Below, piece by piece: positions 1 to 64,000 of a stretch of 64,000 bases of DNA (position 1 is the stretch's first letter; each line of letters opens with the position of its first letter). This DNA comes from Candidatus Melainabacteria bacterium (GTDB lineage: Bacteria; Cyanobacteriota; Vampirovibrionia; Obscuribacterales; Obscuribacteraceae): the NCBI GenBank assembly GCA_003963305.1, contig RXJR01000004.1:246562-310561 (forward strand). The letters are read 5' to 3'. Below the pieces are notes generated by a model. That model ran no database searches. It was not told where the DNA came from and saw only the letters and a list, made by a program, of their open reading frames with translations. Position numbers and translations under genes: made by a program.

Positions 1-205
1 CGTGTAAGCAACATATGTATTTGCCAGCGATTTCATAGCCCATACTCCAATACGATGAACTTCTAGCTTAGTATAAGTGTTGACAAAGTGTCAAGACAAA
101 ATTTTGCAAAACAACTGCACATGGTGGCACTTGTTATTGCGTTGCAATCGGTCGCAGATTGGGTTTTCGCGTGATAATCTATGCATACAAATTAGCGAGA
201 CAATT
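1..205. other. Intergenic leader with a small dyad
   Basis: No gene is supported here. A perfect dyad, TGACA-AAG-TGTCA, lies at 81-93 and overlaps a TTGACA hexamer at 80-85 that could be a -35 element, but no good -10 follows at the usual spacing. An open frame runs in from position 77 in phase with the next gene, but its first 43 codons look unlike the protein family, so I start that gene at 206. Confidence 0.3.
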
Positions 206-1012
206 ATGAACAATCATCTTCATCTTATTTGTGACTATGCACCAGGCGACATGGCATGGGCAGAAGTTTTCTCTGCGTTTTGCGCGGGGCTACCAACGTC
301 TGTACGCATGCACATGAGCAGCGTAGGCTCGTTCGACACTATCGCTACGGGATTCCTGGTCGGACAACTGGGGAATGCGGACGAAAACTTGCGTCCGGCA
401 GATCTCTTAATTTTCGCAAACTGCGCGCCGAGAAAAGATATCAAACACGCACGCGCCAACAACGAAGGTGAGGGTTTGCTATTTTGCACATTGAAAAACG
501 GAGTGCAAATCATTGCGGTCAACAGTGGCTACTCACTCTCATTTGTTAAATATGACATTCAAGAAGTCTGGAGTACGGTCAACGAAGATCAAGGAAGTCA
601 ATTTCGCTCCCGTGACTACTTTCCGCAAAAAGTTCGAGCCGTAATCAAGGAAGATTTTTCGTTTCTGCTCCACCAACTTGACGCATTGACGACGATTCCC
701 GACCCGCCCAAAGAAGCGATTGGCTACATCGACTCTTTTGGCAATATGAAAACGACATTCCGCACTGGCAACCAATTGCCCGACAATTTCATACCGGGCA
801 GCCGCCTCAAGGTAAGAATCGGCGGGGTAATTCGCACGGCGACGGTGGCCACGGGCAGCTTCAACGTGATGGAAGGTGATTTGGCGTTCGCCCCGGGCAG
901 TTCAGGACAGGAGCGCAAATACTGGGAATTGTTCCAGCGCGGCGGCTCAGCCTGGCGCGAGTTCGGTAATCCACCGACCGGCACCAAAATTCACATCGAC
1001 GAAGACGAATAA
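206..1012 (+). CDS. SAM hydroxide adenosyltransferase (DUF62 family), divergent
   Basis: Predicted S-adenosyl-L-methionine hydrolase, which in this family splits SAM with water into adenosine and methionine in the cytoplasm. The 268-residue length fits. The N-terminal strand (HLICDYAPGD) sits where the family has its LITDFG start. FRSRDYFP corresponds to the family's GRD-F motif, and the C-terminal domain carries the hallmark GYIDSFGNMKTTF. The N-terminal half is divergent, so substrate details are uncertain. I chose ATG 206 over the upstream frame because homology-like sequence begins there and a purine-rich stretch (GCGAGA, 195-200) precedes it. It converges with xpt, with only 8 bases between them. 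Confidence 0.75.
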   Translation: MNNHLHLICDYAPGDMAWAEVFSAFCAGLPTSVRMHMSSVGSFDTIATGFLVGQLGNADENLRPADLLIFANCAPRKDIKHARANNEGEGLLFCTLKNGVQIIAVNSGYSLSFVKYDIQEVWSTVNEDQGSQFRSRDYFPQKVRAVIKEDFSFLLHQLDALTTIPDPPKEAIGYIDSFGNMKTTFRTGNQLPDNFIPGSRLKVRIGGVIRTATVATGSFNVMEGDLAFAPGSSGQERKYWELFQRGGSAWREFGNPPTGTKIHIDEDE

Positions 1013-1020
1013 ACGAGTCG

Positions 1021-1608
1021 TTACAGCTTGCTGGCTTGACCGGCAAAGATTATTTTGTCGCCTTCGAAGCGCTCAATTTCGGCAAGAGATTCAACCGGAA
1101 CATTCAGTGGTTTCAGTAATGTTCTGCCGCCTTCAAAGCCCTTCTCAATAACAGCACCGACGCCAACCAATGTTGCACCACTGGCCTTAACCAGTTTGAC
1201 CAGAGCGAGGATAGTGCGCGCCGAAGCCAGGAAATCATCAATAATCAAAATGCGGTCGCTGGAGGTCATATATTCCGCAGAGACAATCAGCTCCACATCT
1301 TTCTTATGAGTGTGCGATTCTGCTGTTTCCTTATATGCTCCCGGCGCCATGGTTATGGGCTGGTGTTTACGAGCGAAAACAATTGGTACCTGCAAAACCA
1401 TTCCAGCCGCCAGAGAGGGCGCGATACCACTGGTTTCGGCAGTTAAGATGCGCGTAGCATTAACGTTAGCAAAACGCTTGCCAAACTCCTCGCCTACAGC
1501 TTTCATCAAAGCAGGATCGATCTGGTGATTCATGAAAGCGTCGACTTTAAGAATGCCATTACCAAGGTACTTTCCGTCCTTGAGAATCCGATCGCGCAAA
1601 ATCTGCAT
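1021..1608 (-). CDS. xpt: Xanthine phosphoribosyltransferase
   Basis: Salvage enzyme that converts xanthine and PRPP to XMP. The 195-residue length matches the Bacillus-type Xpt (about 194). The N-terminus (LRDRILKDGKYLGNGILKVD) and the PRPP-binding loop ILIIDDFLASARTI, where the two Asp residues bind ribose-phosphate, are typical. TAETSGIAPS and the FARKHQP segment also fit the family. The start has a strong ribosome site (GGAGGGG, about 6 bases upstream of ATG). No purine riboswitch core is visible in the roughly 130-base leader. The gene lies downstream of and in the same direction as the acetyltransferase at 1739-2227. Confidence 0.93.
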   Translation of the reverse strand: MQILRDRILKDGKYLGNGILKVDAFMNHQIDPALMKAVGEEFGKRFANVNATRILTAETSGIAPSLAAGMVLQVPIVFARKHQPITMAPGAYKETAESHTHKKDVELIVSAEYMTSSDRILIIDDFLASARTILALVKLVKASGATLVGVGAVIEKGFEGGRTLLKPLNVPVESLAEIERFEGDKIIFAGQASKL

Positions 1609-1640
1609 TGTTCACCCCTCCATGCGTCGCATGATTATAT

Positions 1641-1673
1641 GTCATGAGGGACAGCGCAGCGGCGCTTCATGAC
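1641..1673 (-). terminator. Stem-loop between acetyltransferase and xpt
   Basis: GTCATGAG (1641-1648) and CTTCATGAC (1665-1673) form a near-perfect inverted repeat around a GC-rich centre that can itself pair (GCGC/GCGC). A second small dyad, CATGCG-T-CGCATG, lies at 1621-1633. There is no clear T tract, so this may be a terminator for the upstream acetyltransferase or a structure in the xpt leader. Confidence 0.35.
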
Positions 1674-1738
1674 ACCCTAAATCGATTCACTGACTGGAAA
1701 CACTGAATCAACCGACTTAGCGGGATTCCAACTTGCGC

Positions 1739-2227
1739 TTACTTTTGCTTACAAATGTCCCAGGTAAAGAACATTTTTGTGCCCGACAAGGTGTCCAACT
1801 TCTTGTAAAAGTTAATCCCTCGCTCGTTAAACACAGGAGTCTGCCATCGCACTGTCTTGCATTCGGCTTTGAGAGCTTCGTCCCGAATGAAATTCATAAT
1901 CTCCATGCCTATTCCAGAGCCGCGCAGCTCAGGCTTCAAATAAAGCGCATCCAGCAGCATATGTGGCGCCATCGCCCAACTGTCGTATTGGACCATGTAA
2001 TTACAGTAGCCACGCACTTCTCCATCGCTCTCGATCAGTATCGAATTAAACGGTGCGGGGCTTGTATCGAGACACTTTTTTAGTGCTTCCAATTTGCCTT
2101 CAGTGGGGAAATCTTCCTTTTCATATTCGGCGTGAGCCACTATCAAATCGAGCAGCGCTTGTGCATCCGAAGAGGTGGCTTTGCGAATCGAATACTTTAT
2201 TTTGGCTGTGGAATTTTGATCAGTCAT
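1739..2227 (-). CDS. GNAT family N-acetyltransferase
   Basis: Acetyl-CoA-dependent N-acetyltransferase of 162 residues. The sequence resembles the diamine/polyamine acetyltransferase branch: an N-terminal IRKATSSDAQALLDLI, the acetyl-CoA loop in LDALYLKPELRGSGIG, then VRWQTPVFNERGINFYKKL. The W-T-N-GI-FY pattern is typical of spermidine/spermine-type GNATs, so an amine substrate is a reasonable guess only. No strong ribosome site is seen. It may be cotranscribed with xpt, about 130 bases downstream. Confidence 0.8.
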   Translation of the reverse strand: MTDQNSTAKIKYSIRKATSSDAQALLDLIVAHAEYEKEDFPTEGKLEALKKCLDTSPAPFNSILIESDGEVRGYCNYMVQYDSWAMAPHMLLDALYLKPELRGSGIGMEIMNFIRDEALKAECKTVRWQTPVFNERGINFYKKLDTLSGTKMFFTWDICKQK

Positions 2228-2439
2228 AGGTTTGCTGAGTGGAATTTCTTAAACTACCGTATGGCGTCTTCTAACGCGCCGACTCATCATAACGGCTACG
2301 CCAGGTCCGGGGACGCAAATCCAGCGCGTCGCCGACAAGGCAGGACAGAGTTTATCATGACTCAGCTATCAGCTATTAAGATGCATTCCGCATGTTTCCT
2401 GTACACTTGAAGACCATAAGCCTCAGGCGGAGTAACTAC

Positions 2440-3405
2440 ATGCGAAAGAAATCGGTATTAGCACTGTTGTTTGCAGGAGGACTCCTGAGTTCAAAACATC
2501 CTGCACTGTCTGCCGATTATCGTTCTACTGAAGGTCACAAAGACAATGGCGTTGTCCAAAGCGTAGCGGAAGATTCGCAGCTACCACCAGAACTGAGAGC
2601 ATACTTTCTTCTCCAACTGGTGGAAGGTTTAATTGACCGCAGGAGCTCCATCGGTGAGAAAAAATTTGAATACAAAGTGCAGGTCAGTCAATCGTGGTGG
2701 CTATCAAAAAAACAAACGGCTCTGCGAGACTTTTTGCAACGTGTAGCTCGCAGCGAGCAATTGGAACAAAAGAATCCCAGTTCTAATCCGATACCTGCCG
2801 CAACAAAGAAATTTGCGCAGTCAATGATCACCAAAGCGCTTGCAGAACTTGATTCAAGCAGCGACGACTTCTGCAAGTTGAACTTTTACTTTATTGCTTC
2901 GAATCAGTTCAAAATATTTGGAGATCAAAGCGGCTACTTGAAATACAAGAAGATCGTAGATGATGCCATTCATTCTTGCGAAGCAGACAATTCAACCGCT
3001 AACGACAATACTATCCTGGCTGCAGCAGCGATTCTGGACGCCATGGCGTACGCAATAATACCGGTAAATATCCCTGATCGATTCGACCTGAAAAATTCTG
3101 AAAAGGTCGATTTTACCGAGCAAGAGTATTCAGAAAGCCGAAAGCTCAAACAGCGTTCTAATGCCATTCTCGATCACCTCAAATCAGACAATCACAACAG
3201 GCGCAAAGCACATCGGGATCTGGCCCTCTGGTATTTAGTGCTTCAGAAAGACCAGGAAAGCGAAGCGGAGAAAAAAGTCTTGTTTGACCTGGTGGGAATT
3301 CACGACGACCGATTACTCTTCCCGACCTCTGGCGGTTGTGGTCACGTGGTCTGGTGGGTAGTAGATGTCAAAGAACAAGTTGGCTACGACTGTGGAATGG
3401 GATGA
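2440..3405 (+). CDS. Exported protein with a Cys-Gly tail, partner of the first MNIO
   Basis: Unrecognised 321-residue protein. ATG 2440 is chosen because it follows AGGCGGAG (2425-2432) and opens a clear signal peptide: MRKK, a hydrophobic core, then a likely cut after ALSA. The mature part is mostly helical and charged. The last 30 residues change character: GGCGHVVWW and a terminal YDCGMG place two Cys-Gly pairs close to the C-terminus. The next gene, 12 bases downstream, is an MNIO enzyme, a family known to modify cysteines in peptides, and Cys-Gly is also the motif in known HvfA-type substrates. A substrate role is inference. Otherwise it is a hypothetical exported protein. Confidence 0.7.
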   Translation: MRKKSVLALLFAGGLLSSKHPALSADYRSTEGHKDNGVVQSVAEDSQLPPELRAYFLLQLVEGLIDRRSSIGEKKFEYKVQVSQSWWLSKKQTALRDFLQRVARSEQLEQKNPSSNPIPAATKKFAQSMITKALAELDSSSDDFCKLNFYFIASNQFKIFGDQSGYLKYKKIVDDAIHSCEADNSTANDNTILAAAAILDAMAYAIIPVNIPDRFDLKNSEKVDFTEQEYSESRKLKQRSNAILDHLKSDNHNRRKAHRDLALWYLVLQKDQESEAEKKVLFDLVGIHDDRLLFPTSGGCGHVVWWVVDVKEQVGYDCGMG

Positions 3406-3417
3406 CAGTCGACAAAA

Positions 3418-4590
3418 ATGAAACCAGCGCAACTTAAACCAATGCTGGGAGTATCTCTGATGCCGTCGGATGATTTCCGAAAAGCGTCCCGCAGTCTATT
3501 TGAAAGTAACCAGATCCAGGTCATAGAGTGGAGTTTCGATTTTTCATGGCTGGGAAATGAAATAGAGCCCTGGTGCACAGAAATCATCGATCGCTTCAGC
3601 AGCTCAAACAATCTAATTGGTCATGGGGTTACGCTCTCGCCGCTATCAGCCAACTTCTCAAAGCGCCAGGAGAACTGGCTGGCCAGGGTGCGCGATGAAT
3701 TTAAAACACGAAACTACGTACATGCATCTGAACATTTTGGCTTCTCTGAGGCAGGGCCAATTTCGCATGGCGCACCAATTGCGGTGCCAATGACGGCGGA
3801 ATCACTCCGCACCGGCACAGAGATGCTGAAACGCTATGCTGAGGCAACGCAATGTCCGGTGGGCTTGGAGAACCTCGCCTTTGCATTCAGCCTCGATGAC
3901 GTTAAGCGCCAGGGCGAATTTATTGACCGCCTCATCTCCGCTGTCGATGGTTTCCTTGTCCTTGACGTGCACAACTTGTATTGTCAGGTTGCGAACTTTG
4001 ACGTTCCGATAACGGATTTACTGAACTCATATCCACTCACAAAAGTTCGCGAGATGCACCTCGCAGGAGGTTCATGGTCTGAGTCGGAATCACGAAAACG
4101 TTTTGCTGTGCGCCGGGACACACACGACGACAGTGTGCCGCAAGATGTATTCAATTTTGCCGCCCTGGGGCTAAAACTCTGTCCAAACATCGAATTCGTA
4201 ATTTTGGAGAGACTCGGGTGGACAATGTTGGATGAAGAAGCGCAAGCTGGATTTCGAGAAGATTTTGAAACGCTTGCGGAGATCCTGGACGCGACCTATT
4301 CTCAATCACCGTTGTTAAATGCAGAAGCTCTGTTTTCAAATCCGGACTGGCGTCCAGTATTGAGAGAGTCCTTTCTGCCAGGCTCGACGGAAAAACAATG
4401 CCTTCCAGAATACCAGAATCGACTTTTGGAGCTTCTCTCAAGCAACAAGCCAAGCGCTGAGATATTCGAACTGCTGAAAAGCGATCCCGCGTTCGAGAAC
4501 TACCAGAACTACGTTTCGAACTTTGATCCAGACATGGTCGCCGTCGCTTGCGAACTCATGAGAAAGTGGGCGCGTCGAACCGAGTGCTAA
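3418..4590 (+). CDS. MNIO / DUF692 multinuclear iron oxidase family protein (first copy)
   Basis: Member of the DUF692 (UPF0276, MbnB/TglH-like) family, TIM-barrel enzymes with a multi-iron centre that oxidatively modify peptide cysteines. The expected metal ligands can be followed: H69 (GHGVTLS), H106 (SEHFGF), E151 (GLENL), D183 and N186 (LDVHNLYCQ), H214 (REMHLAGG), D234 and H236 (DTHDD), and E264 (ILERL). After about residue 290 there is a C-terminal extension of about 100 residues ending in DPDMVAVACELMRKWARR, absent from the second copy at 45098. No DUF2063-type partner lies beside it. It sits 12 bases after an exported protein with two terminal Cys-Gly pairs. No good ribosome site is seen. 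Its 3' end overlaps the convergent DHH-like gene by 4 bases. Confidence 0.88.
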   Translation: MKPAQLKPMLGVSLMPSDDFRKASRSLFESNQIQVIEWSFDFSWLGNEIEPWCTEIIDRFSSSNNLIGHGVTLSPLSANFSKRQENWLARVRDEFKTRNYVHASEHFGFSEAGPISHGAPIAVPMTAESLRTGTEMLKRYAEATQCPVGLENLAFAFSLDDVKRQGEFIDRLISAVDGFLVLDVHNLYCQVANFDVPITDLLNSYPLTKVREMHLAGGSWSESESRKRFAVRRDTHDDSVPQDVFNFAALGLKLCPNIEFVILERLGWTMLDEEAQAGFREDFETLAEILDATYSQSPLLNAEALFSNPDWRPVLRESFLPGSTEKQCLPEYQNRLLELLSSNKPSAEIFELLKSDPAFENYQNYVSNFDPDMVAVACELMRKWARRTEC

Positions 4591-5645
4591 TTTGCAAGCT
4601 GCCGCAAACCTGGCAAGATATGCTCGTTCCACACATGATCGTTTACGTGCAGCAAAAACGAGAGATTGCTGATAATGCCACCGCTTGGATCAGACTTAGC
4701 AGCAGGTGGAAGCAAACTCGGAAGTTTGATTTCTTCTTGATAGTCTTTGACCACAGCGAGACTGTACTGCACTCCGTGCAAAGCAGCAATCGGTCCCTGA
4801 GCCTTTTTTATTACGGTAACTTTGCATCCGTCGCGCTTTTCCAGCAGTGACAAAAGAGTGCCTACATCAAAAAATGGAGTCAACGTGACATCAGCGAGCA
4901 CTACTCCCGGTGCCACCTCTTTAGCCTTTGGCGCGATTTCATGAGAAGCCAATACGGCCTCGTCGTAGGTGGTGACGCCAACCTGCAACGCATCGACGGC
5001 GCGCTGGTCCCCCTCGACGGCTGATACCCACTGCGCAAACAATTTCTCCTGCGCCCTTTCTCGCTCGTCAGGTCGTTCAGGATCGTAAGTTGGAAGTGTC
5101 GCCACCCCCTTGGCCAGCAACTGCGAAATCGGCGTGCCCGTCACCTGCAAAGATGGCTGTCCATCAAGCTTGGCGGCATCCTCATCCAGTCCCTCGTAAA
5201 AAATTCCGACAGCCTTCATTGCTGCCGTCAATCCATCGGCGTCGGGATCAGCGATTATCGCCAGAGCGTCTTTGAATTCACCGACCGAAACGAGCGTACT
5301 GCATGCAGGATGCAACCCACGAGTGGTGATAACACAATCACTGCCGAGGTTCTGGCGCAACTTCTCCGTTGCCTTGATGACCTGACGGTCGCGGTCGCTC
5401 GCCGGCTCGCCTTCAACAGCATGATGGTCGCGAAAAATGACCCGAAAGCCTTCGTCCTTCAACTTATGAACCGCTTCTACGGTCGGTCCTGTGATTGGGG
5501 TGTCGATGAAGAGAACATCACGAGTCTTAGCCAGAGAGTGAGAGTCAGCACGGCGAACAAACTGCAAAATAGTCTGCACATCGTCGGCTGTGAACCCCTT
5601 GATAAACAGGGTCGGCACGGCCCGTATGGGAAAACAAATCATCAT
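4587..5645 (-). CDS. DHH superfamily-like phosphoesterase
   Basis: Cytoplasmic 352-residue protein resembling DHH-family phosphoesterases, which cut phosphodiesters such as cyclic dinucleotides, nanoRNA or pyrophosphate in a metal-dependent way. Visible motifs are FIDTPITG (where DHH proteins have a D-D strand), the signature RDHHAV near residue 73, and IADPDADGLTAA, which resembles the Asp-rich D-DG motif. The classical DHHA1 GGGH motif is not evident, so activity and substrate are open. AAGG lies 5 bases before the double ATG start. Transcription converges with the first MNIO gene. Confidence 0.6.
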   Translation of the reverse strand: MMICFPIRAVPTLFIKGFTADDVQTILQFVRRADSHSLAKTRDVLFIDTPITGPTVEAVHKLKDEGFRVIFRDHHAVEGEPASDRDRQVIKATEKLRQNLGSDCVITTRGLHPACSTLVSVGEFKDALAIIADPDADGLTAAMKAVGIFYEGLDEDAAKLDGQPSLQVTGTPISQLLAKGVATLPTYDPERPDERERAQEKLFAQWVSAVEGDQRAVDALQVGVTTYDEAVLASHEIAPKAKEVAPGVVLADVTLTPFFDVGTLLSLLEKRDGCKVTVIKKAQGPIAALHGVQYSLAVVKDYQEEIKLPSLLPPAAKSDPSGGIISNLSFLLHVNDHVWNEHILPGLRQLAN

Positions 5646-5789
5646 GACCTTGACTTTCGAATTCAGAACCGCCGAATCTCAGCATCAGCAGGCTGAATAC
5701 ACAGGAAACACCAGATCCATTATGCGTCCAAGAACGGTTCGAGAGCGTTTTGCTATCGATATTTTTAAGGCTTGATCAAAATTTCTATG

Positions 5790-7205
5790 TCAGGGCAAGG
5801 TGCTCTTCGCAATTGCGTCATAGATAGACCCGGGCTCGATGTGCTCATTGCTGTGCATCACCTGGCTATAGTATGGCTCAGGCAGCACTCGCAAAACAGT
5901 CATCAAGCCATGCACACCCATCGACCACCCCTTGCGCATACCGCGGGTTTCCCTGGGCTCATTGACTTTCATCATCGATGCCATATTCATGTTCATGCCT
6001 TGCATGTCCTCAGGATATCCAGGCGTTTTGAAAGCAGGCAGCTGAAGCGCATCGACAGGCTCGGGCAAATTATCCACATTCGACAGAAACTGCTGAATGT
6101 TATAGCCAGGTCTGATGCGCGGTCCCGATTGACGCACCATATGATTCATCATGTGATGAACCATGTGGCAGTGAAAAATCCAATCGCCGGGATTATTGGC
6201 AATGAATTCAAAATCCTGAACCATGGCAACGCCCACCAGCGTGTTGTTTCTCGGAATCCACGCGCTGCTTGGTATACGCCCACCTTCGCTGCCTGTTAAC
6301 CAAAATGTGTGACCGTGCAGATGAATAGGATGATGCTGCATGGGACTAAAATTCATCAATCGCACCCGGACACGCTCGCCATGCTTCACTACCAGGGGAG
6401 TGGCATATGGTCCGCTGCGTCCGTTGATTGTGTGCCAGTTCCAGTCCATTTGCGTACTGTCTGCGATATTTGAATTTGCGGGAATGAGAAAGTTCTGATA
6501 GCACAGAGCAAAGTCTCGATCGACGGATGGCTCAAACGCAATTTTCGGATGAACGATAAAGAAACCGCACATTCCAAGCGCCTCTTGCATAGGCACGTGC
6601 GAGTGATAGAAGAACGTGCCGGTCTGGTGCAAACTGAATTCATAAGTGAAACTCTTGCCCGGCGGAATCGGATCTTGCACCAAATAGGGAACCCCATCCA
6701 TTGCAATTGGCAGTTCAAAGCCGTGCCAATGCAAAGATGTAGGCTCCGGCAAATTGTTTTGGACGACTATTCTGACTCTATCGCCTTGAAACGCCTCAAT
6801 CAGTGGACCCGGGCATGAGCCGTTATAGCCCCATACATTCATTTGATAGCCCGGCAGCAGTTCCTGCTTTACCGCCATAGCGGTCAATCGAAATTCTTTG
6901 ACACCATTGACCATCCGAAATGAAAGTTTTTTGGTGTCAGGAGCCACAACCGGCACCGGCGGTAAACCGCTTTTCCGCAAGCCAGGCATCATCTTGCCGA
7001 GGTAGTGCGGACTATCAGGAGGACCACCGTATGACGGACGATAACGAGAAAACTCCTTAAAATCGGAGTCGACTCCAGCCTGATTCACTGAATGCGGTGC
7101 GACCATAGCCTCTGCCGAAGGTTGTACCCCCGCACCAGCTGCGAAGGTCAGGGCAGTACCCGCTGTCAGAAAATCTCGTCTGGTAAATCTTTCGTTTTCA
7201 TCCAT
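5790..7205 (-). CDS. Two-domain multicopper oxidase with Tat signal
   Basis: Periplasmic copper oxidase of 471 residues. A twin-arginine motif (TRRDFL, residues 8-13) before a hydrophobic Ala-rich stretch indicates export in folded form. The four copper motifs are present: HWHG (159-162), HSH (201-203), HPIHLHGH (292-299) and HCHMVHHMMNHM (345-356). The last contains the Cys and His of the type 1 site. Only about 185 residues separate the first and last motifs, which fits a two-cupredoxin oxidase rather than three-domain CueO. Met-rich pieces (MQGMNMNM; MMNHM) suggest copper or Cu(I) handling. ATG 7205 is preferred to an in-frame TTG at 7211. It lies 35 bases after the TolC-like gene and is probably cotranscribed with it. 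Confidence 0.9.
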   Translation of the reverse strand: MDENERFTRRDFLTAGTALTFAAGAGVQPSAEAMVAPHSVNQAGVDSDFKEFSRYRPSYGGPPDSPHYLGKMMPGLRKSGLPPVPVVAPDTKKLSFRMVNGVKEFRLTAMAVKQELLPGYQMNVWGYNGSCPGPLIEAFQGDRVRIVVQNNLPEPTSLHWHGFELPIAMDGVPYLVQDPIPPGKSFTYEFSLHQTGTFFYHSHVPMQEALGMCGFFIVHPKIAFEPSVDRDFALCYQNFLIPANSNIADSTQMDWNWHTINGRSGPYATPLVVKHGERVRVRLMNFSPMQHHPIHLHGHTFWLTGSEGGRIPSSAWIPRNNTLVGVAMVQDFEFIANNPGDWIFHCHMVHHMMNHMVRQSGPRIRPGYNIQQFLSNVDNLPEPVDALQLPAFKTPGYPEDMQGMNMNMASMMKVNEPRETRGMRKGWSMGVHGLMTVLRVLPEPYYSQVMHSNEHIEPGSIYDAIAKSTLP

Positions 7206-7240
7206 TTCCAATTATCCGGTTAGGTGGGAGCTACTCTGCG

Positions 7241-8845
7241 TTAACGTGGTTGCGGTGTTGCATCGATGTGTCCTGGTGGTGTCACTCCTGGTGGTGGCAC
7301 CAATCCGCCTGTTAGCAGAAATCCATTAATCTCTACACCAGTTTGCTGACAGGCAAGCAAATGACGAATGTATTCCATTCTGGCTTTTACATAATCGCGC
7401 TGTGCCTCCAGTACAGCAGGCCATTCCAGCCTCGTATCCTTATAACTTTCAAGAGCAATTTCATACTTCTCTCTTGTCTGCGGAACCGCCACTTCGCGAT
7501 AAGCACGAACGAATGCGGCGGATGTTTTGTAAGCATTGAAATGTTCAGCCAGGCGTCTTCTCAAATTGAGCTCAACCAGCCTCACCTGAGCTTTCTGTCG
7601 GGACAGATCGGCCTCAGCCTGTTGAATGGTGCCCTGGTTTCGATTAAATAGAGGGATGTTAGTGACATTGACTCCGGCGACTGCTGCAACACCTCTGTCG
7701 AGCTGGTCGTATCCGGCTCCTCCACTCAAACTGACATTAGGGATGGGCTGCCGATGTTCACGTTGCAGCGTAATTTCGTCTGATTTGAGTTTCGCCTTCG
7801 CTTCTCCTAACTCCGGACTATCAGCCAGCAACTTTTGCAGTGAGCTATCAAAGTTCAACTCGGCCGGATGCTCATCCAGGCGCCCCTTCAGCTTACTGTA
7901 GGGAGCGTCGATACCGACTACAGTCGTTAACGCTTGCCAGGCAAACTGCACTTCGTTTTGAGCCCCTATTACTCTGGCTTTCTGCAGTTCTAAGTCGATA
8001 TTGGCGGCACGCAGAGTAATTTGATTTGCCTGACCCATGTTGTGCATTTCTCCGGCTGTCAGCCACATATCTTTGACTGACTTCATCATCTCTTCCTCGA
8101 GTTTCAGAAGTTCGGCGGAAGCAAGAGCTTGCAAGTAGGCCTTCTGAACATCGTTTTTAACGCGCCATCGCTGAGCAATTGCTTGCTGCTCCGCCGCTGA
8201 CGTGCGAGCCTCATACTTTCGACGGCTGTATTTAAGTTTGCCGCCCAGGATCACCTCTTGCCCGATCGAGCCACCCTGGAATTCACCGGCTCCGGCAGTT
8301 GGAAGCCCCATCAAGTCACCGCGATAACCCACGGACGGATTGGGCCAGATACCGGCTTGAAGCGCTTTTCCCTTCTCACCCTTTATCTGTGCCTGGGCTT
8401 GAATCAGCGTGGGATTATTCTGTTCCGCGAGCTTTTCGAGGTCATCGAGACTGTATGATTTTGAATTTGCATTGTCGGAATCATTGATCTCGAGATGACC
8501 TTTCGGCATCAATGTCTGTGGTGGCGAGGCATTAGTCGTTCCCGACATATCCATGCCAGGCATGCCGGTTCCCGGCGATGGCATCTTCGTTGCAGGAGTG
8601 GACATATCCATGCCAGGCATGTTCATACCAGGCATGTTCATACCAGGCATGTTCATACCAGGCATGTTCATTCCTGGCATGCTCATACCGGGCATGTTCA
8701 CGCCGCCGTTCGTCTGATTACGGACTGGTGATGAGGCAGATGCTATGACTCGATTGCCCGCCGCAACACACGATAAGACAAGTCGAGAATCAATACTCAA
8801 GCCGAGAAGTAGTAAAGCAGAAGCGTAAAATTTCTTGGCGTTCAT
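7241..8845 (-). CDS. TolC/CusC-like outer membrane efflux lipoprotein with Met-rich head
   Basis: Outer membrane channel component of 534 residues. The N-terminus has a signal sequence ending VLSC, a lipobox-like site with Cys26. Next come about six MPGM(N/S/D) repeats (about residues 51-80) and more Met/Pro motifs, then two copies of the TolC-type coiled-coil domain (from about DDLEKLAEQNNPTLIQAQ). Methionine-rich segments bind Cu(I)/Ag(I) in CusB/CopA-type proteins. Placement just upstream of a multicopper oxidase supports copper resistance. No RND pump or membrane-fusion protein lies beside it. The DNA behind the MPGM repeats is a 15-bp tandem repeat (about 8609-8700). I start at ATG 8845; an in-frame TTG at 8881 is an alternative. 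Confidence 0.87.
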   Translation of the reverse strand: MNAKKFYASALLLLGLSIDSRLVLSCVAAGNRVIASASSPVRNQTNGGVNMPGMSMPGMNMPGMNMPGMNMPGMNMPGMDMSTPATKMPSPGTGMPGMDMSGTTNASPPQTLMPKGHLEINDSDNANSKSYSLDDLEKLAEQNNPTLIQAQAQIKGEKGKALQAGIWPNPSVGYRGDLMGLPTAGAGEFQGGSIGQEVILGGKLKYSRRKYEARTSAAEQQAIAQRWRVKNDVQKAYLQALASAELLKLEEEMMKSVKDMWLTAGEMHNMGQANQITLRAANIDLELQKARVIGAQNEVQFAWQALTTVVGIDAPYSKLKGRLDEHPAELNFDSSLQKLLADSPELGEAKAKLKSDEITLQREHRQPIPNVSLSGGAGYDQLDRGVAAVAGVNVTNIPLFNRNQGTIQQAEADLSRQKAQVRLVELNLRRRLAEHFNAYKTSAAFVRAYREVAVPQTREKYEIALESYKDTRLEWPAVLEAQRDYVKARMEYIRHLLACQQTGVEINGFLLTGGLVPPPGVTPPGHIDATPQPR

Positions 8846-8929
8846 AAAGCAAGCGGGCAGCTGACGTGCGTATTTTAGCAACTGTTGTTAGCAAAAACGC
8901 ACGCAAGATGCGAACTTCGCCAGGCCCCA

Positions 8930-11317
8930 TTAATGGCGCAGAGAACGACTGCGAAAACTTAGAACGAGCATTCCAGCAATAAGCAGTTGCAGCAAAAATG
9001 CAGCGGGCCAGAAAAGCTTTCTTGCCAAAGGTTCATAGTCCATTTGCAGTTCATGCGAACCAGCCGACACTGGTAGTGTCATATCGACGCATCTAAAGGT
9101 GCCAAACTTCACTGGCTGTCCGTCCAACCGGAGCTTCCAGCGAGAATCAGGCAGCTGGTGAATAATGAGCATGGCTTGCTGCGGAGCATTGAAATCGATT
9201 TTGAAATCGTTGTACGCCCAGTTTTTAAATGCGTAAGTAAAACCGGGCACGAATTTATCTTTTACGAGTTCAGAAGCATCGTGGCGCACCTCACCGGCTT
9301 CTGGAATCTCGTCTAACTTGGGATCGTCGTTGACGAATTTCGAGTTATTGTCCGGCAGGTTGTCATAGCGCGAGTCTATGTCGGAAGCAAGCTGAATTGG
9401 TGGGCTCGTGTATTCGTTCTCTTGCACCGGCAGCGGTGCACGCTTCAACTCAACAACTCGAGTTGGTTCGAGGAACCGATCGACGGGCCAAAAATCAGTG
9501 AAAATCGGCATATTCCTGAACAAACCGCCGCTAAATCCAAGAGTAAGATCAGGAGCCGCCCACGGTTTGCTAATTACTGAACGATGCTGAGAAATTTCCC
9601 GAGCAGTCTCGCGAGGCTCAGCAGGTGTTAATCGAACTGCAGCATAGGCGGGTTCATGCACCTGAGTCCGATATCTTTTCGCCAGCAAGTATTGATGGGA
9701 AAAGGCGGCATCCTTCTCGCTTACATGAGCAAAATAAGTGGTGAGATCCAACAATGCCACTATCAACAGTGCAGCAGTCAACATGCGCCGACTGGCAAGC
9801 TTTCCAGAAAGAAGATGTTGCGCCGCAAATCCACTCACGACCAGGACAGTGGTGAGGACGTAGAGTCCGGTCTCGAGATTCATATCCTTGGCGGCAAAAC
9901 TACCCGAAAGCAAATTGTACGCAGCAAAGCCAATGAACGAAATCGCTACGACACCCAACATGGCAGATGTTAAGCGTCGATTGGTGAGCGAATTGCCGCG
10001 GTTTCTCAACACTACTTCCAGCGCCGCAGCTGCTCCCATGATCAGCGCAATCTGCAAATACTGCGTGTAGAAATAGAAGAGATGCTGATCCCGAGACAAC
10101 ATCGGGGTAATCGTCCACAGCATCGCTATAAGGGGGAAGCCCAGACAAACGACAAGCGTACCGAACGCCAGACCGGCAATAAAGCGCTCTTTTCGCCGCC
10201 ATGGATAGAACGGCAGCAAGAACAAGAACGGCAAGAAGACGAGCCCTACGTAGCGAGCATTGTGCACTTCGCTTTCGTACTGATAAAACTTGAGTGCGCG
10301 GTCGAGATTTGGATTGAAAAATTCGACAGTCGATCTGCGCAACTCATGAACGCGACTGAGTACTGCTTGCGTCTTGTACTGTTCGGTACCGGTCGCGATC
10401 GTCGGTCTGATGTAGAGTTTAGACTGCTCGACAAAAATCGAGCCCAGGCAACCCACCCACAAAGCTACGGTCAGCACAAACAAACTGCCGACAGCGATCG
10501 TTCTTCGCCGATCGATGCTCGCAATCTGCTCTATTCGCACGAAGGCACGGCGAATCTGATTTGGAAATGCCGCAGCGTAACTTGCTGCACCAATGAGATA
10601 GAGCCAGGAATTATGCACAGTCCAGTAGTTAGCGGAACAAATCTGCATCAGTACAGCCGCGAGTAACATCCACAATCGGCTCTGGCTCGGCTTTTTCAAA
10701 AAGGCAATCGACGTACCCAGCACGGCAAAGAGCGTGAATGATTCCTGGAAATAGAACCAGGCCGAATTCCAAATTCCTATTGAAGAGAAGACATACGCAA
10801 GCATGAGAACAGTGATGACAGCACGACTTTCGTATATCTGCCTGAAAAACAACGTACCCGCAACGAACGTCAGAAACGGCATCAAAATAAAGGTAAAGGT
10901 TATGTACTGACTGTATTCAGGAATCGCTACGTGCACCAGGCTGAGCAGTTTTATAGCCTCAGCCCAGAGGATGAAGACAATGTGATTCGGAGTCGGCGCC
11001 AGTGGTGACAAGAACGACTGAAAGTATTGTGCATAGCCATTTGCCGTTGCCGGATTCCACCACGCGATATCTCCACTTAAACGTAGTGAGTGCATATTGG
11101 TGGCGAAAAAACTCGCTGCCTGCGACATGTCGTGGTTAGGCACCATGTGCCCTTTGATGAAATGGAAATCAAACAGCAGCACCCGCAATCCAACTAAAGC
11201 AGCCGACAAAAGAACTGCGAAAGAGAACTCTGATTTGAAGACTTTCCCAAACCGAAAAGCCGCAGAGTTATCTGCGGTCTGGGACGATTGGTTCGAGAGC
11301 AAAGTCTCTGGAGTCAT
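8930..11317 (-). CDS. Large polytopic membrane protein, YfhO-like
   Basis: Protein of 795 residues with about 12-14 membrane segments in the first two thirds and an extracytoplasmic C-terminal region. A last membrane helix (AAFLLQLLIAGMLVLSF) precedes a basic tail. The layout and the tail motif SRWKLRLDGQPVKFG...SAGSHELQMDYEP resemble YfhO-type proteins, GT-C-fold glycosyltransferases implicated in decorating cell-surface polymers. The early loop after helix 1 contains HDMSQAASFF, where GT-C enzymes have acidic catalytic residues. The specific substrate cannot be told. No strong ribosome site is visible. It lies 84 bases upstream of the TolC-like gene, same strand. Confidence 0.7.
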   Translation of the reverse strand: MTPETLLSNQSSQTADNSAAFRFGKVFKSEFSFAVLLSAALVGLRVLLFDFHFIKGHMVPNHDMSQAASFFATNMHSLRLSGDIAWWNPATANGYAQYFQSFLSPLAPTPNHIVFILWAEAIKLLSLVHVAIPEYSQYITFTFILMPFLTFVAGTLFFRQIYESRAVITVLMLAYVFSSIGIWNSAWFYFQESFTLFAVLGTSIAFLKKPSQSRLWMLLAAVLMQICSANYWTVHNSWLYLIGAASYAAAFPNQIRRAFVRIEQIASIDRRRTIAVGSLFVLTVALWVGCLGSIFVEQSKLYIRPTIATGTEQYKTQAVLSRVHELRRSTVEFFNPNLDRALKFYQYESEVHNARYVGLVFLPFLFLLPFYPWRRKERFIAGLAFGTLVVCLGFPLIAMLWTITPMLSRDQHLFYFYTQYLQIALIMGAAAALEVVLRNRGNSLTNRRLTSAMLGVVAISFIGFAAYNLLSGSFAAKDMNLETGLYVLTTVLVVSGFAAQHLLSGKLASRRMLTAALLIVALLDLTTYFAHVSEKDAAFSHQYLLAKRYRTQVHEPAYAAVRLTPAEPRETAREISQHRSVISKPWAAPDLTLGFSGGLFRNMPIFTDFWPVDRFLEPTRVVELKRAPLPVQENEYTSPPIQLASDIDSRYDNLPDNNSKFVNDDPKLDEIPEAGEVRHDASELVKDKFVPGFTYAFKNWAYNDFKIDFNAPQQAMLIIHQLPDSRWKLRLDGQPVKFGTFRCVDMTLPVSAGSHELQMDYEPLARKLFWPAAFLLQLLIAGMLVLSFRSRSLRH

Positions 11318-11477
11318 AGTCTGAGTGAGAAGGACGCTTTGAAACCCCGTCAGACTACGATAAATCGGCTGTTTTTACATTTATCCGGCGTCATGTTTAA
11401 CGAAGAAAGACAAAGACTCCTTGCCTTTGTTTCTACGGAATCAGACGCGCCTCATGACAACAAGGTCAAAGCTTGCG

Positions 11478-11576
11478 CACTGAACGTGGCAGGGCTACGC
11501 TATTCAGCTTTCACACTGAACATGGCGGAGATACGCTGTTCATCTTTCACGCTGAACATGGCGGAGCTATGCTGTT
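11478..11576 (+). repeat. 36-bp tandem repeat, about 2.75 copies
   Basis: Near-identical units begin at 11478, 11514 and 11550, each starting CACTGAACATGGCGGAG or a close variant. The period is a multiple of three and one frame reads as a 12-residue repeat (FTLNMAEIRCSS type), but no convincing start site precedes it. The array abuts the end of the tricorn gene on the other strand, and the last unit runs into its stop codon. Confidence 0.75.
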
Positions 11577-14500
11577 AAGCATTCTTCTGCTTATCGCCCG
11601 ATTTCAGTAGAACCCTGGACTTTCCAGTCAATTTTGGAAGCGGCAGTTTCGGCTTATCACTGAAGTCTGGAAGCTTAACAGGATTTTTCTTGAGCGCATC
11701 GAGAGCGAGACCCAAAGCTTTATCCATCTGAGGGTCTTTTCCATCTCGGTAATCTTGCGGCGAAATATCTACTTCAAAATCAGGATCAGTGCCGTAATTT
11801 TCTACGCTGAAACCAACATCTGTGAACCAGAACGAGAACTCAGGCTGGGTTGTCACCGTTCCATCGACTAGACGATGACGAGGCCAGATCCCTATGACAC
11901 CGCCCCAGGTGCGCTTGCCGACCAGAGGTCCAAGCTTATAGAGCTTGAAGCAATGGCTGAAAATATCACCATCTGAGCCGGCAAACTGGTTTGTAATGGC
12001 AACCATCGGTCCGGCAACAGATTCCGTCGGGTAAGGCTGTGGAGGTCCCCATCGAGAGACATCGTAGCCAACTCGTTTACGTGCTAATTTCTGCAATAAC
12101 AGAGCAGAGACATGACCGCCTCGATTGTAGCGGACGTCCACAATCAGCCCGTCGCGGCTCAATTCAGCCAGATAGCCGCGATGAAACTCGGCAAATCCAG
12201 CTGGACCCATGTCAGGGATATGAACATAGCCGAGGCGTCCGCCAGATTTTTCATGAACGATCTGGCGATTGGTGTCCACCCACTTGCGATATCGCAACAT
12301 GCGCTCTGATCTAAGTGCATGAACGGCTACATTTCGCTTCGATTTCTTCCGCAGAATGGTCAGATTAACGGTTTTACCAGATGCATTCACGAGCAGTTCA
12401 TCGAGAGAACAATCTTTTCCCACCCCTCGTCCACCCACGGCTACAATCAGGTCATCCTCTCGGATATCGAGTCCTGGTGCGGCAAGCGGAGAGTCAGACT
12501 CTCTGTCCCACGAATCGCCTCTGAGAATGTTCTTGATGATATAACCACCAGATTTGGTATCAAGTGCGAAATCAGCACCGAGGAATCCTTTGTGGTAATC
12601 AGCTTGTCTTCTGTAATCACCACCCATTTCATAAGCATGTGAAGTGCCAAGTTCTCCCTGCATTTCCCAGATCAAATCGGAAAGCTCACCGCGAGTGCGT
12701 AGTCGAGGCAGCAGAGCTGCATAACGGTCGTGAACGAGGTTCCAGTCTACGGCAGACATCGATACATCCCAGAAGTGTTCACTCTGAAGGCGCCAGGCTT
12801 CCTCGTACATCTGCCTCCATTCTTCCTGTGGCTGCACCAGGACCTGAGCGCGATGCAAATCCAGGTTGCGAGTCTTTCGTCCAGGAGCGTCGCCCGGATT
12901 CCATGGTTCAGCTTTCTCAGCGGGGAAACCTTCTTCGGTGTCAATCGCTCGGACCTTTTTACGCGAAGCATAGTAAAGGGCTTTGCGATCGTTCGAGATA
13001 CGAATATGGTTGACGAAATTGCAAATGCGCGCAGTGCGGCGCTCCTTATAATCATAAGCATTGAGCACGCCGGGTTCAGGCTCTTCCTCCAACCAATTAT
13101 GATTGGGGCGAATTCCTTTGACCGGGAAAGCAGTGAAGTAAACCCGATTGGCAGTAGCTACAATTTGCCCGTAACGACCTTCACTGACTGGAAATCCGAT
13201 AATACGACGCTCGATGCCATCGAAATCTATATCGAACTTTCTGGCCTTGTCAGCTTCCTTCTCTTTGTCTGTTTTCTTCCTTTCGATCTCCTCTTCCTGA
13301 GGCGTTTTGTACTCAAACGGTGAACGCACATCTTTCCGCAGTGTGACGAGGAAAGGTCGCACCGAGTTGGGAAAGCTCAAATCAAACTGGAGTGAATCAT
13401 AGACGGGATAATAGTCTCGCGCAGCCAGGAAATAGAGGTAACGCCCCTCTGGATCGAAACACGGCTCGTAGTCGAACTTAAGTAGGGAAGTAACGTCGTG
13501 CACCTTCCCTGTTTTTGCTTCGGCAATGCGAATAATGCATGTGCCGGGCTGCCCAGCAAAGCTGTAGGCAATCCAGCGACCGTCGGCAGACCAATTGATG
13601 CCGCTGATACGGTCGGCAGGACTCTTGTCCACTACTTTTACGGACTTACTTTTCAAATCCACTACAAGCAATTCCTGGCGGTGGTTTGCAATCGCCACCA
13701 GGTCATCAGCAGGAGATACACGAAGCTCGACAGCGCGACCAATATCTCCCTTGCAGGCAACCACAGGCTCCACCGACTGGTCCGCGTGATGCAACTCTAG
13801 CTGCTCGTATCCAGCAGTGTCTGAGATGACAACAAATCTCTTGCCGTCGGCAAGCCACTCACAATTGCGGTAGCGGCTACGACTGCCGCGCCCGTGCTGA
13901 ATGACGGCTCCTTCCCAATTAGCCATAGTCATTGGCTGACCACGCGCAATTACTGCCACCGAGTGCCCTTCAGGATGCGGCGCATAATATTCGAGATAAT
14001 CGCGCGCGGAAACAAATTTCCGCACTGATTGAATTGTCGAAGTCGGCACAAAGACATCGATTTTGCGCGTTTTGTTCGTTGCGGGATCGAGCACATAAAG
14101 ATCACCGCCGCACGTGTATGAAATTCTTTTGCCATCCGTAGCGGGAAAGCGAACATAGTAATCATGATGGTGGGTGTGTTGTGTCAAGTCGCTGCCGTCA
14201 GGCTTGCACGAATAGATGTTGCCCATGCCCTCATGATCAGACAGGAAGTAGACTCGCTTGTTCAGCCACATAGGCAAAACCAGATTGCCTGCCAGTTCGA
14301 TCAATTTCTTGAATTTGCCTTTGCCGTCAGGGTCTATCCACAGCTCGCCGGCGGTTCCACCACGGTATCTCTTCCAGCGCGCTGGATCGTTCGCGTTTCG
14401 GCCTATCACCGTTGCACCATTGCTCTGCACTGCATATGAGCTCACCAGTCCGTGGCGCAAGGGGCGTGGTTCGCATCCCTTGAGAGGGACAGCGTATGCC

Positions 14501-14850
14501 TCGCTATGGCGCACGAAAGCTGCATAGGCATCGGTGACAAAGAAAATTTCCTTTCCGTCGGGCGACCAGCCGCTCACAAAACAGGTATCGGCGCCGACGA
14601 ATGTGAGACGCCGGGGCAGCCCGCCTTCCACTGGAATGACATAAACTTCCGGATGGCCTTCTTCTCGTCCGACAAAAGCGACGAACTTACCGTCTGGCGA
14701 TAGCTTCGGGGTCCAAAATTCGCCGCGCCCTGTCGTTAACCGATGTGCAGTGCCACCACTTGTGGTGACCAACCATAAATCGTCTTCGCAGGTAAAGACG
14801 AGAGTGTCACCGCAAATAGTGGCATAGCGGTAGTAGCCTGCTTCTGTCAT
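11575..14850 (-). CDS. Tricorn-type protease (S41 family)
   Basis: Cytoplasmic peptidase of 1091 residues, the usual tricorn size; these degrade oligopeptides from larger proteases. The N-terminal third has WD/TolB-like beta-propeller repeats (LSPDGKFVAFVGREEGHPEVY and similar). A second propeller follows, then a C1 helical region with LGTSHAYEMGGDY supplying the catalytic His, a PDZ domain (GLDIREDDLIVAVGG), and the S41 core (DGLIVDVRYNRGG). The nucleophile is predicted as S959 in QFAGSDGD. There is no signal peptide. The gene is followed after 3 bases by nothing but repeats on its 3' side and is preceded by a VOC-family gene 3 bases upstream, so the two are probably one operon. Confidence 0.92.
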   Translation of the reverse strand: MTEAGYYRYATICGDTLVFTCEDDLWLVTTSGGTAHRLTTGRGEFWTPKLSPDGKFVAFVGREEGHPEVYVIPVEGGLPRRLTFVGADTCFVSGWSPDGKEIFFVTDAYAAFVRHSEAYAVPLKGCEPRPLRHGLVSSYAVQSNGATVIGRNANDPARWKRYRGGTAGELWIDPDGKGKFKKLIELAGNLVLPMWLNKRVYFLSDHEGMGNIYSCKPDGSDLTQHTHHHDYYVRFPATDGKRISYTCGGDLYVLDPATNKTRKIDVFVPTSTIQSVRKFVSARDYLEYYAPHPEGHSVAVIARGQPMTMANWEGAVIQHGRGSRSRYRNCEWLADGKRFVVISDTAGYEQLELHHADQSVEPVVACKGDIGRAVELRVSPADDLVAIANHRQELLVVDLKSKSVKVVDKSPADRISGINWSADGRWIAYSFAGQPGTCIIRIAEAKTGKVHDVTSLLKFDYEPCFDPEGRYLYFLAARDYYPVYDSLQFDLSFPNSVRPFLVTLRKDVRSPFEYKTPQEEEIERKKTDKEKEADKARKFDIDFDGIERRIIGFPVSEGRYGQIVATANRVYFTAFPVKGIRPNHNWLEEEPEPGVLNAYDYKERRTARICNFVNHIRISNDRKALYYASRKKVRAIDTEEGFPAEKAEPWNPGDAPGRKTRNLDLHRAQVLVQPQEEWRQMYEEAWRLQSEHFWDVSMSAVDWNLVHDRYAALLPRLRTRGELSDLIWEMQGELGTSHAYEMGGDYRRQADYHKGFLGADFALDTKSGGYIIKNILRGDSWDRESDSPLAAPGLDIREDDLIVAVGGRGVGKDCSLDELLVNASGKTVNLTILRKKSKRNVAVHALRSERMLRYRKWVDTNRQIVHEKSGGRLGYVHIPDMGPAGFAEFHRGYLAELSRDGLIVDVRYNRGGHVSALLLQKLARKRVGYDVSRWGPPQPYPTESVAGPMVAITNQFAGSDGDIFSHCFKLYKLGPLVGKRTWGGVIGIWPRHRLVDGTVTTQPEFSFWFTDVGFSVENYGTDPDFEVDISPQDYRDGKDPQMDKALGLALDALKKNPVKLPDFSDKPKLPLPKLTGKSRVLLKSGDKQKNA

Positions 14851-14853
14851 CGA

Positions 14854-15342
14854 TTAACCTCGTGCTCCAGCTGCCGGTGCAAAAAATGCCTTCTGGCGCT
14901 CGTTTATTTCCTGTTCGCTCAGATCCTCGACATGAGTAGCGATACTCCACTCCTGACCGAATGGATCTCTGATTTTGCTAAAACGGTCGCCCCAGAACAT
15001 ATCAGTGGGCGGCATGAGCGAATGCGCCCCAGCGTCTATGGCTTGCTTATAAGCAGCATCGACGTCGGCTAAGTAAAGCCATAGGCTCGAGGCAACGCCG
15101 TTCAAAGTCTCGGGCGACAAACAATTCATTTCCGGAAATTCGTCGTTCAGCATAATTATGGAATCGCCGATCTTGATTTCGGCATGCATAATTTTTGAAC
15201 CATCCGGAGACAAGGCTCGCTTAATTTCTTGCGCTGCAAAAGCTCGTTTATAAAAGTCGATCGCACGAGCAGCGTCCTTGACCGTTATTGTCGGCGTTAC
15301 TGTTCTGTACATGTCGGGTACCGGTTTTGGCTTAGTAGTCAT
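14854..15342 (-). CDS. VOC family (glyoxalase/PhnB-like) protein
   Basis: Small metal-binding-fold protein of 162 residues. VTPTITVKDAARAIDFYKRAF and DPFGQEWSIATH are typical of the vicinal oxygen chelate fold in the PhnB/bleomycin-resistance-like branch, whose members vary widely in substrate. The function is unknown. ATG 15342 is chosen because GGAGGG lies 6 bases upstream; 31 in-frame codons before it look non-coding. It is 3 bases ahead of the tricorn gene. Confidence 0.85.
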   Translation of the reverse strand: MTTKPKPVPDMYRTVTPTITVKDAARAIDFYKRAFAAQEIKRALSPDGSKIMHAEIKIGDSIIMLNDEFPEMNCLSPETLNGVASSLWLYLADVDAAYKQAIDAGAHSLMPPTDMFWGDRFSKIRDPFGQEWSIATHVEDLSEQEINERQKAFFAPAAGARG

Positions 15343-15769
15343 GAAGCCCTCCAGAAAGATAGATGCGGCAACCCGCAGGGTCAGCTGAGACGACTGCAAG
15401 TGGTCGACGTGGGATGACGTGGTGACTCGGCACAACGACGGTCCTGTCAGTTCAACAACGGTCCGTCAGTTCGACAACAGTCATTCGGGACCATATTGTA
15501 ATGCGATTTGAGGTGAAAACGCGTCGTCGCGGCGACGGCTACCCCAGATCATTCAAATTTTCGCGCTTATTGCCAATATTCTTTTCTCAAGTTGCATATA
15601 TTTCCCGACTGAAATATTTGTGCCAAACTAGATACAGATCATTTACCTGACACCTCCGTGCCGGGCTGAGGTTCTGCTGCACCTGGAGTCGTGAAAAACT
15701 CGGCATCTCAAGCTGTAGATGCGTTGAAAAATAGGGCATAATGGGCCTGGCACCTAACCTAAAAGAGCT
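15343..15769. other. Intergenic region, divergent promoters expected
   Basis: This 427-base gap between divergent genes must hold promoters for both. A two-copy repeat of about 20 bp (ACGGTCC-TGTCAGTTC type) lies at 15438-15477. I find no supported gene and no -35/-10 pair I would defend. Confidence 0.4.
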
Positions 15770-16990
15770 ATGGTTGAAAAGAAGTTTTCAGAGACCCTAG
15801 TAATTCTGCTTACTGGCACAAACACTGTTGCGCAGCCGAAGATCGACGAAGCGGTCAAAAGCGCGAAAAACTTGAACGTTCCACTGGAACGAGCTTTGAT
15901 AATGCTCGGACACGCTTCCGAGATGTCGCTCAAGTCGATCATGGAAGCGCAAGAGCTTATCAAATCGGGCAAAATTACTCTCGATATGGCAGTCAAGGCT
16001 CTGCGGTTCGCGAAGCAAAACCATCTTGACCTGGACGAAGCCATCAATGTTTTGAGTTCCGTTCACAAGAAAACCCAGGTCGTAACCGCCGTCGGAAACG
16101 ATCTGACCAACTTGATGCTGGCAGCATCGATGATTAATCAGGAACAGCTTGGACGTGCTCTGACCCGCGCCCACGACAGCGGAATGCAGATGGGACGTAT
16201 TCTCGTACTCAACCGAGACCTGTCCACCTGGATGATGTCGTCGGCACTGGCAGCACAGTTGCTCATCCGCGACGGAAAAATTTCAAAAGAAGATGCCATC
16301 CAGGGATTGCAGGCAGTTGGGCGACGACGCATCAGCATCGAACAAGCTTTATTTGAATTGGGTCTCTATCGAGAGACGCCGGGACAAGCAGTCAAAATCG
16401 GCGAACTTTGTTTGATGGCAGGATTCATGAACGAAAGCGACATGCTTGAATGCCTGGAAATTGAAATCGTCAAAGAAAAGCAGTTCGGTCAGATTTTGCT
16501 TGAGCAGGGGCTCGTCACCAATCCTGTATTAGAGGCAGCAGTATATTTACAAGATATGGTTTCGAACGACACGCTTCGGGCATATCAGGCAGCTGAAGCG
16601 TTGAAGCAAGTTCGACTGAAAGAGGTATCGGTCTATCAAGCAGTTGCTGAATTGCAACCACCGCCTCAAGTAACGCCGCCGATTCTGTCAATGCAAGAGC
16701 TTCTCGCACAAGCTGAAATTGCAACGCCGGAGCAAATTGCCTCTGTTGTCTCAGACGATGAACAAAGCTCTATCAAGGTCGGAAAGAAGGTTCTTGCAGC
16801 TGGAATGGTAAACGAAGCCACTCTCTACGTGGCTCTCCGCTGCTACTCACTCTTACGCGAAGGCTATGTCTCCAACGAGCAGGCAGTTTTGGCACTCTCA
16901 AATACAACCAAGAGCGGCGGAACGCTAGACGAAACGCTGGTCAGGCTAAACTTGACGCTGCCTTCTCGCATGCAGTGGATCTGGACGTAA
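15770..16990 (+). CDS. Helical repeat protein resembling GspE/PilB N-domain modules
   Basis: Unrecognised 406-residue soluble protein with no signal or membrane segment. It is built from at least three similar modules of about 90-110 residues, each with a pattern like 'L-AG-(I/M)-N-E-L--AL------G--LG--L' followed by 'LI--GKI---A---L'. Examples are LMLAASMINQEQLGRAL, LCLMAGFMNESDMLECL and VLAAGMVNEATLYVAL. This resembles the small helical N-terminal domain of type II secretion/type IV pilus ATPases (MshEN-like), but there is no ATPase domain. A scaffold or c-di-GMP-type binding role would be speculation. The ATG at 15770 has only a weak AGAG upstream. Confidence 0.7.
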   Translation: MVEKKFSETLVILLTGTNTVAQPKIDEAVKSAKNLNVPLERALIMLGHASEMSLKSIMEAQELIKSGKITLDMAVKALRFAKQNHLDLDEAINVLSSVHKKTQVVTAVGNDLTNLMLAASMINQEQLGRALTRAHDSGMQMGRILVLNRDLSTWMMSSALAAQLLIRDGKISKEDAIQGLQAVGRRRISIEQALFELGLYRETPGQAVKIGELCLMAGFMNESDMLECLEIEIVKEKQFGQILLEQGLVTNPVLEAAVYLQDMVSNDTLRAYQAAEALKQVRLKEVSVYQAVAELQPPPQVTPPILSMQELLAQAEIATPEQIASVVSDDEQSSIKVGKKVLAAGMVNEATLYVALRCYSLLREGYVSNEQAVLALSNTTKSGGTLDETLVRLNLTLPSRMQWIWT

Positions 16991-17120
16991 CCACCGAGTT
17001 CCAGGCGCACCAAGTTCCAGGTCTTACGGACAGTTCCGGATCGCACTGAGTCCAGGCAGCACCATTAGTGCTACCGCTGATGGTTGTAAATCATGGCAGC
17101 GATACTCGCCTGGGATGAAG

Positions 17121-17966
17121 CTATGAGAACGATGTCGTCATTGAAGTAGAAGCGGTGCTCGACTCGTTGCCTTGAACGTAGTTTTCGAGACCACCTTCCA
17201 TTAGCTTGATGATGTCCTGGAGAAATCTGGCGGCTGGAGCGCCGTCAATTGCTCGGTGATCAAAGTTCAAACTGATGGTCATCATCGGGCGAATTTCAAT
17301 CTTTCCGTTTCTCACAACAGCACGATCTTCAACAATACCAATGCCGAAGGTCGAAGTACTGACACATGGCGGTACTACTGATGTAATTCCAAATTTACCC
17401 AATGAGCTAAGTCCGAAAGTTGCACCTTGATGTTTCAATCTGAACGCCGGAAAGGTCATGCCCATCCATAAAATGAAGCGACGGAAAAGCCATGGCATAT
17501 TGTTAAACCGATTCTGCACATCAAGATGGCTGACCTCCTTGAAGTCAGCTGAACCATAGGCTTGCAGTTCTTGAGCAATTTCTTCAACCGATTTGGTATC
17601 GGGCGAATCGATCGCACCAAAGAACACCGCTGGCTGTGTGCCAACATTACGCTCTACGGTGAACCCGGCGACAATGTCGTTGAGAGTGACCAGCTTTCCA
17701 AAAGGATAAATACAGGTCCGACTTTCTGGATGCGTACGCTGGGCGATGCCAATCGCCTTCAACAAGATAGCCGTAACAGTCGTCTTGCAGCCGTTCTCTT
17801 TCAGCTTCTTACGAAATTCTTCAGCCCAAGTCATGTCTATGTCAGCCCACAAGTAGGTGGGAACTGAATTTCCCCGAATAAACGTGATCATGTCGAGCAC
17901 ATTCCAGCGGGGACGCTGGTAATCTGTGGTGGTGTAGTGGCTCGTTGGTTGTTCCGAATGATTCAA
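17121..17966 (-). CDS. 2-oxo acid dehydrogenase E2-type acyltransferase, catalytic domain only
   Basis: A 281-residue protein matching the catalytic domain of dihydrolipoamide acyltransferases. The active-site motif FDHRAIDG, with H237 and D241, is intact near the C-terminus, and FGLSSLGKFGITSV is the usual substrate-channel strand. No lipoyl or peripheral-subunit-binding domain precedes it: the protein opens with about 25 residues and goes directly into the fold. No E1 or E3 genes are nearby. It may be a free-standing acyltransferase using CoA thioesters rather than part of a dehydrogenase complex. The start is TTG 17966 with GGGAG 7 bases upstream. Confidence 0.85.
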   Translation of the reverse strand: MNHSEQPTSHYTTTDYQRPRWNVLDMITFIRGNSVPTYLWADIDMTWAEEFRKKLKENGCKTTVTAILLKAIGIAQRTHPESRTCIYPFGKLVTLNDIVAGFTVERNVGTQPAVFFGAIDSPDTKSVEEIAQELQAYGSADFKEVSHLDVQNRFNNMPWLFRRFILWMGMTFPAFRLKHQGATFGLSSLGKFGITSVVPPCVSTSTFGIGIVEDRAVVRNGKIEIRPMMTISLNFDHRAIDGAPAARFLQDIIKLMEGGLENYVQGNESSTASTSMTTSFS

Positions 17967-18350
17967 TTTACATCTCCCGCTCGAAAAGACGTCTTGGCAA
18001 AACCGTTGGACCAGACGATGTCCCTATTTACAGGGCCCGAGTAATTCTATTATACAGACGCCTATTGATAACCAAACAAAAGCGTACGTTTTATTAGGAA
18101 GTCAAGCTCACGAGTTCGTCAGTAAGGTCCATGACGCCGCGCGGTCTGGCGAAGTTCCGGAGCCGTCAAATCTCGAAACATTTAACCGGCTTAATATTTC
18201 GGGTTACTCAGGGGTGCAAATAATGAGATGGGTTCACCCCGGTTGGTTCATCCAAGAACCAAATTTTGCTCAAATTCAATCACAAACAAACCGAGTTTCG
18301 GTATCGTCAGCGGTGCCAAATCGTTCGAATAACGAAAACGATGATAATTG
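17967..18350. other. Intergenic region with a weak hairpin
   Basis: No gene is supported in these 384 bases. TGGTTC-(6)-GAACCA near 18244-18261 forms a small hairpin without a T tract. The region holds the promoter of the E2-like gene and the 3' side of the J-domain gene. Confidence 0.4.
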
Positions 18351-18992
18351 CTAATTCGAGCCAGGCGGCGCCGCAATTGAACTATCTGACGGCAATGCAG
18401 GCTGAGGGTTTGATGACCCAGAACCTTGAAGCGGTGCACCCGGCGACTGCGACGGACTCAAGACCACGCCGGGATTCGATGATGTGTCGCGCCTGGGAGC
18501 CGTAAGATTTGCTACGAGAACTACTATGATTACAAATATTCCGGTGGCAACAAAGATTTTGACAATACCGGATTTGTCGACTGACTGAGCACCTGAAGAA
18601 GCACTGGTCCCAGTTGCGGATCCAGTTGCGGATCCGGAAGCAGATCCAGAGGATCCGGATCCGGAAGCAGATCCAGAGCCAGAGCCGGAATCAGACCTGG
18701 AACTTGAACCGGAACCAGGACCAGGACCACCACTCTTTTCCGCTTTATAGCGTTGCGCAAGCTTCGCCCCGTGCTTCTCAAACTGTGCTCGATCAGTCAA
18801 GCATTCATAGGCTTGATTGATTTCTTTGAGCTTCTTGTCGGCTAAAGCTGCAAATTCGGAATTATGTTGAACTCTGTCTGGGTGCCACTTTTTAGCCTCA
18901 CTTGTGTAGGCCTGACGAATTTCTTCTTCGGACGCCTCGGGACGAACACACAATATTTCGCAAAGAAGACGCCTGATTTCTGAATCGTTCAT
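18351..18992 (-). CDS. Membrane-anchored J-domain protein
   Basis: Co-chaperone-like protein of 213 residues. Residues 5-72 form a J domain with the HPD motif (KKWHPDRV) that stimulates DnaK ATPase. It is followed by a Ser/Gly linker (about residues 88-133, SGSGSASGSGS type), one hydrophobic helix (IVKIFVATGIFVIIVVLVANL) and a short Ser/Pro-rich tail. There is no Gly/Phe, zinc-finger or substrate-binding domain, so it is not DnaJ itself; it probably recruits DnaK to the membrane. The linker DNA is a run of GGATCC-like repeats (about 18605-18720). It lies downstream of the vWA operon but behind a strong terminator. Confidence 0.85.
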   Translation of the reverse strand: MNDSEIRRLLCEILCVRPEASEEEIRQAYTSEAKKWHPDRVQHNSEFAALADKKLKEINQAYECLTDRAQFEKHGAKLAQRYKAEKSGGPGPGSGSSSRSDSGSGSGSASGSGSSGSASGSATGSATGTSASSGAQSVDKSGIVKIFVATGIFVIIVVLVANLTAPRRDTSSNPGVVLSPSQSPGAPLQGSGSSNPQPALPSDSSIAAPPGSN

Positions 18993-19050
18993 ATGCCCGA
19001 CCTTGAATTGGGAGCGGCTGGCATAATGGTATCACCCTGCTCTAAAACAT

Positions 19051-19079
19051 GAAGGAGCGCGACTTGGTCGCGCTCCTTC
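19051..19079 (-). terminator. Perfect 13-bp hairpin terminator
   Basis: The arms 19051-19063 and 19067-19079 (GAAGGAGCGCGAC and its complement) are perfectly paired around a 3-base loop. On the minus strand the stem is followed by ATGTTTTAG. It lies just beyond the stop of the VIT-vWA gene and so probably ends the MerR-vWA transcript. Confidence 0.8.
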
Positions 19080-19110
19080 GTCCCTCGCCAGCCAGCCACA
19101 TGTCGCTGGG

Positions 19111-21816
19111 TTAAACGTTACTCTGCCAGAATGGTTTCGGCTGTTTCTGTGAATTGACTTCTTCAACAACCTTCTCGAAGTTTGTTTCTCCTTCTGCTAC
19201 CACCTTTTTGATCGATGGTGTAATAGTCTTCGCTGATTGAATCGCATGAATCAACTGCAGAGAGTCTGCACGAACGAATTTTTGCAAAATCGGCAGACGG
19301 TCTGCGATTACGCAGTTCGATAGGGCAGTGAATAACTGCTTCCTTGCCTCAACTAGTTTCTGAGCATCAAAATTTTCACCATTTTTGATGGCAGCAAATA
19401 GTGCACGCAAGATGGTTTCAAAAGTTTTGAACGCATTCTGAAATTCATTTGAGAGCTGCGCCGAAGCTGAATCCTTTTGCTTTTCTCTCACACCCTCAGA
19501 TGACTGACGGACAAGTTGTCCCATTAGGCTTGAGGCTTTTCTTGTAGGCAAATTCGAAGGCTGAGCGGGCGACGGAGGCGGTCCACCAGGTGAACCACAA
19601 GGAGGCGCTCCCGCCGGTAGGATAGGCGGCTGAGGAGCTTGCGGCGCTGCTTGAGGCATTTGTTGAGGCTGCGACGGTGTGTTTGACGCGGCAGCACCAG
19701 GTGCTGCACCCCATGCATGGGACGAGTCACCTGCGATTTTCTCTCGCAAAGGTCCACCATACATCGAACCAGCTCCGCCTGCTCCCGGCGCAGGGCTACC
19801 CCAGCAAGCAGGTGCGGCGCCCCAGCTGCCTGTTGATACGGAGCGGGACTTCAAGCTACGATTGGTCATCGGAGCTGAAGCACCAAGAGAATCCCAGCCT
19901 GCAGGCGTTTGCACTGGTTGAACAACAGTCCGAACGGCCCCACCAGCATTCACAATCTCGGCATGGTCAACAAGCACGAACGCCGTGAATTTAGTCAGAA
20001 TTGAATGAGCGATGGCAATATCCACTATTTGCTTGTGCAACGCCATCTGCTGCTGATCGTTTGAAATTCGGTAGGTGTCTTCCAAATCGATGATGTGACT
20101 TTTCGCCCAAAGTTGAGCCAGAGCCGGTAAATCAACGACCCGAGCGGAAACCTCCTGCGCAAATTTCGACCCATCGGCGCATAAGCCATTCACTTTGATT
20201 TTGCCGCTCTGCAATTCTTTCAACTTCCCGGCAGACATCTTAAAAAATGCGCTGCTGGCTCGTCCTTCGAAAAGATCGGGCACTCTGGCTGGTGTCACTG
20301 AATTCTTATCGAGACCACAGTTCACATCTTCCAGACTCAAATTCGTAATCACTGGTGTGCCGATTTCGCGCCCAATGCCGCCCAGGGCTTCTTCCAACTG
20401 AGCGCCCGGTTGCACAAATGTTGACGTACCACCTCCCAGAGCCGCCAGCCTGTTCAGGAAACCGTCATTGACAGCTGTATCGACACCAACAGTAAATACT
20501 CGGATATCCCCCAATTCAGATTGAATATGTTTGAGAATCGGTGATTCATTGCCGACTTCACCGTCGGTCAGTACAACAATTACGGGCAAACGCATCGAAC
20601 AAGGAAGACGCAACTTCATTGTGTTGATTGCTTCACGCATAGCGTTGTGCATCTCAGTGCCACCACGCGCTCCGACGGTGCGCAAATATTTTTCGCCCAG
20701 CTCCTTTCCTCCCTCATCGGCGTAGACGAGCTGCTTTTTAGTAGAATAGCCATTCATCCACTCGACGACATCATCAAAAGCTTGAATAGCGAAGCGGTCA
20801 CGAGGACCAAGAGTATTGATCAGCAGGGAACAAGCCCGCGCAGCAGATGCCATCTTGACTCCAGACATTGAACCGGAGCGGTCGACCACAAAGATGACAT
20901 CGCGCGGCAGGGCACCAGCTTCGTCTGTCTTAGGCGGCAACAAAGAGATCATGCCATAGCATTCAGACTTATTGGCTGGGTTTTGATAAACCAGAAAATT
21001 AGACTGCACCGACTCTGTCGCAACGCGCCAGCGCAAAACGAAATCTCGGTCAAGTAGCTCATCTTCACGGGCAAGTGAGATCTTAAAACCATCCTTGCTC
21101 GTTCCAATTTTTGTAGCATGCTGCGAACAGCTCAAATCTTCAATTACCTGGTCGCCAGCCAGTTCAACGGTCAAATTGAGCGCTGTCTTTGGATCAACGC
21201 CAGGAGCCAGGCGAGGCGGCGAAATGCGCGAAGCATCGGGCACGATGTCTGTGTCAAGCTCGACACCATCACCGAGATTTTGACGCGCAACTGCATTGCC
21301 TGGTATATACCGAGGTGCCACCACCAGCGGTAACCGAATTTCAGTCGTTCCGTTGTCGAAATAGGCAAGCTTTTCGGAGTATGTAATCTCGACTTGAACT
21401 TCTTCTCCAGGAGGCAGATTACCTACCTGTACTGTAAAGACATCGTCCCGTTCTTGCTCCAACAGCGCCGCTCTCTTTCCTTCTTGCAGAGCCTCTACAT
21501 ATTGATCGCGTGCAGCCTGGCGCTCATCAACTTTTCCAACAACCAGACGCTCTCCGACTTTCATTTTGAATGAACTGACTGCGCTGCCACCAGCAAGCGG
21601 GAAAATATAAACAGCTTCGAGATGGTCGCTATATGGATTTTTGAAAGTTTCCGTGACCGTCACATGTGCAAGTCGATCTGCGACACGAGCCGCGATTTGC
21701 ACTGAGGTCAGAGGCAAACTTCTCTTCTTGTTTCCTTCCGTGACATGGATGCAGCCAAGCACTCGACTTGAACGTTCGACTTCAGACTCTTCGAGTAATA
21801 GAATCGCGGTGGTCAT
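19111..21816 (-). CDS. VIT and von Willebrand factor A domain protein
   Basis: A 901-residue protein with an N-terminal VIT domain (about residues 30-155; TVTETFKNPYSDHLEAVYIFPL). A vWA domain (about 305-490) follows, with an intact metal-binding DRSGS motif (D312, S314, S316) and downstream LTDGEVGNES. After a linker comes a long Pro/Gly/Ala-rich stretch (about 680-790) and a helical C-terminus. Proteins of this inter-alpha-trypsin-inhibitor-like type mediate metal-dependent protein contacts. No signal peptide is visible. GGAGA lies 7 bases before ATG. The MerR-like gene ends 3 bases upstream, so the two form an operon and regulator control of this gene is likely. Confidence 0.9.
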   Translation of the reverse strand: MTTAILLLEESEVERSSRVLGCIHVTEGNKKRSLPLTSVQIAARVADRLAHVTVTETFKNPYSDHLEAVYIFPLAGGSAVSSFKMKVGERLVVGKVDERQAARDQYVEALQEGKRAALLEQERDDVFTVQVGNLPPGEEVQVEITYSEKLAYFDNGTTEIRLPLVVAPRYIPGNAVARQNLGDGVELDTDIVPDASRISPPRLAPGVDPKTALNLTVELAGDQVIEDLSCSQHATKIGTSKDGFKISLAREDELLDRDFVLRWRVATESVQSNFLVYQNPANKSECYGMISLLPPKTDEAGALPRDVIFVVDRSGSMSGVKMASAARACSLLINTLGPRDRFAIQAFDDVVEWMNGYSTKKQLVYADEGGKELGEKYLRTVGARGGTEMHNAMREAINTMKLRLPCSMRLPVIVVLTDGEVGNESPILKHIQSELGDIRVFTVGVDTAVNDGFLNRLAALGGGTSTFVQPGAQLEEALGGIGREIGTPVITNLSLEDVNCGLDKNSVTPARVPDLFEGRASSAFFKMSAGKLKELQSGKIKVNGLCADGSKFAQEVSARVVDLPALAQLWAKSHIIDLEDTYRISNDQQQMALHKQIVDIAIAHSILTKFTAFVLVDHAEIVNAGGAVRTVVQPVQTPAGWDSLGASAPMTNRSLKSRSVSTGSWGAAPACWGSPAPGAGGAGSMYGGPLREKIAGDSSHAWGAAPGAAASNTPSQPQQMPQAAPQAPQPPILPAGAPPCGSPGGPPPSPAQPSNLPTRKASSLMGQLVRQSSEGVREKQKDSASAQLSNEFQNAFKTFETILRALFAAIKNGENFDAQKLVEARKQLFTALSNCVIADRLPILQKFVRADSLQLIHAIQSAKTITPSIKKVVAEGETNFEKVVEEVNSQKQPKPFWQSNV

Positions 21817-21819
21817 CTG

Positions 21820-22353
21820 TTATTCTCCATTTGCCTCAGGGGCAGCAGCTTTTAGGACTTCGAGGGCGGCGCGAATTTTTTGTTCGAGTACTGCCTGGTC
21901 TGTATCACCAAGCCACGAGTCATCTGCCATGATTTTCAGACCCGGTTCGATTATGATTTCGCGCCAAGTTAGAGTACGAATTGATTCCTTGTAGGAGTCG
22001 GTGCTTCTCTGACTTAGTTCAGGAATGTAGAAGGCAATTACGGCTTCAAGTTCTGCTTCACTTAAACCATATAACTGTTCCTGGATCTCGGACAACGGAA
22101 GCGACACACCCTGCAACGTCTTAACAGCAAGCAATTGCAGCAAGTGCTTTCTGTTGTATTTAGCCACTCGCCCTTCGATAGAAGGACGGTCGAGCAGTCC
22201 CAGACTAGTGTAGTACCGGATGGTACGCATATCAGGTGCTGCGGACACTCGATTATCGTGATGACTGGCGAAGAGGTTATTAGCTTTAAGTACACGCACT
22301 ACCTCCTCTGAGAGTTCCTCGATGCTTAACGTGTAGGAGTCTTCGACTATCAT
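21820..22353 (-). CDS. MerR-like transcriptional regulator
   Basis: A 177-residue regulator. The winged-helix region matches the MerR pattern: MRTIRYYTSLGLLDRPSIEGRVAKYNRKHLLQLLAVKTLQGVSLPLSEIQEQL. The domain starts about 40 residues in, later than in classical MerR, after an N-terminal helix (LSIEELSEEVVRVLKANN). No cysteine cluster typical of metal sensors is present. The start codon lies inside a perfect dyad and no ribosome site precedes it, so the message may be leaderless and autoregulated. It is 3 bases upstream of the vWA gene. Confidence 0.82.
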   Translation of the reverse strand: MIVEDSYTLSIEELSEEVVRVLKANNLFASHHDNRVSAAPDMRTIRYYTSLGLLDRPSIEGRVAKYNRKHLLQLLAVKTLQGVSLPLSEIQEQLYGLSEAELEAVIAFYIPELSQRSTDSYKESIRTLTWREIIIEPGLKIMADDSWLGDTDQAVLEQKIRAALEVLKAAAPEANGE

Positions 22354-22387
22354 GACAGTATTATGCTTGATTACTGTAATACTGTCA
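22353..22387 (-). promoter_or_regulatory. Perfect 11-bp inverted repeat at the MerR start (probable operator)
   Basis: TGACAGTATTA (22353-22363) and TAATACTGTCA (22377-22387) are exact reverse complements, 13 bases apart. Further TTACTGTCA / TTACTGC half-site-like copies follow to about 22410. The dyad touches the A of the MerR ATG. MerR-family proteins bind such dyads within the promoter, so autoregulation is likely. Confidence 0.7.
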
Positions 22388-22623
22388 AGGTTACTGTCAG
22401 ATTACTGCAAATACTGCCCAGTACAGCAGTTACAGATGTGCTGCACAGTAGATCCGGCTCGGGTCCAGCATCTACGATGCACCCGAGCCCCGAAACGCTG
22501 CACTATTCAGAATTGGCTCAAATAGTGATGAATTTTTGCCGATATCGGCAAAAAAACAAGCTAAAGAGAGCAAATTTGCAAAAGAACGCCCAGCCTATGG
22601 CTCTTCCGACACCCTGCCAAGCG

Positions 22624-23874
22624 CTAAATGCGTGCGTATTTTCGCCGCAATTCTTCCAGTCGCTTTTCAATTGTGCGATACAAAATCTGTCCCATTATTA
22701 CTGTCAGTGTTAATGAGATGCCAAAGCGAATCGCATAGAACTGCTCGTTATAGGCCATGTGCAACTTGCCGCGCATGTAGTTTTCCGTCAGCGCAATGAT
22801 TGGATGATGCACCAGGTACATTCCATATGTAGTTTTGCCGATACCTGCAAATAAGGACAAAAATTGCTGTAACGGAGCCCACGACATTGTGCCTATCAGC
22901 ACCATTCCGCAGAGAAGGGCGATACCGAGATACATCGGCACGATGAAAACACTGTTGGTTGGTTCCGGCAAAAACGCAATCATGCTTGCCAGAATGGCAA
23001 ATGCAGTCAACGCGATCGGTGCGCCCTTTTTGCAAATCTTTTTCCACAGCTCGGGACATTGCAACTGGATCGTTGCTATCAAGGCGCCGGACATAAGCGT
23101 ATCCAGCCCGCATAGTGTGTTGTAGTGATAGAAGTCAGACGGCGTCCAGATGCCGCGTGTATGCGTCAATGAGTACTGCTGGAAGTAATAGCGGAACCCA
23201 ATAGACATGGCGGTCAAGCCAACTATAGTGAGCGTCAGACCCTGCCACGATTTCATTTTGCGCACGATAAAGGGCCAGGTCACATAGAACTGTTCCTCAG
23301 AACAGACCGACCACAGCGGTCTGAACAAATTCGCCAGCGGAAAACTCAACCCCGCTGTTAGAGCCTGCAAAGTCCAGGCTTTGAAAATGAGCGCGTAGTT
23401 GCCCAGAAAGAAGAACATAGGCACGAATATGTCGCACAGGAACTTCTTGTAGAGCTCCATGTTTAAATGCCGTGTGCACGCAAAAGGAATTACAAATGCA
23501 CCAACAAAGATAACTAGATAAAAAAGCGGCCAGATGCGCAACATGCGCCGCTTGAAGTACAGCGGCAGCGAGATGTTTCCGTTCTTCAAACGTTCTTTCA
23601 AGAGCAGCGTTGTGATCAGATATCCGCTCAGCACGAAGAACATGTCCAGACCAATCACGCCCCATTTGACGAAGACGTTGTAGGCATCCACAAGAAAGAA
23701 ATGCTGATTGGGCTGCTGCGGAATTACCGACGAATGAGCCATAAACATATAGAAGAAGCCGACCGTGCGTAATCCATCCAGCTCGGGCAGGTAGAATGCC
23801 TTCTTTGCCTGCGGCTTGGTTTCAGCGGCTATTTGAGTGTTTTGGGTCTCGAGTACCGGGGCTGCTGAGGTCAC
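22624..23874 (-). CDS. Acyltransferase 3 family membrane protein (OafA-like)
   Basis: Inner-membrane O-acyltransferase of 416 residues that probably moves acetyl or another acyl group onto a cell-surface sugar. After a cytoplasmic N-terminus, the typical YLPELDGLRTVGFFYMFMAHS opens the first helix, with the conserved DGLR and a His in the helix. FFVLSGYLITTLLLKE and GMYLVHHPI are further family hallmarks. About ten membrane helices are visible. No SGNH domain is attached. The start is GTG (23874). It stands alone, without polysaccharide genes nearby. Confidence 0.9.
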   Translation of the reverse strand: MTSAAPVLETQNTQIAAETKPQAKKAFYLPELDGLRTVGFFYMFMAHSSVIPQQPNQHFFLVDAYNVFVKWGVIGLDMFFVLSGYLITTLLLKERLKNGNISLPLYFKRRMLRIWPLFYLVIFVGAFVIPFACTRHLNMELYKKFLCDIFVPMFFFLGNYALIFKAWTLQALTAGLSFPLANLFRPLWSVCSEEQFYVTWPFIVRKMKSWQGLTLTIVGLTAMSIGFRYYFQQYSLTHTRGIWTPSDFYHYNTLCGLDTLMSGALIATIQLQCPELWKKICKKGAPIALTAFAILASMIAFLPEPTNSVFIVPMYLGIALLCGMVLIGTMSWAPLQQFLSLFAGIGKTTYGMYLVHHPIIALTENYMRGKLHMAYNEQFYAIRFGISLTLTVIMGQILYRTIEKRLEELRRKYARI

Positions 23875-24330
23875 TTGATAATTCGCTTAAATTCCCGACA
23901 GTTCCCAAAATGTTAGCTTACTAAGAGGAAGCGGTTGTTAGGGTATTTAAATGTAGCCGAGAGCGTCAGAAACGACGAAGTCTTTTATTACTTCTATTAA
24001 CCCGGCGACAACCTGGAAGTTAGGGCTGTAGAATTCACCTTATGAGCACTCCTGAGCCGTCACCTGAGGCAAGGCAAGCCAGTTCAAATAAGATTCGCGG
24101 TGTCGTCACACTGGTAATCCTCGCGTGCGCCGCGGCAGCCGGTGGATGCTACTTTGCCGTAGTTTTGAAGTAATGGCGCTCCCTCGCTTCTAAGCCCGGG
24201 CGGCCGGCCTGGACGAGAGGGCATAATCTCAGATTAGAACTATCCAATCTCAGGTCCATTATTTTTCAAAAGGTCGCGAAACCTTTTGTTGCCATTCGGG
24301 TAATAGAGGTAACAGTTCGAGGCAACGAAA
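23875..24330. other. Intergenic region with one possible small gene
   Basis: This 456-base gap lies between divergent genes. Apart from the small frame at 24042-24173 (listed separately), the sequence 24183-24222 is GC-rich with CCCTCG/CGAGAGGG arms that could form an imperfect hairpin. Nothing else is supported. Confidence 0.35.
24042..24173 (+). CDS. Possible 43-residue single-pass membrane protein
   Basis: This short frame runs from ATG 24042 to TAA 24173. It has a polar N-terminus (MSTPEPSPEARQASSNKIRG) followed by one convincing hydrophobic helix with small residues and a Cys, and a terminal Lys. The ribosome site is weak. The composition looks like a real tail-anchored small protein, but there is no independent support. 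Confidence 0.4.
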   Translation: MSTPEPSPEARQASSNKIRGVVTLVILACAAAAGGCYFAVVLK

Positions 24331-25440
24331 TTGAAAAACATCAATCGACTATTGATTCTTGTGTTGACTATGTCATCCATTCCGCTTGTTTGCGCGCAAG
24401 AAGAACCAAATGCATCGATTCAGGCACAACAACCGCAGACACAACAACAACAACAACAGCCACCTCAAGGTTCGAACCAATCCAGAAGAGAGCGCATTAT
24501 TCAGCTTATAAAAATGCGCAGACAGGGTCAGAACGGCGGGGGTTTGTGGAAGCAGCCTCAAGGGCAGGGAGCTTCTGCAGACGCTAACTTCTTAGATCCC
24601 GATGGAATGCAGGAAGCGGCATCTATCGGCAATTCGCGTGCCACCGCACGCGATATCGCATACGGACCAGACCCACTCCAGAAACTTGATGTTTATGCAC
24701 CACCAAAGGGCACCGCTAAGGGCCCCGTCATTCTCTTCGCACACGGCGGAGGCTGGAAGCGCGGAGACAAAAGGCAGCATGGACCAAAAGGCGCAGCATA
24801 TTCCAGCAACGGTATCGTATTCATCTCAACAAACTATCGGCTGGCACCGAATGCGATGCACCCAAAGGAAATTGAAGACATGGCCAGCGCGTTCGCCTGG
24901 GTGAAAGCACATGCAAAAGACTACGGCGGTGATCCCAATCAGATCTACGTTATGGGGCATTCAGCAGGTGCGCACCTCGTTGATCTTTTGGCAACAAACG
25001 AAAAATTCCTTGCAGAGAAGGGCTTAAAGCTGACCGACGTAAAAGGCTGCATCAGTCTGGATACCGCCAGTCTCGATCTGACCGAACGCGGCGCACTTCC
25101 TGGTGTGGCCAGCAAAATGGTCGCAGATATGGTTACCAATGCATTTGGTACGGATCCGAAAGTTTTGACAGAGGCATCGCCTCTCCTGCAACTTCACAAA
25201 GGAAAGACTTATCCGCGATTTCTGATGATCTGCAGTGCCAATCGGCGAGACAGTTCAGCCGCCCACAAAGCATTTGATAAAGCCGTCCATGAGGTCGGGG
25301 GGAGCATCTCCACTAAAGTTGTGCCACTAAATCACGGGCAGATCAGCCAGGCGGCCGGCAACGAAAAAACCGATGTGTTCGCAGCATGTCTGGCATTCGT
25401 TCAAGGTAAACCAGTCGCAAATTCCGGCACGCTGCAGTAG
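24331..25440 (+). CDS. Exported alpha/beta hydrolase (esterase/lipase-like)
   Basis: Secreted or periplasmic hydrolase of 369 residues. A signal peptide ends near LVCAQ (residues 19-23), followed by a Gln-rich low-complexity stretch (residues 31-47). The fold begins about residue 105. HGGGW (138-142) is the oxyanion-hole motif of the hormone-sensitive-lipase/BD-FAE group, the nucleophile is S211 in GHSAG, and a His in LNHGQ near residue 335 completes the triad. It is likely a carboxylesterase acting on acylated sugars or small esters. The start is TTG 24331 with GAGGCA a few bases upstream; later ATGs would cut the signal peptide. Confidence 0.82.
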   Translation: MKNINRLLILVLTMSSIPLVCAQEEPNASIQAQQPQTQQQQQQPPQGSNQSRRERIIQLIKMRRQGQNGGGLWKQPQGQGASADANFLDPDGMQEAASIGNSRATARDIAYGPDPLQKLDVYAPPKGTAKGPVILFAHGGGWKRGDKRQHGPKGAAYSSNGIVFISTNYRLAPNAMHPKEIEDMASAFAWVKAHAKDYGGDPNQIYVMGHSAGAHLVDLLATNEKFLAEKGLKLTDVKGCISLDTASLDLTERGALPGVASKMVADMVTNAFGTDPKVLTEASPLLQLHKGKTYPRFLMICSANRRDSSAAHKAFDKAVHEVGGSISTKVVPLNHGQISQAAGNEKTDVFAACLAFVQGKPVANSGTLQ

Positions 25441-25469
25441 CAATCGGCACGCTGCACGCGCGACGAAGT

Positions 25470-26684
25470 TTAGTCAGCGAGAATTTTGACAATCTCAGTT
25501 TGAATAGGCTGACCGGCCACGACAACCTGCTCACCATCAACGTAAACGTCAATCTCGCTGCGCACGCCGAAATCATCCAGGTAAATTCCTGGCTCGATTG
25601 AAAAGGCCGTTTTAGCGATGATCTTTCGCTCGTCCCGCGTCTCCAGATTATCGATGTTCGCTCCGTTTGCGTGCACTTCAGTACAAATTGAATGTCCCGT
25701 ACGATGCACAAAAAACTTCTCATATCCCTTACTGGCAATATGTTCTCTGGCGGCGTCATCGACCTGCCATCCTTTGATTTCACGCCCTTCTTTTGCCGCC
25801 GCTCGAACAAAAGTCAAAGCAGCGTCACGGGCATCACGCACTATCTCAAAGACTTCGACAAACTTTTGTGGAACGTCAGTCCCGACATATCCAGTCCAGG
25901 TTATATCGCCATAGACAGCATCTTCAGGAGATTTTTTCTTCGCCCAGATATCCAGCAACACGAAATCGTTGAGGCGAATCTCATCGTGCATAGTCTCCGT
26001 TGGCTGATAATGGGGCTGACCGGCGTGACCGTTCACTGCCACTATTGGTGGTGAGTTTGAAGTCAGCCCGTACCGGTCATATGATTCAACGATAAACTGT
26101 TGTACGTCGTATTCCGTTATTCTTTTCGACGATTTGATCGCGGTTTTAATCATGGCAAACGCTTCGAATACAATTTTCTTCAAAGCTTCCACTGCTTCGA
26201 TATGAGTCTGCAACTGAACGGGGCTCAGTCGTGCTTCGAAATAGGAAACCAGATTTGCAGAAGTGACCACCTCGCATCCAGCCGACCGCACCAGCTCAAC
26301 AGTGCCTGCATCAACTCTCGAGACATATGGAATTGCGTTGCCTGGAGAATATTGCATCGCCACTTTCTTCTGCCCAGCAAGAACTTCTTTCAGCTTCGAC
26401 TCAAGCTCCTTCCATCCCAAATACACAACCTTATCTCCAGGAACTGCATCAAGGCTGTCCATTTCGATTCGATGCACCAACTTGATTGGAGTTCCGCTAG
26501 CAGGCACGTAATAGAACCAGCGTCGCGACACGAAATGACCAGCACTTAAACCTAGTATTCGCAAAGCAATAGGATCGTTATCGTGGAAGAAATAAAACAG
26601 CCAGCCGTCCACACCTTCAGCAGCCAGCGCATCCTGCACCTGCTGCAGTTCAAAAGTTTTCGGTTGTGAAAGAGTTGAAGTCAT
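25470..26684 (-). CDS. M24 family metallopeptidase (Xaa-Pro aminopeptidase-like)
   Basis: A 404-residue peptidase of the pita-bread fold. It has a creatinase-like N-terminal domain (about 1-165) and a catalytic domain in which the metal ligands are recognisable: D in VLLDIWAKK, D in YGDITW, H in RTGHSICTEVH, E in FSIEPGIY and E in VRSEIDVYV. It probably removes N-terminal residues before proline, but the 'GD' strand departs from classical PepP, so the substrate is not certain. The start is supported by GAGGAATT directly upstream of ATG 26684. It converges with the esterase gene and is a single-gene unit. Confidence 0.88.
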   Translation of the reverse strand: MTSTLSQPKTFELQQVQDALAAEGVDGWLFYFFHDNDPIALRILGLSAGHFVSRRWFYYVPASGTPIKLVHRIEMDSLDAVPGDKVVYLGWKELESKLKEVLAGQKKVAMQYSPGNAIPYVSRVDAGTVELVRSAGCEVVTSANLVSYFEARLSPVQLQTHIEAVEALKKIVFEAFAMIKTAIKSSKRITEYDVQQFIVESYDRYGLTSNSPPIVAVNGHAGQPHYQPTETMHDEIRLNDFVLLDIWAKKKSPEDAVYGDITWTGYVGTDVPQKFVEVFEIVRDARDAALTFVRAAAKEGREIKGWQVDDAAREHIASKGYEKFFVHRTGHSICTEVHANGANIDNLETRDERKIIAKTAFSIEPGIYLDDFGVRSEIDVYVDGEQVVVAGQPIQTEIVKILAD

Positions 26685-26835
26685 AATTCCTCACTGAATA
26701 CAAGAAAATGCATCGTATACTGACAGCATCATCGGTCTGATTTCCGCAGCTATCAAGTATCCCAGATCTCGAACATTGTCGTTCGTTTCTTAATGAACGA
26801 ATCGGTTATCGCTATCCCAATCATTCGGAGTCACA

Positions 26836-27243
26836 ATGGAATCAATAGACTCAAAAATAGACGCTTTCCTCGCCGCACCGTCGGTTGCTGTCGTCGGCGC
26901 AAGCGACGATAAAAACAAGTACGGTCATCGGGTCCTGGTTTGCTACAAACAGAATCAGAGAAAGGCGTTCCCGGTCAATCCCAATGCAGAAACTGTGCTT
27001 GGAGAAACCTGCTATCCGGATTTGCTCTCGTTGCCGGAAAAGGTCGAGTCAGTTTCAATCATCACACCACCTGCGGTGACCAGAAAAGTAGTCGACGATG
27101 CCATCGCTGCAGGTGTAAAGAATCTATGGATGCAGCCCGGGGCCGAGAGTCGGGACGCCATCGCTAAAGCTGAGGCAGCTGGTCTCAGAGTCATTCACGG
27201 GGGTGCCTGCGTGTTGGTCGTGCTTGGATACCACGGCGCGTAA
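26836..27243 (+). CDS. CoA-binding domain protein (YccU-like)
   Basis: A 135-residue Rossmann-fold protein. VAVVGASDDKNKYGHRV is the glycine-rich nucleotide loop, VNPNAETVLGETCYPDL and VSIITPPAV follow the family, and NLWMQPGAES plus the terminal HGGACVLV match CoA-binding domain proteins related to succinyl-CoA synthetase alpha. The exact role is unknown. CGGAGT lies 5 bases before the ATG. A repeat array follows directly. Confidence 0.9.
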   Translation: MESIDSKIDAFLAAPSVAVVGASDDKNKYGHRVLVCYKQNQRKAFPVNPNAETVLGETCYPDLLSLPEKVESVSIITPPAVTRKVVDDAIAAGVKNLWMQPGAESRDAIAKAEAAGLRVIHGGACVLVVLGYHGA

Positions 27244-27249
27244 GAGTGC

Positions 27250-27525
27250 ACCTGGACGGGGGCTTGTCATGGCACCTTAGACGAGGGCGCTCCATAGCAC
27301 GCTCCGTAGCACCCTAGATGCTCCACAGCACCCTAGATGGGCGGCTCCATTGCACCCAAGATGGGCGGCTCCATTGCACCCAAGATGGGCGCGTTCCATA
27401 GCACCCGAGACGGGTGCGTTCCATAGCACCCGAGACGGGTGCGTTCCATGAGCACCCGAGACCGGTGCGTTCCATGAGCACCCGAGACGGGTGCGCGCTC
27501 ATGCGCCCGCGACGGGTGCATTCCA
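27250..27525. repeat. Minisatellite of about 24-26 bp units, each a hairpin
   Basis: About ten degenerate units of the form GCACCCGAGACGGGTGC + GTTCCATA lie head to tail. The clearest copies are at about 27400-27490, and divergent ones run back to about 27260. Each core contains the perfect palindrome GCACCCG-AGA-CGGGTGC, so every unit can fold into a small stem-loop. The array separates the CoA-binding gene from the 3' end of the AbiTii-like gene, two convergent genes. The apparent reading frames across it are repeat artefacts. Confidence 0.85.
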
Positions 27526-27535
27526 ATGTTCGAAA

Positions 27536-28024
27536 CTACTTCGATGTCACTTCATTTATTAAGGCAACGAAGTTTTGCTTGAAACTCGACAAAATGCGAT
27601 GCACTTCATCTTTGCTACAGACACAAACAACTCCGCCACCGCCGGTCGCTCTGGCAAAATGAGCACTCAATTCCTGCATCTCAACCAGAGCCTGAGCGCC
27701 CTCTAACTGAAAGGCATCCTCTAACCAGGCAATAGGCGCCGCCAGGAAGTAACGTCCTTTAGACGCTAGTGGATGATTGACTTCGTGGAGATTGCCCTGA
27801 GGATCGACTGACTTCAACTGTCCAGCTACGACCCGATAAGGCGGGAAGTCGTCAGTAGGACGCTGATACCAATCCAGCGCATTGGGATAGCCATTCATCT
27901 CATTGACCATCCAGAGAATTCTGTCATCAGGAACCTTGCCGTGAACGTTCGGAAGGGCTCGTCCGAGAGCTTCTCCCAACCGTATCTCGCCCGACATGAC
28001 CCTGTTTTTCAGCTCTTGTAACAC
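27536..28024 (-). CDS. AbiTii-like domain protein
   Basis: A 162-residue soluble protein. The N-terminal pattern (LGEALGRALPNV...ILWMVNEMNGYPNAL...FPPYRVV) resembles the AbiTii domain: a helix, then W--NE--GY, then a PxYR motif, found in some abortive-infection-type proteins. The C-terminal half (QALVEMQELSAHFARATGGGG...VHRILSSFKQNFVALINEV) fits the same family's helical end. No toxin or nuclease domain and no partner gene is adjacent, so an immune role is only a guess. The start is GTG 28024 with a G-rich run (GGGGG) just upstream. Confidence 0.55.
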   Translation of the reverse strand: MLQELKNRVMSGEIRLGEALGRALPNVHGKVPDDRILWMVNEMNGYPNALDWYQRPTDDFPPYRVVAGQLKSVDPQGNLHEVNHPLASKGRYFLAAPIAWLEDAFQLEGAQALVEMQELSAHFARATGGGGVVCVCSKDEVHRILSSFKQNFVALINEVTSK

Positions 28025-28310
28025 ACTGCCCCCAAAATCTCGGTTTCTCAGATGAGTATATTACGCCAGAGCCCAAAGATTGCGCTTTTCAGTAAAAGCA
28101 GTGCAAAGATTTGCGAGTTTCTTTTGAAGCTCTTATGATTTCTGCAAATGCTCTGACATAATCTGTCATCGACAAGAAGCCAGTATGTCTGAAAAACGGC
28201 TTCAGTTCGCAAAAACGCCGGACACGTTCCTAATAATATTCTTCGCTTTGCCGGAAAGTGCGCATTGCAATTGATATTGGCGGAAGAATGTGGAAAGCTT
28301 ACAAAACCCG

Positions 28311-29357
28311 ATGACAACTGCGAAAAGCATGACTACAGCCTCAGGATTCACAACGACACATATTTCCAACGCAGACCTGACCACTTTGCTGGAACCGGTC
28401 ACGCAAGATCTTGCTCAAGTTGAGCTAATGCTCAACACGAACATGATTGACGACACAACTTTCGTACGCGATTTACTCGCGCAGATCTTCCAGGCTGGCG
28501 GCAAACGACTGCGTCCAGCCATAGCGCTGCTCGCTTCCCGAGCCACAGCAAGTCCAGACCAGGAATTCAGCCGCCTGCACATCATTCTCGCTGTACTGAC
28601 TGAACTGATACATACTGCCAGTCTTGTCCATGACGATGTCATTGACAGTGCCTCTCTGCGACGAGGAAAACAAACAGTTAATCGCAGATGGAACGACAAA
28701 GTTGCCGTTCTGATGGGCGACTTGCTTTTCGCACAAGCATCCATCTGCCTGGCTCGAATCATGAATCCAGTCATTGTCGGCATCTACGGTCAAGTACTGG
28801 GCGACCTTTGCGCCGGTGAAATCAGACAGATGCGAGCTCAATATCTGACTACAGTCAACTGGGAAACATACATCCACAAATCTTTCTGCAAAACAGCATC
28901 GTTGTTTGCAGCCGCCAGTCACAGCGGCGCCATATTGAACGGATGCCCGAACGAAACCATCGAGTCGCTAAAAGAGTACGGTCGTAACCTGGGGATACTC
29001 TTCCAAATCGTTGACGATCTTCTCGATGTCACAGGCAACACCGAAAAAATGGGGAAGGAAGCCGGAAGCGATTTGCAAAGCGGCATTTTGACGGCACCAA
29101 CTTTATTCATCCTCGAACGCGGCGATGCAGTCTCGCAATCCCTTGAAGAATTGATCAAGACGCGGGCGGTGAATGAGCCGGAAGGAACACAGAAAGCTCT
29201 TACCATCATTAGAGAAAACGGTGGCGTTGAACAGACTGTAGAAATGGCACGCAAATATGGTCGCGCCGCCAAAGACTGCTTAACTGTCATTCCCACAAGC
29301 CCTTACAAGACTTCTCTTGAAGGATTAGTTGACTACATTTTGACAAGGACGACCTGA
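28311..29357 (+). CDS. Polyprenyl diphosphate synthase (trans-isoprenyl)
   Basis: A 348-residue enzyme that extends isoprenoid chains from IPP, probably the all-trans long-chain synthase for the quinone side chain. The first Asp-rich motif is LVHDDVIDSASLRRG (DDxxD), the second FQIVDDLLDVTGN, and GGKRLRPAIALL is the conserved IPP-binding region. Residue bulk before the first motif fits a long-chain product, but length cannot be read safely. An in-frame GTG at 28290 would add 7 residues but has its GGAAGA only 2 bases away, so I prefer ATG 28311. It is followed 8 bases later by resB, so quinone and cytochrome genes may share a transcript. Confidence 0.9.
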   Translation: MTTAKSMTTASGFTTTHISNADLTTLLEPVTQDLAQVELMLNTNMIDDTTFVRDLLAQIFQAGGKRLRPAIALLASRATASPDQEFSRLHIILAVLTELIHTASLVHDDVIDSASLRRGKQTVNRRWNDKVAVLMGDLLFAQASICLARIMNPVIVGIYGQVLGDLCAGEIRQMRAQYLTTVNWETYIHKSFCKTASLFAAASHSGAILNGCPNETIESLKEYGRNLGILFQIVDDLLDVTGNTEKMGKEAGSDLQSGILTAPTLFILERGDAVSQSLEELIKTRAVNEPEGTQKALTIIRENGGVEQTVEMARKYGRAAKDCLTVIPTSPYKTSLEGLVDYILTRTT

Positions 29358-29365
29358 TACTGCCG

Positions 29366-30835
29366 ATGACCACCAGCGATTCGCATTCCAAACAATCGTT
29401 GGGCTTTCGCCCTGTCTTTCGTAATGGACCGCTGGGAATTTTCGCCTCAGTCAAACTGACAATTGTATTGCTGACGCTGTGTGCCGCCACGATCTTGCTC
29501 GGAGCCTGGTGCCCGCAAGAATCTGCAGTCGGGCAGGAAAAAGTCATCGAACAATTCGGCGAGGAAATGGCTGTAAATCTCCACAACTGGGGAATCACAG
29601 ACATCTTCCACACTCCATTCTTCCTTATTTTGATCGCTCTTTTAAGCATGAACATGGTCGTGGGAAGCCTCGACAAAGTTTTTCCAAAACTGCGACTGCT
29701 CAAGTTGCCTCTGCAATTTTTCGGACCGGATCAGATTGCAAAAATGCCTTTCAACACGACGTTTGCCGCCGGTGCGAGCCCTGCTGAAACGCTGGAAAAA
29801 TTACAGATCAAACTGCAGCAAAAAGGATTCAAGACTGTCGTACACGGCAACGAGCTTGCCGCCGAATCAGGAAAAATTGGACGGTATGCGCCAACTACTA
29901 CCCACATCGGTCTTCTGTTGTTGCTGCTTGGAGTGACGATCACCTCATGGACAGGGTTCTCAGGATTCAAGCCAGTACGCCTGGGAGAAGATCTTTCCTT
30001 TCAAGACTCAGAACACTCAAAACAGTGGATCGGCAAACTACCGACCTGGAAAGTGCATGTAGATGCCACCAGACGCGAAGACTATGAATCAGGCGATGCC
30101 AAACAATGGTATTCGGATCTTTCAGTCATCGATGAGAAAGGCAAAGTCTTAGAGAAACAGCAAATTTCAGTCAACACCCCACTTGAGTATAAAGGCGTCG
30201 ACGTCTATCAATCGAGCTGGGGACTTGACCAGCTGGTCATTGCCTTCAACGACAACGAAAAAGCTCTCGATTTGCGCCAGATGGGCAAACTCTACGCAGC
30301 ATTCCTGCCACTCGACGGGGAGACTGTTCTGATCATGTCTCTGCGCAATCAGACCGCCCCGCTCAGGCTCTTTGCCAAAAGACCCGACTGGGAAGCACCA
30401 AAACTTATCACTGAAATACAGCAAGGCAAATCAGTCAAGTTAGGCTCTGTAGAAATCAAATATGTACGACCTGTACCGGTCACAGGATTGCAATACAAAA
30501 GCGATCCCGGTTTGCCCATCACTTACATAGCCTTTGGCTTCATCATGCTCGGAGTGATGCTGGCGGCAATTCCGTTCCGCCATGTGTGGGTGAGTGTATC
30601 AAAAGACGGCGCCGAGTCGGGTTCAAAAGTTTCTATCGGCGGGCGCTCAAAGAAAGCAAAAGTTGGTTTCGAAAGAATGATCACTAAAATCATCGAGTCT
30701 ATGCAAGCAGAGCTGCCTCCACCCGTAGTGGCAACTGCAGTCGACCCGGAGACTGAAGTGCAAGGCACAGAAGCAGAACCGCCTAAGAACCTGGACCTGT
30801 TTCAAGCTGGTCCGTCCACATCCATCAAGGAGTAA
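29366..30835 (+). CDS. resB: Cytochrome c biogenesis protein ResB (Ccs1)
   Basis: Membrane half of the system II haem-delivery complex, which carries haem across the membrane and attaches it to apocytochrome c. The protein has 489 residues: two N-terminal helices (SVKLTIVLLTLCAATILLGAWC; FFLILIALLSMNMVVG), a third at THIGLLLLLLGVTITSW, a large periplasmic domain, and a final helix near ITYIAFGFIMLGVMLAAIPF. The tail is cytoplasmic and Pro/Glu-rich. CcsA follows after 6 bases, the usual pairing. A c-type cytochrome gene lies 7 kb downstream. Confidence 0.93.
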   Translation: MTTSDSHSKQSLGFRPVFRNGPLGIFASVKLTIVLLTLCAATILLGAWCPQESAVGQEKVIEQFGEEMAVNLHNWGITDIFHTPFFLILIALLSMNMVVGSLDKVFPKLRLLKLPLQFFGPDQIAKMPFNTTFAAGASPAETLEKLQIKLQQKGFKTVVHGNELAAESGKIGRYAPTTTHIGLLLLLLGVTITSWTGFSGFKPVRLGEDLSFQDSEHSKQWIGKLPTWKVHVDATRREDYESGDAKQWYSDLSVIDEKGKVLEKQQISVNTPLEYKGVDVYQSSWGLDQLVIAFNDNEKALDLRQMGKLYAAFLPLDGETVLIMSLRNQTAPLRLFAKRPDWEAPKLITEIQQGKSVKLGSVEIKYVRPVPVTGLQYKSDPGLPITYIAFGFIMLGVMLAAIPFRHVWVSVSKDGAESGSKVSIGGRSKKAKVGFERMITKIIESMQAELPPPVVATAVDPETEVQGTEAEPPKNLDLFQAGPSTSIKE

Positions 30836-30841
30836 AAATCA

Positions 30842-31831
30842 ATGTCTGACTTCCAGTTAGCTTTGACAAACACAGCCGGCGTGTCATCAGTAATGTCATT
30901 CTGGGTCTTCGTCGCCTCCAATGGCGTCAAGAAATACCACGACAAGATGATGACAGCAGCATCAATAGTGATGGGTGTTGGCTTTGTGGCACTGACTCTG
31001 GCGATCATCGCGCGGGGCGTAGAAGCACAGAGGTTCCCACTGGCAAACCTCTATGAATCACTGCTCTGGTTCGCCTGGGCAACGATGGGCGGCTATCTGG
31101 CACTGGCAAGCGCATATGGCATTCGCCAGTTAGGCTGGCTGGCTGCTATGTTGGCGGCGACAATGTTCCTTTATGGCAGTTGGCTTCCTGCCAATCAGCA
31201 AACCATCACTCCACTGGTGCCGGCACTGGTGAGCTACTGGCGGCAAATTCATGTGCCACCATTGATAGTATCGTATGCGATGTTCTTCTTGAGCGGTTTG
31301 TCTAGCTTGCTTGAACTTTTCCATGCCAGACGCAAAGTCTCACTGACTTTGTCTATTACAACGATAGTGCTCGCCTTCACAGCGATCGGGCTGGGCACAT
31401 TCACCTCAGTTGACACTAAATGGTTGCAACTACTCTTCGTCGGAGCCAGTCTCACGGGCACCATCGGCGCCTACTATGCGCTGAAAATTCAGAGCGGCGA
31501 AGCGAATCAGAAACAAGCGGAGATATATGATGATGTGAGCTATAGAGCCATCGCCATTGGCTTTCCACTGCTCACTATCGGTATCATCACTGGCGGGCTC
31601 TGGGCCAATCACGCCTGGGGCACATACTGGTCGTGGGACCCTAAAGAATCGATGGCTCTTGTAACGTGGCTGAGCTACGCCGCATACATCCATCTGCGCG
31701 TGCACCACGAGGCCTCTGCCGAAAAACTCTCGGTTGTATCGGTGGCCGGATTACTGCTCACACTGCTCACCTACCTGGGCTTCAATTCACTGGGCTTTGG
31801 CGGTTTGCACAGCTACGGCAAGTTCAAGTAA
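30842..31831 (+). CDS. ccsA: Cytochrome c biogenesis protein CcsA (ResC/CcsB)
   Basis: Haem-handling partner of ResB, 329 residues, with eight or so membrane helices. The Trp-rich periplasmic haem loop (WWD-type motif) is recognisable as WGTYWSWDPKE, preceded by the conserved W-N-AW. Conserved His residues on adjacent loops (for example H in QIHVPPLIVSYA and LRVHHEAS) would be the external haem ligands. It starts 6 bases after resB. Cyanobacteria and plastids use this system, as do Gram-positives and some others. Confidence 0.94.
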   Translation: MSDFQLALTNTAGVSSVMSFWVFVASNGVKKYHDKMMTAASIVMGVGFVALTLAIIARGVEAQRFPLANLYESLLWFAWATMGGYLALASAYGIRQLGWLAAMLAATMFLYGSWLPANQQTITPLVPALVSYWRQIHVPPLIVSYAMFFLSGLSSLLELFHARRKVSLTLSITTIVLAFTAIGLGTFTSVDTKWLQLLFVGASLTGTIGAYYALKIQSGEANQKQAEIYDDVSYRAIAIGFPLLTIGIITGGLWANHAWGTYWSWDPKESMALVTWLSYAAYIHLRVHHEASAEKLSVVSVAGLLLTLLTYLGFNSLGFGGLHSYGKFK

Positions 31832-32157
31832 AAATCGGCAAAACGCACACAGGGAGCCTCTTATCAGGCAGCCGGTAAACGGCGACGAAAGAGGAAGTAA
31901 ACGTGCACAAAAGAGCAAGTAAAGAGCCCGTAAAGTCGAGGAGTTCTAGGGTAAACCCGATTACCAAGTGTTGAACGGAACATTTAAATAAGAGAGGCGT
32001 CTGAAATCTAGGCGGGCTTTGAAAAAAGGATTGAGCGTCTTTAAGAGGCGAACTTTTGTGCGCCTTTAAGCAAAGTCGGATGTCTGGTACGACGCCAAGT
32101 TGAGGACCGAGTACCAAATGGATTCTACGAGAGCGGCCAAGCGCCGATAGATAAACT
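31832..32157. other. Intergenic leader before the sigma factor
   Basis: This 326-base gap, co-oriented with both neighbours, holds no gene. GAGGCG/CGCCTT-type arms near 32044-32064 could fold into a hairpin. No ribosome site is visible directly before the sigma factor ATG, and no -35/-10 pair stands out. Confidence 0.4.
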
Positions 32158-33147
32158 ATGACAAGAAAGTACGCAGTAGCAGTAGATGACAACCTGGAAG
32201 ATGACCTGTTACCGGGTGCCACCGGTTTTTCGTTCGCCGATGAAGTCGATGAGAGCTCGCTTGGAGATGATACCGACGAACTTGAAGAGCCAATTCGTGC
32301 GCGCGGCCGTGGCGTGGTTTCAGAAGATCCAATCCAGTTATACCTCCGTTCGATTGGTCGAATCAAACTGCTCGCAGCATCAGAAGAAATCGAATTAGCC
32401 CGCAGAATCGCAAAAGGCGACATGATCGCCAAAAAGCGCCTCGTACAATCGAACCTTAGATTGGTCGTGAGCGTTGCGAAAAAATATCAAGGTCGCGGAC
32501 TCCCTTTTCTTGATCTCATTCAAGAAGGAAACGTCGGTCTGATCAGGGCTGCCGAAAAATTCGATGCAGAGCGAGGTTACAAGTTCTCCACCTATGCAAC
32601 CTGGTGGATCAGGCAGGGAATTACTCGTGCGCTGGCCGACAAGTCACGCACGATCAGAGTGCCCGTGCATATGGTTGAAACCATCAATAATTTGCGCAAA
32701 GTGACGCGAAAACTATCGCAAGATCTTGGACGCAGACCAACGATGGAGGAACTTGCAGCAGCAATGAATGTGACATTGACTAAGGTCAAAGAAATTCTTG
32801 CGGCCAACCGTTTGCCTCTTTCGCTCGACACCCCATACGGCGAAGACGACGATAACTCGCTTGCCGAATTGGTTGAAGACGAAAATTCGACCAGACCTGA
32901 AGACTCGACTGAAGCGAGTTTGATGGCATCGGATATCAGAGGCGTTCTTTCAACTTTGACACCACGCGAACGCGATGTGTTGATTTTGAGATTCGGTCTG
33001 AACGATGGTAAACAACGCACGTTGGAACAAGTAGGAAAGATGGTCGGTATTACCCGCGAAAGAACGAGACAGATTGAGCTCAAAGCTCTTCGAGCTCTAC
33101 GTCAATCGAAGGTGACATCGAAACTGAAGGATTATTTGAACGAATAA
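32158..33147 (+). CDS. rpoD: RNA polymerase sigma-70 factor (RpoD/SigA-like)
   Basis: A 329-residue sigma factor that directs RNA polymerase to promoters. After an acidic 50-residue N-terminus, region 1.2 begins at EDPIQLYLRSIGRIKLL. Region 2 contains RLVVSVAKKYQGRGLPFLDLIQEGN and FSTYATWWIRQGITRAL (-10 recognition and melting). Region 3 follows, and region 4 has TLTPRERDVLILRFGLNDG and the helix-turn-helix GKMVGITRERTRQIE (-35 recognition). Its short region 1 and its similarity to cyanobacterial group 1/2 sigmas leave open whether it is the primary or an alternative factor. It is followed by a strong terminator, so it is probably monocistronic. Confidence 0.93.
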   Translation: MTRKYAVAVDDNLEDDLLPGATGFSFADEVDESSLGDDTDELEEPIRARGRGVVSEDPIQLYLRSIGRIKLLAASEEIELARRIAKGDMIAKKRLVQSNLRLVVSVAKKYQGRGLPFLDLIQEGNVGLIRAAEKFDAERGYKFSTYATWWIRQGITRALADKSRTIRVPVHMVETINNLRKVTRKLSQDLGRRPTMEELAAAMNVTLTKVKEILAANRLPLSLDTPYGEDDDNSLAELVEDENSTRPEDSTEASLMASDIRGVLSTLTPRERDVLILRFGLNDGKQRTLEQVGKMVGITRERTRQIELKALRALRQSKVTSKLKDYLNE

Positions 33148-33169
33148 GTCGCACAAATAATTCAACACA

Positions 33170-33250
33170 GGATCAGCAGGAATCAGGAATCAGAATTCTC
33201 AGGACTCAGAATTCAGGATTCAGGATTCAGGATTCAGGATTCAGGATTCA
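33170..33250 (+). repeat. 7-bp tandem repeat (CAGGATT)
   Basis: Five to six perfect CAGGATT units end at about 33250, preceded by degenerate copies (CAGGAATCAGAATTCTCAGGA). The run lies between the sigma factor stop and its terminator. Slippage could change its length. Confidence 0.8.
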
Positions 33251-33254
33251 TCGC

Positions 33255-33283
33255 AAAAGACCGGCGCAAAACGCCGGTCTTTC
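33255..33283 (+). terminator. Intrinsic terminator of the sigma factor gene
   Basis: AGACCGGCG and CGCCGGTCT pair perfectly around CAAAA (33258-33280). The stem has A-rich sequence before it and TT-TT after it, so it could work in both directions for the convergent YtxH gene. Confidence 0.88.
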
Positions 33284-33319
33284 TGCTTCTAGAATGCCAA
33301 ACAATCAGATAGGGTGCGA

Positions 33320-33601
33320 CTAGCTGTTGCTTTCGAACTGCCCTTCTTGTGTACGACGCGACGTAACATAGTTGTCTACTTTGTCTTTCAGATCAGTTGC
33401 TTTGTGCTTAACGCCATCGTACAAATCCAGGGTTTTATCGGCCAGGTCATCACGCAACTCTTTACCAGGTTTTTGCGCCATCAATAGCCCAGCGCCAAAT
33501 CCCATTCCCATACCGGCAATAGCGCCCGCAACTGCACCTGTAGCGCAACCGGCGAAGAAAACAACTTGTAGCCATCTAAAATTCAAAACGTTCTTCAACA
33601 T
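33320..33601 (-). CDS. YtxH-like small membrane protein
   Basis: A 93-residue protein with one N-terminal glycine-rich membrane helix (VVFFAGCATGAVAGAIAGMGMGFGAGLLMAQKPG), followed by a charged amphipathic region (GKELRDDLADKTLDLYDGVKHKATDLKDKVDNYV). This is the layout of YtxH general-stress proteins. Function is unknown. Start 33601 is chosen for its GGGGA 8 bases upstream; 37 in-frame codons before it lack support. Confidence 0.75.
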   Translation of the reverse strand: MLKNVLNFRWLQVVFFAGCATGAVAGAIAGMGMGFGAGLLMAQKPGKELRDDLADKTLDLYDGVKHKATDLKDKVDNYVTSRRTQEGQFESNS

Positions 33602-33820
33602 CTGCAAATCCCCACTTCTAGTTCGTCTAACAGTAAAACGACTGACGAGCGCTTCCAAAAGTTTCGGTTGGGTTAGCGCTTGATATTTAAAATTCCAAAT
33701 AAAGTGTCTCACACGTAACGAATCGGCACATTATTCGGAGCCTTTGACGACCACGGGCCGTTCACATTAGACACAAATGTGCTGACTCTGACTAACTCGC
33801 CGAATATTAACGCCAAGCTC

Positions 33821-34258
33821 TTAAACGCGAATCTCTTGAATAACGCCGTCTTTGACGAGAATTTCCCCACCTTCAAGGCGCTGGAAAATATTTTCGCCAA
33901 TGCGAACTTCGACTGGATTTTCGACTGTAAACTGAGTCACGACGCTGCCTAATGGCAATTCGTTCAAGGCCTGGAATTGTCCTTGCATCTCTTCCTTCAG
34001 CTGCAACAGACGCATCTTTTCTGCCTCTACTTGCTGTCTGATGGTTTCCATCTGCATACGCGCATCAGCTGTAACAACTCCGGCAGTGCGTTTCTCTATA
34101 TCAGCAATAGCGCGCTTGCCTTTGAACTCTAGCTGCTGTAATTCGGCATCGATTTGCTGAAGATTGCGGTTAATTTCTTGCCCGACCTGGTTCTTGAAGT
34201 TCTCTGTGACGATTGCTCTCACCGCAATCTGTCGCACGAGCTTAATGGTTTCAACCAT
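33821..34258 (-). CDS. YlqD family coiled-coil protein
   Basis: A 145-residue cytoplasmic protein. An N-terminal TIKLVRQIAVRAIVTENFKNQV leads into a coiled coil (about 28-100, Gln/Glu/Lys-rich). A small C-terminal beta region, GSVVTQFTVENPVEVRIGENIFQRLEG..ILVKDGVIQEIRV, matches YlqD. The family is common in Firmicutes and cyanobacteria and its role is not known. GGAGG sits just before the ATG. It is upstream of the YtxH-like gene on the same strand, 219 bases away. Confidence 0.8.
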   Translation of the reverse strand: MVETIKLVRQIAVRAIVTENFKNQVGQEINRNLQQIDAELQQLEFKGKRAIADIEKRTAGVVTADARMQMETIRQQVEAEKMRLLQLKEEMQGQFQALNELPLGSVVTQFTVENPVEVRIGENIFQRLEGGEILVKDGVIQEIRV

Positions 34259-34370
34259 CGAATCCTCCTAACCAAGGCACCCAATCGAATCTTCAGACTT
34301 TAGTTTAGCAGAAGCGCCGTGCTGCTTAACCAAGCCACAAGCGGCCAGGTAAACAAAACATACGCCTCAC

Positions 34371-34393
34371 TTGAAAAGCGCTATCGAGGCGCT
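34371..34393 (-). terminator. Short hairpin terminator for the P5C dehydrogenase gene
   Basis: AAGCGC (34375-34380) and GCGCTT (34388-34393) pair around a 7-base loop. On the minus strand the stem is followed by TTTT, 20 bases after the dehydrogenase stop. It is short but well placed. Confidence 0.6.
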
Positions 34394-34413
34394 TGTCAAG
34401 AAAGTCTTACGGT

Positions 34414-35967
34414 CTAGAATCTCTCGCTAATCGATTTAGCCTGAGTGAACAAGAGCAAATAGTCTCTGCCACCTGCTTTAGAATCGGTTCCGCTCATGTT
34501 GAATCCGCCAAATGGCTGCACTCCAACAAGAGCACCGGTACATTTACGATTCAAGTAGAGGTTTCCGACGTGGAAATCGCGACGAGCCTGCTCAATATTG
34601 CGACGATTACGAGAGTAAACACCGCCGGTCAATCCAAACTCCGTATTGTTAGCGATATCCAGGGCATGGTGCCAATCTTCAGCCTTAATAACTGCAAGCA
34701 CTGGTCCGAATATCTCTTCCTGCGCAATTCGTGAAGTCGGACTGACACCAGCAATGATGGTAGGTGGAATGAAGAAACCATCTTCCGGTTTCCCCTGAGC
34801 TTTTCCACCCGTAATGCACTGTCCTTCACCTTTGCCCACTTCAATGTACTCGAGAATGCTCTGGTAGGCTGATTTTGATGCGACCGGACCCATATTCGTC
34901 TTCAGCTCTTCGGCCTGACCGATATGTAGCTTTTCGGTGCGCTCTTTGATTTTTTTCACGAACTCATCGTAAATAGCTTTGTGCACAATGACGCGCGAGC
35001 AAGCAGAGCACTTCTGCCCCTGGAAACCAAATGCGCTTGCGACAACACCGTCAGCGGCAACGTCCAGATCGACATCTTGATCGACGATAATCGAGTCTTT
35101 ACCGCCCATTTCGGCAACCACTCGCTTGATCCACAACTGACCAGGTTGAGCCTTGGCTGCCAGTTCTGTGATACGCAAACCGACTTCTTTCGAACCGGTA
35201 AAGGCAATAAATCGAGTCTTCGGATGTGTGATCAAGAAATCACCGACGGAAGCTCCCGGTCCTGGAAGGAAGTTCAATACACCAGCCGGCAAACCAGCTT
35301 CTTCCATCAACGCCATGAACTGATAAGCGATAGTTGGCGTTTCGCTGGATGGCTTCAGGATGACTGTATTGCCCGAAACAATGGCTGCAGTTGTCATGCC
35401 GGCCATGATTGCAAGCGGAAAGTTCCAGGGCGGAATAACTATGCCAACGCCAAGTGGAAGGTAGTGCAATTCGTTCTCTTCACCATTGAAAGGAATCAAT
35501 GGCTGAGGTTGAGAAAGTCGAACCATTTCTCGACCGTAAAACTCAAGAAAGTCGATCGCTTCGGCTGTATCGCCATCCGCTTCTGCCCAGCTCTTACCGA
35601 TTTCGAGAATCAACCAGGCAGAAAACTCATGCTTGCGAGCACGTAACAGCGCCGCTGCCTTGAAGAGATATCTTGCTCGCTCGACTGGCGGCACTTTCTT
35701 CCAGGTTTCAAATGTTTCCAGCGCTACTTTCATGGCTCGCTCAGCATGCTGAGTGGTGGCCTTGGAAAACCTGCCTATTTCCTGCTTTGGTGCACCGGGG
35801 TTAGTGGAAACGATGTGATCGTCGGTGAGAATTTTTTCTCCACCGATTACAAGAGGATAGGTCTGACCAAGTTGCTTCTTTACCTTGGCTAGAGCAGCCT
35901 TCATCGCCTCTTGATTGCTTGAGACGGAAAAATCGGTAAATGGCTCATTACGAAACTCTGTAAGCAT
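34414..35967 (-). CDS. pruA: L-glutamate gamma-semialdehyde (P5C) dehydrogenase
   Basis: NAD(P)-dependent enzyme of 517 residues that oxidises pyrroline-5-carboxylate/glutamate semialdehyde to glutamate, the second step of proline breakdown. Typical features are PPWNFPLAI, the nucleotide-binding FTGSKEVGLRI, the general base E in VAEMGGKDSIIV, and the catalytic Cys in GFQGQKCSACSRVI. The length matches the stand-alone (RocA-type) enzyme, about 515. No proline dehydrogenase domain or gene is present here. GGGAGA lies 9 bases before the ATG. It is a single gene with its own terminator. Confidence 0.92.
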   Translation of the reverse strand: MLTEFRNEPFTDFSVSSNQEAMKAALAKVKKQLGQTYPLVIGGEKILTDDHIVSTNPGAPKQEIGRFSKATTQHAERAMKVALETFETWKKVPPVERARYLFKAAALLRARKHEFSAWLILEIGKSWAEADGDTAEAIDFLEFYGREMVRLSQPQPLIPFNGEENELHYLPLGVGIVIPPWNFPLAIMAGMTTAAIVSGNTVILKPSSETPTIAYQFMALMEEAGLPAGVLNFLPGPGASVGDFLITHPKTRFIAFTGSKEVGLRITELAAKAQPGQLWIKRVVAEMGGKDSIIVDQDVDLDVAADGVVASAFGFQGQKCSACSRVIVHKAIYDEFVKKIKERTEKLHIGQAEELKTNMGPVASKSAYQSILEYIEVGKGEGQCITGGKAQGKPEDGFFIPPTIIAGVSPTSRIAQEEIFGPVLAVIKAEDWHHALDIANNTEFGLTGGVYSRNRRNIEQARRDFHVGNLYLNRKCTGALVGVQPFGGFNMSGTDSKAGGRDYLLLFTQAKSISERF

Positions 35968-36335
35968 TCCACAGTTCTCCCAACGTTATCCGCAGACAAT
36001 AGTATCCGGCTTAAGAAGCAGGTCTACGAATGATAACGGTAGATTTATAGTTGCTTATATGACGCTGCCAACATTCCCCGTCTCATCACAAATAGGTCGA
36101 AAAACTGAGCCGGGGAAACAAGCATCGACAGCCGGAAAAGCGACACCACATACAGTGGCAGCATCGACCAACCGATTGAAAGTTTGCTTTTTGCAGGAGC
36201 GATGTACAGGGCATAAGCTTGTCGACACTGCAACGATCAAACGCAGTCTAAGCCTACAGAAAGGCATAAGAAGCCTGTAACTCAATTTTTCCCTGATTAG
36301 TTATAATTGGCTCAGCGACTCGCGGAGCAGCATCA
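35968..36335 (+). promoter_or_regulatory. Divergent intergenic region with thyA -10 element
   Basis: This 368-base gap lies between pruA (left) and thyA (right). TATAAT at 36302-36307 lies 28 bases before thyA and is a good -10, although the -35 region (about 36279-36284, AACTCA) is weak. No gene is supported, and small frames in the gap have no ribosome site. Confidence 0.45.
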
Positions 36336-37151
36336 ATGAAGCAATACTTAGACCTGATCAGATATATCCTGGCAAACGGTGAAAAAAGAGAAGATAGAAC
36401 CGGCACCGGGACAATTTCTGTTTTTGGTCTGCAAACCAAATATGATTTGCGAGAAGGTTTTCCTCTTCTGACCACGAAAAAAGTCAAGTTCGACGGCGTA
36501 CTACGCGAACTGCTGTGGTTTTTGCGCGGCTCCACGAATATCAACGATGATCTGGCCGCATACACACCGATCTGGGACGCATGGGCAGACGAAGACGGTG
36601 AACTGGGTCCGATTTACGGTTATCAGTGGCGCCACTGGCCGAAATTCGTCGAAGACGAAAAAACTCACCAGTACCGCAAGGAACATATCGATCAAATACA
36701 GCAAGTTCTCGACCAGATCAAAAACAATCCAAATTCCCGACGTTTGATCGTTTCAGCCTGGAATGTAGCGGACATTGACAAGATGGCGCTGCCTCCTTGC
36801 CATATGATGTTTCAGTTCTATGTCATCAACGGTCGACTTGATTGCCAGCTTTATCAGCGCTCAGCAGACATGGCTCTGGGAGTGCCTTTCAACATAGCCA
36901 GCTATGCGCTTCTGATGTTGATGGTGGCGAAAGAATGTAAATTGACTCCGGGCATTTTTACACACACATTCGGCGATGCTCACATCTATCTCGATCACAT
37001 CGACGGTTTGCAAAAACAATTGCAACGGCAACCGGGTCCTCTTCCGACCGTGGAAATAGCAGACAAGCCATTCTTCGAACTGAAATACGAAGACTTCAAA
37101 CTGATCAACTACGAACATCAGGGATTTATCAAATTCCCAGTCTCTGTCTAG
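36336..37151 (+). CDS. thyA: Thymidylate synthase
   Basis: Makes dTMP from dUMP with methylene-tetrahydrofolate. The 271-residue length is near the E. coli enzyme (264). [23 protein letters not shown] is the phosphate-binding start, the nucleophilic Cys is in [12 protein letters not shown], and [21 protein letters not shown] is the substrate pocket. It starts an operon with folA only 1 base downstream, the usual pairing because ThyA makes dihydrofolate. Confidence 0.96.
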
Positions 37152-37152
37152 G

Positions 37153-37701
37153 ATGACACAAATTTCTTCAACAAAAATCGACCTGGTCGTAGCATGCGAT
37201 CTAAATCGAGGCATAGGCAAGGAAAACGGGCTGCCATGGCGCCTTCCCGGCGACATGAAACACTTTCGTGAACTCACTTCTAACGTTGAAGATCCAGCAA
37301 AACGCAACGCGGTCTTGATGGGCCGGAAAACATGGGAATCGATTCCAACAAAATTCCGCCCCTTGCCCAATCGCACCAATGTTGTGCTGACACGCAACAC
37401 GGCTTATCAACTGGACTCTACGGTGCTCAAAGCGACCTCGATAGATTCGGCAATTGAACAGCTCGCTGCATTACAAATCGAAAAATACTTCATAATTGGT
37501 GGTGCGCACCTTTACGAACAGGCAGTAAATCATCCATCATGTAATTTCCTGTATTTGACACAGATTGATGAAAGATTCGAGTGTGATGTATTTTTCCCAA
37601 ACTTCGAGCCTCTTTTCACGCTGATCTCTACATCAAAAACATTTGACGAAAACGGAATTCGATTTTGCTTCAAAAAATTTCAACGAAATCACCAGGAGTG
37701 A
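37153..37701 (+). CDS. folA: Dihydrofolate reductase
   Basis: A 182-residue NADPH-dependent enzyme that regenerates tetrahydrofolate after ThyA. Visible are the VACDLNRGIGKENGLPW loop, the acidic D in LPGDMKHF, MGRKTWESIP and NVVLTRN for cofactor binding, and IIGGAHLYEQ with the GG hinge. It follows thyA by 1 base. The cytochrome c frame overlaps its 3' end by 37 bases if that gene starts at TTG 37665. Confidence 0.96.
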   Translation: MTQISSTKIDLVVACDLNRGIGKENGLPWRLPGDMKHFRELTSNVEDPAKRNAVLMGRKTWESIPTKFRPLPNRTNVVLTRNTAYQLDSTVLKATSIDSAIEQLAALQIEKYFIIGGAHLYEQAVNHPSCNFLYLTQIDERFECDVFFPNFEPLFTLISTSKTFDENGIRFCFKKFQRNHQE

Positions 37702-38171
37702 CACTAGCAGCCATTTTCGCAGCGACCATCTGGTGCTGCGGGCAACTCACGTACGCCTCTAACCAAAAGATAGCGTCGAAACTCACTGCCGCTGAAACGT
37801 CAACTCAAAACAAGGTGACCACAGCGAAATCAACATCCGCGAAATCAACATCTACGAAATCATCATCATCGGTCCAACAACCAGCAAGCAAAGCACCGGT
37901 CGCACTTTCAGCTGTACAGCGGGGCGAAAAGGTTTTCAAAAAAGCTTACTGCGAAGGTTGCCATGCTGGTGGATACAATGCCATGAGTCCTGACAAACCG
38001 ATCAAAGGCAGCGCCTTTCTACAAAAATACAAAGACGATCTAATTCTCGAAAATACTATCCGGAAAGGCTTTCCAGACGAGGGAATGCCGGCTTTCGGCA
38101 AGGATCAAATTTCAGAAAGCCAGATGAAAGATCTAATCCTATATATAAGATCGCTTTCTTCCACCAAATAA
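37665..38171 (+). CDS. Exported c-type cytochrome, class I, single haem
   Basis: A 168-residue protein. A signal sequence (LAAIFAATIWCCGQLTYA) is followed by a low-complexity Ser/Thr/Lys spacer (about 38-72, with AKSTSAKSTSTKSS) and a class I cytochrome domain. The haem motif is CEGCH, with methionine ligand candidate GMPAF and a final helix QMKDLILYIRSL. It would act as a periplasmic electron carrier and depends on ResB/CcsA, encoded 6 kb upstream. The TTG 37665 start overlaps folA. A GTG at 37698 that overlaps the folA stop is an alternative, but its AGGA would be adjacent to the codon and the signal peptide loses its basic end. Confidence 0.88.
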   Translation: MLQKISTKSPGVTLAAIFAATIWCCGQLTYASNQKIASKLTAAETSTQNKVTTAKSTSAKSTSTKSSSSVQQPASKAPVALSAVQRGEKVFKKAYCEGCHAGGYNAMSPDKPIKGSAFLQKYKDDLILENTIRKGFPDEGMPAFGKDQISESQMKDLILYIRSLSSTK

Positions 38172-38175
38172 ATTC

Positions 38176-38754
38176 ATGCGCGATGAATTTACACCTGAGT
38201 TAGTAATCCGGGCTTACGCCTCTGGAATCTTTCCGATGGGCGACGATTCCGGACCAATACGCTGGTACTCCCCGGATCCGCGTTGTATCTTCGATCTATA
38301 TGACTTCCACGTACCGAAGCGATTGGCCCGGACATATCGCCAGGGAATCTTTGACATTAGAATCAATACGGCATGGGAAGCTGTCATGCGCAAGTGCGCC
38401 GAACGCGAATCAACATGGATTACCGATGATATCTTTCGCGTTTACACTCAGTTGCACAATATGGGCGCAGCGCACTCGGTTGAAGCTTACTATGAAGGAA
38501 AACTTGCCGGAGGTTTGTATGGTGTTAGCCTGGGCGGAGCCTTCATGGGTGAGTCTATGTTTCACGATGTCACCGATGCTTCAAAAGTCTGTTTAGTCTT
38601 TCTAGTAGAGCATTTACGAGAGCGTGGATTTATTTTGCTCGACTCTCAATTTATGACTTCGCACCTGGCTACTTTCAACGCCAAACTCATCTCAAAGGCT
38701 GAGTATATGGCTCTCTTGCGAAAGGCGCTAACAATCAGCGCCCGGTTCGATTGA
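38176..38754 (+). CDS. aat: Leucyl/phenylalanyl-tRNA--protein transferase
   Basis: A 192-residue aminoacyl-tRNA transferase that adds Leu or Phe to N-terminal Lys/Arg of proteins, marking them for ClpAP (N-degron pathway). Features are LVIRAYASGIFPMGD, RWYSPDPRCIFDL, SVEAYYEGKLAGGLYGVSLGGAFMGESMF, and LLDSQFMTSHLATF. It is slightly shorter than the E. coli enzyme (about 234) because the N-terminal part is trimmed. It starts 4 bases after the cytochrome gene, so it is last in thyA-folA-cyt-aat, and is followed by a strong terminator. Confidence 0.94.
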   Translation: MRDEFTPELVIRAYASGIFPMGDDSGPIRWYSPDPRCIFDLYDFHVPKRLARTYRQGIFDIRINTAWEAVMRKCAERESTWITDDIFRVYTQLHNMGAAHSVEAYYEGKLAGGLYGVSLGGAFMGESMFHDVTDASKVCLVFLVEHLRERGFILLDSQFMTSHLATFNAKLISKAEYMALLRKALTISARFD

Positions 38755-38793
38755 AAAGAATTACAAATGCGCATCAGCAACATACAAAAGAAA

Positions 38794-38822
38794 AATCCCG
38801 CAATCGATGCAATTGCGGGATT
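38794..38822. terminator. Bidirectional intrinsic terminator
   Basis: AATCCCGCAAT and ATTGCGGGATT pair perfectly (38794-38804 / 38812-38822) around CGATGCA, preceded by AAAAA. It sits between the convergent aat and cationic-peptide genes and could serve both. Confidence 0.85.
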
Positions 38823-38842
38823 CGAGATTAATTGAGCAAAGA

Positions 38843-39055
38843 TTACTTGCCGACCATTTTCTTAGCGCCAGAGCCCATCTTCTTGAGTCCTTCGCCGATC
38901 TTCTTTGGTCCCCACATAATTCCGTTGCCGATTTTCTTGCCAGCGGCTTTTATTTTGTTGTCGCTCGCTGCAGGCTGGGCTGCTTGTGAAAAAGCTGGAA
39001 TCGAGCTAGCAAGCGTGGTTGAGGCTAGTAATACTAGCAACAAGGACTTCTTCAT
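38843..39055 (-). CDS. Small exported cationic peptide
   Basis: A 70-residue product with a textbook signal peptide (MKKSLLLVLLASTTLASSIPAFSQA). The predicted mature part is about 45 residues with 11 Lys and only two acidic residues, arranged in Gly/Lys repeats: KKIGNGIMWGP, KKIGEGL, KKMGSGA, KKMVGK. This resembles cationic amphipathic peptides. An antimicrobial, membrane-active or polyanion-binding role would be inference. ATG 39055 is supported by AAGGAGA 5-6 bases upstream; the longer in-frame extension to 39139 has no support. Confidence 0.75.
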   Translation of the reverse strand: MKKSLLLVLLASTTLASSIPAFSQAAQPAASDNKIKAAGKKIGNGIMWGPKKIGEGLKKMGSGAKKMVGK

Positions 39056-39150
39056 GAACATCTCCTTACAGTACTGCGCATTGGCATGCGAGTTCATTAT
39101 AACTACTAGATAGTGAAGACGCCGTGTAATCCGCTTCATAAACTATCGAT

Positions 39151-39346
39151 CATGGCGGAAGGCAGGCGATCCAGCGGAACTGCGATCGATCATGCCGGAA
39201 CAGCGGTCAATCATAACGGAATGGCAGTAAAACATAACGGAACGGCAGTCAAACATAAACGGAACGGCAGTCAAACATAAACGGAACGGCAGTCAAACAT
39301 AAACGGAACGGCAGTCAACATAAACGGAACGGCAGTCAAAGATAAC
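39151..39346 (+). repeat. Tandem repeat of about 22 bp (CGGAACGGCAGTCAAACATAAA)
   Basis: About eight units. The perfect ones are at about 39238-39330; those from 39151 are divergent (CATGCCGGAACAGCGGTCAAT type). The unit shortens to 20-21 bp in places. It fills most of the 365-base gap between the small cationic peptide gene and the cyclophilin 3' end. No gene or dyad is seen in it. Confidence 0.85.
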
Positions 39347-39420
39347 GGGGCCCTACAGAAAGTCTCCAATGCCACTCGTAACCGGCATTGACACTGAAAG
39401 TGGTGTCACAAGCAAGCGAC

Positions 39421-40062
39421 TTAAAATCCGCTGTCTGTCGGAGTTCCGGCGTTCGATGCAGACGTGCCGTTTCCACGCCGCTGTTGCTGAAAACCTTGCT
39501 GTTGACTCATGCCCCCAGCTCGACCGCCACCGCCACCGTTTTCGATTATTTGCGCAGAGATGATCCTGTCGCCGCGTCCGATGCTGCGCACGACATTGAT
39601 ACCATCTACAACGCCACCGAAAATCGCGTACTGGCGATCAAGTTGAGGCACTGGACTTTTCGTAATGTAAAACTGACAGCTGGCCGAATTTGGATTCTGA
39701 GAGCGAGCCATTGCCACAACGCCTGCTGCATTGTGATGCAATGCCGGCGATATTTCCAAATTGAGATACCGTGTCTGTCCCGTCTGAGGGTCAACGAAAT
39801 CGCCAGTGCCATTACCGTTCGGATCTCCACCCTGGATACACCATGTCTCTATGCGATGAAAGGTGAGACCGTTGTAGAAACCTCTACTGACCAGATCGAG
39901 AAAGTTACCGGCTGTGTAAGGAACCAGACCACGGTACACTCTGATGACGATATTTCCGCGCGTCGTTTGCAACATGACGATCGGATCCGACCCCTGCGCC
40001 ATCGCTGCAGGTAAACTACACATAACCAATGTGGCCGCTACAATCAATTTAGCGATTTGCAA
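39421..40062 (-). CDS. Exported cyclophilin-type peptidyl-prolyl isomerase
   Basis: A 213-residue periplasmic PPIase that helps fold exported proteins. A signal peptide (cut near AAMAQ) precedes the cyclophilin fold. GLTFHRIETWCIQGGDPNGNG holds the active-site arginine, followed by NLEISPALHHNAAGVVAMARSQNPNSASCQFYIT and YAIFGGVVDG. The tail after about residue 178 is Gly/Gln-rich and low in complexity. The start is TTG 40062 with GAGAGAA upstream; a later in-frame ATG would remove the basic start of the signal peptide. Confidence 0.92.
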   Translation of the reverse strand: MQIAKLIVAATLVMCSLPAAMAQGSDPIVMLQTTRGNIVIRVYRGLVPYTAGNFLDLVSRGFYNGLTFHRIETWCIQGGDPNGNGTGDFVDPQTGQTRYLNLEISPALHHNAAGVVAMARSQNPNSASCQFYITKSPVPQLDRQYAIFGGVVDGINVVRSIGRGDRIISAQIIENGGGGGRAGGMSQQQGFQQQRRGNGTSASNAGTPTDSGF

Positions 40063-40189
40063 TTGTATTCTCTCTCAAAACGTTCTTATATATAGTATGG
40101 CTCGGCCCGATAAATATTCCCAAATATCGACAGATCTAAAACTCCTTCAGACTGGGTAAAAGAACTGCAAGTGAAAGGTAACCCGACAA

Positions 40190-41188
40190 ATGGCTCTATA
40201 TGCTGATTTGCACCGTCATCTAGGTGGTGCGCTACATCCCCGGATAATCTATAAGTTTTTGCAACGCAAAGACCATCGGGTGCTGAACTATTTCCCCGAT
40301 TACGAAGGGTTTTATAACTGGTTCACGCGTCCATGCAGATCGCTGGAAGAGTTCGTCAAAATTCACACTCTTGTGGAAGAACTTCAAAGTCTTGAACATC
40401 TTCCATACTTCTGTTTGAGACTGTGCAGGGGCGCGTACACATTTGAGAACCTGCAATATCTGGAACTCAGATACAATCCCTACTTCAGAACTGACCACGA
40501 TGCGCCGGAAGCGATTCGCCTCGGCAAGATGAACGAAATCGTAGAAGTGATCACAGCAAACGTTCGACCGGCAGACTATCCGATCATCGTCAAACAAATT
40601 TTGTGCCTGGACCGCAGACTGCCATTACCAATCAACGAAGCCATACTGAAGTGCGCAATCGACAATATTGGACCAGTGGTCGGAGTGGATCTGGCCGGAC
40701 CAGAGATAAATCCCCAACTCTGGCAAGAATGGGTGGCGCTTATGGCAAAAGCTCGGGCAGCCGGTCTCAAAACAACCTCACATCTTGGTGAAACCGGAAT
40801 AGACAACGTTCATCCACAATACTTCACAGTGCTCGATCGGATCGGTCACGGCATTCACATTCCGCTGGAACGTCCCGATATGTTGAAAGAACTGGCGCGA
40901 CGCTCAATCACCCTGGAAGTTTGCCCGACGAGCTACAGACAGACCGGAGTACTGAATGATTTTGGGAAGCTTCGCACAGTCTTCACTCGTTGCAAGGAAG
41001 CAGGCGTAGCTATTGCCGTCTGCACAGATAACCCAGGCAGGAACCCCTCTCCCTGCACTCTGCCGGGAGAATACGAAAGACTCATAGATCATGACGTCAT
41101 CGATTTCTCAGATTTGAAGCTTCTGCAAAACGAAGGATTTAGATCAGCGTTCGGATTCGTCGGCGGCGCTCGACACAGTCGCGATTAG
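40190..41188 (+). CDS. Adenosine deaminase superfamily enzyme with TDN motif
   Basis: A 332-residue member of the adenosine/adenine/AMP deaminase TIM-barrel family. Zinc ligands H8 and H10 (DLHRHLGGAL), H198 and catalytic E201 (SHLGETG), H220 (RIGHGIHI) and D280 are all in place. D281, the second Asp of the usual TDD pair, which touches the purine, is Asn here (CTDNPG). The enzyme is probably a deaminase, but its substrate may not be adenosine. The start has AAAGGT about 10 bases upstream. It is monocistronic. Confidence 0.85.
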   Translation: MALYADLHRHLGGALHPRIIYKFLQRKDHRVLNYFPDYEGFYNWFTRPCRSLEEFVKIHTLVEELQSLEHLPYFCLRLCRGAYTFENLQYLELRYNPYFRTDHDAPEAIRLGKMNEIVEVITANVRPADYPIIVKQILCLDRRLPLPINEAILKCAIDNIGPVVGVDLAGPEINPQLWQEWVALMAKARAAGLKTTSHLGETGIDNVHPQYFTVLDRIGHGIHIPLERPDMLKELARRSITLEVCPTSYRQTGVLNDFGKLRTVFTRCKEAGVAIAVCTDNPGRNPSPCTLPGEYERLIDHDVIDFSDLKLLQNEGFRSAFGFVGGARHSRD

Positions 41189-41959
41189 TCCCCAGATGCT
41201 GCTGCAGACCTTGGAAACCATCGCACCATTTATGGTGACGAGGGCAATTCTCCACTCTGCCAATTTCCTTTACTTTGCTTGATATTTGTTTCTGGTATAT
41301 ACCGGACCACACTTCTTACAGAAAACCCGAACTATTACGTCAAAACTGCTGAAGTTCTGATTAGAACTGGTTTTGGAATGATCCGCGCATTATCTGGAGA
41401 TCATCAATTGCATCGGCAAACAACACTGCGATATCGACAGAAAAAAGACACGCAAAGTTGCATGAGCACTCGGAATGTACAGAAAAAAAATGCATTTAGC
41501 TCTTCAGCTATCGTTGGGAGCGTACTCAATCGGAACCAGTCGATCGGATGGAGAGGAAAAAAGGAAAATTGACTCCAATTTGACAAATTTGGAAATAGAT
41601 CAGCTCACTCAAGAAAATTTTGAAAAAATTTTTTTGGCACCAAAATCGAGCGATATCGAAGGCAGTACCATCGAAAAACGGCTTGATAAGCCAACTTCAA
41701 AATAAGGCGAACAAGTGTGACCAAAACAACGATGCCCAAAATTGAAAAATCGAAGTGATCTATATATTGCGGAATTTGTAATTTGAAGGTACTCTAGTTT
41801 GCGTGTGGTGTGATTCGTTAGAGTGAAATTTCGCTCTTACCAAAAAAAGTAATGGTGGCATAGGAAAAACCAAACGTTGCCAATCAAGGTTTATTCAATT
41901 TGCAGTTTGCCCATTGAAAAATTCCTTGCCAGCCATAACTAATTCGGGAGGAAAAAATA
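41189..41959. other. 771-base AT-rich gap before the histone-like gene
   Basis: A small dyad CACCAT-TT-ATGGTG lies at 41229-41242, after the deaminase gene. Two short frames exist, 41279-41572 and 41475-41705 (the latter 76 residues, polar, no known family); neither has a convincing ribosome site, and I do not call them genes. The last 200 bases should contain the histone-like promoter; its ATG is preceded by GGGAGGA. Confidence 0.4.
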
Positions 41960-42628
41960 ATGGCAGCAAAACCAAAGAAGAAAAAAGCGACACGGAGAAG
42001 CAAAGTCTCCCCAGCGGCAGCTATGGCAGAAGAAGCCGGTTCAGCCGGTTCCGCAAAGCCTAAAAAAGCGGCCAAAAAGCCAAGAAAGGCAGCAGCTAAA
42101 AAAACAACTGCTAAAAAGACAGCAGCCAAAAAGCCTGCAGCCAAAAAAGCAGCCCCTAAAAAAGCTGGAGCCAAAAAGGCAACCGCCAAAAAGACAACAG
42201 CTAAAAAAGCAGCCCCTAAAAAAGCTGGAGCCAAAAAGACAACAGCTAAAAAAGCAGCTCCTAAAAAAGCTGGAGCCAAAAAGGCAGTAGCAAAGAAGGC
42301 GACCGCGAAGAAAGCCGCTCCTAAGAAAGCCGGTGCAAAGCGCGCAACCGCCAAGAAAACCACTCGCAAAGCCGCTCCTAAGAAAGCTGGCGCGAAGAAA
42401 GCAACTGCTAAAAAGGCAACTGCTAAGAAAGCAGCTCCTAAAAAAGCAGCAGCCAAAAAGACAACTGCTAAGAAAGCAGCTCCTAAAAAGGCAGCAGCCA
42501 AAAAGCCAGCTAAAAAGGCCGCTACAAAGAAGAGAGCAACCAGAAAAACTGGTGCTAAGAAAGCTAAAGCATCGGCAGCCACCACTAACGGTGGAGATAA
42601 CGCCGGCGGAGAATCCTCAGAAGGTTAA
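41960..42628 (+). CDS. Histone H1-like Lys/Ala-rich DNA-binding protein
   Basis: A 222-residue protein that is almost entirely Lys, Ala, Pro and Thr. It has at least a dozen copies of (K)[13 protein letters not shown]-type motifs after an N-terminal patch [11 protein letters not shown]. It resembles chlamydial HctB and bacterial H1-like proteins, which compact DNA through their charge. There is no globular domain. The GGGAGGA ribosome site is 8 bases upstream. The DNA is itself repetitive (33- and 15-bp units), and an apparent long open frame on the other strand is a mirror of that composition. A perfect hairpin terminator follows. Confidence 0.85.
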
Positions 42629-42653
42629 TCGCCCGCCTAGCTTGAAAGTGTTG

Positions 42654-42682
42654 AAGCCCTGGTCCAACGACCAGGGCTTTCG
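42654..42682 (+). terminator. Hairpin terminator after the histone-like gene
   Basis: The 11-bp arms AAGCCCTGGTC (42654-42664) and GACCAGGGCTT (42669-42679) pair perfectly around CAAC. The T run after it is short (TTT). Confidence 0.75.
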
Positions 42683-42772
42683 CTATGCGATGCCGAAAAC
42701 CCTTGCGCCCCAAGACTTACGGCACAGCCGTTTGCCTTGAGAAGGTAAAACATATTTTGCTCGAATTTCTGT

Positions 42773-43450
42773 CTAAGCAAGCGTCTGGTTCAGAAACGCC
42801 TCGGTGGTGTTCCAAATTTCCGCCAGCGACTTTATGAGTTGGTGGTCATCATCCAGAATTTCGAGCCGAACTTTTTCGGGATTTAGCTCCTTAAAAGCCA
42901 CACTTTCCTCAACTGGAACTGTTTCATCATTTTTGCCGTGAAAGACAACTGTCGGTACGTTCACTTTAAAGCCGTCGGTCGCATATTTTTCAGCATCGAC
43001 AATAAAGTTGTAATCGAGCCTGGCATTATCGTTAAGACCATAGTGAAAAACGTCCATATAGCCTGTTTCACGCCATTCCAGCAAGCCATTTTCACCCAGC
43101 ATCTCTGACCAGCGCCTCGGCAATCCGAAACCAGGCGCAAGCAACACCAGCGCTTGAATTGATATCAATGACTGAGCAAGCAAAGTTGCAAGCAATCCCC
43201 CCATACTTGATCCAATTACAAGAAGTTCGCTATCTGGACCAAACTCACTTAGACACTGACGCGCAATTTGCAGTTGACTGGTCAGAGTCATTTGTGTGAA
43301 CGCCGGCTTATTTAAATCCGGAACCACGACTTCAATACCAACCTGATTCAGTCTATCAACGAAATATTGCGCTTTGGTAGATTTCGGACCCGACGCAAAA
43401 CCGTGTAGGTATAAGGCTTTCGTTGATTTAGATGCTTGAGATTTAGTCAC
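42773..43450 (-). CDS. Small alpha/beta hydrolase (YqiA/UPF0227-like)
   Basis: A 225-residue cytoplasmic esterase-like protein. LYLHGFASGPKSTKAQYF is the oxyanion loop, the nucleophile Ser is in IGSSMGG, the acid is D in FHGKNDETVP and the His is in DDDHQL, so the triad looks complete. YqiA-type proteins hydrolyse short-chain esters; the natural substrate is unknown. The start is GTG 43450. Confidence 0.85.
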   Translation of the reverse strand: MTKSQASKSTKALYLHGFASGPKSTKAQYFVDRLNQVGIEVVVPDLNKPAFTQMTLTSQLQIARQCLSEFGPDSELLVIGSSMGGLLATLLAQSLISIQALVLLAPGFGLPRRWSEMLGENGLLEWRETGYMDVFHYGLNDNARLDYNFIVDAEKYATDGFKVNVPTVVFHGKNDETVPVEESVAFKELNPEKVRLEILDDDHQLIKSLAEIWNTTEAFLNQTLA

Positions 43451-44265
43451 AACAGTTTGGTTCTATGAAGTTCAGCCGAAAACACATCAACTCGTTCCGG
43501 CCGCTGCTTGCAATTTTCAGGAGAGACAATCGGAAGCGTAAATGATAATGCAAAGTGTGCGAGAGGAGAATACGGCAGAAAAAATTGTTGCAGTGCAACG
43601 AGTGAATGTTGATTCGGAGTTGCACAAGCCTCATCCATTTCTATTCCAGGTTCAGCTAAAGGAGCGCTTACAAAATTTTTTTGCATGAGTAGAGAGCTTT
43701 TCTTTCCATTGCACCTGGATCTGCGCACAAATGACTTGCAGAGCCGATTACACGCAATCGACAATGGAAACATTGAAAGCACAAATAAGCTGGCACCACC
43801 CCTAATGCCATAGTGGTTTAGCGTGTTGAGGAACCCGATCAGGTAGTTCGCTTCACCTTTCGCCCGTGAGATTTCACAGCAGTTGTCCGTTATTTCCACA
43901 ACATCGCTTAGACGGATTTGATCGCCAGTAAGTTACCCTTCGAGCTTTAGCCTTGTGATGATCTCAACGAACATCTCGCAAAAATTCTCTCTGCAAATGC
44001 TCGAACGATTTATCGATCGAACTCGCTATCGTTCAATGCAAATCCCTACCAGGCTGGGAGTTGTTTAAAAGTTGATTGACTGACAGAAGAGAAATAGAGA
44101 TATTGAAGATCCCTCGAGAGAAAGGGGAATACCTAGTCTCATAGAAGCTTGTGAGAAATCAAGTGACGACGATAAAGTCCACGCGGTTTTCACACGCCTA
44201 TCTATATAAAGGTAGTAGTCCAATCAGCAAAATTCGTCTGATAATATTCGACACAGGAGAAATAC
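43451..44265. other. 815-base gap upstream of the peptide-modification locus
   Basis: A frame at 43447-43899 on the minus strand (150 residues, Cys-rich, GTG start, no ribosome site) overlaps the hydrolase start by 4 bases, but I do not trust it. A perfect 7-bp dyad GAACGAT / ATCGTTC lies at 44003-44034. A -10-like TGATAAT is at 44239-44245, 20 bases before the first precursor gene, so its promoter is probably here. Confidence 0.4.
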
Positions 44266-44562
44266 ATGCAACGACTTTCCAAAACAGAACTCACCGCACT
44301 TTTGACGGTGCTCGGATTATCAAGCGCTGCCATCGCCAACGCTAATCCAGTTAGCAGCACTGAGAAACAATTCCTTGTCGCTGAAAAGGAAGGTGCCAAA
44401 AAGTCCGGAGAAATGGCTTGTGGCAAAGGCGCATGCGGCGCAGATGAAAAGGGCGCAGCCGCAGCCAAAGAGAAAGCCGCCAAAACGGAGAAAAAGACCG
44501 AGAAAAAGACTGAGGAAAAGAAAACTGAGACTAAGAAAAAAGCAGCTAGCTCCTCCAAGTGA
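44266..44562 (+). CDS. Exported two-cysteine peptide 1 (candidate MNIO substrate)
   Basis: A 98-residue product that looks like a bufferin/HvfA-type precursor. A signal peptide (cut near residue 26, AIANA) is followed by a mature peptide of about 70 residues. The only two cysteines, C52 and C57, lie in MACGKGACGADEKG, close to the Cys-Gly repeats of HvfA-like peptides that MNIO enzymes convert to copper-binding heterocycles. The last 35 residues are a Lys/Glu/Thr run (EKKTEKKTEEKKTETKKK). The strong AGGAG lies 7 bases before ATG, which fits high expression. It is followed 178 bases later by peptide 2 and then the MNIO pair. Modification is inferred. Confidence 0.8.
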   Translation: MQRLSKTELTALLTVLGLSSAAIANANPVSSTEKQFLVAEKEGAKKSGEMACGKGACGADEKGAAAAKEKAAKTEKKTEKKTEEKKTETKKKAASSSK

Positions 44563-44739
44563 GCGTTGTTTAAGTAATGTTGAGGTCGCAAAAGTAACTC
44601 ACATTTGGTTATTTCAGTTTTTACACAGTTATTACAGACTGGCGGATAAGGCTTAATGATGGTGTCATAGGATCACCGCTAGTGCCCTCATGGATGACGT
44701 TTCCATGGGGAGTTCGTTTAGAAGTGTAGGAGGACTACA

Positions 44740-45027
44740 ATGCAGAAGACTCAATTGGCAGCAGCTTTGGTTGCGGTGCTTGGTTTGACAATGGGCGGAG
44801 CCGCCTTTGCAGCTGACGCTGAGAAAAAGGCTGAAAAGTCAACAACAGTAACTGAAAAGAAAGAAACAGCTACTGAAAAGGGCAAAGAAGGCGCTTGCAA
44901 GGGCAAAGATGCTTCATGCAAGACCAAAGAAACAAAGAAGAAAGAAACAAAGACCACCAAGAAAGAAAAGAAGGGCGACAAGTCCACAGAAACTAAGACT
45001 GAAACCAAATCAGAAGAAACCAAATAG
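44740..45027 (+). CDS. Exported two-cysteine peptide 2 (candidate MNIO substrate)
   Basis: A 95-residue paralogue of peptide 1: signal peptide (MQKTQLAAALVAVLGL..., cut near AAFA, residue 24), Lys/Glu/Thr-rich body, and just two cysteines, C53 and C60, in EGACKGKDASCKTK. The cysteine positions nearly match peptide 1 (52, 57), but each Cys is followed by Lys, not Gly. GGAGG sits 7 bases before the ATG. The terminator arm overlaps its stop codon. A role as substrate for the MNIO enzyme 71 bases downstream is inference; a plain Lys/Glu-rich exported protein is the alternative. Confidence 0.8.
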   Translation: MQKTQLAAALVAVLGLTMGGAAFAADAEKKAEKSTTVTEKKETATEKGKEGACKGKDASCKTKETKKKETKTTKKEKKGDKSTETKTETKSEETK

Positions 45028-45055
45028 TTCTAAGTGACTATTTGGTCTTTTTTTT
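45019..45055 (+). terminator. Intrinsic terminator between peptide and enzyme genes
   Basis: ACCAAATAG (45019-45027) and CTATTTGGT (45038-45046) pair perfectly around a 10-base loop and are followed by CTTTTTTTT. It is strong in form. It would let most transcripts stop after the peptides, so that enzyme genes are expressed less than substrate, as RiPP clusters often arrange. Confidence 0.85.
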
Positions 45056-45097
45056 GAAACGGTCAATCGCATTCTGTGCGCGGTGTAGAATCACTTC

Positions 45098-46048
45098 ATG
45101 ACCAATCAGTTCTTAGCTGCAAAAAAACAGCTGCCAAATTTAGGCATCGGTTTAGGGTTGCGCAGAGAACTAGCCAATGAAACATTCGACAACGCGAACA
45201 AAATTGACTGGTTGGAATTAGTTCCTGAAAACTACATGGGACTTGGGGGGGCTGCGAGACAGCGACTTGAGAAAGTTGCTTCACGCTTCCCCCTCGTTTC
45301 TCATGGGGTGAACTTGTCTCTCGGCTCGACTGACGAACTCAACCCCGACTATCTGGCGGCGCTAAAAAAGCTGGTCGACCGAATCGACGCACCATGGTTT
45401 AGCGACCACCTCTGTTTTACCAGTGTGGATGGTGTCTACCTGCATGATCTATTACCGCTTCCGTTTTCAAAGGAAGCCGTGAAACATTGCGCCAGTCGCG
45501 CGCGGCAAGTGCAGCACACACTCAACCGACCTTTTCTGATTGAAAATATTTCTGCCTACATGCACATGCCGGGCGGCGAGATGACTGAGGCGCAGTTCCT
45601 TTCATCAGTGCTGGAGGAAGCCGACTGCGGCATGCTTCTCGACGTCAACAACGTCTATGTAAATTCGCAAAATCACAAATTCGATCCATTTGAATTTCTC
45701 AAACAGATTCCTCTTGAAAGAACTGTACAGATTCACGTCGCCGGCCATTCAACCGGTGAAGGCACAATCATCGATACGCACGGCTCAGCAATTATAGAGC
45801 CTGTTTTTCAACTACTGAAATTTGTACTTGAACGCACTGACGTCAAAGCGGTGATGATTGAGCGCGATCAAAACTTCCCTCAATTTTCCGAACTATTGGA
45901 CGAGCTGGCACGCATTCGTGCCATAGCAAACGAGGTGCAACCCACACTCGCATCAGTTAGTCGGGCCCATTTGAGCTTCGATCAAAGCGCACCGATCATC
46001 GAATCATCTAAAGGACGCGAAAATGTTGGCGCCGCCCTCACTGCATGA
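45098..46048 (+). CDS. MNIO / DUF692 peptide-modifying iron enzyme (second copy)
   Basis: A 316-residue DUF692 (UPF0276) protein, the compact MbnB/HvfB/BufB-like form. The ligands expected for the multi-iron centre are H69 (SHGVNLS), H104 (FSDHLCF), E149 (LIENIS), D182 and N185 (LDVNN), H213 (IHVAGH), D226 and H228 (DTHGSA), and E255 (MIERD). In known members the iron oxidises Cys to a heterocycle or other product. The next gene, overlapping by 26 bases, is a DUF2063-type partner, the standard enzyme-partner order. The ATG has no clear ribosome site, in line with lower expression than the peptides. Confidence 0.93.
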   Translation: MTNQFLAAKKQLPNLGIGLGLRRELANETFDNANKIDWLELVPENYMGLGGAARQRLEKVASRFPLVSHGVNLSLGSTDELNPDYLAALKKLVDRIDAPWFSDHLCFTSVDGVYLHDLLPLPFSKEAVKHCASRARQVQHTLNRPFLIENISAYMHMPGGEMTEAQFLSSVLEEADCGMLLDVNNVYVNSQNHKFDPFEFLKQIPLERTVQIHVAGHSTGEGTIIDTHGSAIIEPVFQLLKFVLERTDVKAVMIERDQNFPQFSELLDELARIRAIANEVQPTLASVSRAHLSFDQSAPIIESSKGRENVGAALTA

Positions 46049-46847
46049 AGTAGAACAGATACTTTCTTCGCTCTGGTTGAAGGAATCAGTTCGCCGGAGC
46101 TTTCAGAAAGACGAAGGCTGCATCGCGTCTAGCATTGCAGGAAGTATAGACAAAAGTGGAGTCGAACTGTATGCGACTTTAATTGAGTACGGTCAACAAG
46201 ATCTGATGGCGTCGGTTTACCCATATTGCGCCAGGATCTTGAAAAAGAAGTGGGAGCCGACAGTTCGCGAGTATTTCTTGACCTATCCAGCTAACCACTA
46301 CAACCTCAATCGAGCCGCCCAACGATTTCCACTTTTCTTGAAGAATGAAGGCAAACAGTTTTTGCAGAAATATCCATTCCTCGTGGAACTGGCAGAGTAC
46401 GAATGGCTGGAACTAGAGCTGCTTGAAGTTGATAAAGACGTCACACCGCAACCGAATCTGGTGCTTTCTAAGCCTGACCAATTCATTCAATTTGGTCCAT
46501 TACTGAATCCAGCTTTGATCTTGCGGCAATACGAGTATCCAATTTCATCTGTCATCGAGAGAATCGACAAGAAACAATCCATTAGCTCGGTAAAGCCACA
46601 GGTTTCGCGCGTGGCGATCTTCAGGAATCCACTGACGAACCATTGCAAATACCTGGATGTTGGCGAAATTGCCTTTGAAGTTATACAAGCCAGCATCGAT
46701 GTGCCTCATTCGTATGCCGATCTGATCAGTCTCGCCGTAGCGCGAGCGGCAAATCCCGATCCACAGAAAACTGTTGTAGAATTTCTCGACCTGGTAGAGA
46801 AACTGCAGGAATTGCAAGTGTTCATTGGCAGCATAAAAGTTTCCTAG
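46023..46847 (+). CDS. DUF2063 (HvfC/BufC-like) MNIO partner protein
   Basis: A 274-residue soluble protein. Its N-terminal half fits the DUF2063 pattern: VELYATLIEYGQQDLMASVYPYCARILKKKWEPTVREYF with a helical LVELAEYEWLELE. In known systems it binds the precursor leader and hands it to the MNIO enzyme, acting as a recognition factor. The second half (about 150-274) forms a distinct beta/helical part. It overlaps the MNIO gene by 26 bases, so the pair is translated together. It is the strongest sign that the locus is a genuine MNIO peptide system. Confidence 0.82.
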   Translation: MLAPPSLHEVEQILSSLWLKESVRRSFQKDEGCIASSIAGSIDKSGVELYATLIEYGQQDLMASVYPYCARILKKKWEPTVREYFLTYPANHYNLNRAAQRFPLFLKNEGKQFLQKYPFLVELAEYEWLELELLEVDKDVTPQPNLVLSKPDQFIQFGPLLNPALILRQYEYPISSVIERIDKKQSISSVKPQVSRVAIFRNPLTNHCKYLDVGEIAFEVIQASIDVPHSYADLISLAVARAANPDPQKTVVEFLDLVEKLQELQVFIGSIKVS

Positions 46848-46908
46848 GGCGCCAACTGGCACTCGGCAACTTCGAAATCGACTCACCCAAAATCAAAGGA
46901 CTGTTGAA

Positions 46909-47607
46909 ATGACTAAAGTCTCTAGAATCGCACTTCTGGCATCCGTTATCGCTGTTGCGTCCGCAGCTCAGAGCGCATTGGCAAAAGAACTCAAATTTGA
47001 GGTAGGCGATCCGAAAGGCAGAGACAACGTCAACTTCAACTCCAACGCGCCTATTGAAGTAATCAACGGACACACCAGCAAAATTACCGGTTCCGTCTCT
47101 ATCGACGATTCTCTCGATTTGAGCAAACAGCCGATCGCAGCCGAATTCAACGTCGACCTCGCCAGTATCGACACCGGCATCGCACTGCGCAACGAACATA
47201 TGCGTGACAACTTTTTGGAAACTGGGAAATACCCGAAAGCTACCTTCAAACTGAAATCGCTTGCAAGCGGCGCCACTGTGCTGAAAGACAAACAGAAGGT
47301 GCACCTGGAAGCCAGTGGAGATTTCACGGTTCACGGCAAAACAGTGCAGAAGAAAATTCCTGTCGATGTCACCTATTTCAAATTCTGCCCCGCCACTGCA
47401 GGCAAGTTCGAGAACTGCGATCTGCTGCAGATCAACGCTACCTTCCCGGTTGCTTTTGCCGATCACGGTATCAAGCGTCCAGAAATTGTCTTTCAGAAGT
47501 TAGCTGACACTGTATTCGTAACAGTCAACGTAACTGCGCACAAAGCTGTTAGCGGTGCCGCTGCACCTGCTAAAACAACTGATAAACCAGCGCCCCAGAA
47601 AAAGTAG
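46909..47607 (+). CDS. Exported YceI-family lipocalin-like protein
   Basis: A 232-residue periplasmic beta-barrel protein. The signal peptide ends near SALAKE. VNFNSNAPIEVINGHTSKITGSVSIDD and AALRNEHMRDNFLETGKYPKATFKLKS are the YceI core, a fold that binds polyprenyl lipids or quinones. The tail after about 210 is Ala/Lys-rich. The function here is unknown. It lies 61 bases after the DUF2063 gene in the same direction and may be cotranscribed with it. Confidence 0.9.
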   Translation: MTKVSRIALLASVIAVASAAQSALAKELKFEVGDPKGRDNVNFNSNAPIEVINGHTSKITGSVSIDDSLDLSKQPIAAEFNVDLASIDTGIALRNEHMRDNFLETGKYPKATFKLKSLASGATVLKDKQKVHLEASGDFTVHGKTVQKKIPVDVTYFKFCPATAGKFENCDLLQINATFPVAFADHGIKRPEIVFQKLADTVFVTVNVTAHKAVSGAAAPAKTTDKPAPQKK

Positions 47608-47658
47608 CGAAGAGGAGCAGGCTGCTCCATGGTGAATGCGCAGGAACGTCGAGGCTGA

Positions 47659-48699
47659 ATGTCTTTTGAAGACCCATCTAAAGTCAAAATCGACCTGGTA
47701 GTAGGAGAGGATGACGCTGACCTGACCGAAGTGGTCGGCGTTGATCAATCAGCTACTGACTCGAAATCGCGATCGGAGTCCGAGTCCAACTCGGAGTCTA
47801 AACCGAAATCGGAATCCGACTCGATGTCGGAGTCCAAACCGAAATCGGAGTCCGACTCGATGTCGGAGTTTAAACCGAAATCGGAGTCCGAATCGCAGCC
47901 TGAGTCCGAGTCGAAGTCGCAATCGTCGGGTCAGGGACTAGAACACTCGCTGCAGCCGTGGAAAAATCGATTCGCCCGTTCTTCCAAAGGCGAAAGCACC
48001 CCACAGAATCCAGCACAGCAGCTACGGTCCCTACCCTTTCTGCTCTTGGATTACGGCACCTTCGGATTTGCGATTTTCAACATCGTCGCGATCTCCTGTG
48101 CTTTGTTCTTTTCACCTGGTGAACCTGTCTTCATGACAGGCTTTCTTCTGTTTCCAATCTTCGCGGTGCGAATTGTCGTGATGGTCAATTCGGTTAAGGC
48201 CAAGGGAAGGTTCGTTTCACTGGGACGAGCCATTCTCCCCATAATCATCAGCAACACAATGACGACCTGGGGAATTTTGCTTGCGCTCTCGGCCCAGGTC
48301 GTTGCGCTGGTCTTCCACCAGGTCCGGGGTTTGGAGGCAGCGCTTGGTCCGAGCCGCGAAAAAATTGCAATGGCGGTGTTTGCCTTCTGCGCGGCAGGTT
48401 CGATGCAGATTTTTCTAATCGCCATGCTGCTTGTGTCCATGTTGATATTCCAAAGGCTCTTTACCTGGATCTCCCGACGCACGCTGGAAATCAGCGCCGT
48501 CGACTTCGGTCATAAAAAGGCCGGCTCGATTGGACTGATAGCTGGTGCGATCTTCGGACTGTGCGGGCTGTACACGGCCCTGGGTATGGGCGGTGAAAAT
48601 TCCACTCAGACCATGAACATCTCGACATTGATCTGGTCGCTCGGAATTCTTATTTCAAGCCTGTTCTTCACAACGATTTCCCGGATCAAAAAGAAGTAG
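47659..48699 (+). CDS. Membrane protein with an acidic Ser/Glu/Lys repeat head
   Basis: An unrecognised 346-residue protein. The first 35 residues are acidic (VVGEDDADLTEVVGVD), then a repetitive cytoplasmic stretch (about 36-95) of SESKPKSESDSM units encoded by 36-bp DNA repeats (about 47760-47930). Four to five membrane helices follow (from about residue 125: YGTFGFAIFNIVAISCALFF onward) and a short Lys-rich end. The DUF family is not identified. It sits 51 bases after YceI and is codirectional with the peptide-modification genes, so a part in transport or retention is possible but unproved. Confidence 0.65.
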   Translation: MSFEDPSKVKIDLVVGEDDADLTEVVGVDQSATDSKSRSESESNSESKPKSESDSMSESKPKSESDSMSEFKPKSESESQPESESKSQSSGQGLEHSLQPWKNRFARSSKGESTPQNPAQQLRSLPFLLLDYGTFGFAIFNIVAISCALFFSPGEPVFMTGFLLFPIFAVRIVVMVNSVKAKGRFVSLGRAILPIIISNTMTTWGILLALSAQVVALVFHQVRGLEAALGPSREKIAMAVFAFCAAGSMQIFLIAMLLVSMLIFQRLFTWISRRTLEISAVDFGHKKAGSIGLIAGAIFGLCGLYTALGMGGENSTQTMNISTLIWSLGILISSLFFTTISRIKKK

Positions 48700-48878
48700 T
48701 CCCACAATTTATTTGCTTATCAGGTGCAGGCGGTGCTAAGTTCAACTATGCTTCATCGCAGGTAAACAAAAATCGCGCCGGCGTTCGAGTGTCTGAGAAA
48801 ATATTTGCCAGGAACTGACTGAACTGCTGAGCGTCTATATAGACTACATACACGTTTTCAAACTAGAAAGAAGTCATC

Positions 48879-49310
48879 ATGAATTATGCGCTCCGCAGCC
48901 GGCAAAAACCGTGGGTTGAGCCAGTCAGACCTGCGTTTCCGAAACGCAAAGACCCTCTGTTCACAGCTTTTCGAATCCTGCAAGTAATCTTCGTCGGGTT
49001 GCCGATAATTTCGGGACTCGACAAATTCTTCCATCTCACCACCAACTGGGACAACTATCTCGCACCGTTCATCCCGCAGATCACCCACATCGGTGCACAC
49101 GAGACCATGATTTTGTTAGCGCCGATAGAGATAGCAATTGGATTAATGGTGGCACTTAAGCCGCGAATCGGCTCGGCAGCTGCAGCCCTGCTTTTTCTTG
49201 TAATCTCCCTCAACTGCATGCTCACGCCCGGTCATTTACACCTGGCTTTGCTCGACCTGTCTCTTTTCGGAAGTGCCATCGTTCTCTGCTATTTGAGTTG
49301 GGACCGCTAG
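48879..49310 (+). CDS. DoxX-family membrane protein
   Basis: A 143-residue protein with four membrane helices: FRILQVIFVGLPIISGLDKF, IGAHETMILLAPIEIAIGL, IGSAAAALLFLVISLNCML and LALLDLSLFGSAIVLCYLSW. The first helix with a following G-DKF and a W region fits the DoxX/DoxD superfamily. In bufferin/HvfABCD-type loci a DoxX member is the fourth component. Here it is 1.3 kb downstream of the DUF2063 gene with a membrane gene between, so membership is plausible, not certain. An AAGAAG purine run precedes the ATG. Confidence 0.7.
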   Translation: MNYALRSRQKPWVEPVRPAFPKRKDPLFTAFRILQVIFVGLPIISGLDKFFHLTTNWDNYLAPFIPQITHIGAHETMILLAPIEIAIGLMVALKPRIGSAAAALLFLVISLNCMLTPGHLHLALLDLSLFGSAIVLCYLSWDR

Positions 49311-49516
49311 TAAACATCTCCTCAAAGCGCGGTAGCAGCCTCTCTGCTGCAAGTTAAGAACACCCGCCCACTCGTCAAACCTTGTCCGGTTATTTTCCTT
49401 TACAGGAAGCTTCTAACCGCCTTGCACAACAATTTGCCCTAGAAAAACTTTGAACGTCCTGGCTCGTCAAGATTCTCAATCAGAGCTTCACACTCCCGTG
49501 AGCTACAATTTCCTGA

Positions 49517-50302
49517 ATGAGTGCCTCGCTAAGACCAATATTTCAGGAAAATCTGCACGGACCCTTCGACATCATAGGCGACGTGCACGGCTGTTTTTCG
49601 GAACTGGTAGAACTGCTTTCTCGACTGGGTTACGCAGTAGCTGAAGTCAACTCACAGGCAAAACATTTTTCTGTGATGACGCCTCCTTCGAGAAGACTGA
49701 TTTTTCTTGGTGATCTGGTAGACCGCGGTCCCGACACTCCATCTGTGCTAGGTCTGGCAATGAGCATGATGTCCGAAAATCAGGCGCTCTGTGTTCCGGG
49801 TAACCATGACATGAAACTGGTCAGAAAACTAAAAGGACACGACGTAAAAATCGCCCACGGATTAGCTGAGTCACTTGAACAGATGGCTACTTGCTCGGCT
49901 GATTTTGCTGAGAAGGTCATAGATTTTTTCGAGTCACTGCCCAGCCACTTCATCCTCGACAGTGGAAAGCTTATCGTCGCGCACGCAGGCGTAAAAGAAT
50001 CGATGCAAGGCAAAGACAATCCAAAAGTGCGTGCCTTCACGCTCTATGGCGACGTCAGTGGTGAAAATGACGAGTATGGTCTGCCGATTCGAAAAGACTG
50101 GGGTCAGCACTACACTGGTCAGGCATTAGTAGTACACGGACACACGCCGGTGCTCGAGCCAAGAAGAGTTAACAAAACCATCTGCATCGATACCGGTTGC
50201 GTTTTTGGTGGCAAGCTCACAGCTTATCGTTATCCAGAGGACGAATTTGTTTCAGTAGCGGCAAAAACCCAGTACAGCCACCACGCAAGACCTCTGGTCT
50301 AG
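49517..50302 (+). CDS. PrpE/Ap4A-hydrolase-like metallophosphatase
   Basis: A 261-residue calcineurin-like phosphatase. The two-metal motifs are in order: GDVHG (IIGDVHGCFSEL), GDLVDRGPDT, GNHDM (VPGNHDMKLV), AHAG (IVAHAGV) and the final GHT (VVHGHTPV). It probably acts on phosphoproteins or diadenosine tetraphosphate; the family covers both. TlyA converges with a 4-base overlap. The upstream gap (49311-49516) has no gene. Confidence 0.88.
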   Translation: MSASLRPIFQENLHGPFDIIGDVHGCFSELVELLSRLGYAVAEVNSQAKHFSVMTPPSRRLIFLGDLVDRGPDTPSVLGLAMSMMSENQALCVPGNHDMKLVRKLKGHDVKIAHGLAESLEQMATCSADFAEKVIDFFESLPSHFILDSGKLIVAHAGVKESMQGKDNPKVRAFTLYGDVSGENDEYGLPIRKDWGQHYTGQALVVHGHTPVLEPRRVNKTICIDTGCVFGGKLTAYRYPEDEFVSVAAKTQYSHHARPLV

Positions 50303-51123
50303 TCCTTCAACGCTTCATGAGCTTCTCTTACCACCTGGTCTAAGTCGAAGACTCCTGGGCTAGCGGCTTTTCGAAAATGAGCCAAGAATTCAATGTTGCC
50401 CGCTGGTCCTTTCACCGGGGAGTAAGTCAAAGCAACAAGGTAAAGCTCAACTGATTCAGCAAATTCACAGACATATCGCACAACCTGAATATGCGTCTCA
50501 GCGGCTTTAACCACACCGCCCTTGCCTACTGCGTTACGGCCCGCCTCAAACTGTGGCTTGACCAGACAAACAACATCCAGGTTCTCGTCATTGGTTGTAA
50601 CAGAAGCAAGCACAGGCAAAATTTTAGTTATGGAGATAAACGAAACATCCATTACTACAAGACTGGCATCCGGAACTCCGGACTCGTACAAATCTGCAGG
50701 TTTCAAGTTGCGAGCATTCAATCGTTCCCGCACAACCACACGCGCGTCGCTGCGCAAGGACCAATCAAGCTGTCCATAACCGACATCGACAGCGTAGACT
50801 TTGAGCGCACCACGCTTGAGCAGGCAATCGGTAAACCCGCCCGTAGAAGCTCCAATGTCCAGACAAATTCTTTTTTGCACATCGATCTGGAATGTATCGA
50901 GCGCCTTCTCCAACTTCAATCCACCTCGGCTGGCGAATTTAGGCTGGGCAAAACCTGGAAGTAGCTCGATTACTGCCGTTTCAGAAACACTCATTCCGGG
51001 CTTCGTCATTTTCTGACCGTTGACCAGAATTGCACCATCCATGATGGCAGTGCGAGCCACTTCACGAGTAGGCAACAAGCCTCGCTCAAGAATTAGCTGA
51101 TCTAGCCGCTGTCCCTTAGCCAC
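50299..51123 (-). CDS. tlyA: TlyA family rRNA 2'-O-methyltransferase
   Basis: A 274-residue rRNA methyltransferase that in characterised cases methylates cytidines of 16S and/or 23S rRNA. It has an N-terminal S4 RNA-binding domain (about 1-65: RLDQLILERGLLPTREVARTAIMDGAILVNG) and a FtsJ-type SAM domain. CLDIGASTGGFTDCLLKRGA is the SAM-binding loop, followed by VYAVDVGYGQL and a VVMDVSFIS motif. The start is GTG 51123 with AAGAG upstream. Its 3' end overlaps the phosphatase gene. Confidence 0.92.
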   Translation of the reverse strand: MAKGQRLDQLILERGLLPTREVARTAIMDGAILVNGQKMTKPGMSVSETAVIELLPGFAQPKFASRGGLKLEKALDTFQIDVQKRICLDIGASTGGFTDCLLKRGALKVYAVDVGYGQLDWSLRSDARVVVRERLNARNLKPADLYESGVPDASLVVMDVSFISITKILPVLASVTTNDENLDVVCLVKPQFEAGRNAVGKGGVVKAAETHIQVVRYVCEFAESVELYLVALTYSPVKGPAGNIEFLAHFRKAASPGVFDLDQVVREAHEALKD

Positions 51124-51266
51124 TCTTAGTTCCGATTAACTTCCGATTAAATTCGCCTGTCGCCTGCGTCGGAAGGCTTGTGTACATTGACGTTAATATA
51201 GTTCAAATTCTCGCCGTCCGACACAATGACCGCAGTGCTAACGTAGTAATATACCAACCTGGCTAT

Positions 51267-51350
51267 GGAGCAGACCTGGCTGGATGAAGACACCGCCTTG
51301 AAAGCGGCTGCCCGAAAGGGTTGGGGGTTCGAGTCCCTCCTGCTCCGCCA
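51267..51350 (+). tRNA. tRNA-Ser (UGA anticodon), CCA encoded
   Basis: The acceptor arms GGAGCAG (51267-51273) and CTGCTCC pair fully, the discriminator is G and CCA ends at 51350. The anticodon loop is CTTGAAA with anticodon TGA at 51299-51301, flanked by CCGC/GCGG. A long variable arm (CCC-GAAA-GGG) gives the class II shape of serine tRNAs. The T arm GGGGGTTCGAGTCCCTC is intact. Confidence 0.93.
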
Positions 51351-51455
51351 CTTTTCATTTTCAAGATGACTGCCTCGACAGTTTCATTTCCGCCCTCTTG
51401 GATTCCGGCTTGTTCGACCCGGCATCAAAAGGGGTAGATGAACTAAAATGCTTGG

Positions 51456-52766
51456 ATGCAAATTCGTGTCGCGCTATCAACAAAAGATCTAACAAAACTG
51501 ATTCATACGTCAGTTAGCGTCTCGAGTGTTGAGGGAATTGGCTGTTTTGTCGCCTCACTCGATTCAGCAAAAGCAAAGACGGCTGCAGATTCGACCATCA
51601 GCGTCTCTGCAAAAGGGAATGTTTTACAGGTTTCAGGCGTATCGCTGCCTCCTTTCAAAAGTGGCGAATCACTTACTCTACGCTCGCTCGGAACAGCTCC
51701 ACTGATAGTGACAAGCCTGAAACGACAGCATGGCGCTGCCAACCCCGCGCCGCACTATCTTGGCTCACTCGAAATCAAACCGGTCAACGATTCTGTGCGC
51801 ATAATTCTCATTACCGATCTGGAAAGTTATGTCAAAGGCGTTTTGCAATCAGAAATACCTGCCAGCTATGAGATTGAAGCTATAAAAGCTCAAGCGGTAG
51901 CAGCGCGCACCTATGCGCTAAGGCCACGGCTCGATCATACAAACGACTTTTCCAATGTCTGCGATTCCTTTCTGTGCTGCCAATACTTTGCCGGCGTTCA
52001 GACCATCAGCGAGCGTCACCGGGAAGCAATAGCAGGCACAACCAATGAGATTCTTACTTACGAAGGCAAACCAATTCTTGCTCTCTTCAGCTCGAATGCA
52101 GGAAGTTGCACTGAGGATTATCAAAACTGTTTCTCCGATCCGGCAACTGGAGCATTTCCCCCGCAAGCTCTGCCCTATCTACAAAGCGAATCCGAAAAAG
52201 ACTTTGCAGAGAATAAGCAATCTCTCACCGAGGCATCACTCAGAGCAATCTACTTCAACCGGGAATTTGTTTCGGCCGACTCGTGGTCGCCACATTTCCG
52301 CTGGAGCGTTAACATGCCGGCCTCGGCTCTGGAAGCGCACATGCATCACGAAATCTCCGAAATGAGAAAAGACCCGACCATCGCACCATTTATAGTGGCT
52401 CCAGCCTCACAAGAGTTCGGTCACATCAAATCGTTCAAAGTAACAAAACGAGGTAAGTCAGGCAGCGCAATCGAGCTTGCAATAGAAACCTCAACCGGTG
52501 TCTGGACTGTGAAAAAAGAACTCGTCATTCGCAGCGTTTTCAAAAACAGCGAGTTGAAGTTAACCAGGTTGAAGAGTGCGAAGTTGTTCTTTGACTTTAA
52601 GCATGACAGTATCGGTTTGCTCTCTTACGTTACCGTTAACGGACTGGGCTGGGGACATGGCGTGGGCATGCAACAGACAGGAGCACAGGGCTGGGCCAAA
52701 AGAGGCAAGAACTACAAACAAATTCTTGCTCATTACTTTCGAAACAGCGAAATCACCAAAACTTGA
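51456..52766 (+). CDS. SpoIID/LytB domain protein
   Basis: A 436-residue protein with the SpoIID fold, which in Bacillus is a lytic transglycosylase for peptidoglycan and in cyanobacteria is often found without sporulation. An N-terminal half (about 1-110) is of unknown type. Then come LESYVKGVLQSEIPASYEIEAIKAQAVAARTYAL, with the catalytic-type E, and SSNAGSCTEDY. The C-terminus GWGHGVGMQQTGAQGWAKRG contains the family HG-GM-Q-GA. No signal peptide is evident in the chosen frame. It lies between the tRNA and a TPR gene. Confidence 0.85.
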   Translation: MQIRVALSTKDLTKLIHTSVSVSSVEGIGCFVASLDSAKAKTAADSTISVSAKGNVLQVSGVSLPPFKSGESLTLRSLGTAPLIVTSLKRQHGAANPAPHYLGSLEIKPVNDSVRIILITDLESYVKGVLQSEIPASYEIEAIKAQAVAARTYALRPRLDHTNDFSNVCDSFLCCQYFAGVQTISERHREAIAGTTNEILTYEGKPILALFSSNAGSCTEDYQNCFSDPATGAFPPQALPYLQSESEKDFAENKQSLTEASLRAIYFNREFVSADSWSPHFRWSVNMPASALEAHMHHEISEMRKDPTIAPFIVAPASQEFGHIKSFKVTKRGKSGSAIELAIETSTGVWTVKKELVIRSVFKNSELKLTRLKSAKLFFDFKHDSIGLLSYVTVNGLGWGHGVGMQQTGAQGWAKRGKNYKQILAHYFRNSEITKT

Positions 52767-52889
52767 CACTAAGTTTGGTACCACTTCCTCTCGACAACCA
52801 GGTGTGGTTTTCATAACTTTGGTCCCACATAGCCAACAATAAAGGACTCTCCGCTATATAATCGGCAGAGGGAATTAAAGGGTTAGTAC

Positions 52890-53432
52890 ATGGCAACAGA
52901 ATTCGGTAAACAAAACGTGCAGCAACAATCGCAGGTTTGGTTTTTCCTCTTCTTGACGATTTGCTTTACGCTCTGCGGAGCGGGAGCTTGCCAACCTCTG
53001 GATATGGGCGGCGGCGGCGAACCCAAGAAATTCGACCAATTTATTGCAAAAGGCAACACCGCTCTATCTGCTGGAGACTATGCGGGAGCAGAAGACGCCT
53101 ATACAAAGGCCGAAAAACTCTGTGCCAAAGAATTCGGCAAAGACGACCCACGTCGCGCGACATGCCTTGGATATCTGGCAATGATGTACAAAGACCAGCA
53201 GGAATATCGAAAAGCTGCGCTGGTATACAAAGAACTGATCGAAATCCACGAAAAAATCGATCCGAAGAGTGCAGAACTAGCCACCTTCAAGTCGCAATAC
53301 GTTGAAATTCAACGCAAGATAAAAGAATATGGATTGGACAAAGATCCAAATGCGCCAGTAACGACTAAGCCGACAACCAAACCAGGCGAAAAAGAAGCTG
53401 GTAAGAAACCAGCTCAATCGAAAAAGCACTAA
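52890..53432 (+). CDS. Membrane/lipoprotein-like TPR protein
   Basis: A 180-residue protein. One N-terminal hydrophobic helix (VWFFLFLTICFTLCGAGAC) ends in AGAC, a possible lipobox, followed by a Gly-rich spacer. The next 90 residues form about two TPR-like repeats (FIAKGNTALSAGDYAGAEDAYTKAEKL; ATCLGYLAMMYKDQQEYRKAALVYKEL). The tail is Lys/Pro/Thr-rich. No specific family is recognised; it is probably a protein-protein adapter. AAGGG lies 8 bases before ATG. Confidence 0.75.
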   Translation: MATEFGKQNVQQQSQVWFFLFLTICFTLCGAGACQPLDMGGGGEPKKFDQFIAKGNTALSAGDYAGAEDAYTKAEKLCAKEFGKDDPRRATCLGYLAMMYKDQQEYRKAALVYKELIEIHEKIDPKSAELATFKSQYVEIQRKIKEYGLDKDPNAPVTTKPTTKPGEKEAGKKPAQSKKH

Positions 53433-53514
53433 GCGCTTTGTTAGCCTTTCAAGCCGCAACTAGTACCCGGTCGGGCACAGGCTGAGGCACACAGGTTGCC
53501 CCTGGAGGCAGACA

Positions 53515-53570
53515 CTTTGACACGCCCTACTTTGACACGCCCTGCTTTGACGCGCCCTGCTTTGACGCGC
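53515..53570 (+). repeat. 15-bp tandem repeat (CTTTGACACGCCCTA)
   Basis: Units at 53515, 53530, 53545 and a partial one at 53560 vary at a few bases (ACACGCCC/ACGCGCCC). The array lies between convergent genes and has no dyad or frame of interest. Confidence 0.8.
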
Positions 53571-53611
53571 AATCATTGAGGCGCATCTCACAAACTTAAT
53601 TCTCGTTCCCT

Positions 53612-56251
53612 CTATGGACGTTCGGTTTTAATCTTGTTTCCGTCGAGTTTAACGATCAGCGAAACCTGACCGTCTTTTGTATGTGGAACATTCTCGTAAG
53701 GAGAAGCCGCATTAACGGCTTTGTTCAAAGCTGTAGTGGCGGATTCATAGTCGCCCGGATCGATGATTTCAAGCTTTTTGACAGTGCCGTCTTCGTTGAG
53801 CACCACCGACAGAGTCGACTTAATTTTCGGTGGTTTCTTCTTCGCAAGCAACTCTGCAATGTCGTCAGGCGTTTTCAGCTTATTCTGAATGACCGAACCC
53901 ACTGCCTCGACGAATTCATCCAACTCGCTGTCGGTAGCCAGAGGCTTCTCTTCAGGGGGTGGAGTATCATCAGGCGAATCTTTCGGTTTCTCTACAATCA
54001 ACTTCTTTTCGGTGCCGGTGCGCTTGCTATTTCCATTGGCGGTGAATTCACTCGCCATCTGGTCTATAACTCCCAGCGTCATCTTGGGATCATAGCCTTT
54101 TGAAGGATCATATGCAGTACCGACCACCAGAATCGACTTATTTTTCTCTGGAGACGCATAAGCTGCCGTCAAAACTTCGCGATGAGGGCCATCTTTCGCA
54201 TCCTCGTAGGAGCCGACAAACCACTGCAAATCACCGTCTCCGATAATTTGACGCCCTTCGTCAACTTTCACCTTTTCCGGTGGCGCCCTCTTGATGTCGT
54301 CTACAAAGGGCGGCAATCCAACAAAGTTTCCAAGATTCTGCACAGGCGCCAAATCGTCCATGATGACAAACAAAATTCTCTGGTTGCTCAACTCCGAATT
54401 CAAACCGAAAGATTGTGCAGGCTTCGTCTTATCGGAAGTATCGTCATACCAGTAACCACCCACGGCAGTGCCCTGAAAACCTGCATATTTGGTAGCCAGA
54501 GCAACAGCTTTGTCAGAACTCTTGTGCACTCGCTCGGCAGACTGATTAGGATCGGTAACCGCCGGTGGTGGCGTTCCGCCGCCACCGCAGAATGCGAATC
54601 CAAACACAGGCACACCAATTACTACAGCAGCAACGAGAGCAAGCTGCGCATTTGTCACATTGTATTTTTTCTGCAGCTTAGCTATTTCAGAAACTGCCTT
54701 CGACTTCGCGTCTTCAGGTTCCTCCTCAGGTGGAGGCGGCTCAATTGTTGTGCCGCAGTTGAAGCAAGGCCCGACCTTTGTATTGGTCGTATAGCAGTTG
54801 GAACAGACATACTTCTCCAGCTTTTCCTGAGAGGCAGCAGCGGCAACTGCTTCGTCGTCGAGTTCCATCTTGCCGCGCAGTCCCGATATTGCGGACGATT
54901 GCTCACCGGTTGCACCGTCATCGCTCTTAACGCGCTTGCTGCTCATCTCGAGCAACGCACCCATCCACATCATTTGATAGAGTTTGACCGGCGGCAAAGG
55001 TGTTCCAGGCTTAGGTATCTGCGGACCGCTGTGAATACCAATCAACTTGTAGTCTTTGAGAATCAGAGCGCCTGGAAGGTTGTTTGGCATTGCTATTGTA
55101 TGCAACATATTTTTCGGTTGAAGCGCATTAGCGACACCGAAGAAATTTCCCTGCATCCAGGTTGGTCTTCCAGACAATGGATCGAGATAGAAAGCCTGCA
55201 GAGGATCCCATGCATTGACTTCAAAGTCGGTGTGCGAGACCAGCGGCGTTCCCACTTCATGACTGCAGTGGAACGGCGTGGAGCGATTGATCATCGAAAC
55301 GAATCCGCGATTGACACATTCGCGCATCGCTTGAACGACCGTGAATGTATCGGCTCCAACGCGCTCAGACATTTTGTCCAGAGTCATGTAGCCGTCAATA
55401 GTCGCCCAGAGCCGCTCCATCAACCACTGAATGTTTTCGCTCACTTGCGAAGGTTCAACATTCTCAACTCGCTTCTGATAACGTGCTTCAGAACCGCCCA
55501 GATAATTGAGCATGCCCGGCAGTTCACTGACGCGACGCTGCGCTTCTTCAATCAGCGCAGGTGCAGGAGCCGTGATGTCGCGCACATTGCCCCAGTTGAA
55601 AGGCACGGTAGTCTGGAACGAAAAACCCTCAGCCGGCTTTCTATAGACCAATTCAAAGAAGGCCAGCTCACCCAGCAAGCCTCTGAAGTAAACCTTCTGG
55701 ATGTTCCCAGAGGCGACCTGGATCCGACCTATAGGCAGGTTGCGCCCGTCCAGCAACGTGAAGAGCCCCTCTCTACCAGTCTGCAAAATGTTCTGCAACA
55801 CAGTAAGAAATTCGATGCCGCGAATATTACCGGACGATTCGACACCTTCGCTGGAGAATGGTAACGACAGGGCGCGATTCAATTCGGCAAGTTTGTCAGG
55901 TTCTACATTGGGAGTGTTGAAATCCAGACTCAATGAAGCCATATCGTTTGGCAAAATCAGCTGATCTCCGGGGTTTCCGGTCTGCGCCAGGTACCATTTA
56001 CGGGCTGCAACTTTGTCGAAATCCTGGTGGAGAGTAATGTTCTTGATGCTATCGGTGACGTCAGGATGAATGAAATTCAAGCCGAGTGCCCACGGCGCCT
56101 CGACATAATTGAATACCGAACTGGCGCATGTGACGGCTCGGCTCTTGGATACCAGGAACGCCTGACCCAAGACTTTTGGTGGAGAGACTGTGCGGTCGAT
56201 TACGAAGCCAGTCGCGTCCGCATAATTCTGCTGAATTTGTTCAAGGCTCAT
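53612..56251 (-). CDS. DUF4388-like/zinc ribbon/TonB-C chimera with degenerate protease domain
   Basis: An 879-residue membrane protein. Residues 1-130 resemble a trypsin-fold start (LGQAFLVSKSRAVTCASSVF) but have Ser-Ser where the catalytic His would be; NLPGALILKDYKLIGIHSG (about 391-409) has the shape of the Ser region with PGA instead of SGG. Between them about 140-250 looks like DUF4388 (GIEFLTVLQNILQTGREGLFTL...GRIQVASGNI), then a helical part. A zinc ribbon follows (C483, C486, C496, C499), then one membrane helix (about 537-555) and a large outer domain ending in a TonB-C-like region (STLSVVLNEDGTVKKLEIIDPG). It is therefore likely a pseudo-enzyme sensor or scaffold. Confidence 0.7.
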   Translation of the reverse strand: MSLEQIQQNYADATGFVIDRTVSPPKVLGQAFLVSKSRAVTCASSVFNYVEAPWALGLNFIHPDVTDSIKNITLHQDFDKVAARKWYLAQTGNPGDQLILPNDMASLSLDFNTPNVEPDKLAELNRALSLPFSSEGVESSGNIRGIEFLTVLQNILQTGREGLFTLLDGRNLPIGRIQVASGNIQKVYFRGLLGELAFFELVYRKPAEGFSFQTTVPFNWGNVRDITAPAPALIEEAQRRVSELPGMLNYLGGSEARYQKRVENVEPSQVSENIQWLMERLWATIDGYMTLDKMSERVGADTFTVVQAMRECVNRGFVSMINRSTPFHCSHEVGTPLVSHTDFEVNAWDPLQAFYLDPLSGRPTWMQGNFFGVANALQPKNMLHTIAMPNNLPGALILKDYKLIGIHSGPQIPKPGTPLPPVKLYQMMWMGALLEMSSKRVKSDDGATGEQSSAISGLRGKMELDDEAVAAAASQEKLEKYVCSNCYTTNTKVGPCFNCGTTIEPPPPEEEPEDAKSKAVSEIAKLQKKYNVTNAQLALVAAVVIGVPVFGFAFCGGGGTPPPAVTDPNQSAERVHKSSDKAVALATKYAGFQGTAVGGYWYDDTSDKTKPAQSFGLNSELSNQRILFVIMDDLAPVQNLGNFVGLPPFVDDIKRAPPEKVKVDEGRQIIGDGDLQWFVGSYEDAKDGPHREVLTAAYASPEKNKSILVVGTAYDPSKGYDPKMTLGVIDQMASEFTANGNSKRTGTEKKLIVEKPKDSPDDTPPPEEKPLATDSELDEFVEAVGSVIQNKLKTPDDIAELLAKKKPPKIKSTLSVVLNEDGTVKKLEIIDPGDYESATTALNKAVNAASPYENVPHTKDGQVSLIVKLDGNKIKTERP

Positions 56252-56381
56252 ATGTTCTTGTTGCTCAGAAAGTAACTTCTCGTGTCGTTATACCACCTTT
56301 GCCGGCGTAACCACCGGGTACAACGGCAGCGGTCACACCATCAACAATAGCAAGGATTGCGGCCACTTTGCTCTTGGTGAC

Positions 56382-56903
56382 TCAGGGTGATTGAGTTTTT
56401 GCCGGCAGCTCAGCAGAATGCCACAAAACCGCACGAACAGATGTCCAGCTGGGCGGCAAACAATAGCGACATGGTACCTGTCCACTATCCACAGCGTCCT
56501 TTCGAAAGTTAAAAAACATGACGTGGTGGGCACTCATAGCCTTTGCAAAGGGGCACGATGGCCGATGAAATTTTAACGAAAAGGAATTTCCCCAATATTT
56601 GACTGGTAAATCAGCTGCGAACGGCTTGGCGACTGATAAATGACTGGCGCTTGTCTGCAACCCCGTTGGGGTCATAACTTCACCGCTCCGGTCATAAACA
56701 CCTTGTGCTGCCGAACCATCAGACGACAGGCTGTCAGGATTCGGCTTGTCCTGAACTGAGCCTGCTACTGAACGTCCGGACAATTCGACCCGTGACGATT
56801 GGTCGGGTTCGCCCGCCAGGGCGGGGTCGAAAAGACCGGGCCATATGGAGAAAAACAAGCCCGATATAAACAAGACTGTTTTTCGTGCGAATTGCGCAAA
56901 CAT
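56382..56903 (-). CDS. Exported protein with Ada-like zinc-binding domain
   Basis: A 173-residue protein. The signal peptide or anchor (TVLFISGLFFSIWPGLFDPALA) is followed by a low-complexity Ser/Asp region. A C-terminal domain (about 103-153) reads YWGNSFSLKFHRPSCPFAKAM...FFNFRKDAVDSGQVPCRYCLP. This matches the Ada metal-binding pattern (GN--S--FH-P-C...A---G--PC--C-P), which binds zinc through four cysteines or Cys/His. The same module occurs in secreted nuclease-like proteins; no nuclease is attached here. GAGGTG lies 6 bases before ATG. Confidence 0.75.
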   Translation of the reverse strand: MFAQFARKTVLFISGLFFSIWPGLFDPALAGEPDQSSRVELSGRSVAGSVQDKPNPDSLSSDGSAAQGVYDRSGEVMTPTGLQTSASHLSVAKPFAADLPVKYWGNSFSLKFHRPSCPFAKAMSAHHVMFFNFRKDAVDSGQVPCRYCLPPSWTSVRAVLWHSAELPAKTQSP

Positions 56904-57062
56904 CCAAGCACCTCTTAAACATTACTACGTGCAGCGGCGATAAAAAGTTCATTGCGCTTTCTCTCATTACACTGACACTGAATATGGTGCGGATGCCACC
57001 ATAATGCGGGTATGTGCTAAAGTTGGGTCCGATGCGCCAATCGCCGAACCCGACGGAAACCC

Positions 57063-58586
57063 ATGAAACATCCACTGAACGAACTGTACAGAGACTCACT
57101 CAGTCTGCTCACCGACCTTTACGAACTGACGATGGCTTACAGCTATTGGAAATCAGGCACCGCAGACAAAGAGGCTGTCTTCAATCTCACCTTCCGCTCT
57201 AACCCCTTCAAGGGCGGCTTCGCCATTAGTTGCGGGCTTTCGCATTTAATTCAATACATGCAGAACGCCAGGTTCAGCGCAATCGATGTCGAATACTTGA
57301 GTAAACTCAAAGGAAACGACAACAAACCTCTTTTTGAAAGTGCTTTCTTAGACTATCTGCTCGCCCTCAGATTTGACTGTGATATTGATGCTGTACCGGA
57401 AGGTTCGGTCGTTTTCGCACACGAGCCGATAGTGAGAGTAAAAGGCCCGATAATTCCCTGCCAGATACTCGAAACGGCACTACTCAACATTGTCAACTTT
57501 CAGACGCTTGTGGCCACAAAGGCAGCCCGGTTGCGTCTTGCTGCCGGGAACAAAGCATTACTGGAATTTGGTCTGCGCCGCGCGCAGGGAGCAGATGGGG
57601 GCATTTCAGCCACTTTCGCTTCATACATCGGCGGCTGTGACGGCAGTTCAAACGTGCTCGCAGGAAAGCTCTACGACATTCCTGTCAAAGGAACGCATGC
57701 GCACAGCTGGGTGATGTCCTTTGACGACGAGCTTGAATCATTCAAGGCTTATGCGCAAGCTATGCCCAATAATTCGATATTTCTCGTGGACACATACGAC
57801 TCTCTAGATGGCGTCCGAAATGCGATCGAAGCCGGTAAATGGTTGAAGAGCAAAGGTCATAAACTGCAGGGAATCAGATTGGACTCGGGCGACTTTGCAT
57901 ATTTGAGCATTGAGGCGCGGAAGATGCTGGACCAGGCAGGCTTTTCAGATGCTCTGATATTTGCTTCAAACGATCTCGACGAACACATCATTCAAAGCTT
58001 GAACGATCAGGGTGCAAAGGTCGATGTGTGGGCCGTTGGAACAAAGCTGGTCACTGCCTATGATCAACCTTCACTGGGCGGCGTATACAAACTGACGGCT
58101 GTGCGCCATCCCGGAGAACAGTGGCAATACAAAGTCAAACTATCCGAACAGTCAGTCAAAATCTCCAACCCCGGCATTCAACAAATTCGACGCTATTACA
58201 CTGAAAGCGACGAGGGGCAACTTTTCATTGGAGACATGATTTACGACGAAGCTGGAAACATGCCGGAGAAGTCGGTTATCGTAGATCCTATCGATTTCAC
58301 GCGCAGAAAAGTCGTACCGCCAGAGACGAAATATATTGACCTTCTCCAGCCTATTTTCAGACAGGGAAAGCTCGTCTATGAACCTCCCACGGCGACTGAA
58401 ATCAGAGACTACTCAAAAGAGCAGTTGAAAAAACTGCACCCCGGCATCAAGCGATTGCTCAACCCTCATCAATATCCGGTGGGATTGGAACAGTCATTGC
58501 ATCAACTGAAGACTGATTTGATCATGGTTGCACGCAACGAGCGAGATCGCAATGCGAAACTCATGAGCGAACGTCCATTCTTTTAA
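57063..58586 (+). CDS. pncB: Nicotinate phosphoribosyltransferase
   Basis: A 507-residue enzyme of NAD salvage that joins nicotinate with PRPP to NaMN. It opens with LLTDLYELTMAYSYWKSG, the family start. GTHAHSWVMSFDDELESF and GIRLDSGDFAYLSIEARKML are the active-site segments (the His of GTHAH is phosphorylated in studied members). The C-terminus is the longer bacterial form. CGGAA precedes the ATG. No other NAD genes are beside it. Confidence 0.94.
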   Translation: MKHPLNELYRDSLSLLTDLYELTMAYSYWKSGTADKEAVFNLTFRSNPFKGGFAISCGLSHLIQYMQNARFSAIDVEYLSKLKGNDNKPLFESAFLDYLLALRFDCDIDAVPEGSVVFAHEPIVRVKGPIIPCQILETALLNIVNFQTLVATKAARLRLAAGNKALLEFGLRRAQGADGGISATFASYIGGCDGSSNVLAGKLYDIPVKGTHAHSWVMSFDDELESFKAYAQAMPNNSIFLVDTYDSLDGVRNAIEAGKWLKSKGHKLQGIRLDSGDFAYLSIEARKMLDQAGFSDALIFASNDLDEHIIQSLNDQGAKVDVWAVGTKLVTAYDQPSLGGVYKLTAVRHPGEQWQYKVKLSEQSVKISNPGIQQIRRYYTESDEGQLFIGDMIYDEAGNMPEKSVIVDPIDFTRRKVVPPETKYIDLLQPIFRQGKLVYEPPTATEIRDYSKEQLKKLHPGIKRLLNPHQYPVGLEQSLHQLKTDLIMVARNERDRNAKLMSERPFF

Positions 58587-58593
58587 GAGATTG

Positions 58594-59085
58594 TCAGTTT
58601 TTTCTGCGACCGATTGAAACGACATTAGCTTCCAGCTTTGGAGCTTTCATTCTGTCTTCGATCGACTGCACCCATCCGGATAAGCGCTCAAGATGGTCAA
58701 GTCCGCGACTGGGCAGTTTGCTCTGATGCAATTTGAGCTGCCGATAGTATTTGAGAAGTGCTGTAAAAAGCCTGAAAACAGCCTCAGTCTGGGACTTTCC
58801 ATAACAATGAAGACCCAACTCAGGCACACCGACTACAGTCTTATCACCAACTATCCACAATCTTGCTGAGAGAGTTCCATCGCTCCAGGGCAGCGAAACT
58901 TCGTGCACTTCGTGATTGCTAAACTGTTTCATCAATCCTCGACATTCGAAAAATTTTCCGACTCTGTTTTGATAACACGACGCTTCAACGATGATTTGAT
59001 TGTTGAATGCGTAGAACAGGCGAACTGAGAATCTTTGATTCACGTCGGGATTGCGATGCAAACCTATAAAGTAGTATAGCTCCAA
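58594..59085 (-). CDS. Conserved hypothetical protein
   Basis: An unrecognised 163-residue soluble protein. The N-terminal half is strand-rich (VRLFYAFNNQIIVEASCY, EVSLPWSDGTLSARLWIVG), and the C-terminus is helical and basic (LHQSKLPSRGLDHLERL...IGRRKN). No motif points to a function. The start is TTG 59085 with only AAGAAA upstream, so it may be shorter. It converges with pncB, 7 bases apart. Confidence 0.55.
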   Translation of the reverse strand: MELYYFIGLHRNPDVNQRFSVRLFYAFNNQIIVEASCYQNRVGKFFECRGLMKQFSNHEVHEVSLPWSDGTLSARLWIVGDKTVVGVPELGLHCYGKSQTEAVFRLFTALLKYYRQLKLHQSKLPSRGLDHLERLSGWVQSIEDRMKAPKLEANVVSIGRRKN

Positions 59086-59234
59086 TTTCTTTTACGTAAA
59101 GGGCCACGATCAAAACCCGCATCACAAGCGTATAAATTGCACATACTTTTTAGTAATGCAAATAACATTTTCGAATTGATCTATTCTCAATTAGCAAACG
59201 ATTTTGAAAAACTGATTCCGCAATGCGCCACAGG

Positions 59235-60161
59235 CTATTGTTTTTGCGAAATCGTATTGAGAACTGATTGCGAAAGCTGATCGCCTGAGAATTGATCAAA
59301 TTCAAACCAATTGATTGCAGAATTTGTTTTAAACCAGATCAACTGCCGACGCGCGAGTTGATTATTGTGAGTCAAACTCTCCTCTTTAGCGCTCTGAAAG
59401 TCTGTTTTCCCATCTATGTATGCAATAAATTCCGTGTAGTTGACTGTATTCAAAAGCGTGCGACAGGGTCCAAACGTTTTATACACCCGTTCAACTTCAT
59501 CAACCAGACCGGAACGAAGTTGCTCCTCAAAGCGCCTGGCAATCGCCTCTCGCAGCAATTCACGACTGCTCGGACGCAAACCAATCCACACCACTGAAAA
59601 AGGCAAATCAGATTTGCTAACAACTTCTGAAAATGGTTTTTGACAAAAAATTGATACTTCCAGAGCACGAATGACGCGCATGAGATCGTTTGCATTGAGG
59701 CGCTGAGCGGTCACAGGGTCGAGCTCAACGAGTTTTTGAAATAGAGCCTCGTTACCTTCGCGCTCGGCGAGTTCGCGAAACTCCTTACGCAGTTCTTCCT
59801 GAGGAGCTACTTCGGGGATGACCAATCCTTCCAGCAAAGCTCGAGAATAAAAGCCTGTCCCGCCGCAGACAATCGGCGTCAGACCGCGAGCAAAAATGTC
59901 ATTGATTGCATCAGTTGCCTGCACCTTATACTCAGCCACCGTATAAGGAACATCCGGATCGACCACATCAAACATATAGTGAGGAACTCCGCAGCGTTCC
60001 TCCATCGAAGGTTTCGCCGTTCCCACATCCATATGTCTGTAGATCGTTCGAGAATCGCAAGCAATAATTTCTCCGCCCAGGGTCTGCGCCACTTTGATGC
60101 TGAGCGCAGTCTTTCCTGTGCAGGTCGGTCCAATGATGGCAATGACGGTGGGAAGACTCAC
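59235..60161 (-). CDS. miaA: tRNA dimethylallyltransferase
   Basis: A 308-residue enzyme that adds a dimethylallyl group to A37 of tRNAs reading UNN codons, such as the tRNA-Ser(UGA) in this window. Features are the P-loop IIGPTCTGKTALS, DSRTIYRHMDVGTAKP, HYMFDVVDP, GGTGFYSRALLEGL, and the C-terminal LVDEVERVY with RRQLIWF. GTG 60161 is chosen over TTG 60227 because GGAAA lies 5-6 bases upstream and the longer form would overlap the Yip1 gene and add odd sequence. It is last in the sppA operon. Confidence 0.92.
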   Translation of the reverse strand: MSLPTVIAIIGPTCTGKTALSIKVAQTLGGEIIACDSRTIYRHMDVGTAKPSMEERCGVPHYMFDVVDPDVPYTVAEYKVQATDAINDIFARGLTPIVCGGTGFYSRALLEGLVIPEVAPQEELRKEFRELAEREGNEALFQKLVELDPVTAQRLNANDLMRVIRALEVSIFCQKPFSEVVSKSDLPFSVVWIGLRPSSRELLREAIARRFEEQLRSGLVDEVERVYKTFGPCRTLLNTVNYTEFIAYIDGKTDFQSAKEESLTHNNQLARRQLIWFKTNSAINWFEFDQFSGDQLSQSVLNTISQKQ

Positions 60162-60192
60162 AATATTTCCAATCAGCGCCGGGGCACTTCGT

Positions 60193-60810
60193 TCACATGA
60201 ACACCTGGGCCACTGAAATAAAGGCAACGGTCAACCAGAACAGATAGGTGCAGATAAAAACAGGCGGACCCAATACCAACAGTGCAAACATGCGCACACT
60301 GCCTACGGCAAGGGAATGATTGAAAACGAGCCATTGCAAATAACACATCCACAATATAGGGATGGCAGCTAACAAGTCATAAACAATGCCGAACGAGCGA
60401 AAGCAACTCATCGGCGCAGCAAAGACAAGAGGCATAAAAGCCCAACCGACTCCGACAAGCGAAGTGCTGAATGCGACTTCCCGTTTTGAGACCCAGCCGC
60501 AAATAATGTGCACCAGTGCGGACAATGCCAGCCACATAACAAGAGCCTGGAATTCTACGCTTATAAGGATTGGCAAAGTCGGTCGCGCTCCGCTGTTTGC
60601 GGCGTCTACACAGCCGCTGATGCCGTTTGCGAGAAGCACCATTACTGCGGCACCCAGAACTGTTTTGGCGGTCGCTCCCAGGGCGTCGTCGTCAGTCAAC
60701 ACTTCTATTGTTCGAATCGGAGCGACCAGTAGCCCATAGAAAATGTCAGCCCACTGATTGAGCTCACTGGTCTTTGATGCTGCTGGAAGTGTTGCTTCAG
60801 TTTCGGACAT
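60193..60810 (-). CDS. Yip1-family membrane protein
   Basis: A 205-residue inner-membrane protein with about five helices, starting after a WADIFYGLLVAPIRTIEVL segment typical of Yip1-domain proteins (W--I---P--T). Helices include VLGAAVMVLLANGISG, LVMWLALSALVHIICG, and FMPLVFAAP. No catalytic residues are seen; the bacterial role is unknown. It sits 3 bases after sppA and 31 bases before miaA. Confidence 0.8.
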   Translation of the reverse strand: MSETEATLPAASKTSELNQWADIFYGLLVAPIRTIEVLTDDDALGATAKTVLGAAVMVLLANGISGCVDAANSGARPTLPILISVEFQALVMWLALSALVHIICGWVSKREVAFSTSLVGVGWAFMPLVFAAPMSCFRSFGIVYDLLAAIPILWMCYLQWLVFNHSLAVGSVRMFALLVLGPPVFICTYLFWLTVAFISVAQVFM

Positions 60811-60813
60811 TGC

Positions 60814-61821
60814 TCAACGCATCATCCAGAGCGGAACATCGATGAATTTAGGATTCATCGATTCAGGTAACAGCTGCCCGACAAACTCGGCTTCGTTGCG
60901 CATATGCAGAGCTGGAAGACCAGTTGCAGATTCTATAAGCGTGCTGAGAAGAGACTCAGACGATTTGTCGTCTACAGGCAGGTTCTCAGTCAAATGCAAT
61001 TTGTCCTTGCACATCTTCTGCAATACCTCGAGTGACTCATCATAACCGCCAAGTTGATCTACCAGGTGTAACTTCAATGCCTGCCTGCCGGAATAGATGC
61101 GACCGTCACCGATCTGGCGAACATCTGCAACATTCATTTTGCGGCCTTCGGCAACGGCGGCCACGAACTGATCGTAGGAATCGTTGCAGAGAGTCTGCAA
61201 TATTGTTCGCTCCTCCGGTGTCATAGCGCGATAGCTGGACGCGATGTCCTTGAATTGGCCTGTTTTGATCACCTCGGCTTGTATACCAAGCTTATCGGCC
61301 AGCCCTTTGAAGTTGGTCAAATGCATGATCACGCCGATTGAACCTGTGAGAGTGCCCGGCTCAGCGAGAATACGGTCGCTTGCAGATGCGACGTAATATC
61401 CACCTGATGCGGTCAAGTCGCCCATCGAGACGACGACGGGGCGACCGCTCTTGCGAAACGCCTTGAGCGCACCGGTAATTTCTTGCGATGCGGAGACAGT
61501 TCCGCCCGGCGAATTTATGCGCAGCAAAATTCCTTTGACATGATCGTTTTTAAGCGCCTTACGAAATACCTTCAAGACGTTCGAGGTCGAATCTTCAGAG
61601 GCGAAAAATATCGACTTATCTTCTTTGTCCTGAATCATTCCGCTCAAACGGACCACCTCGATGTGATCCGTAAAACGCGTCATGATACTATCGCCGGTAC
61701 CATCTACTTTATCCAGATGTTTGGCAATAGTGGTGCTAAGCAATCCAACAGGAATTGCGATGATGCACAGACCGAGGACGAGCCAAACAAACCAACGCTG
61801 ATTGACTCGAGTCGTCGACAT
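60814..61821 (-). CDS. sppA: Signal peptide peptidase SppA, short form
   Basis: A 335-residue membrane protease that degrades leftover signal peptides. One N-terminal helix (FVWLVLGLCIIAIPVGLLSTT) anchors it. ILLRINSPGGTVSASQEI is the family core, the nucleophile is S139 (TASGGYYVAS) and the general base is K191 (TGQFKDIAS), so this is the Ser/Lys dyad of the single-domain (B. subtilis-like) form. It starts 5 bases after the Met-rich exported protein. Confidence 0.92.
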   Translation of the reverse strand: MSTTRVNQRWFVWLVLGLCIIAIPVGLLSTTIAKHLDKVDGTGDSIMTRFTDHIEVVRLSGMIQDKEDKSIFFASEDSTSNVLKVFRKALKNDHVKGILLRINSPGGTVSASQEITGALKAFRKSGRPVVVSMGDLTASGGYYVASASDRILAEPGTLTGSIGVIMHLTNFKGLADKLGIQAEVIKTGQFKDIASSYRAMTPEERTILQTLCNDSYDQFVAAVAEGRKMNVADVRQIGDGRIYSGRQALKLHLVDQLGGYDESLEVLQKMCKDKLHLTENLPVDDKSSESLLSTLIESATGLPALHMRNEAEFVGQLLPESMNPKFIDVPLWMMR

Positions 61822-61826
61822 GGATC

Positions 61827-63089
61827 TTAGTTAGGAACCGCACCATTTGCAGGCGCTACCTGAGTGCCGTCAGCGACTGAATTTTTCTCGTCAACAGCAG
61901 ACTTAGGAGCATCCGTAATGATTGAAGAATCTTCGATTCTTTCCTTATCGGCGATCAACTGCTTGTCCAGCTTGTTGACTGCGTCGGGTCCCGAAAGATC
62001 AACGAGAGCCTGTCTATCACGTGCAGCCAGGTCAGTCTTTTTATCGACTTCAGATTGCATCTTCATCAGCTCAGCTTCCATCTGAATTTGCTGAACAGGT
62101 GATTGAGATCCGCGCACTTCGTTGCAGATGCCTTGCAATTTAGTCAGGGCAGCTTTTGTTCTTTCCAGATCACTCAAATTGATCTTGTAGTCTTTGTAGG
62201 CTCGAACAACTTTGTCTGCAGTACCGCGAACCATGTTGTAGAGAATGATCGCTTCTGTCTGACTCAAACGAGCTTTCTTGTCATTGGCACTTTGCACGCC
62301 ATTCAGAGCTTGCAGCATCATGCTGGCGCCCATGTTGGCGCCCATTTGCGCGCCCATATTCGGTGCCATCATGGTCATCATGCTCATGCCACCAAATACG
62401 GCGGTACTGAGCATCTTCATCATGACGTTAGCGGTCTTACCACTGTTCTGATTCGGCATCAGCTTCTGAACGACAAATTGAATGTCTTGCGAACGAGCGA
62501 GGGTTGAATCCCACAAATCAGCGAGCTCAAGTTTTTCTGCGTTGAATTTAACGTCTAATTGATTTTGTTCTTCTTCAGGACTCGGCATCAACTCGATAGG
62601 AACTGCATTCACATCTCGAGCCATTTTCGAGATGTTGTGTTCATTTTTCAAAACCTTGTCACTGGTTGTGTTCTTAACACTCTTGGGTGCAAGTATCGCG
62701 GCTTGGTCGACCGGTCCACTGACAGCCGTTCTGTCGACTTTAACAGTGGCTTTGAAAACGCCTGCTTCTGATGGTCCAAGTGATGTATCCGATTTCTGCC
62801 CTTCATCTAAAGTGACCGGAGTCAAATCGACCGGTTTGGCTGCAACCGGAGCAGCAGGGGTGCTGTTGTCCAGCTGTGGATCTTGTTTTTGCAAGTCGTT
62901 AGTTTGAGGACCAGCACCAGGGCTGAGCTTCGAATAGACTTCATACTGCAAAGTGGCTCTTTTTTGTGAACTCTTCGACAAACTGATAGCCAGACAAGGG
63001 CTAACGGTCTGACCGATCAGTGAAATCCCCAGCGCTACAAACGCGAGTTTCTTGTTTATAGATACTTTGGATTGCGATGCCATATCCAT
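61827..63089 (-). CDS. Exported protein with a methionine-rich hydrophobic patch
   Basis: An unrecognised 420-residue protein. The signal peptide is near residues 10-35 (LAFVALGISLIGQTVSPCLA), then a Pro/Ala-rich linker (about 55-140). A charged helical region leads to a patch at 223-258 with over ten Met (MSMMTMMAPNMGAQMGANMG). A long coiled coil follows (about 270-385: SDLERTKAALTKLQGI...), with an acidic tail. The coiled-coil part resembles TolC/envelope-type helices, but there is no family match. It leads the operon with sppA, the Yip1 gene and miaA. The Met patch could bind metal or simply form a membrane hairpin. Confidence 0.6.
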   Translation of the reverse strand: MDMASQSKVSINKKLAFVALGISLIGQTVSPCLAISLSKSSQKRATLQYEVYSKLSPGAGPQTNDLQKQDPQLDNSTPAAPVAAKPVDLTPVTLDEGQKSDTSLGPSEAGVFKATVKVDRTAVSGPVDQAAILAPKSVKNTTSDKVLKNEHNISKMARDVNAVPIELMPSPEEEQNQLDVKFNAEKLELADLWDSTLARSQDIQFVVQKLMPNQNSGKTANVMMKMLSTAVFGGMSMMTMMAPNMGAQMGANMGASMMLQALNGVQSANDKKARLSQTEAIILYNMVRGTADKVVRAYKDYKINLSDLERTKAALTKLQGICNEVRGSQSPVQQIQMEAELMKMQSEVDKKTDLAARDRQALVDLSGPDAVNKLDKQLIADKERIEDSSIITDAPKSAVDEKNSVADGTQVAPANGAVPN

Positions 63090-63245
63090 CAGTGAGTAAC
63101 CTTCCGAAAAGTAATAAATTTGCCTGTTAAGCCACGCAAACTATAGCACGATAACACCTCTTTGAAAGTTACCTTTTGCCAATGTTAAAGCTACGTATGA
63201 AGTTGTCGAATAGCCGTCAGGTAGGCACTTTCCGGTTACCGGCAG

Positions 63246-64000
63246 TTAGCGTTTTCCTGCCGTCACGGCAAAGATTATTAACGCAATTATGACAACCAAT
63301 TGCATCAATTGGTCTGCAAGAAACGGCATGCTTTGCATCAGTGTCGGACCCATGATGCTCATGTACCAGAGCTTCGCGAGAACAGCGATGACACACGGGA
63401 TGATTAAAATCATCGCCGGCTTAGGCTGAGCAGCAGGAGAGTTTCGATAATTATTTATCGGCTGTTCATCGATGTCATCAGCTCCGCCGCCTAACAGTCC
63501 AGATCTTGACGACCGCCGCAAAGCAGGGGCAGGTGAACTATCTTTTATTTTTGATGCCACTTCAGGTGGTGTCGATGGTGCTGTCGGCGCCGGTGGCACG
63601 ACTTTTGGCTCAGCAGCACGACTCTCAGCGAATCCACGATCTCGCCACATATCACCGGGTGGCTGCGGGTCAGGAAAACCTCTGTCACGAAATTCCGGTT
63701 GAGCCGGCGCAGACGTATCTGCAAAAGATTTAGTGTCGGGGAATGATGCTGCCGGTGGTGGCGCAGCCGGAGCAGGACCGGGCGTTATCTTTGATGGCGC
63801 CGGTGGTGCCGCTGGTTCTGGCGCGATGTGCTTGGAACGCGCTGCCAGTAGAGGTGAACGCAACACATTGGGATCGTCGATCTCTTCGTAATATGGTTCG
63901 TCGTAATCAGATTCAAAGCTCTGTCCGCCTGCTCCATCCATTATCGGTGAGTGCAAACGCGGTCTGCCGCCTGCAGGGCGAGACGGTGAAGGCGCAGGAG
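63246..64000 (-). CDS. Proline-rich protein with C-terminal membrane helices (partial, runs off right edge)
   Basis: The 5' end is beyond the window: the frame stays open to 64000, reading a Pro/Ser/Arg-rich stretch before the first internal start-like codon (TTG 63956). The visible 250 residues are Pro/Ala-rich and disordered, with an acidic Tyr patch (ESDYDEPYYEEIDDPN) and repeated RDRGF(P/A)(D/E) motifs. They end in two hydrophobic helices (MILIIPCVIAVLAKLWYM, LMQLVVIIALIIFAVTAG). The function is unknown. Confidence 0.65.
   Translation of the reverse strand, partial: PAPSPSRPAGGRPRLHSPIMDGAGGQSFESDYDEPYYEEIDDPNVLRSPLLAARSKHIAPEPAAPPAPSKITPGPAPAAPPPAASFPDTKSFADTSAPAQPEFRDRGFPDPQPPGDMWRDRGFAESRAAEPKVVPPAPTAPSTPPEVASKIKDSSPAPALRRSSRSGLLGGGADDIDEQPINNYRNSPAAQPKPAMILIIPCVIAVLAKLWYMSIMGPTLMQSMPFLADQLMQLVVIIALIIFAVTAGKR

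Follow-up and report, generated by a model that had tools for sequence, protein, structure and literature searches.

Two small, predicted exported peptides encoded directly upstream of an MNIO (DUF692) enzyme raise the question of whether the enzyme modifies their cysteines, and of which neighboring genes take part. The locus considered here lies in a stretch of 64,000 nucleotides, referred to as the window, and was first described, from its letters and open reading frames, as a bufferin/HvfABCD-like MNIO peptide locus of seven genes (hereafter, the initial annotation). We asked which of these genes form a conserved operon, how the two peptides relate to known MNIO substrates, and what the YceI gene is doing beside them.

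Gene content, host and conserved gene order

An ORF check and Pfam searches placed all seven ORFs at the positions named by the initial annotation, 44266-49310 (Table 1). The coordinates agree with the 26-base overlap that it had described between the MNIO and partner ORFs (46023-46048). The window belongs to a genome of 7.48 Mb. The nearest named homologs of the MNIO come from metagenome-assembled genomes of "Cyanobacteria bacterium SZAS-4" and a "Candidatus Melainabacteria bacterium", with identities of 92% and 85%, and further close homologs come from Candidatus Obscuribacterales, which the NCBI taxonomy ranks as an order within Candidatus Melainabacteria. These relatives bear out the host that had been suggested as probable. 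The group is a non-photosynthetic cousin of the cyanobacteria.

Table 1. Features of the locus, in window coordinates
Feature	Position	Strand	Description
pep1 (pepA)	44266..44562	+	98 aa; predicted exported Cys-Gly type precursor; core GEMACGKGACGADEKGAAAAK
pep2 (pepB)	44740..45027	+	95 aa; predicted exported Cys-Lys type precursor, KGKEGACKGKDASCK
Terminator-like hairpin + T8	45019..45054	+	11 pairs; overlaps pep2 stop, 5' of MNIO gene
MNIO (DUF692) enzyme	45098..46048	+	316 aa; PF05114; RR at 22-23, ERD-Q at 255-258
PME1-type partner (predicted)	46023..46847	+	DUF2063 domain (PF09836) and C-terminal RRE, about residues 143-274
Captophorin-linked YceI lipocalin	46909..47607	+	PF04264; predicted exported; dedicated clade
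Ser/Glu-repeat membrane protein	47659..48699	+	outside conserved operon
Small membrane protein, weak MauE/DoxX-like	48879..49310	+	not core

The adjacency of peptides and enzyme, on which the initial annotation staked its reading, is found in relatives: across the order, precursors of both types are encoded 5' of the MNIO, and gene order is kept. Many orthologous loci share their flanking genes as well. Named from their sequences, these are an alpha/beta-hydrolase-like gene on the upstream side and a TlyA-like gene on the downstream side, each encoded on the strand opposite to the operon. The conserved operon is (pep1)-pep2-MNIO-partner-(YceI), where the genes in parentheses are present in some lineages, and is narrower than the seven genes listed initially.

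The two genes at the 3' end fall outside this operon, as neither is conserved in position across relatives. Neither of two same-genus relatives has a match to the Ser/Glu-repeat membrane protein (47659) in this position, and at one orthologous locus (L095) the slot of that gene is occupied by an unrelated TPR-like protein. The protein at 48879, proposed as DoxX, gave no DoxX match in Pfam and a weak MauE match below the cut-off (E 0.003); its gene is present in one of the two same-genus relatives and was not found at other order-level loci. The parallel drawn earlier with precursor-MNIO-partner-DoxX systems thus breaks at its last member, since the conserved fifth gene is YceI. We know of no role for DoxX, the usual accessory protein of MNIO clusters.

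A hairpin followed by eight T sits between pep2 and the MNIO gene. A good part of the pepB-MNIO gaps in orthologs also have a hairpin and T-run, with differing stem sequences. The hairpin is likely an attenuator, yielding more precursor than enzyme. Promoter-like and terminator-like matches are not commoner in the region than in shuffled sequences. Because of this, and because the terminator recurs in relatives, it is the only such element used in our interpretation. No copper regulator was identified adjoining the operon.

The enzyme, its partner and the precursors

The identification of a DUF692 enzyme with the expected ligands holds up. The MNIO matches PF05114 (Pfam, E 7e-104), and alignment to 3BWW and MbnB recovers the conserved active-site motifs (SHGVN 68, SDHLCF 102, ENISAY 149, LLDVNN 180, HVAGHS 213, IIDTHG 224 and ERDQNFP 255). 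It narrowly passes the NCBIfam BufB equivalog (NF050167; 315.5, cut-off 310) and does not reach the HvfB equivalog (309.3, cut-off 360). The partner is of the DUF2063 type, as described, with a PF09836 score above the cut-off (31.5 bits, cut-off 27.2). Its predicted structure (pLDDT 86.8) matches NGO1945 over 199 residues (Z 16.5) and TglI (Z 15.6), and in the same model the C-terminal part, about residues 143-274, resembles RiPP recognition elements (RREs; Z about 9). Because of the fold match and the RRE-like part, the predicted structure identifies the partner as PME1-type, despite a score below the HvfC equivalog cut-off (73.5, cut-off 142). The BufB score and the NGO1945/TglI fold with its C-terminal RRE together support the original description of the locus as bufferin/HvfABCD-like.

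The signal peptides of pep1 and pep2 were judged from hydrophobicity and sequence. The window copies carry two cysteines each, at residues 52 and 57 in pep1 and at 53 and 60 in pep2. The core of pep1 is CGKGACG, of the Cys-Gly class, and the motif CGxGxCGxD..GA.AA is invariant among 12 homologs, sometimes occurring twice. Homologs of pep2 share a conserved signal-like N-terminus (MQKTQLAAALVAVLGL), and its orthologs carry 2-9 Cys, mostly as (KGKEGSC)n heptads. Across the order the Cys motifs of the precursors are kept while the linkers drift, and heptad number is variable. The HvfA profile (NF050188) matches pep1 weakly (E 6.6e-4, score 20.2 against a cut-off of 95) and does not match pep2, for which there is no curated NCBIfam family; DUF2282, the domain of Buf1 precursors, has no Pfam match in either peptide. 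Judged by their motifs, pep1 and pep2 belong to two precursor classes, Cys-Gly and Cys-Lys in the terms of PMC13097082, with pep1 resembling the EGKCG group. The description of the two as tandem paralogs is therefore half sustained: the tandem position stands, and the paralogy is doubtful because Cys motifs and family profiles differ between them. At two paralogous loci (L084 and L140), Cys-Gly and Cys-Lys motifs are joined in a single precursor.

Both peptides are under purifying selection. Among same-genus relatives, dN/dS for pep2 is 0.16-0.23, and pep1 shows 57.5 synonymous differences per 68 sites versus 24.5 nonsynonymous differences per 226. The dS of pep2 is low relative to that of the enzyme gene (0.21 vs 1.08), which would fit high expression. 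Orphan pep2-like genes also occur in relatives near ECF sigma factors, and one lies near a methionine-sulfoxide-reductase-like gene (read from sequence).

In the characterized enzyme FonB, the Asp of the ERD motif is the proposed catalytic base and is required, and the residue after ERD affects substrate choice: Lys-Cys enzymes have Phe there, Cys-Lys enzymes Asp (PMC13097082). We placed these residues on the ERD motif by eye, via the 3BWW alignment. The selectivity residue is Gln in the window MNIO (258) and in the orthologs of the order, and so departs from both known groups, which have Phe or Asp. It is Gln at the order's orthologous loci compared, with or without pep1. The class-level enzymes of L071, L072 and L074 have Phe at this site, and the enzymes of the hybrid-precursor loci L084 and L140 have Asp. 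The window MNIO also has the two arginines associated with Lys-Cys enzymes. FonB takes the Cys-Gly class and did not process Cys-Lys substrates (PMC13097082). One enzyme beside both precursor classes is notable because of this rejection, and dual use by the window MNIO is thus not assured.

Captophorin clusters (fontiphorin FonABC, oxazolin HvfABC and gonophorin; PMC13097082, PMC13419390) share with this operon an MNIO, a DUF2063/RRE partner and an upstream Cys-containing precursor, which here is predicted to be exported, and their CGEGKCG repeats resemble the pep1 core. In the window operon, by contrast, precursors of two classes accompany a single MNIO whose selectivity residue is Gln, DoxX is replaced by YceI, and the host belongs to Melainabacteria. 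It also differs from oxazolin HvfABC in that its genes score below the HvfA, HvfB and HvfC equivalog cut-offs. Bufferins (Buf1 with DUF2282, Buf2 with 6/12 Cys; PMC12452194) show the bufABC gene order also seen here, their BufB profile is the one that the MNIO just exceeds, and BufA2 is also a Cys-Lys type of precursor. Tandem precursors occur among bufferins too and are already known in general terms (PMC12452194). However, the window precursors lack DUF2282, pep2 orthologs have heptads with 2-9 Cys and not the 6/12-Cys pattern, and the operon core is without DoxX and without sigma/anti-sigma genes, although DoxX in bufferin operons is common and not strictly defining.

The YceI lipocalin and its pairing with pep1

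The presence of a YceI gene at the locus, also noted initially, is secured by a PF04264 match far above the cut-off (85 bits, cut-off 23.7) and by a lipocalin-like predicted structure (pLDDT 66.7) with E. coli YceI, TT1927b and BcnA as best matches. Some YceI is found in 49 of the 53 genomes of the order, and the copies linked to MNIO operons are well apart in sequence from the generic YceI of the same genomes. Operon copies score 70-88 bits in Pfam, versus usually >130 for the generic top copy per genome, and in a tree that also held 16 generic copies, 20 operon copies grouped as a single clade with support of 100/100. The likeness to the BcnA/YceI and LcoA cytochrome b561 system (PMC9113575) extends to family, predicted fold and predicted export; unlike that system, the window clade is paired with a Cys-Gly captophorin operon, and no b561 gene is present in the core.

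Across the order, pep1 and the linked YceI occur together at 17 of 39 loci, both are missing at 22, and neither is found alone at any (0/39). This count includes as pep1-bearing one locus (L136) whose pep1 gene lies elsewhere in the genome, at the end of a different contig. Matches to pepA of at least 60 bits were found in 18 genomes, the 17 with linked YceI and G071, in which pepA sits at the edge of its contig and a search for an orthologous MNIO came up empty. On a two-gene tree, pepA and YceI each undergo 5 changes with identical tip patterns, and none of 80,000 simulations of independent YceI evolution on this tree matched the observed concordance. The well-supported branches carry three independent contrasts, too few for a sign test (p 0.25). 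YceI is core in lineages having pep1. The joint absence of the two genes does not come from a single small deletion, because one gene opens the operon and the other closes it; exchange of the operon as a whole could be its source.

Linked YceI was found in 27 of 382 genomes from the class, and in only two (G000 and G048) of 386 genomes sampled across the phylum. Other families of the class have it too: the arrangement Cys-Gly precursor-MNIO-partner-YceI is recurrent in family f3, with the precursor unrecognized at one locus (L223). In G048 an EGKCG precursor adjoins YceI (29 bp), and the MNIO and partner are 25 kb off. The steadiest companion of the linked YceI is the Cys-Gly precursor, as seen from the f3 order and from this pair without a nearby MNIO. 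One genome (G455) has a weakly matching YceI of the linked kind and no MNIO that we could find, and in another (G463) the YceI copy is at a contig end.

We found no report of YceI with MNIO/DUF692 in the open-access literature searched, and the main texts of two landscape papers are silent on it. Nor do those main texts appear to mention captophorins of Melainabacteria. The putative partnership of a pep1-type precursor with a dedicated YceI seems not to have been described before.

Proposed function and alternatives

Operon anatomy, conservation, the partner fold, purifying selection and the co-occurrence of pep1 with YceI are established here. For leader recognition, cysteine chemistry, the metal and the role of YceI we infer by analogy with characterized systems. 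We consider it probable that the locus is an operon for captophorin (bufferin/oxazolin-type) biosynthesis, making an exported buffer of Cu(I) or another soft metal through MNIO-oxidized cysteines, with a YceI dedicated to the Cys-Gly product. In oxazolin biosynthesis the signal peptide doubles as the leader, and HvfC makes the active diiron state possible (PMC13419390). By analogy, the RRE of the partner would bind the signal/leader region of both Sec-exported precursors in the cytoplasm, the hairpin would hold precursor above enzyme, and the diiron MNIO, serving both Cys-Gly pep1 and Cys-Lys pep2, would oxidize their cysteines, most likely to 5-thiooxazoles. The modified peptides would then leave by Sec and, once beyond the cytoplasm, act as a buffer for Cu(I) or a comparable soft metal.

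The Cys-Gly product would work with the exported YceI, which takes the slot where other clusters have the DoxX accessory. Isoprenoid quinones are ligands of YceI lipocalins, one of which, BcnA, gives protection from lipid peroxyl radicals (PMC9113575). The window protein may handle quinone or lipid in the same compartment, and the simplest guess is that it quenches metal-driven lipid peroxidation or relays electrons to the metal-peptide. More tentatively, the Gln-type MNIO might process both precursor classes, with the Cys-Gly thiooxazole peptide and the quinone/lipid-binding YceI coupling metal sequestration to membrane redox protection.

The protective activity of YceI lipocalins speaks for a possible alternative, that the peptides are modified for another metal, for oxidative stress or for envelope protection, and not for copper buffering. 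The setting of the orphan pep2-like genes would also suit such a role, but characterized MNIO-PME1 products generally bind copper (PMC13097082, PMC12452194), and we hold this alternative with some doubt. Less probable still is that pep2 alone is the MNIO substrate and that pep1 and YceI form a separate, unmodified metal- or redox-binding module in the same operon. Precursors of the pep2 type are present at most orthologous loci, with pep1 patchy, the FonB results indicate that use of Cys-Gly substrates can exclude use of Cys-Lys ones (PMC13097082), and the G048 pair is located away from its MNIO. Against this, pep1 shares its CGxGxCG pattern with HvfA-type substrates and weakly matches the HvfA profile, genomes with linked YceI nearly always have an MNIO too, the hybrid precursors unite both motifs, and the sole precursor type seen in f3 is Cys-Gly, 5' of the MNIO. 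That the peptides are unmodified Lys/Glu-rich structural or metallothionein-like proteins, only incidentally next to an MNIO, might be read from their low-complexity composition and two cysteines each, but is highly improbable given a position kept order-wide, Cys motifs conserved amid drifting linkers, variable heptad number and an RRE partner.

With the captophorin reading, the range of captophorin-type clusters would extend well into Melainabacteria, and the operon offers a natural test case for how an MNIO chooses between Cys-Gly and Cys-Lys substrates. A YceI family that has followed a single class of precursor several separate times would provide such clusters with a concrete partner whose type of ligand is known.

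A candidate C-terminal motif beside a second MNIO

The second MNIO of the window is divergent (PF05114, 95 bits) and is preceded by a 337-aa exported-looking protein with the C-terminus ...YDCGMG. CGxG ends also occur on the exported-looking protein or proteins directly upstream of the same divergent MNIO in three further relatives (CPACGLG; CPGCGMG; CLKCGRG/CEECGRG), and at comparison locus L090 the protein preceding the MNIO terminates in CGMG; no such ending was seen at the MNIO locus L091. These termini make CGxG a candidate for a new C-terminal motif of precursors. Judging from gene names read from sequence, the adjoining region, with one multicopper-oxidase-like gene and one outer-membrane-efflux-like gene, the latter containing MPGM/NMPGM repeats, is likely a copper-handling island. 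A gene elsewhere in the window encodes a protein of 222 aa with Lys/Ala/Pro repeats (AAKKAxAKK) and a histone-H1-like composition.

Coordinates of the features
Feature	Location	Genome
Divergent MNIO and preceding protein	window 2392-4590	G000
Likely copper-handling island	window 5790-8881	G000
Lys/Ala/Pro-repeat protein	window 41960-42628	G000
MNIO-DUF2063-NGO1945_C natural fusion, 617 aa	L063:7001-8851	G000:C31
Orphan pepB-like/fasciclin protein, 242 aa	L173:2771-3499	G000:C31
Orphan pep2-like precursors	L174:2691-3173; L175:3019-3276; L178:2424-2771	relatives

Other MNIO arrangements

Before the fusion gene lies an exported-looking peptide with GCNYPCGCHYGGKS, the start of which (SKPDLTALLTALS) resembles that of pep1, the exported Cys-Gly precursor. 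In another MNIO type (L083, L087, L088) the upstream gene encodes a short membrane protein whose C-terminal tail is rich in Gly and Cys (GCGGGCGGCGG); by eye, this protein is like the TIGR04222 kind.

Precursor-like proteins and YceI apart from MNIO

The weakest match to the linked kind of YceI, L227, belongs to a 97%-complete genome (G455) with no PF05114 match. No MNIO was found near the three orphan precursors in relatives, one of which has about 14-15 KGKEGSC repeats; ECF-type sigma-factor genes lie near two of the three. The orphan in the window's own genome, likewise with no MNIO beside it, joins a pepB-like start (MQKIELAAALVAVLGI) and (CKGKDAS)n Cys heptads to a fasciclin domain (124 bits), a fusion seen in neither of two same-genus genomes; this protein is possibly an in-trans substrate.
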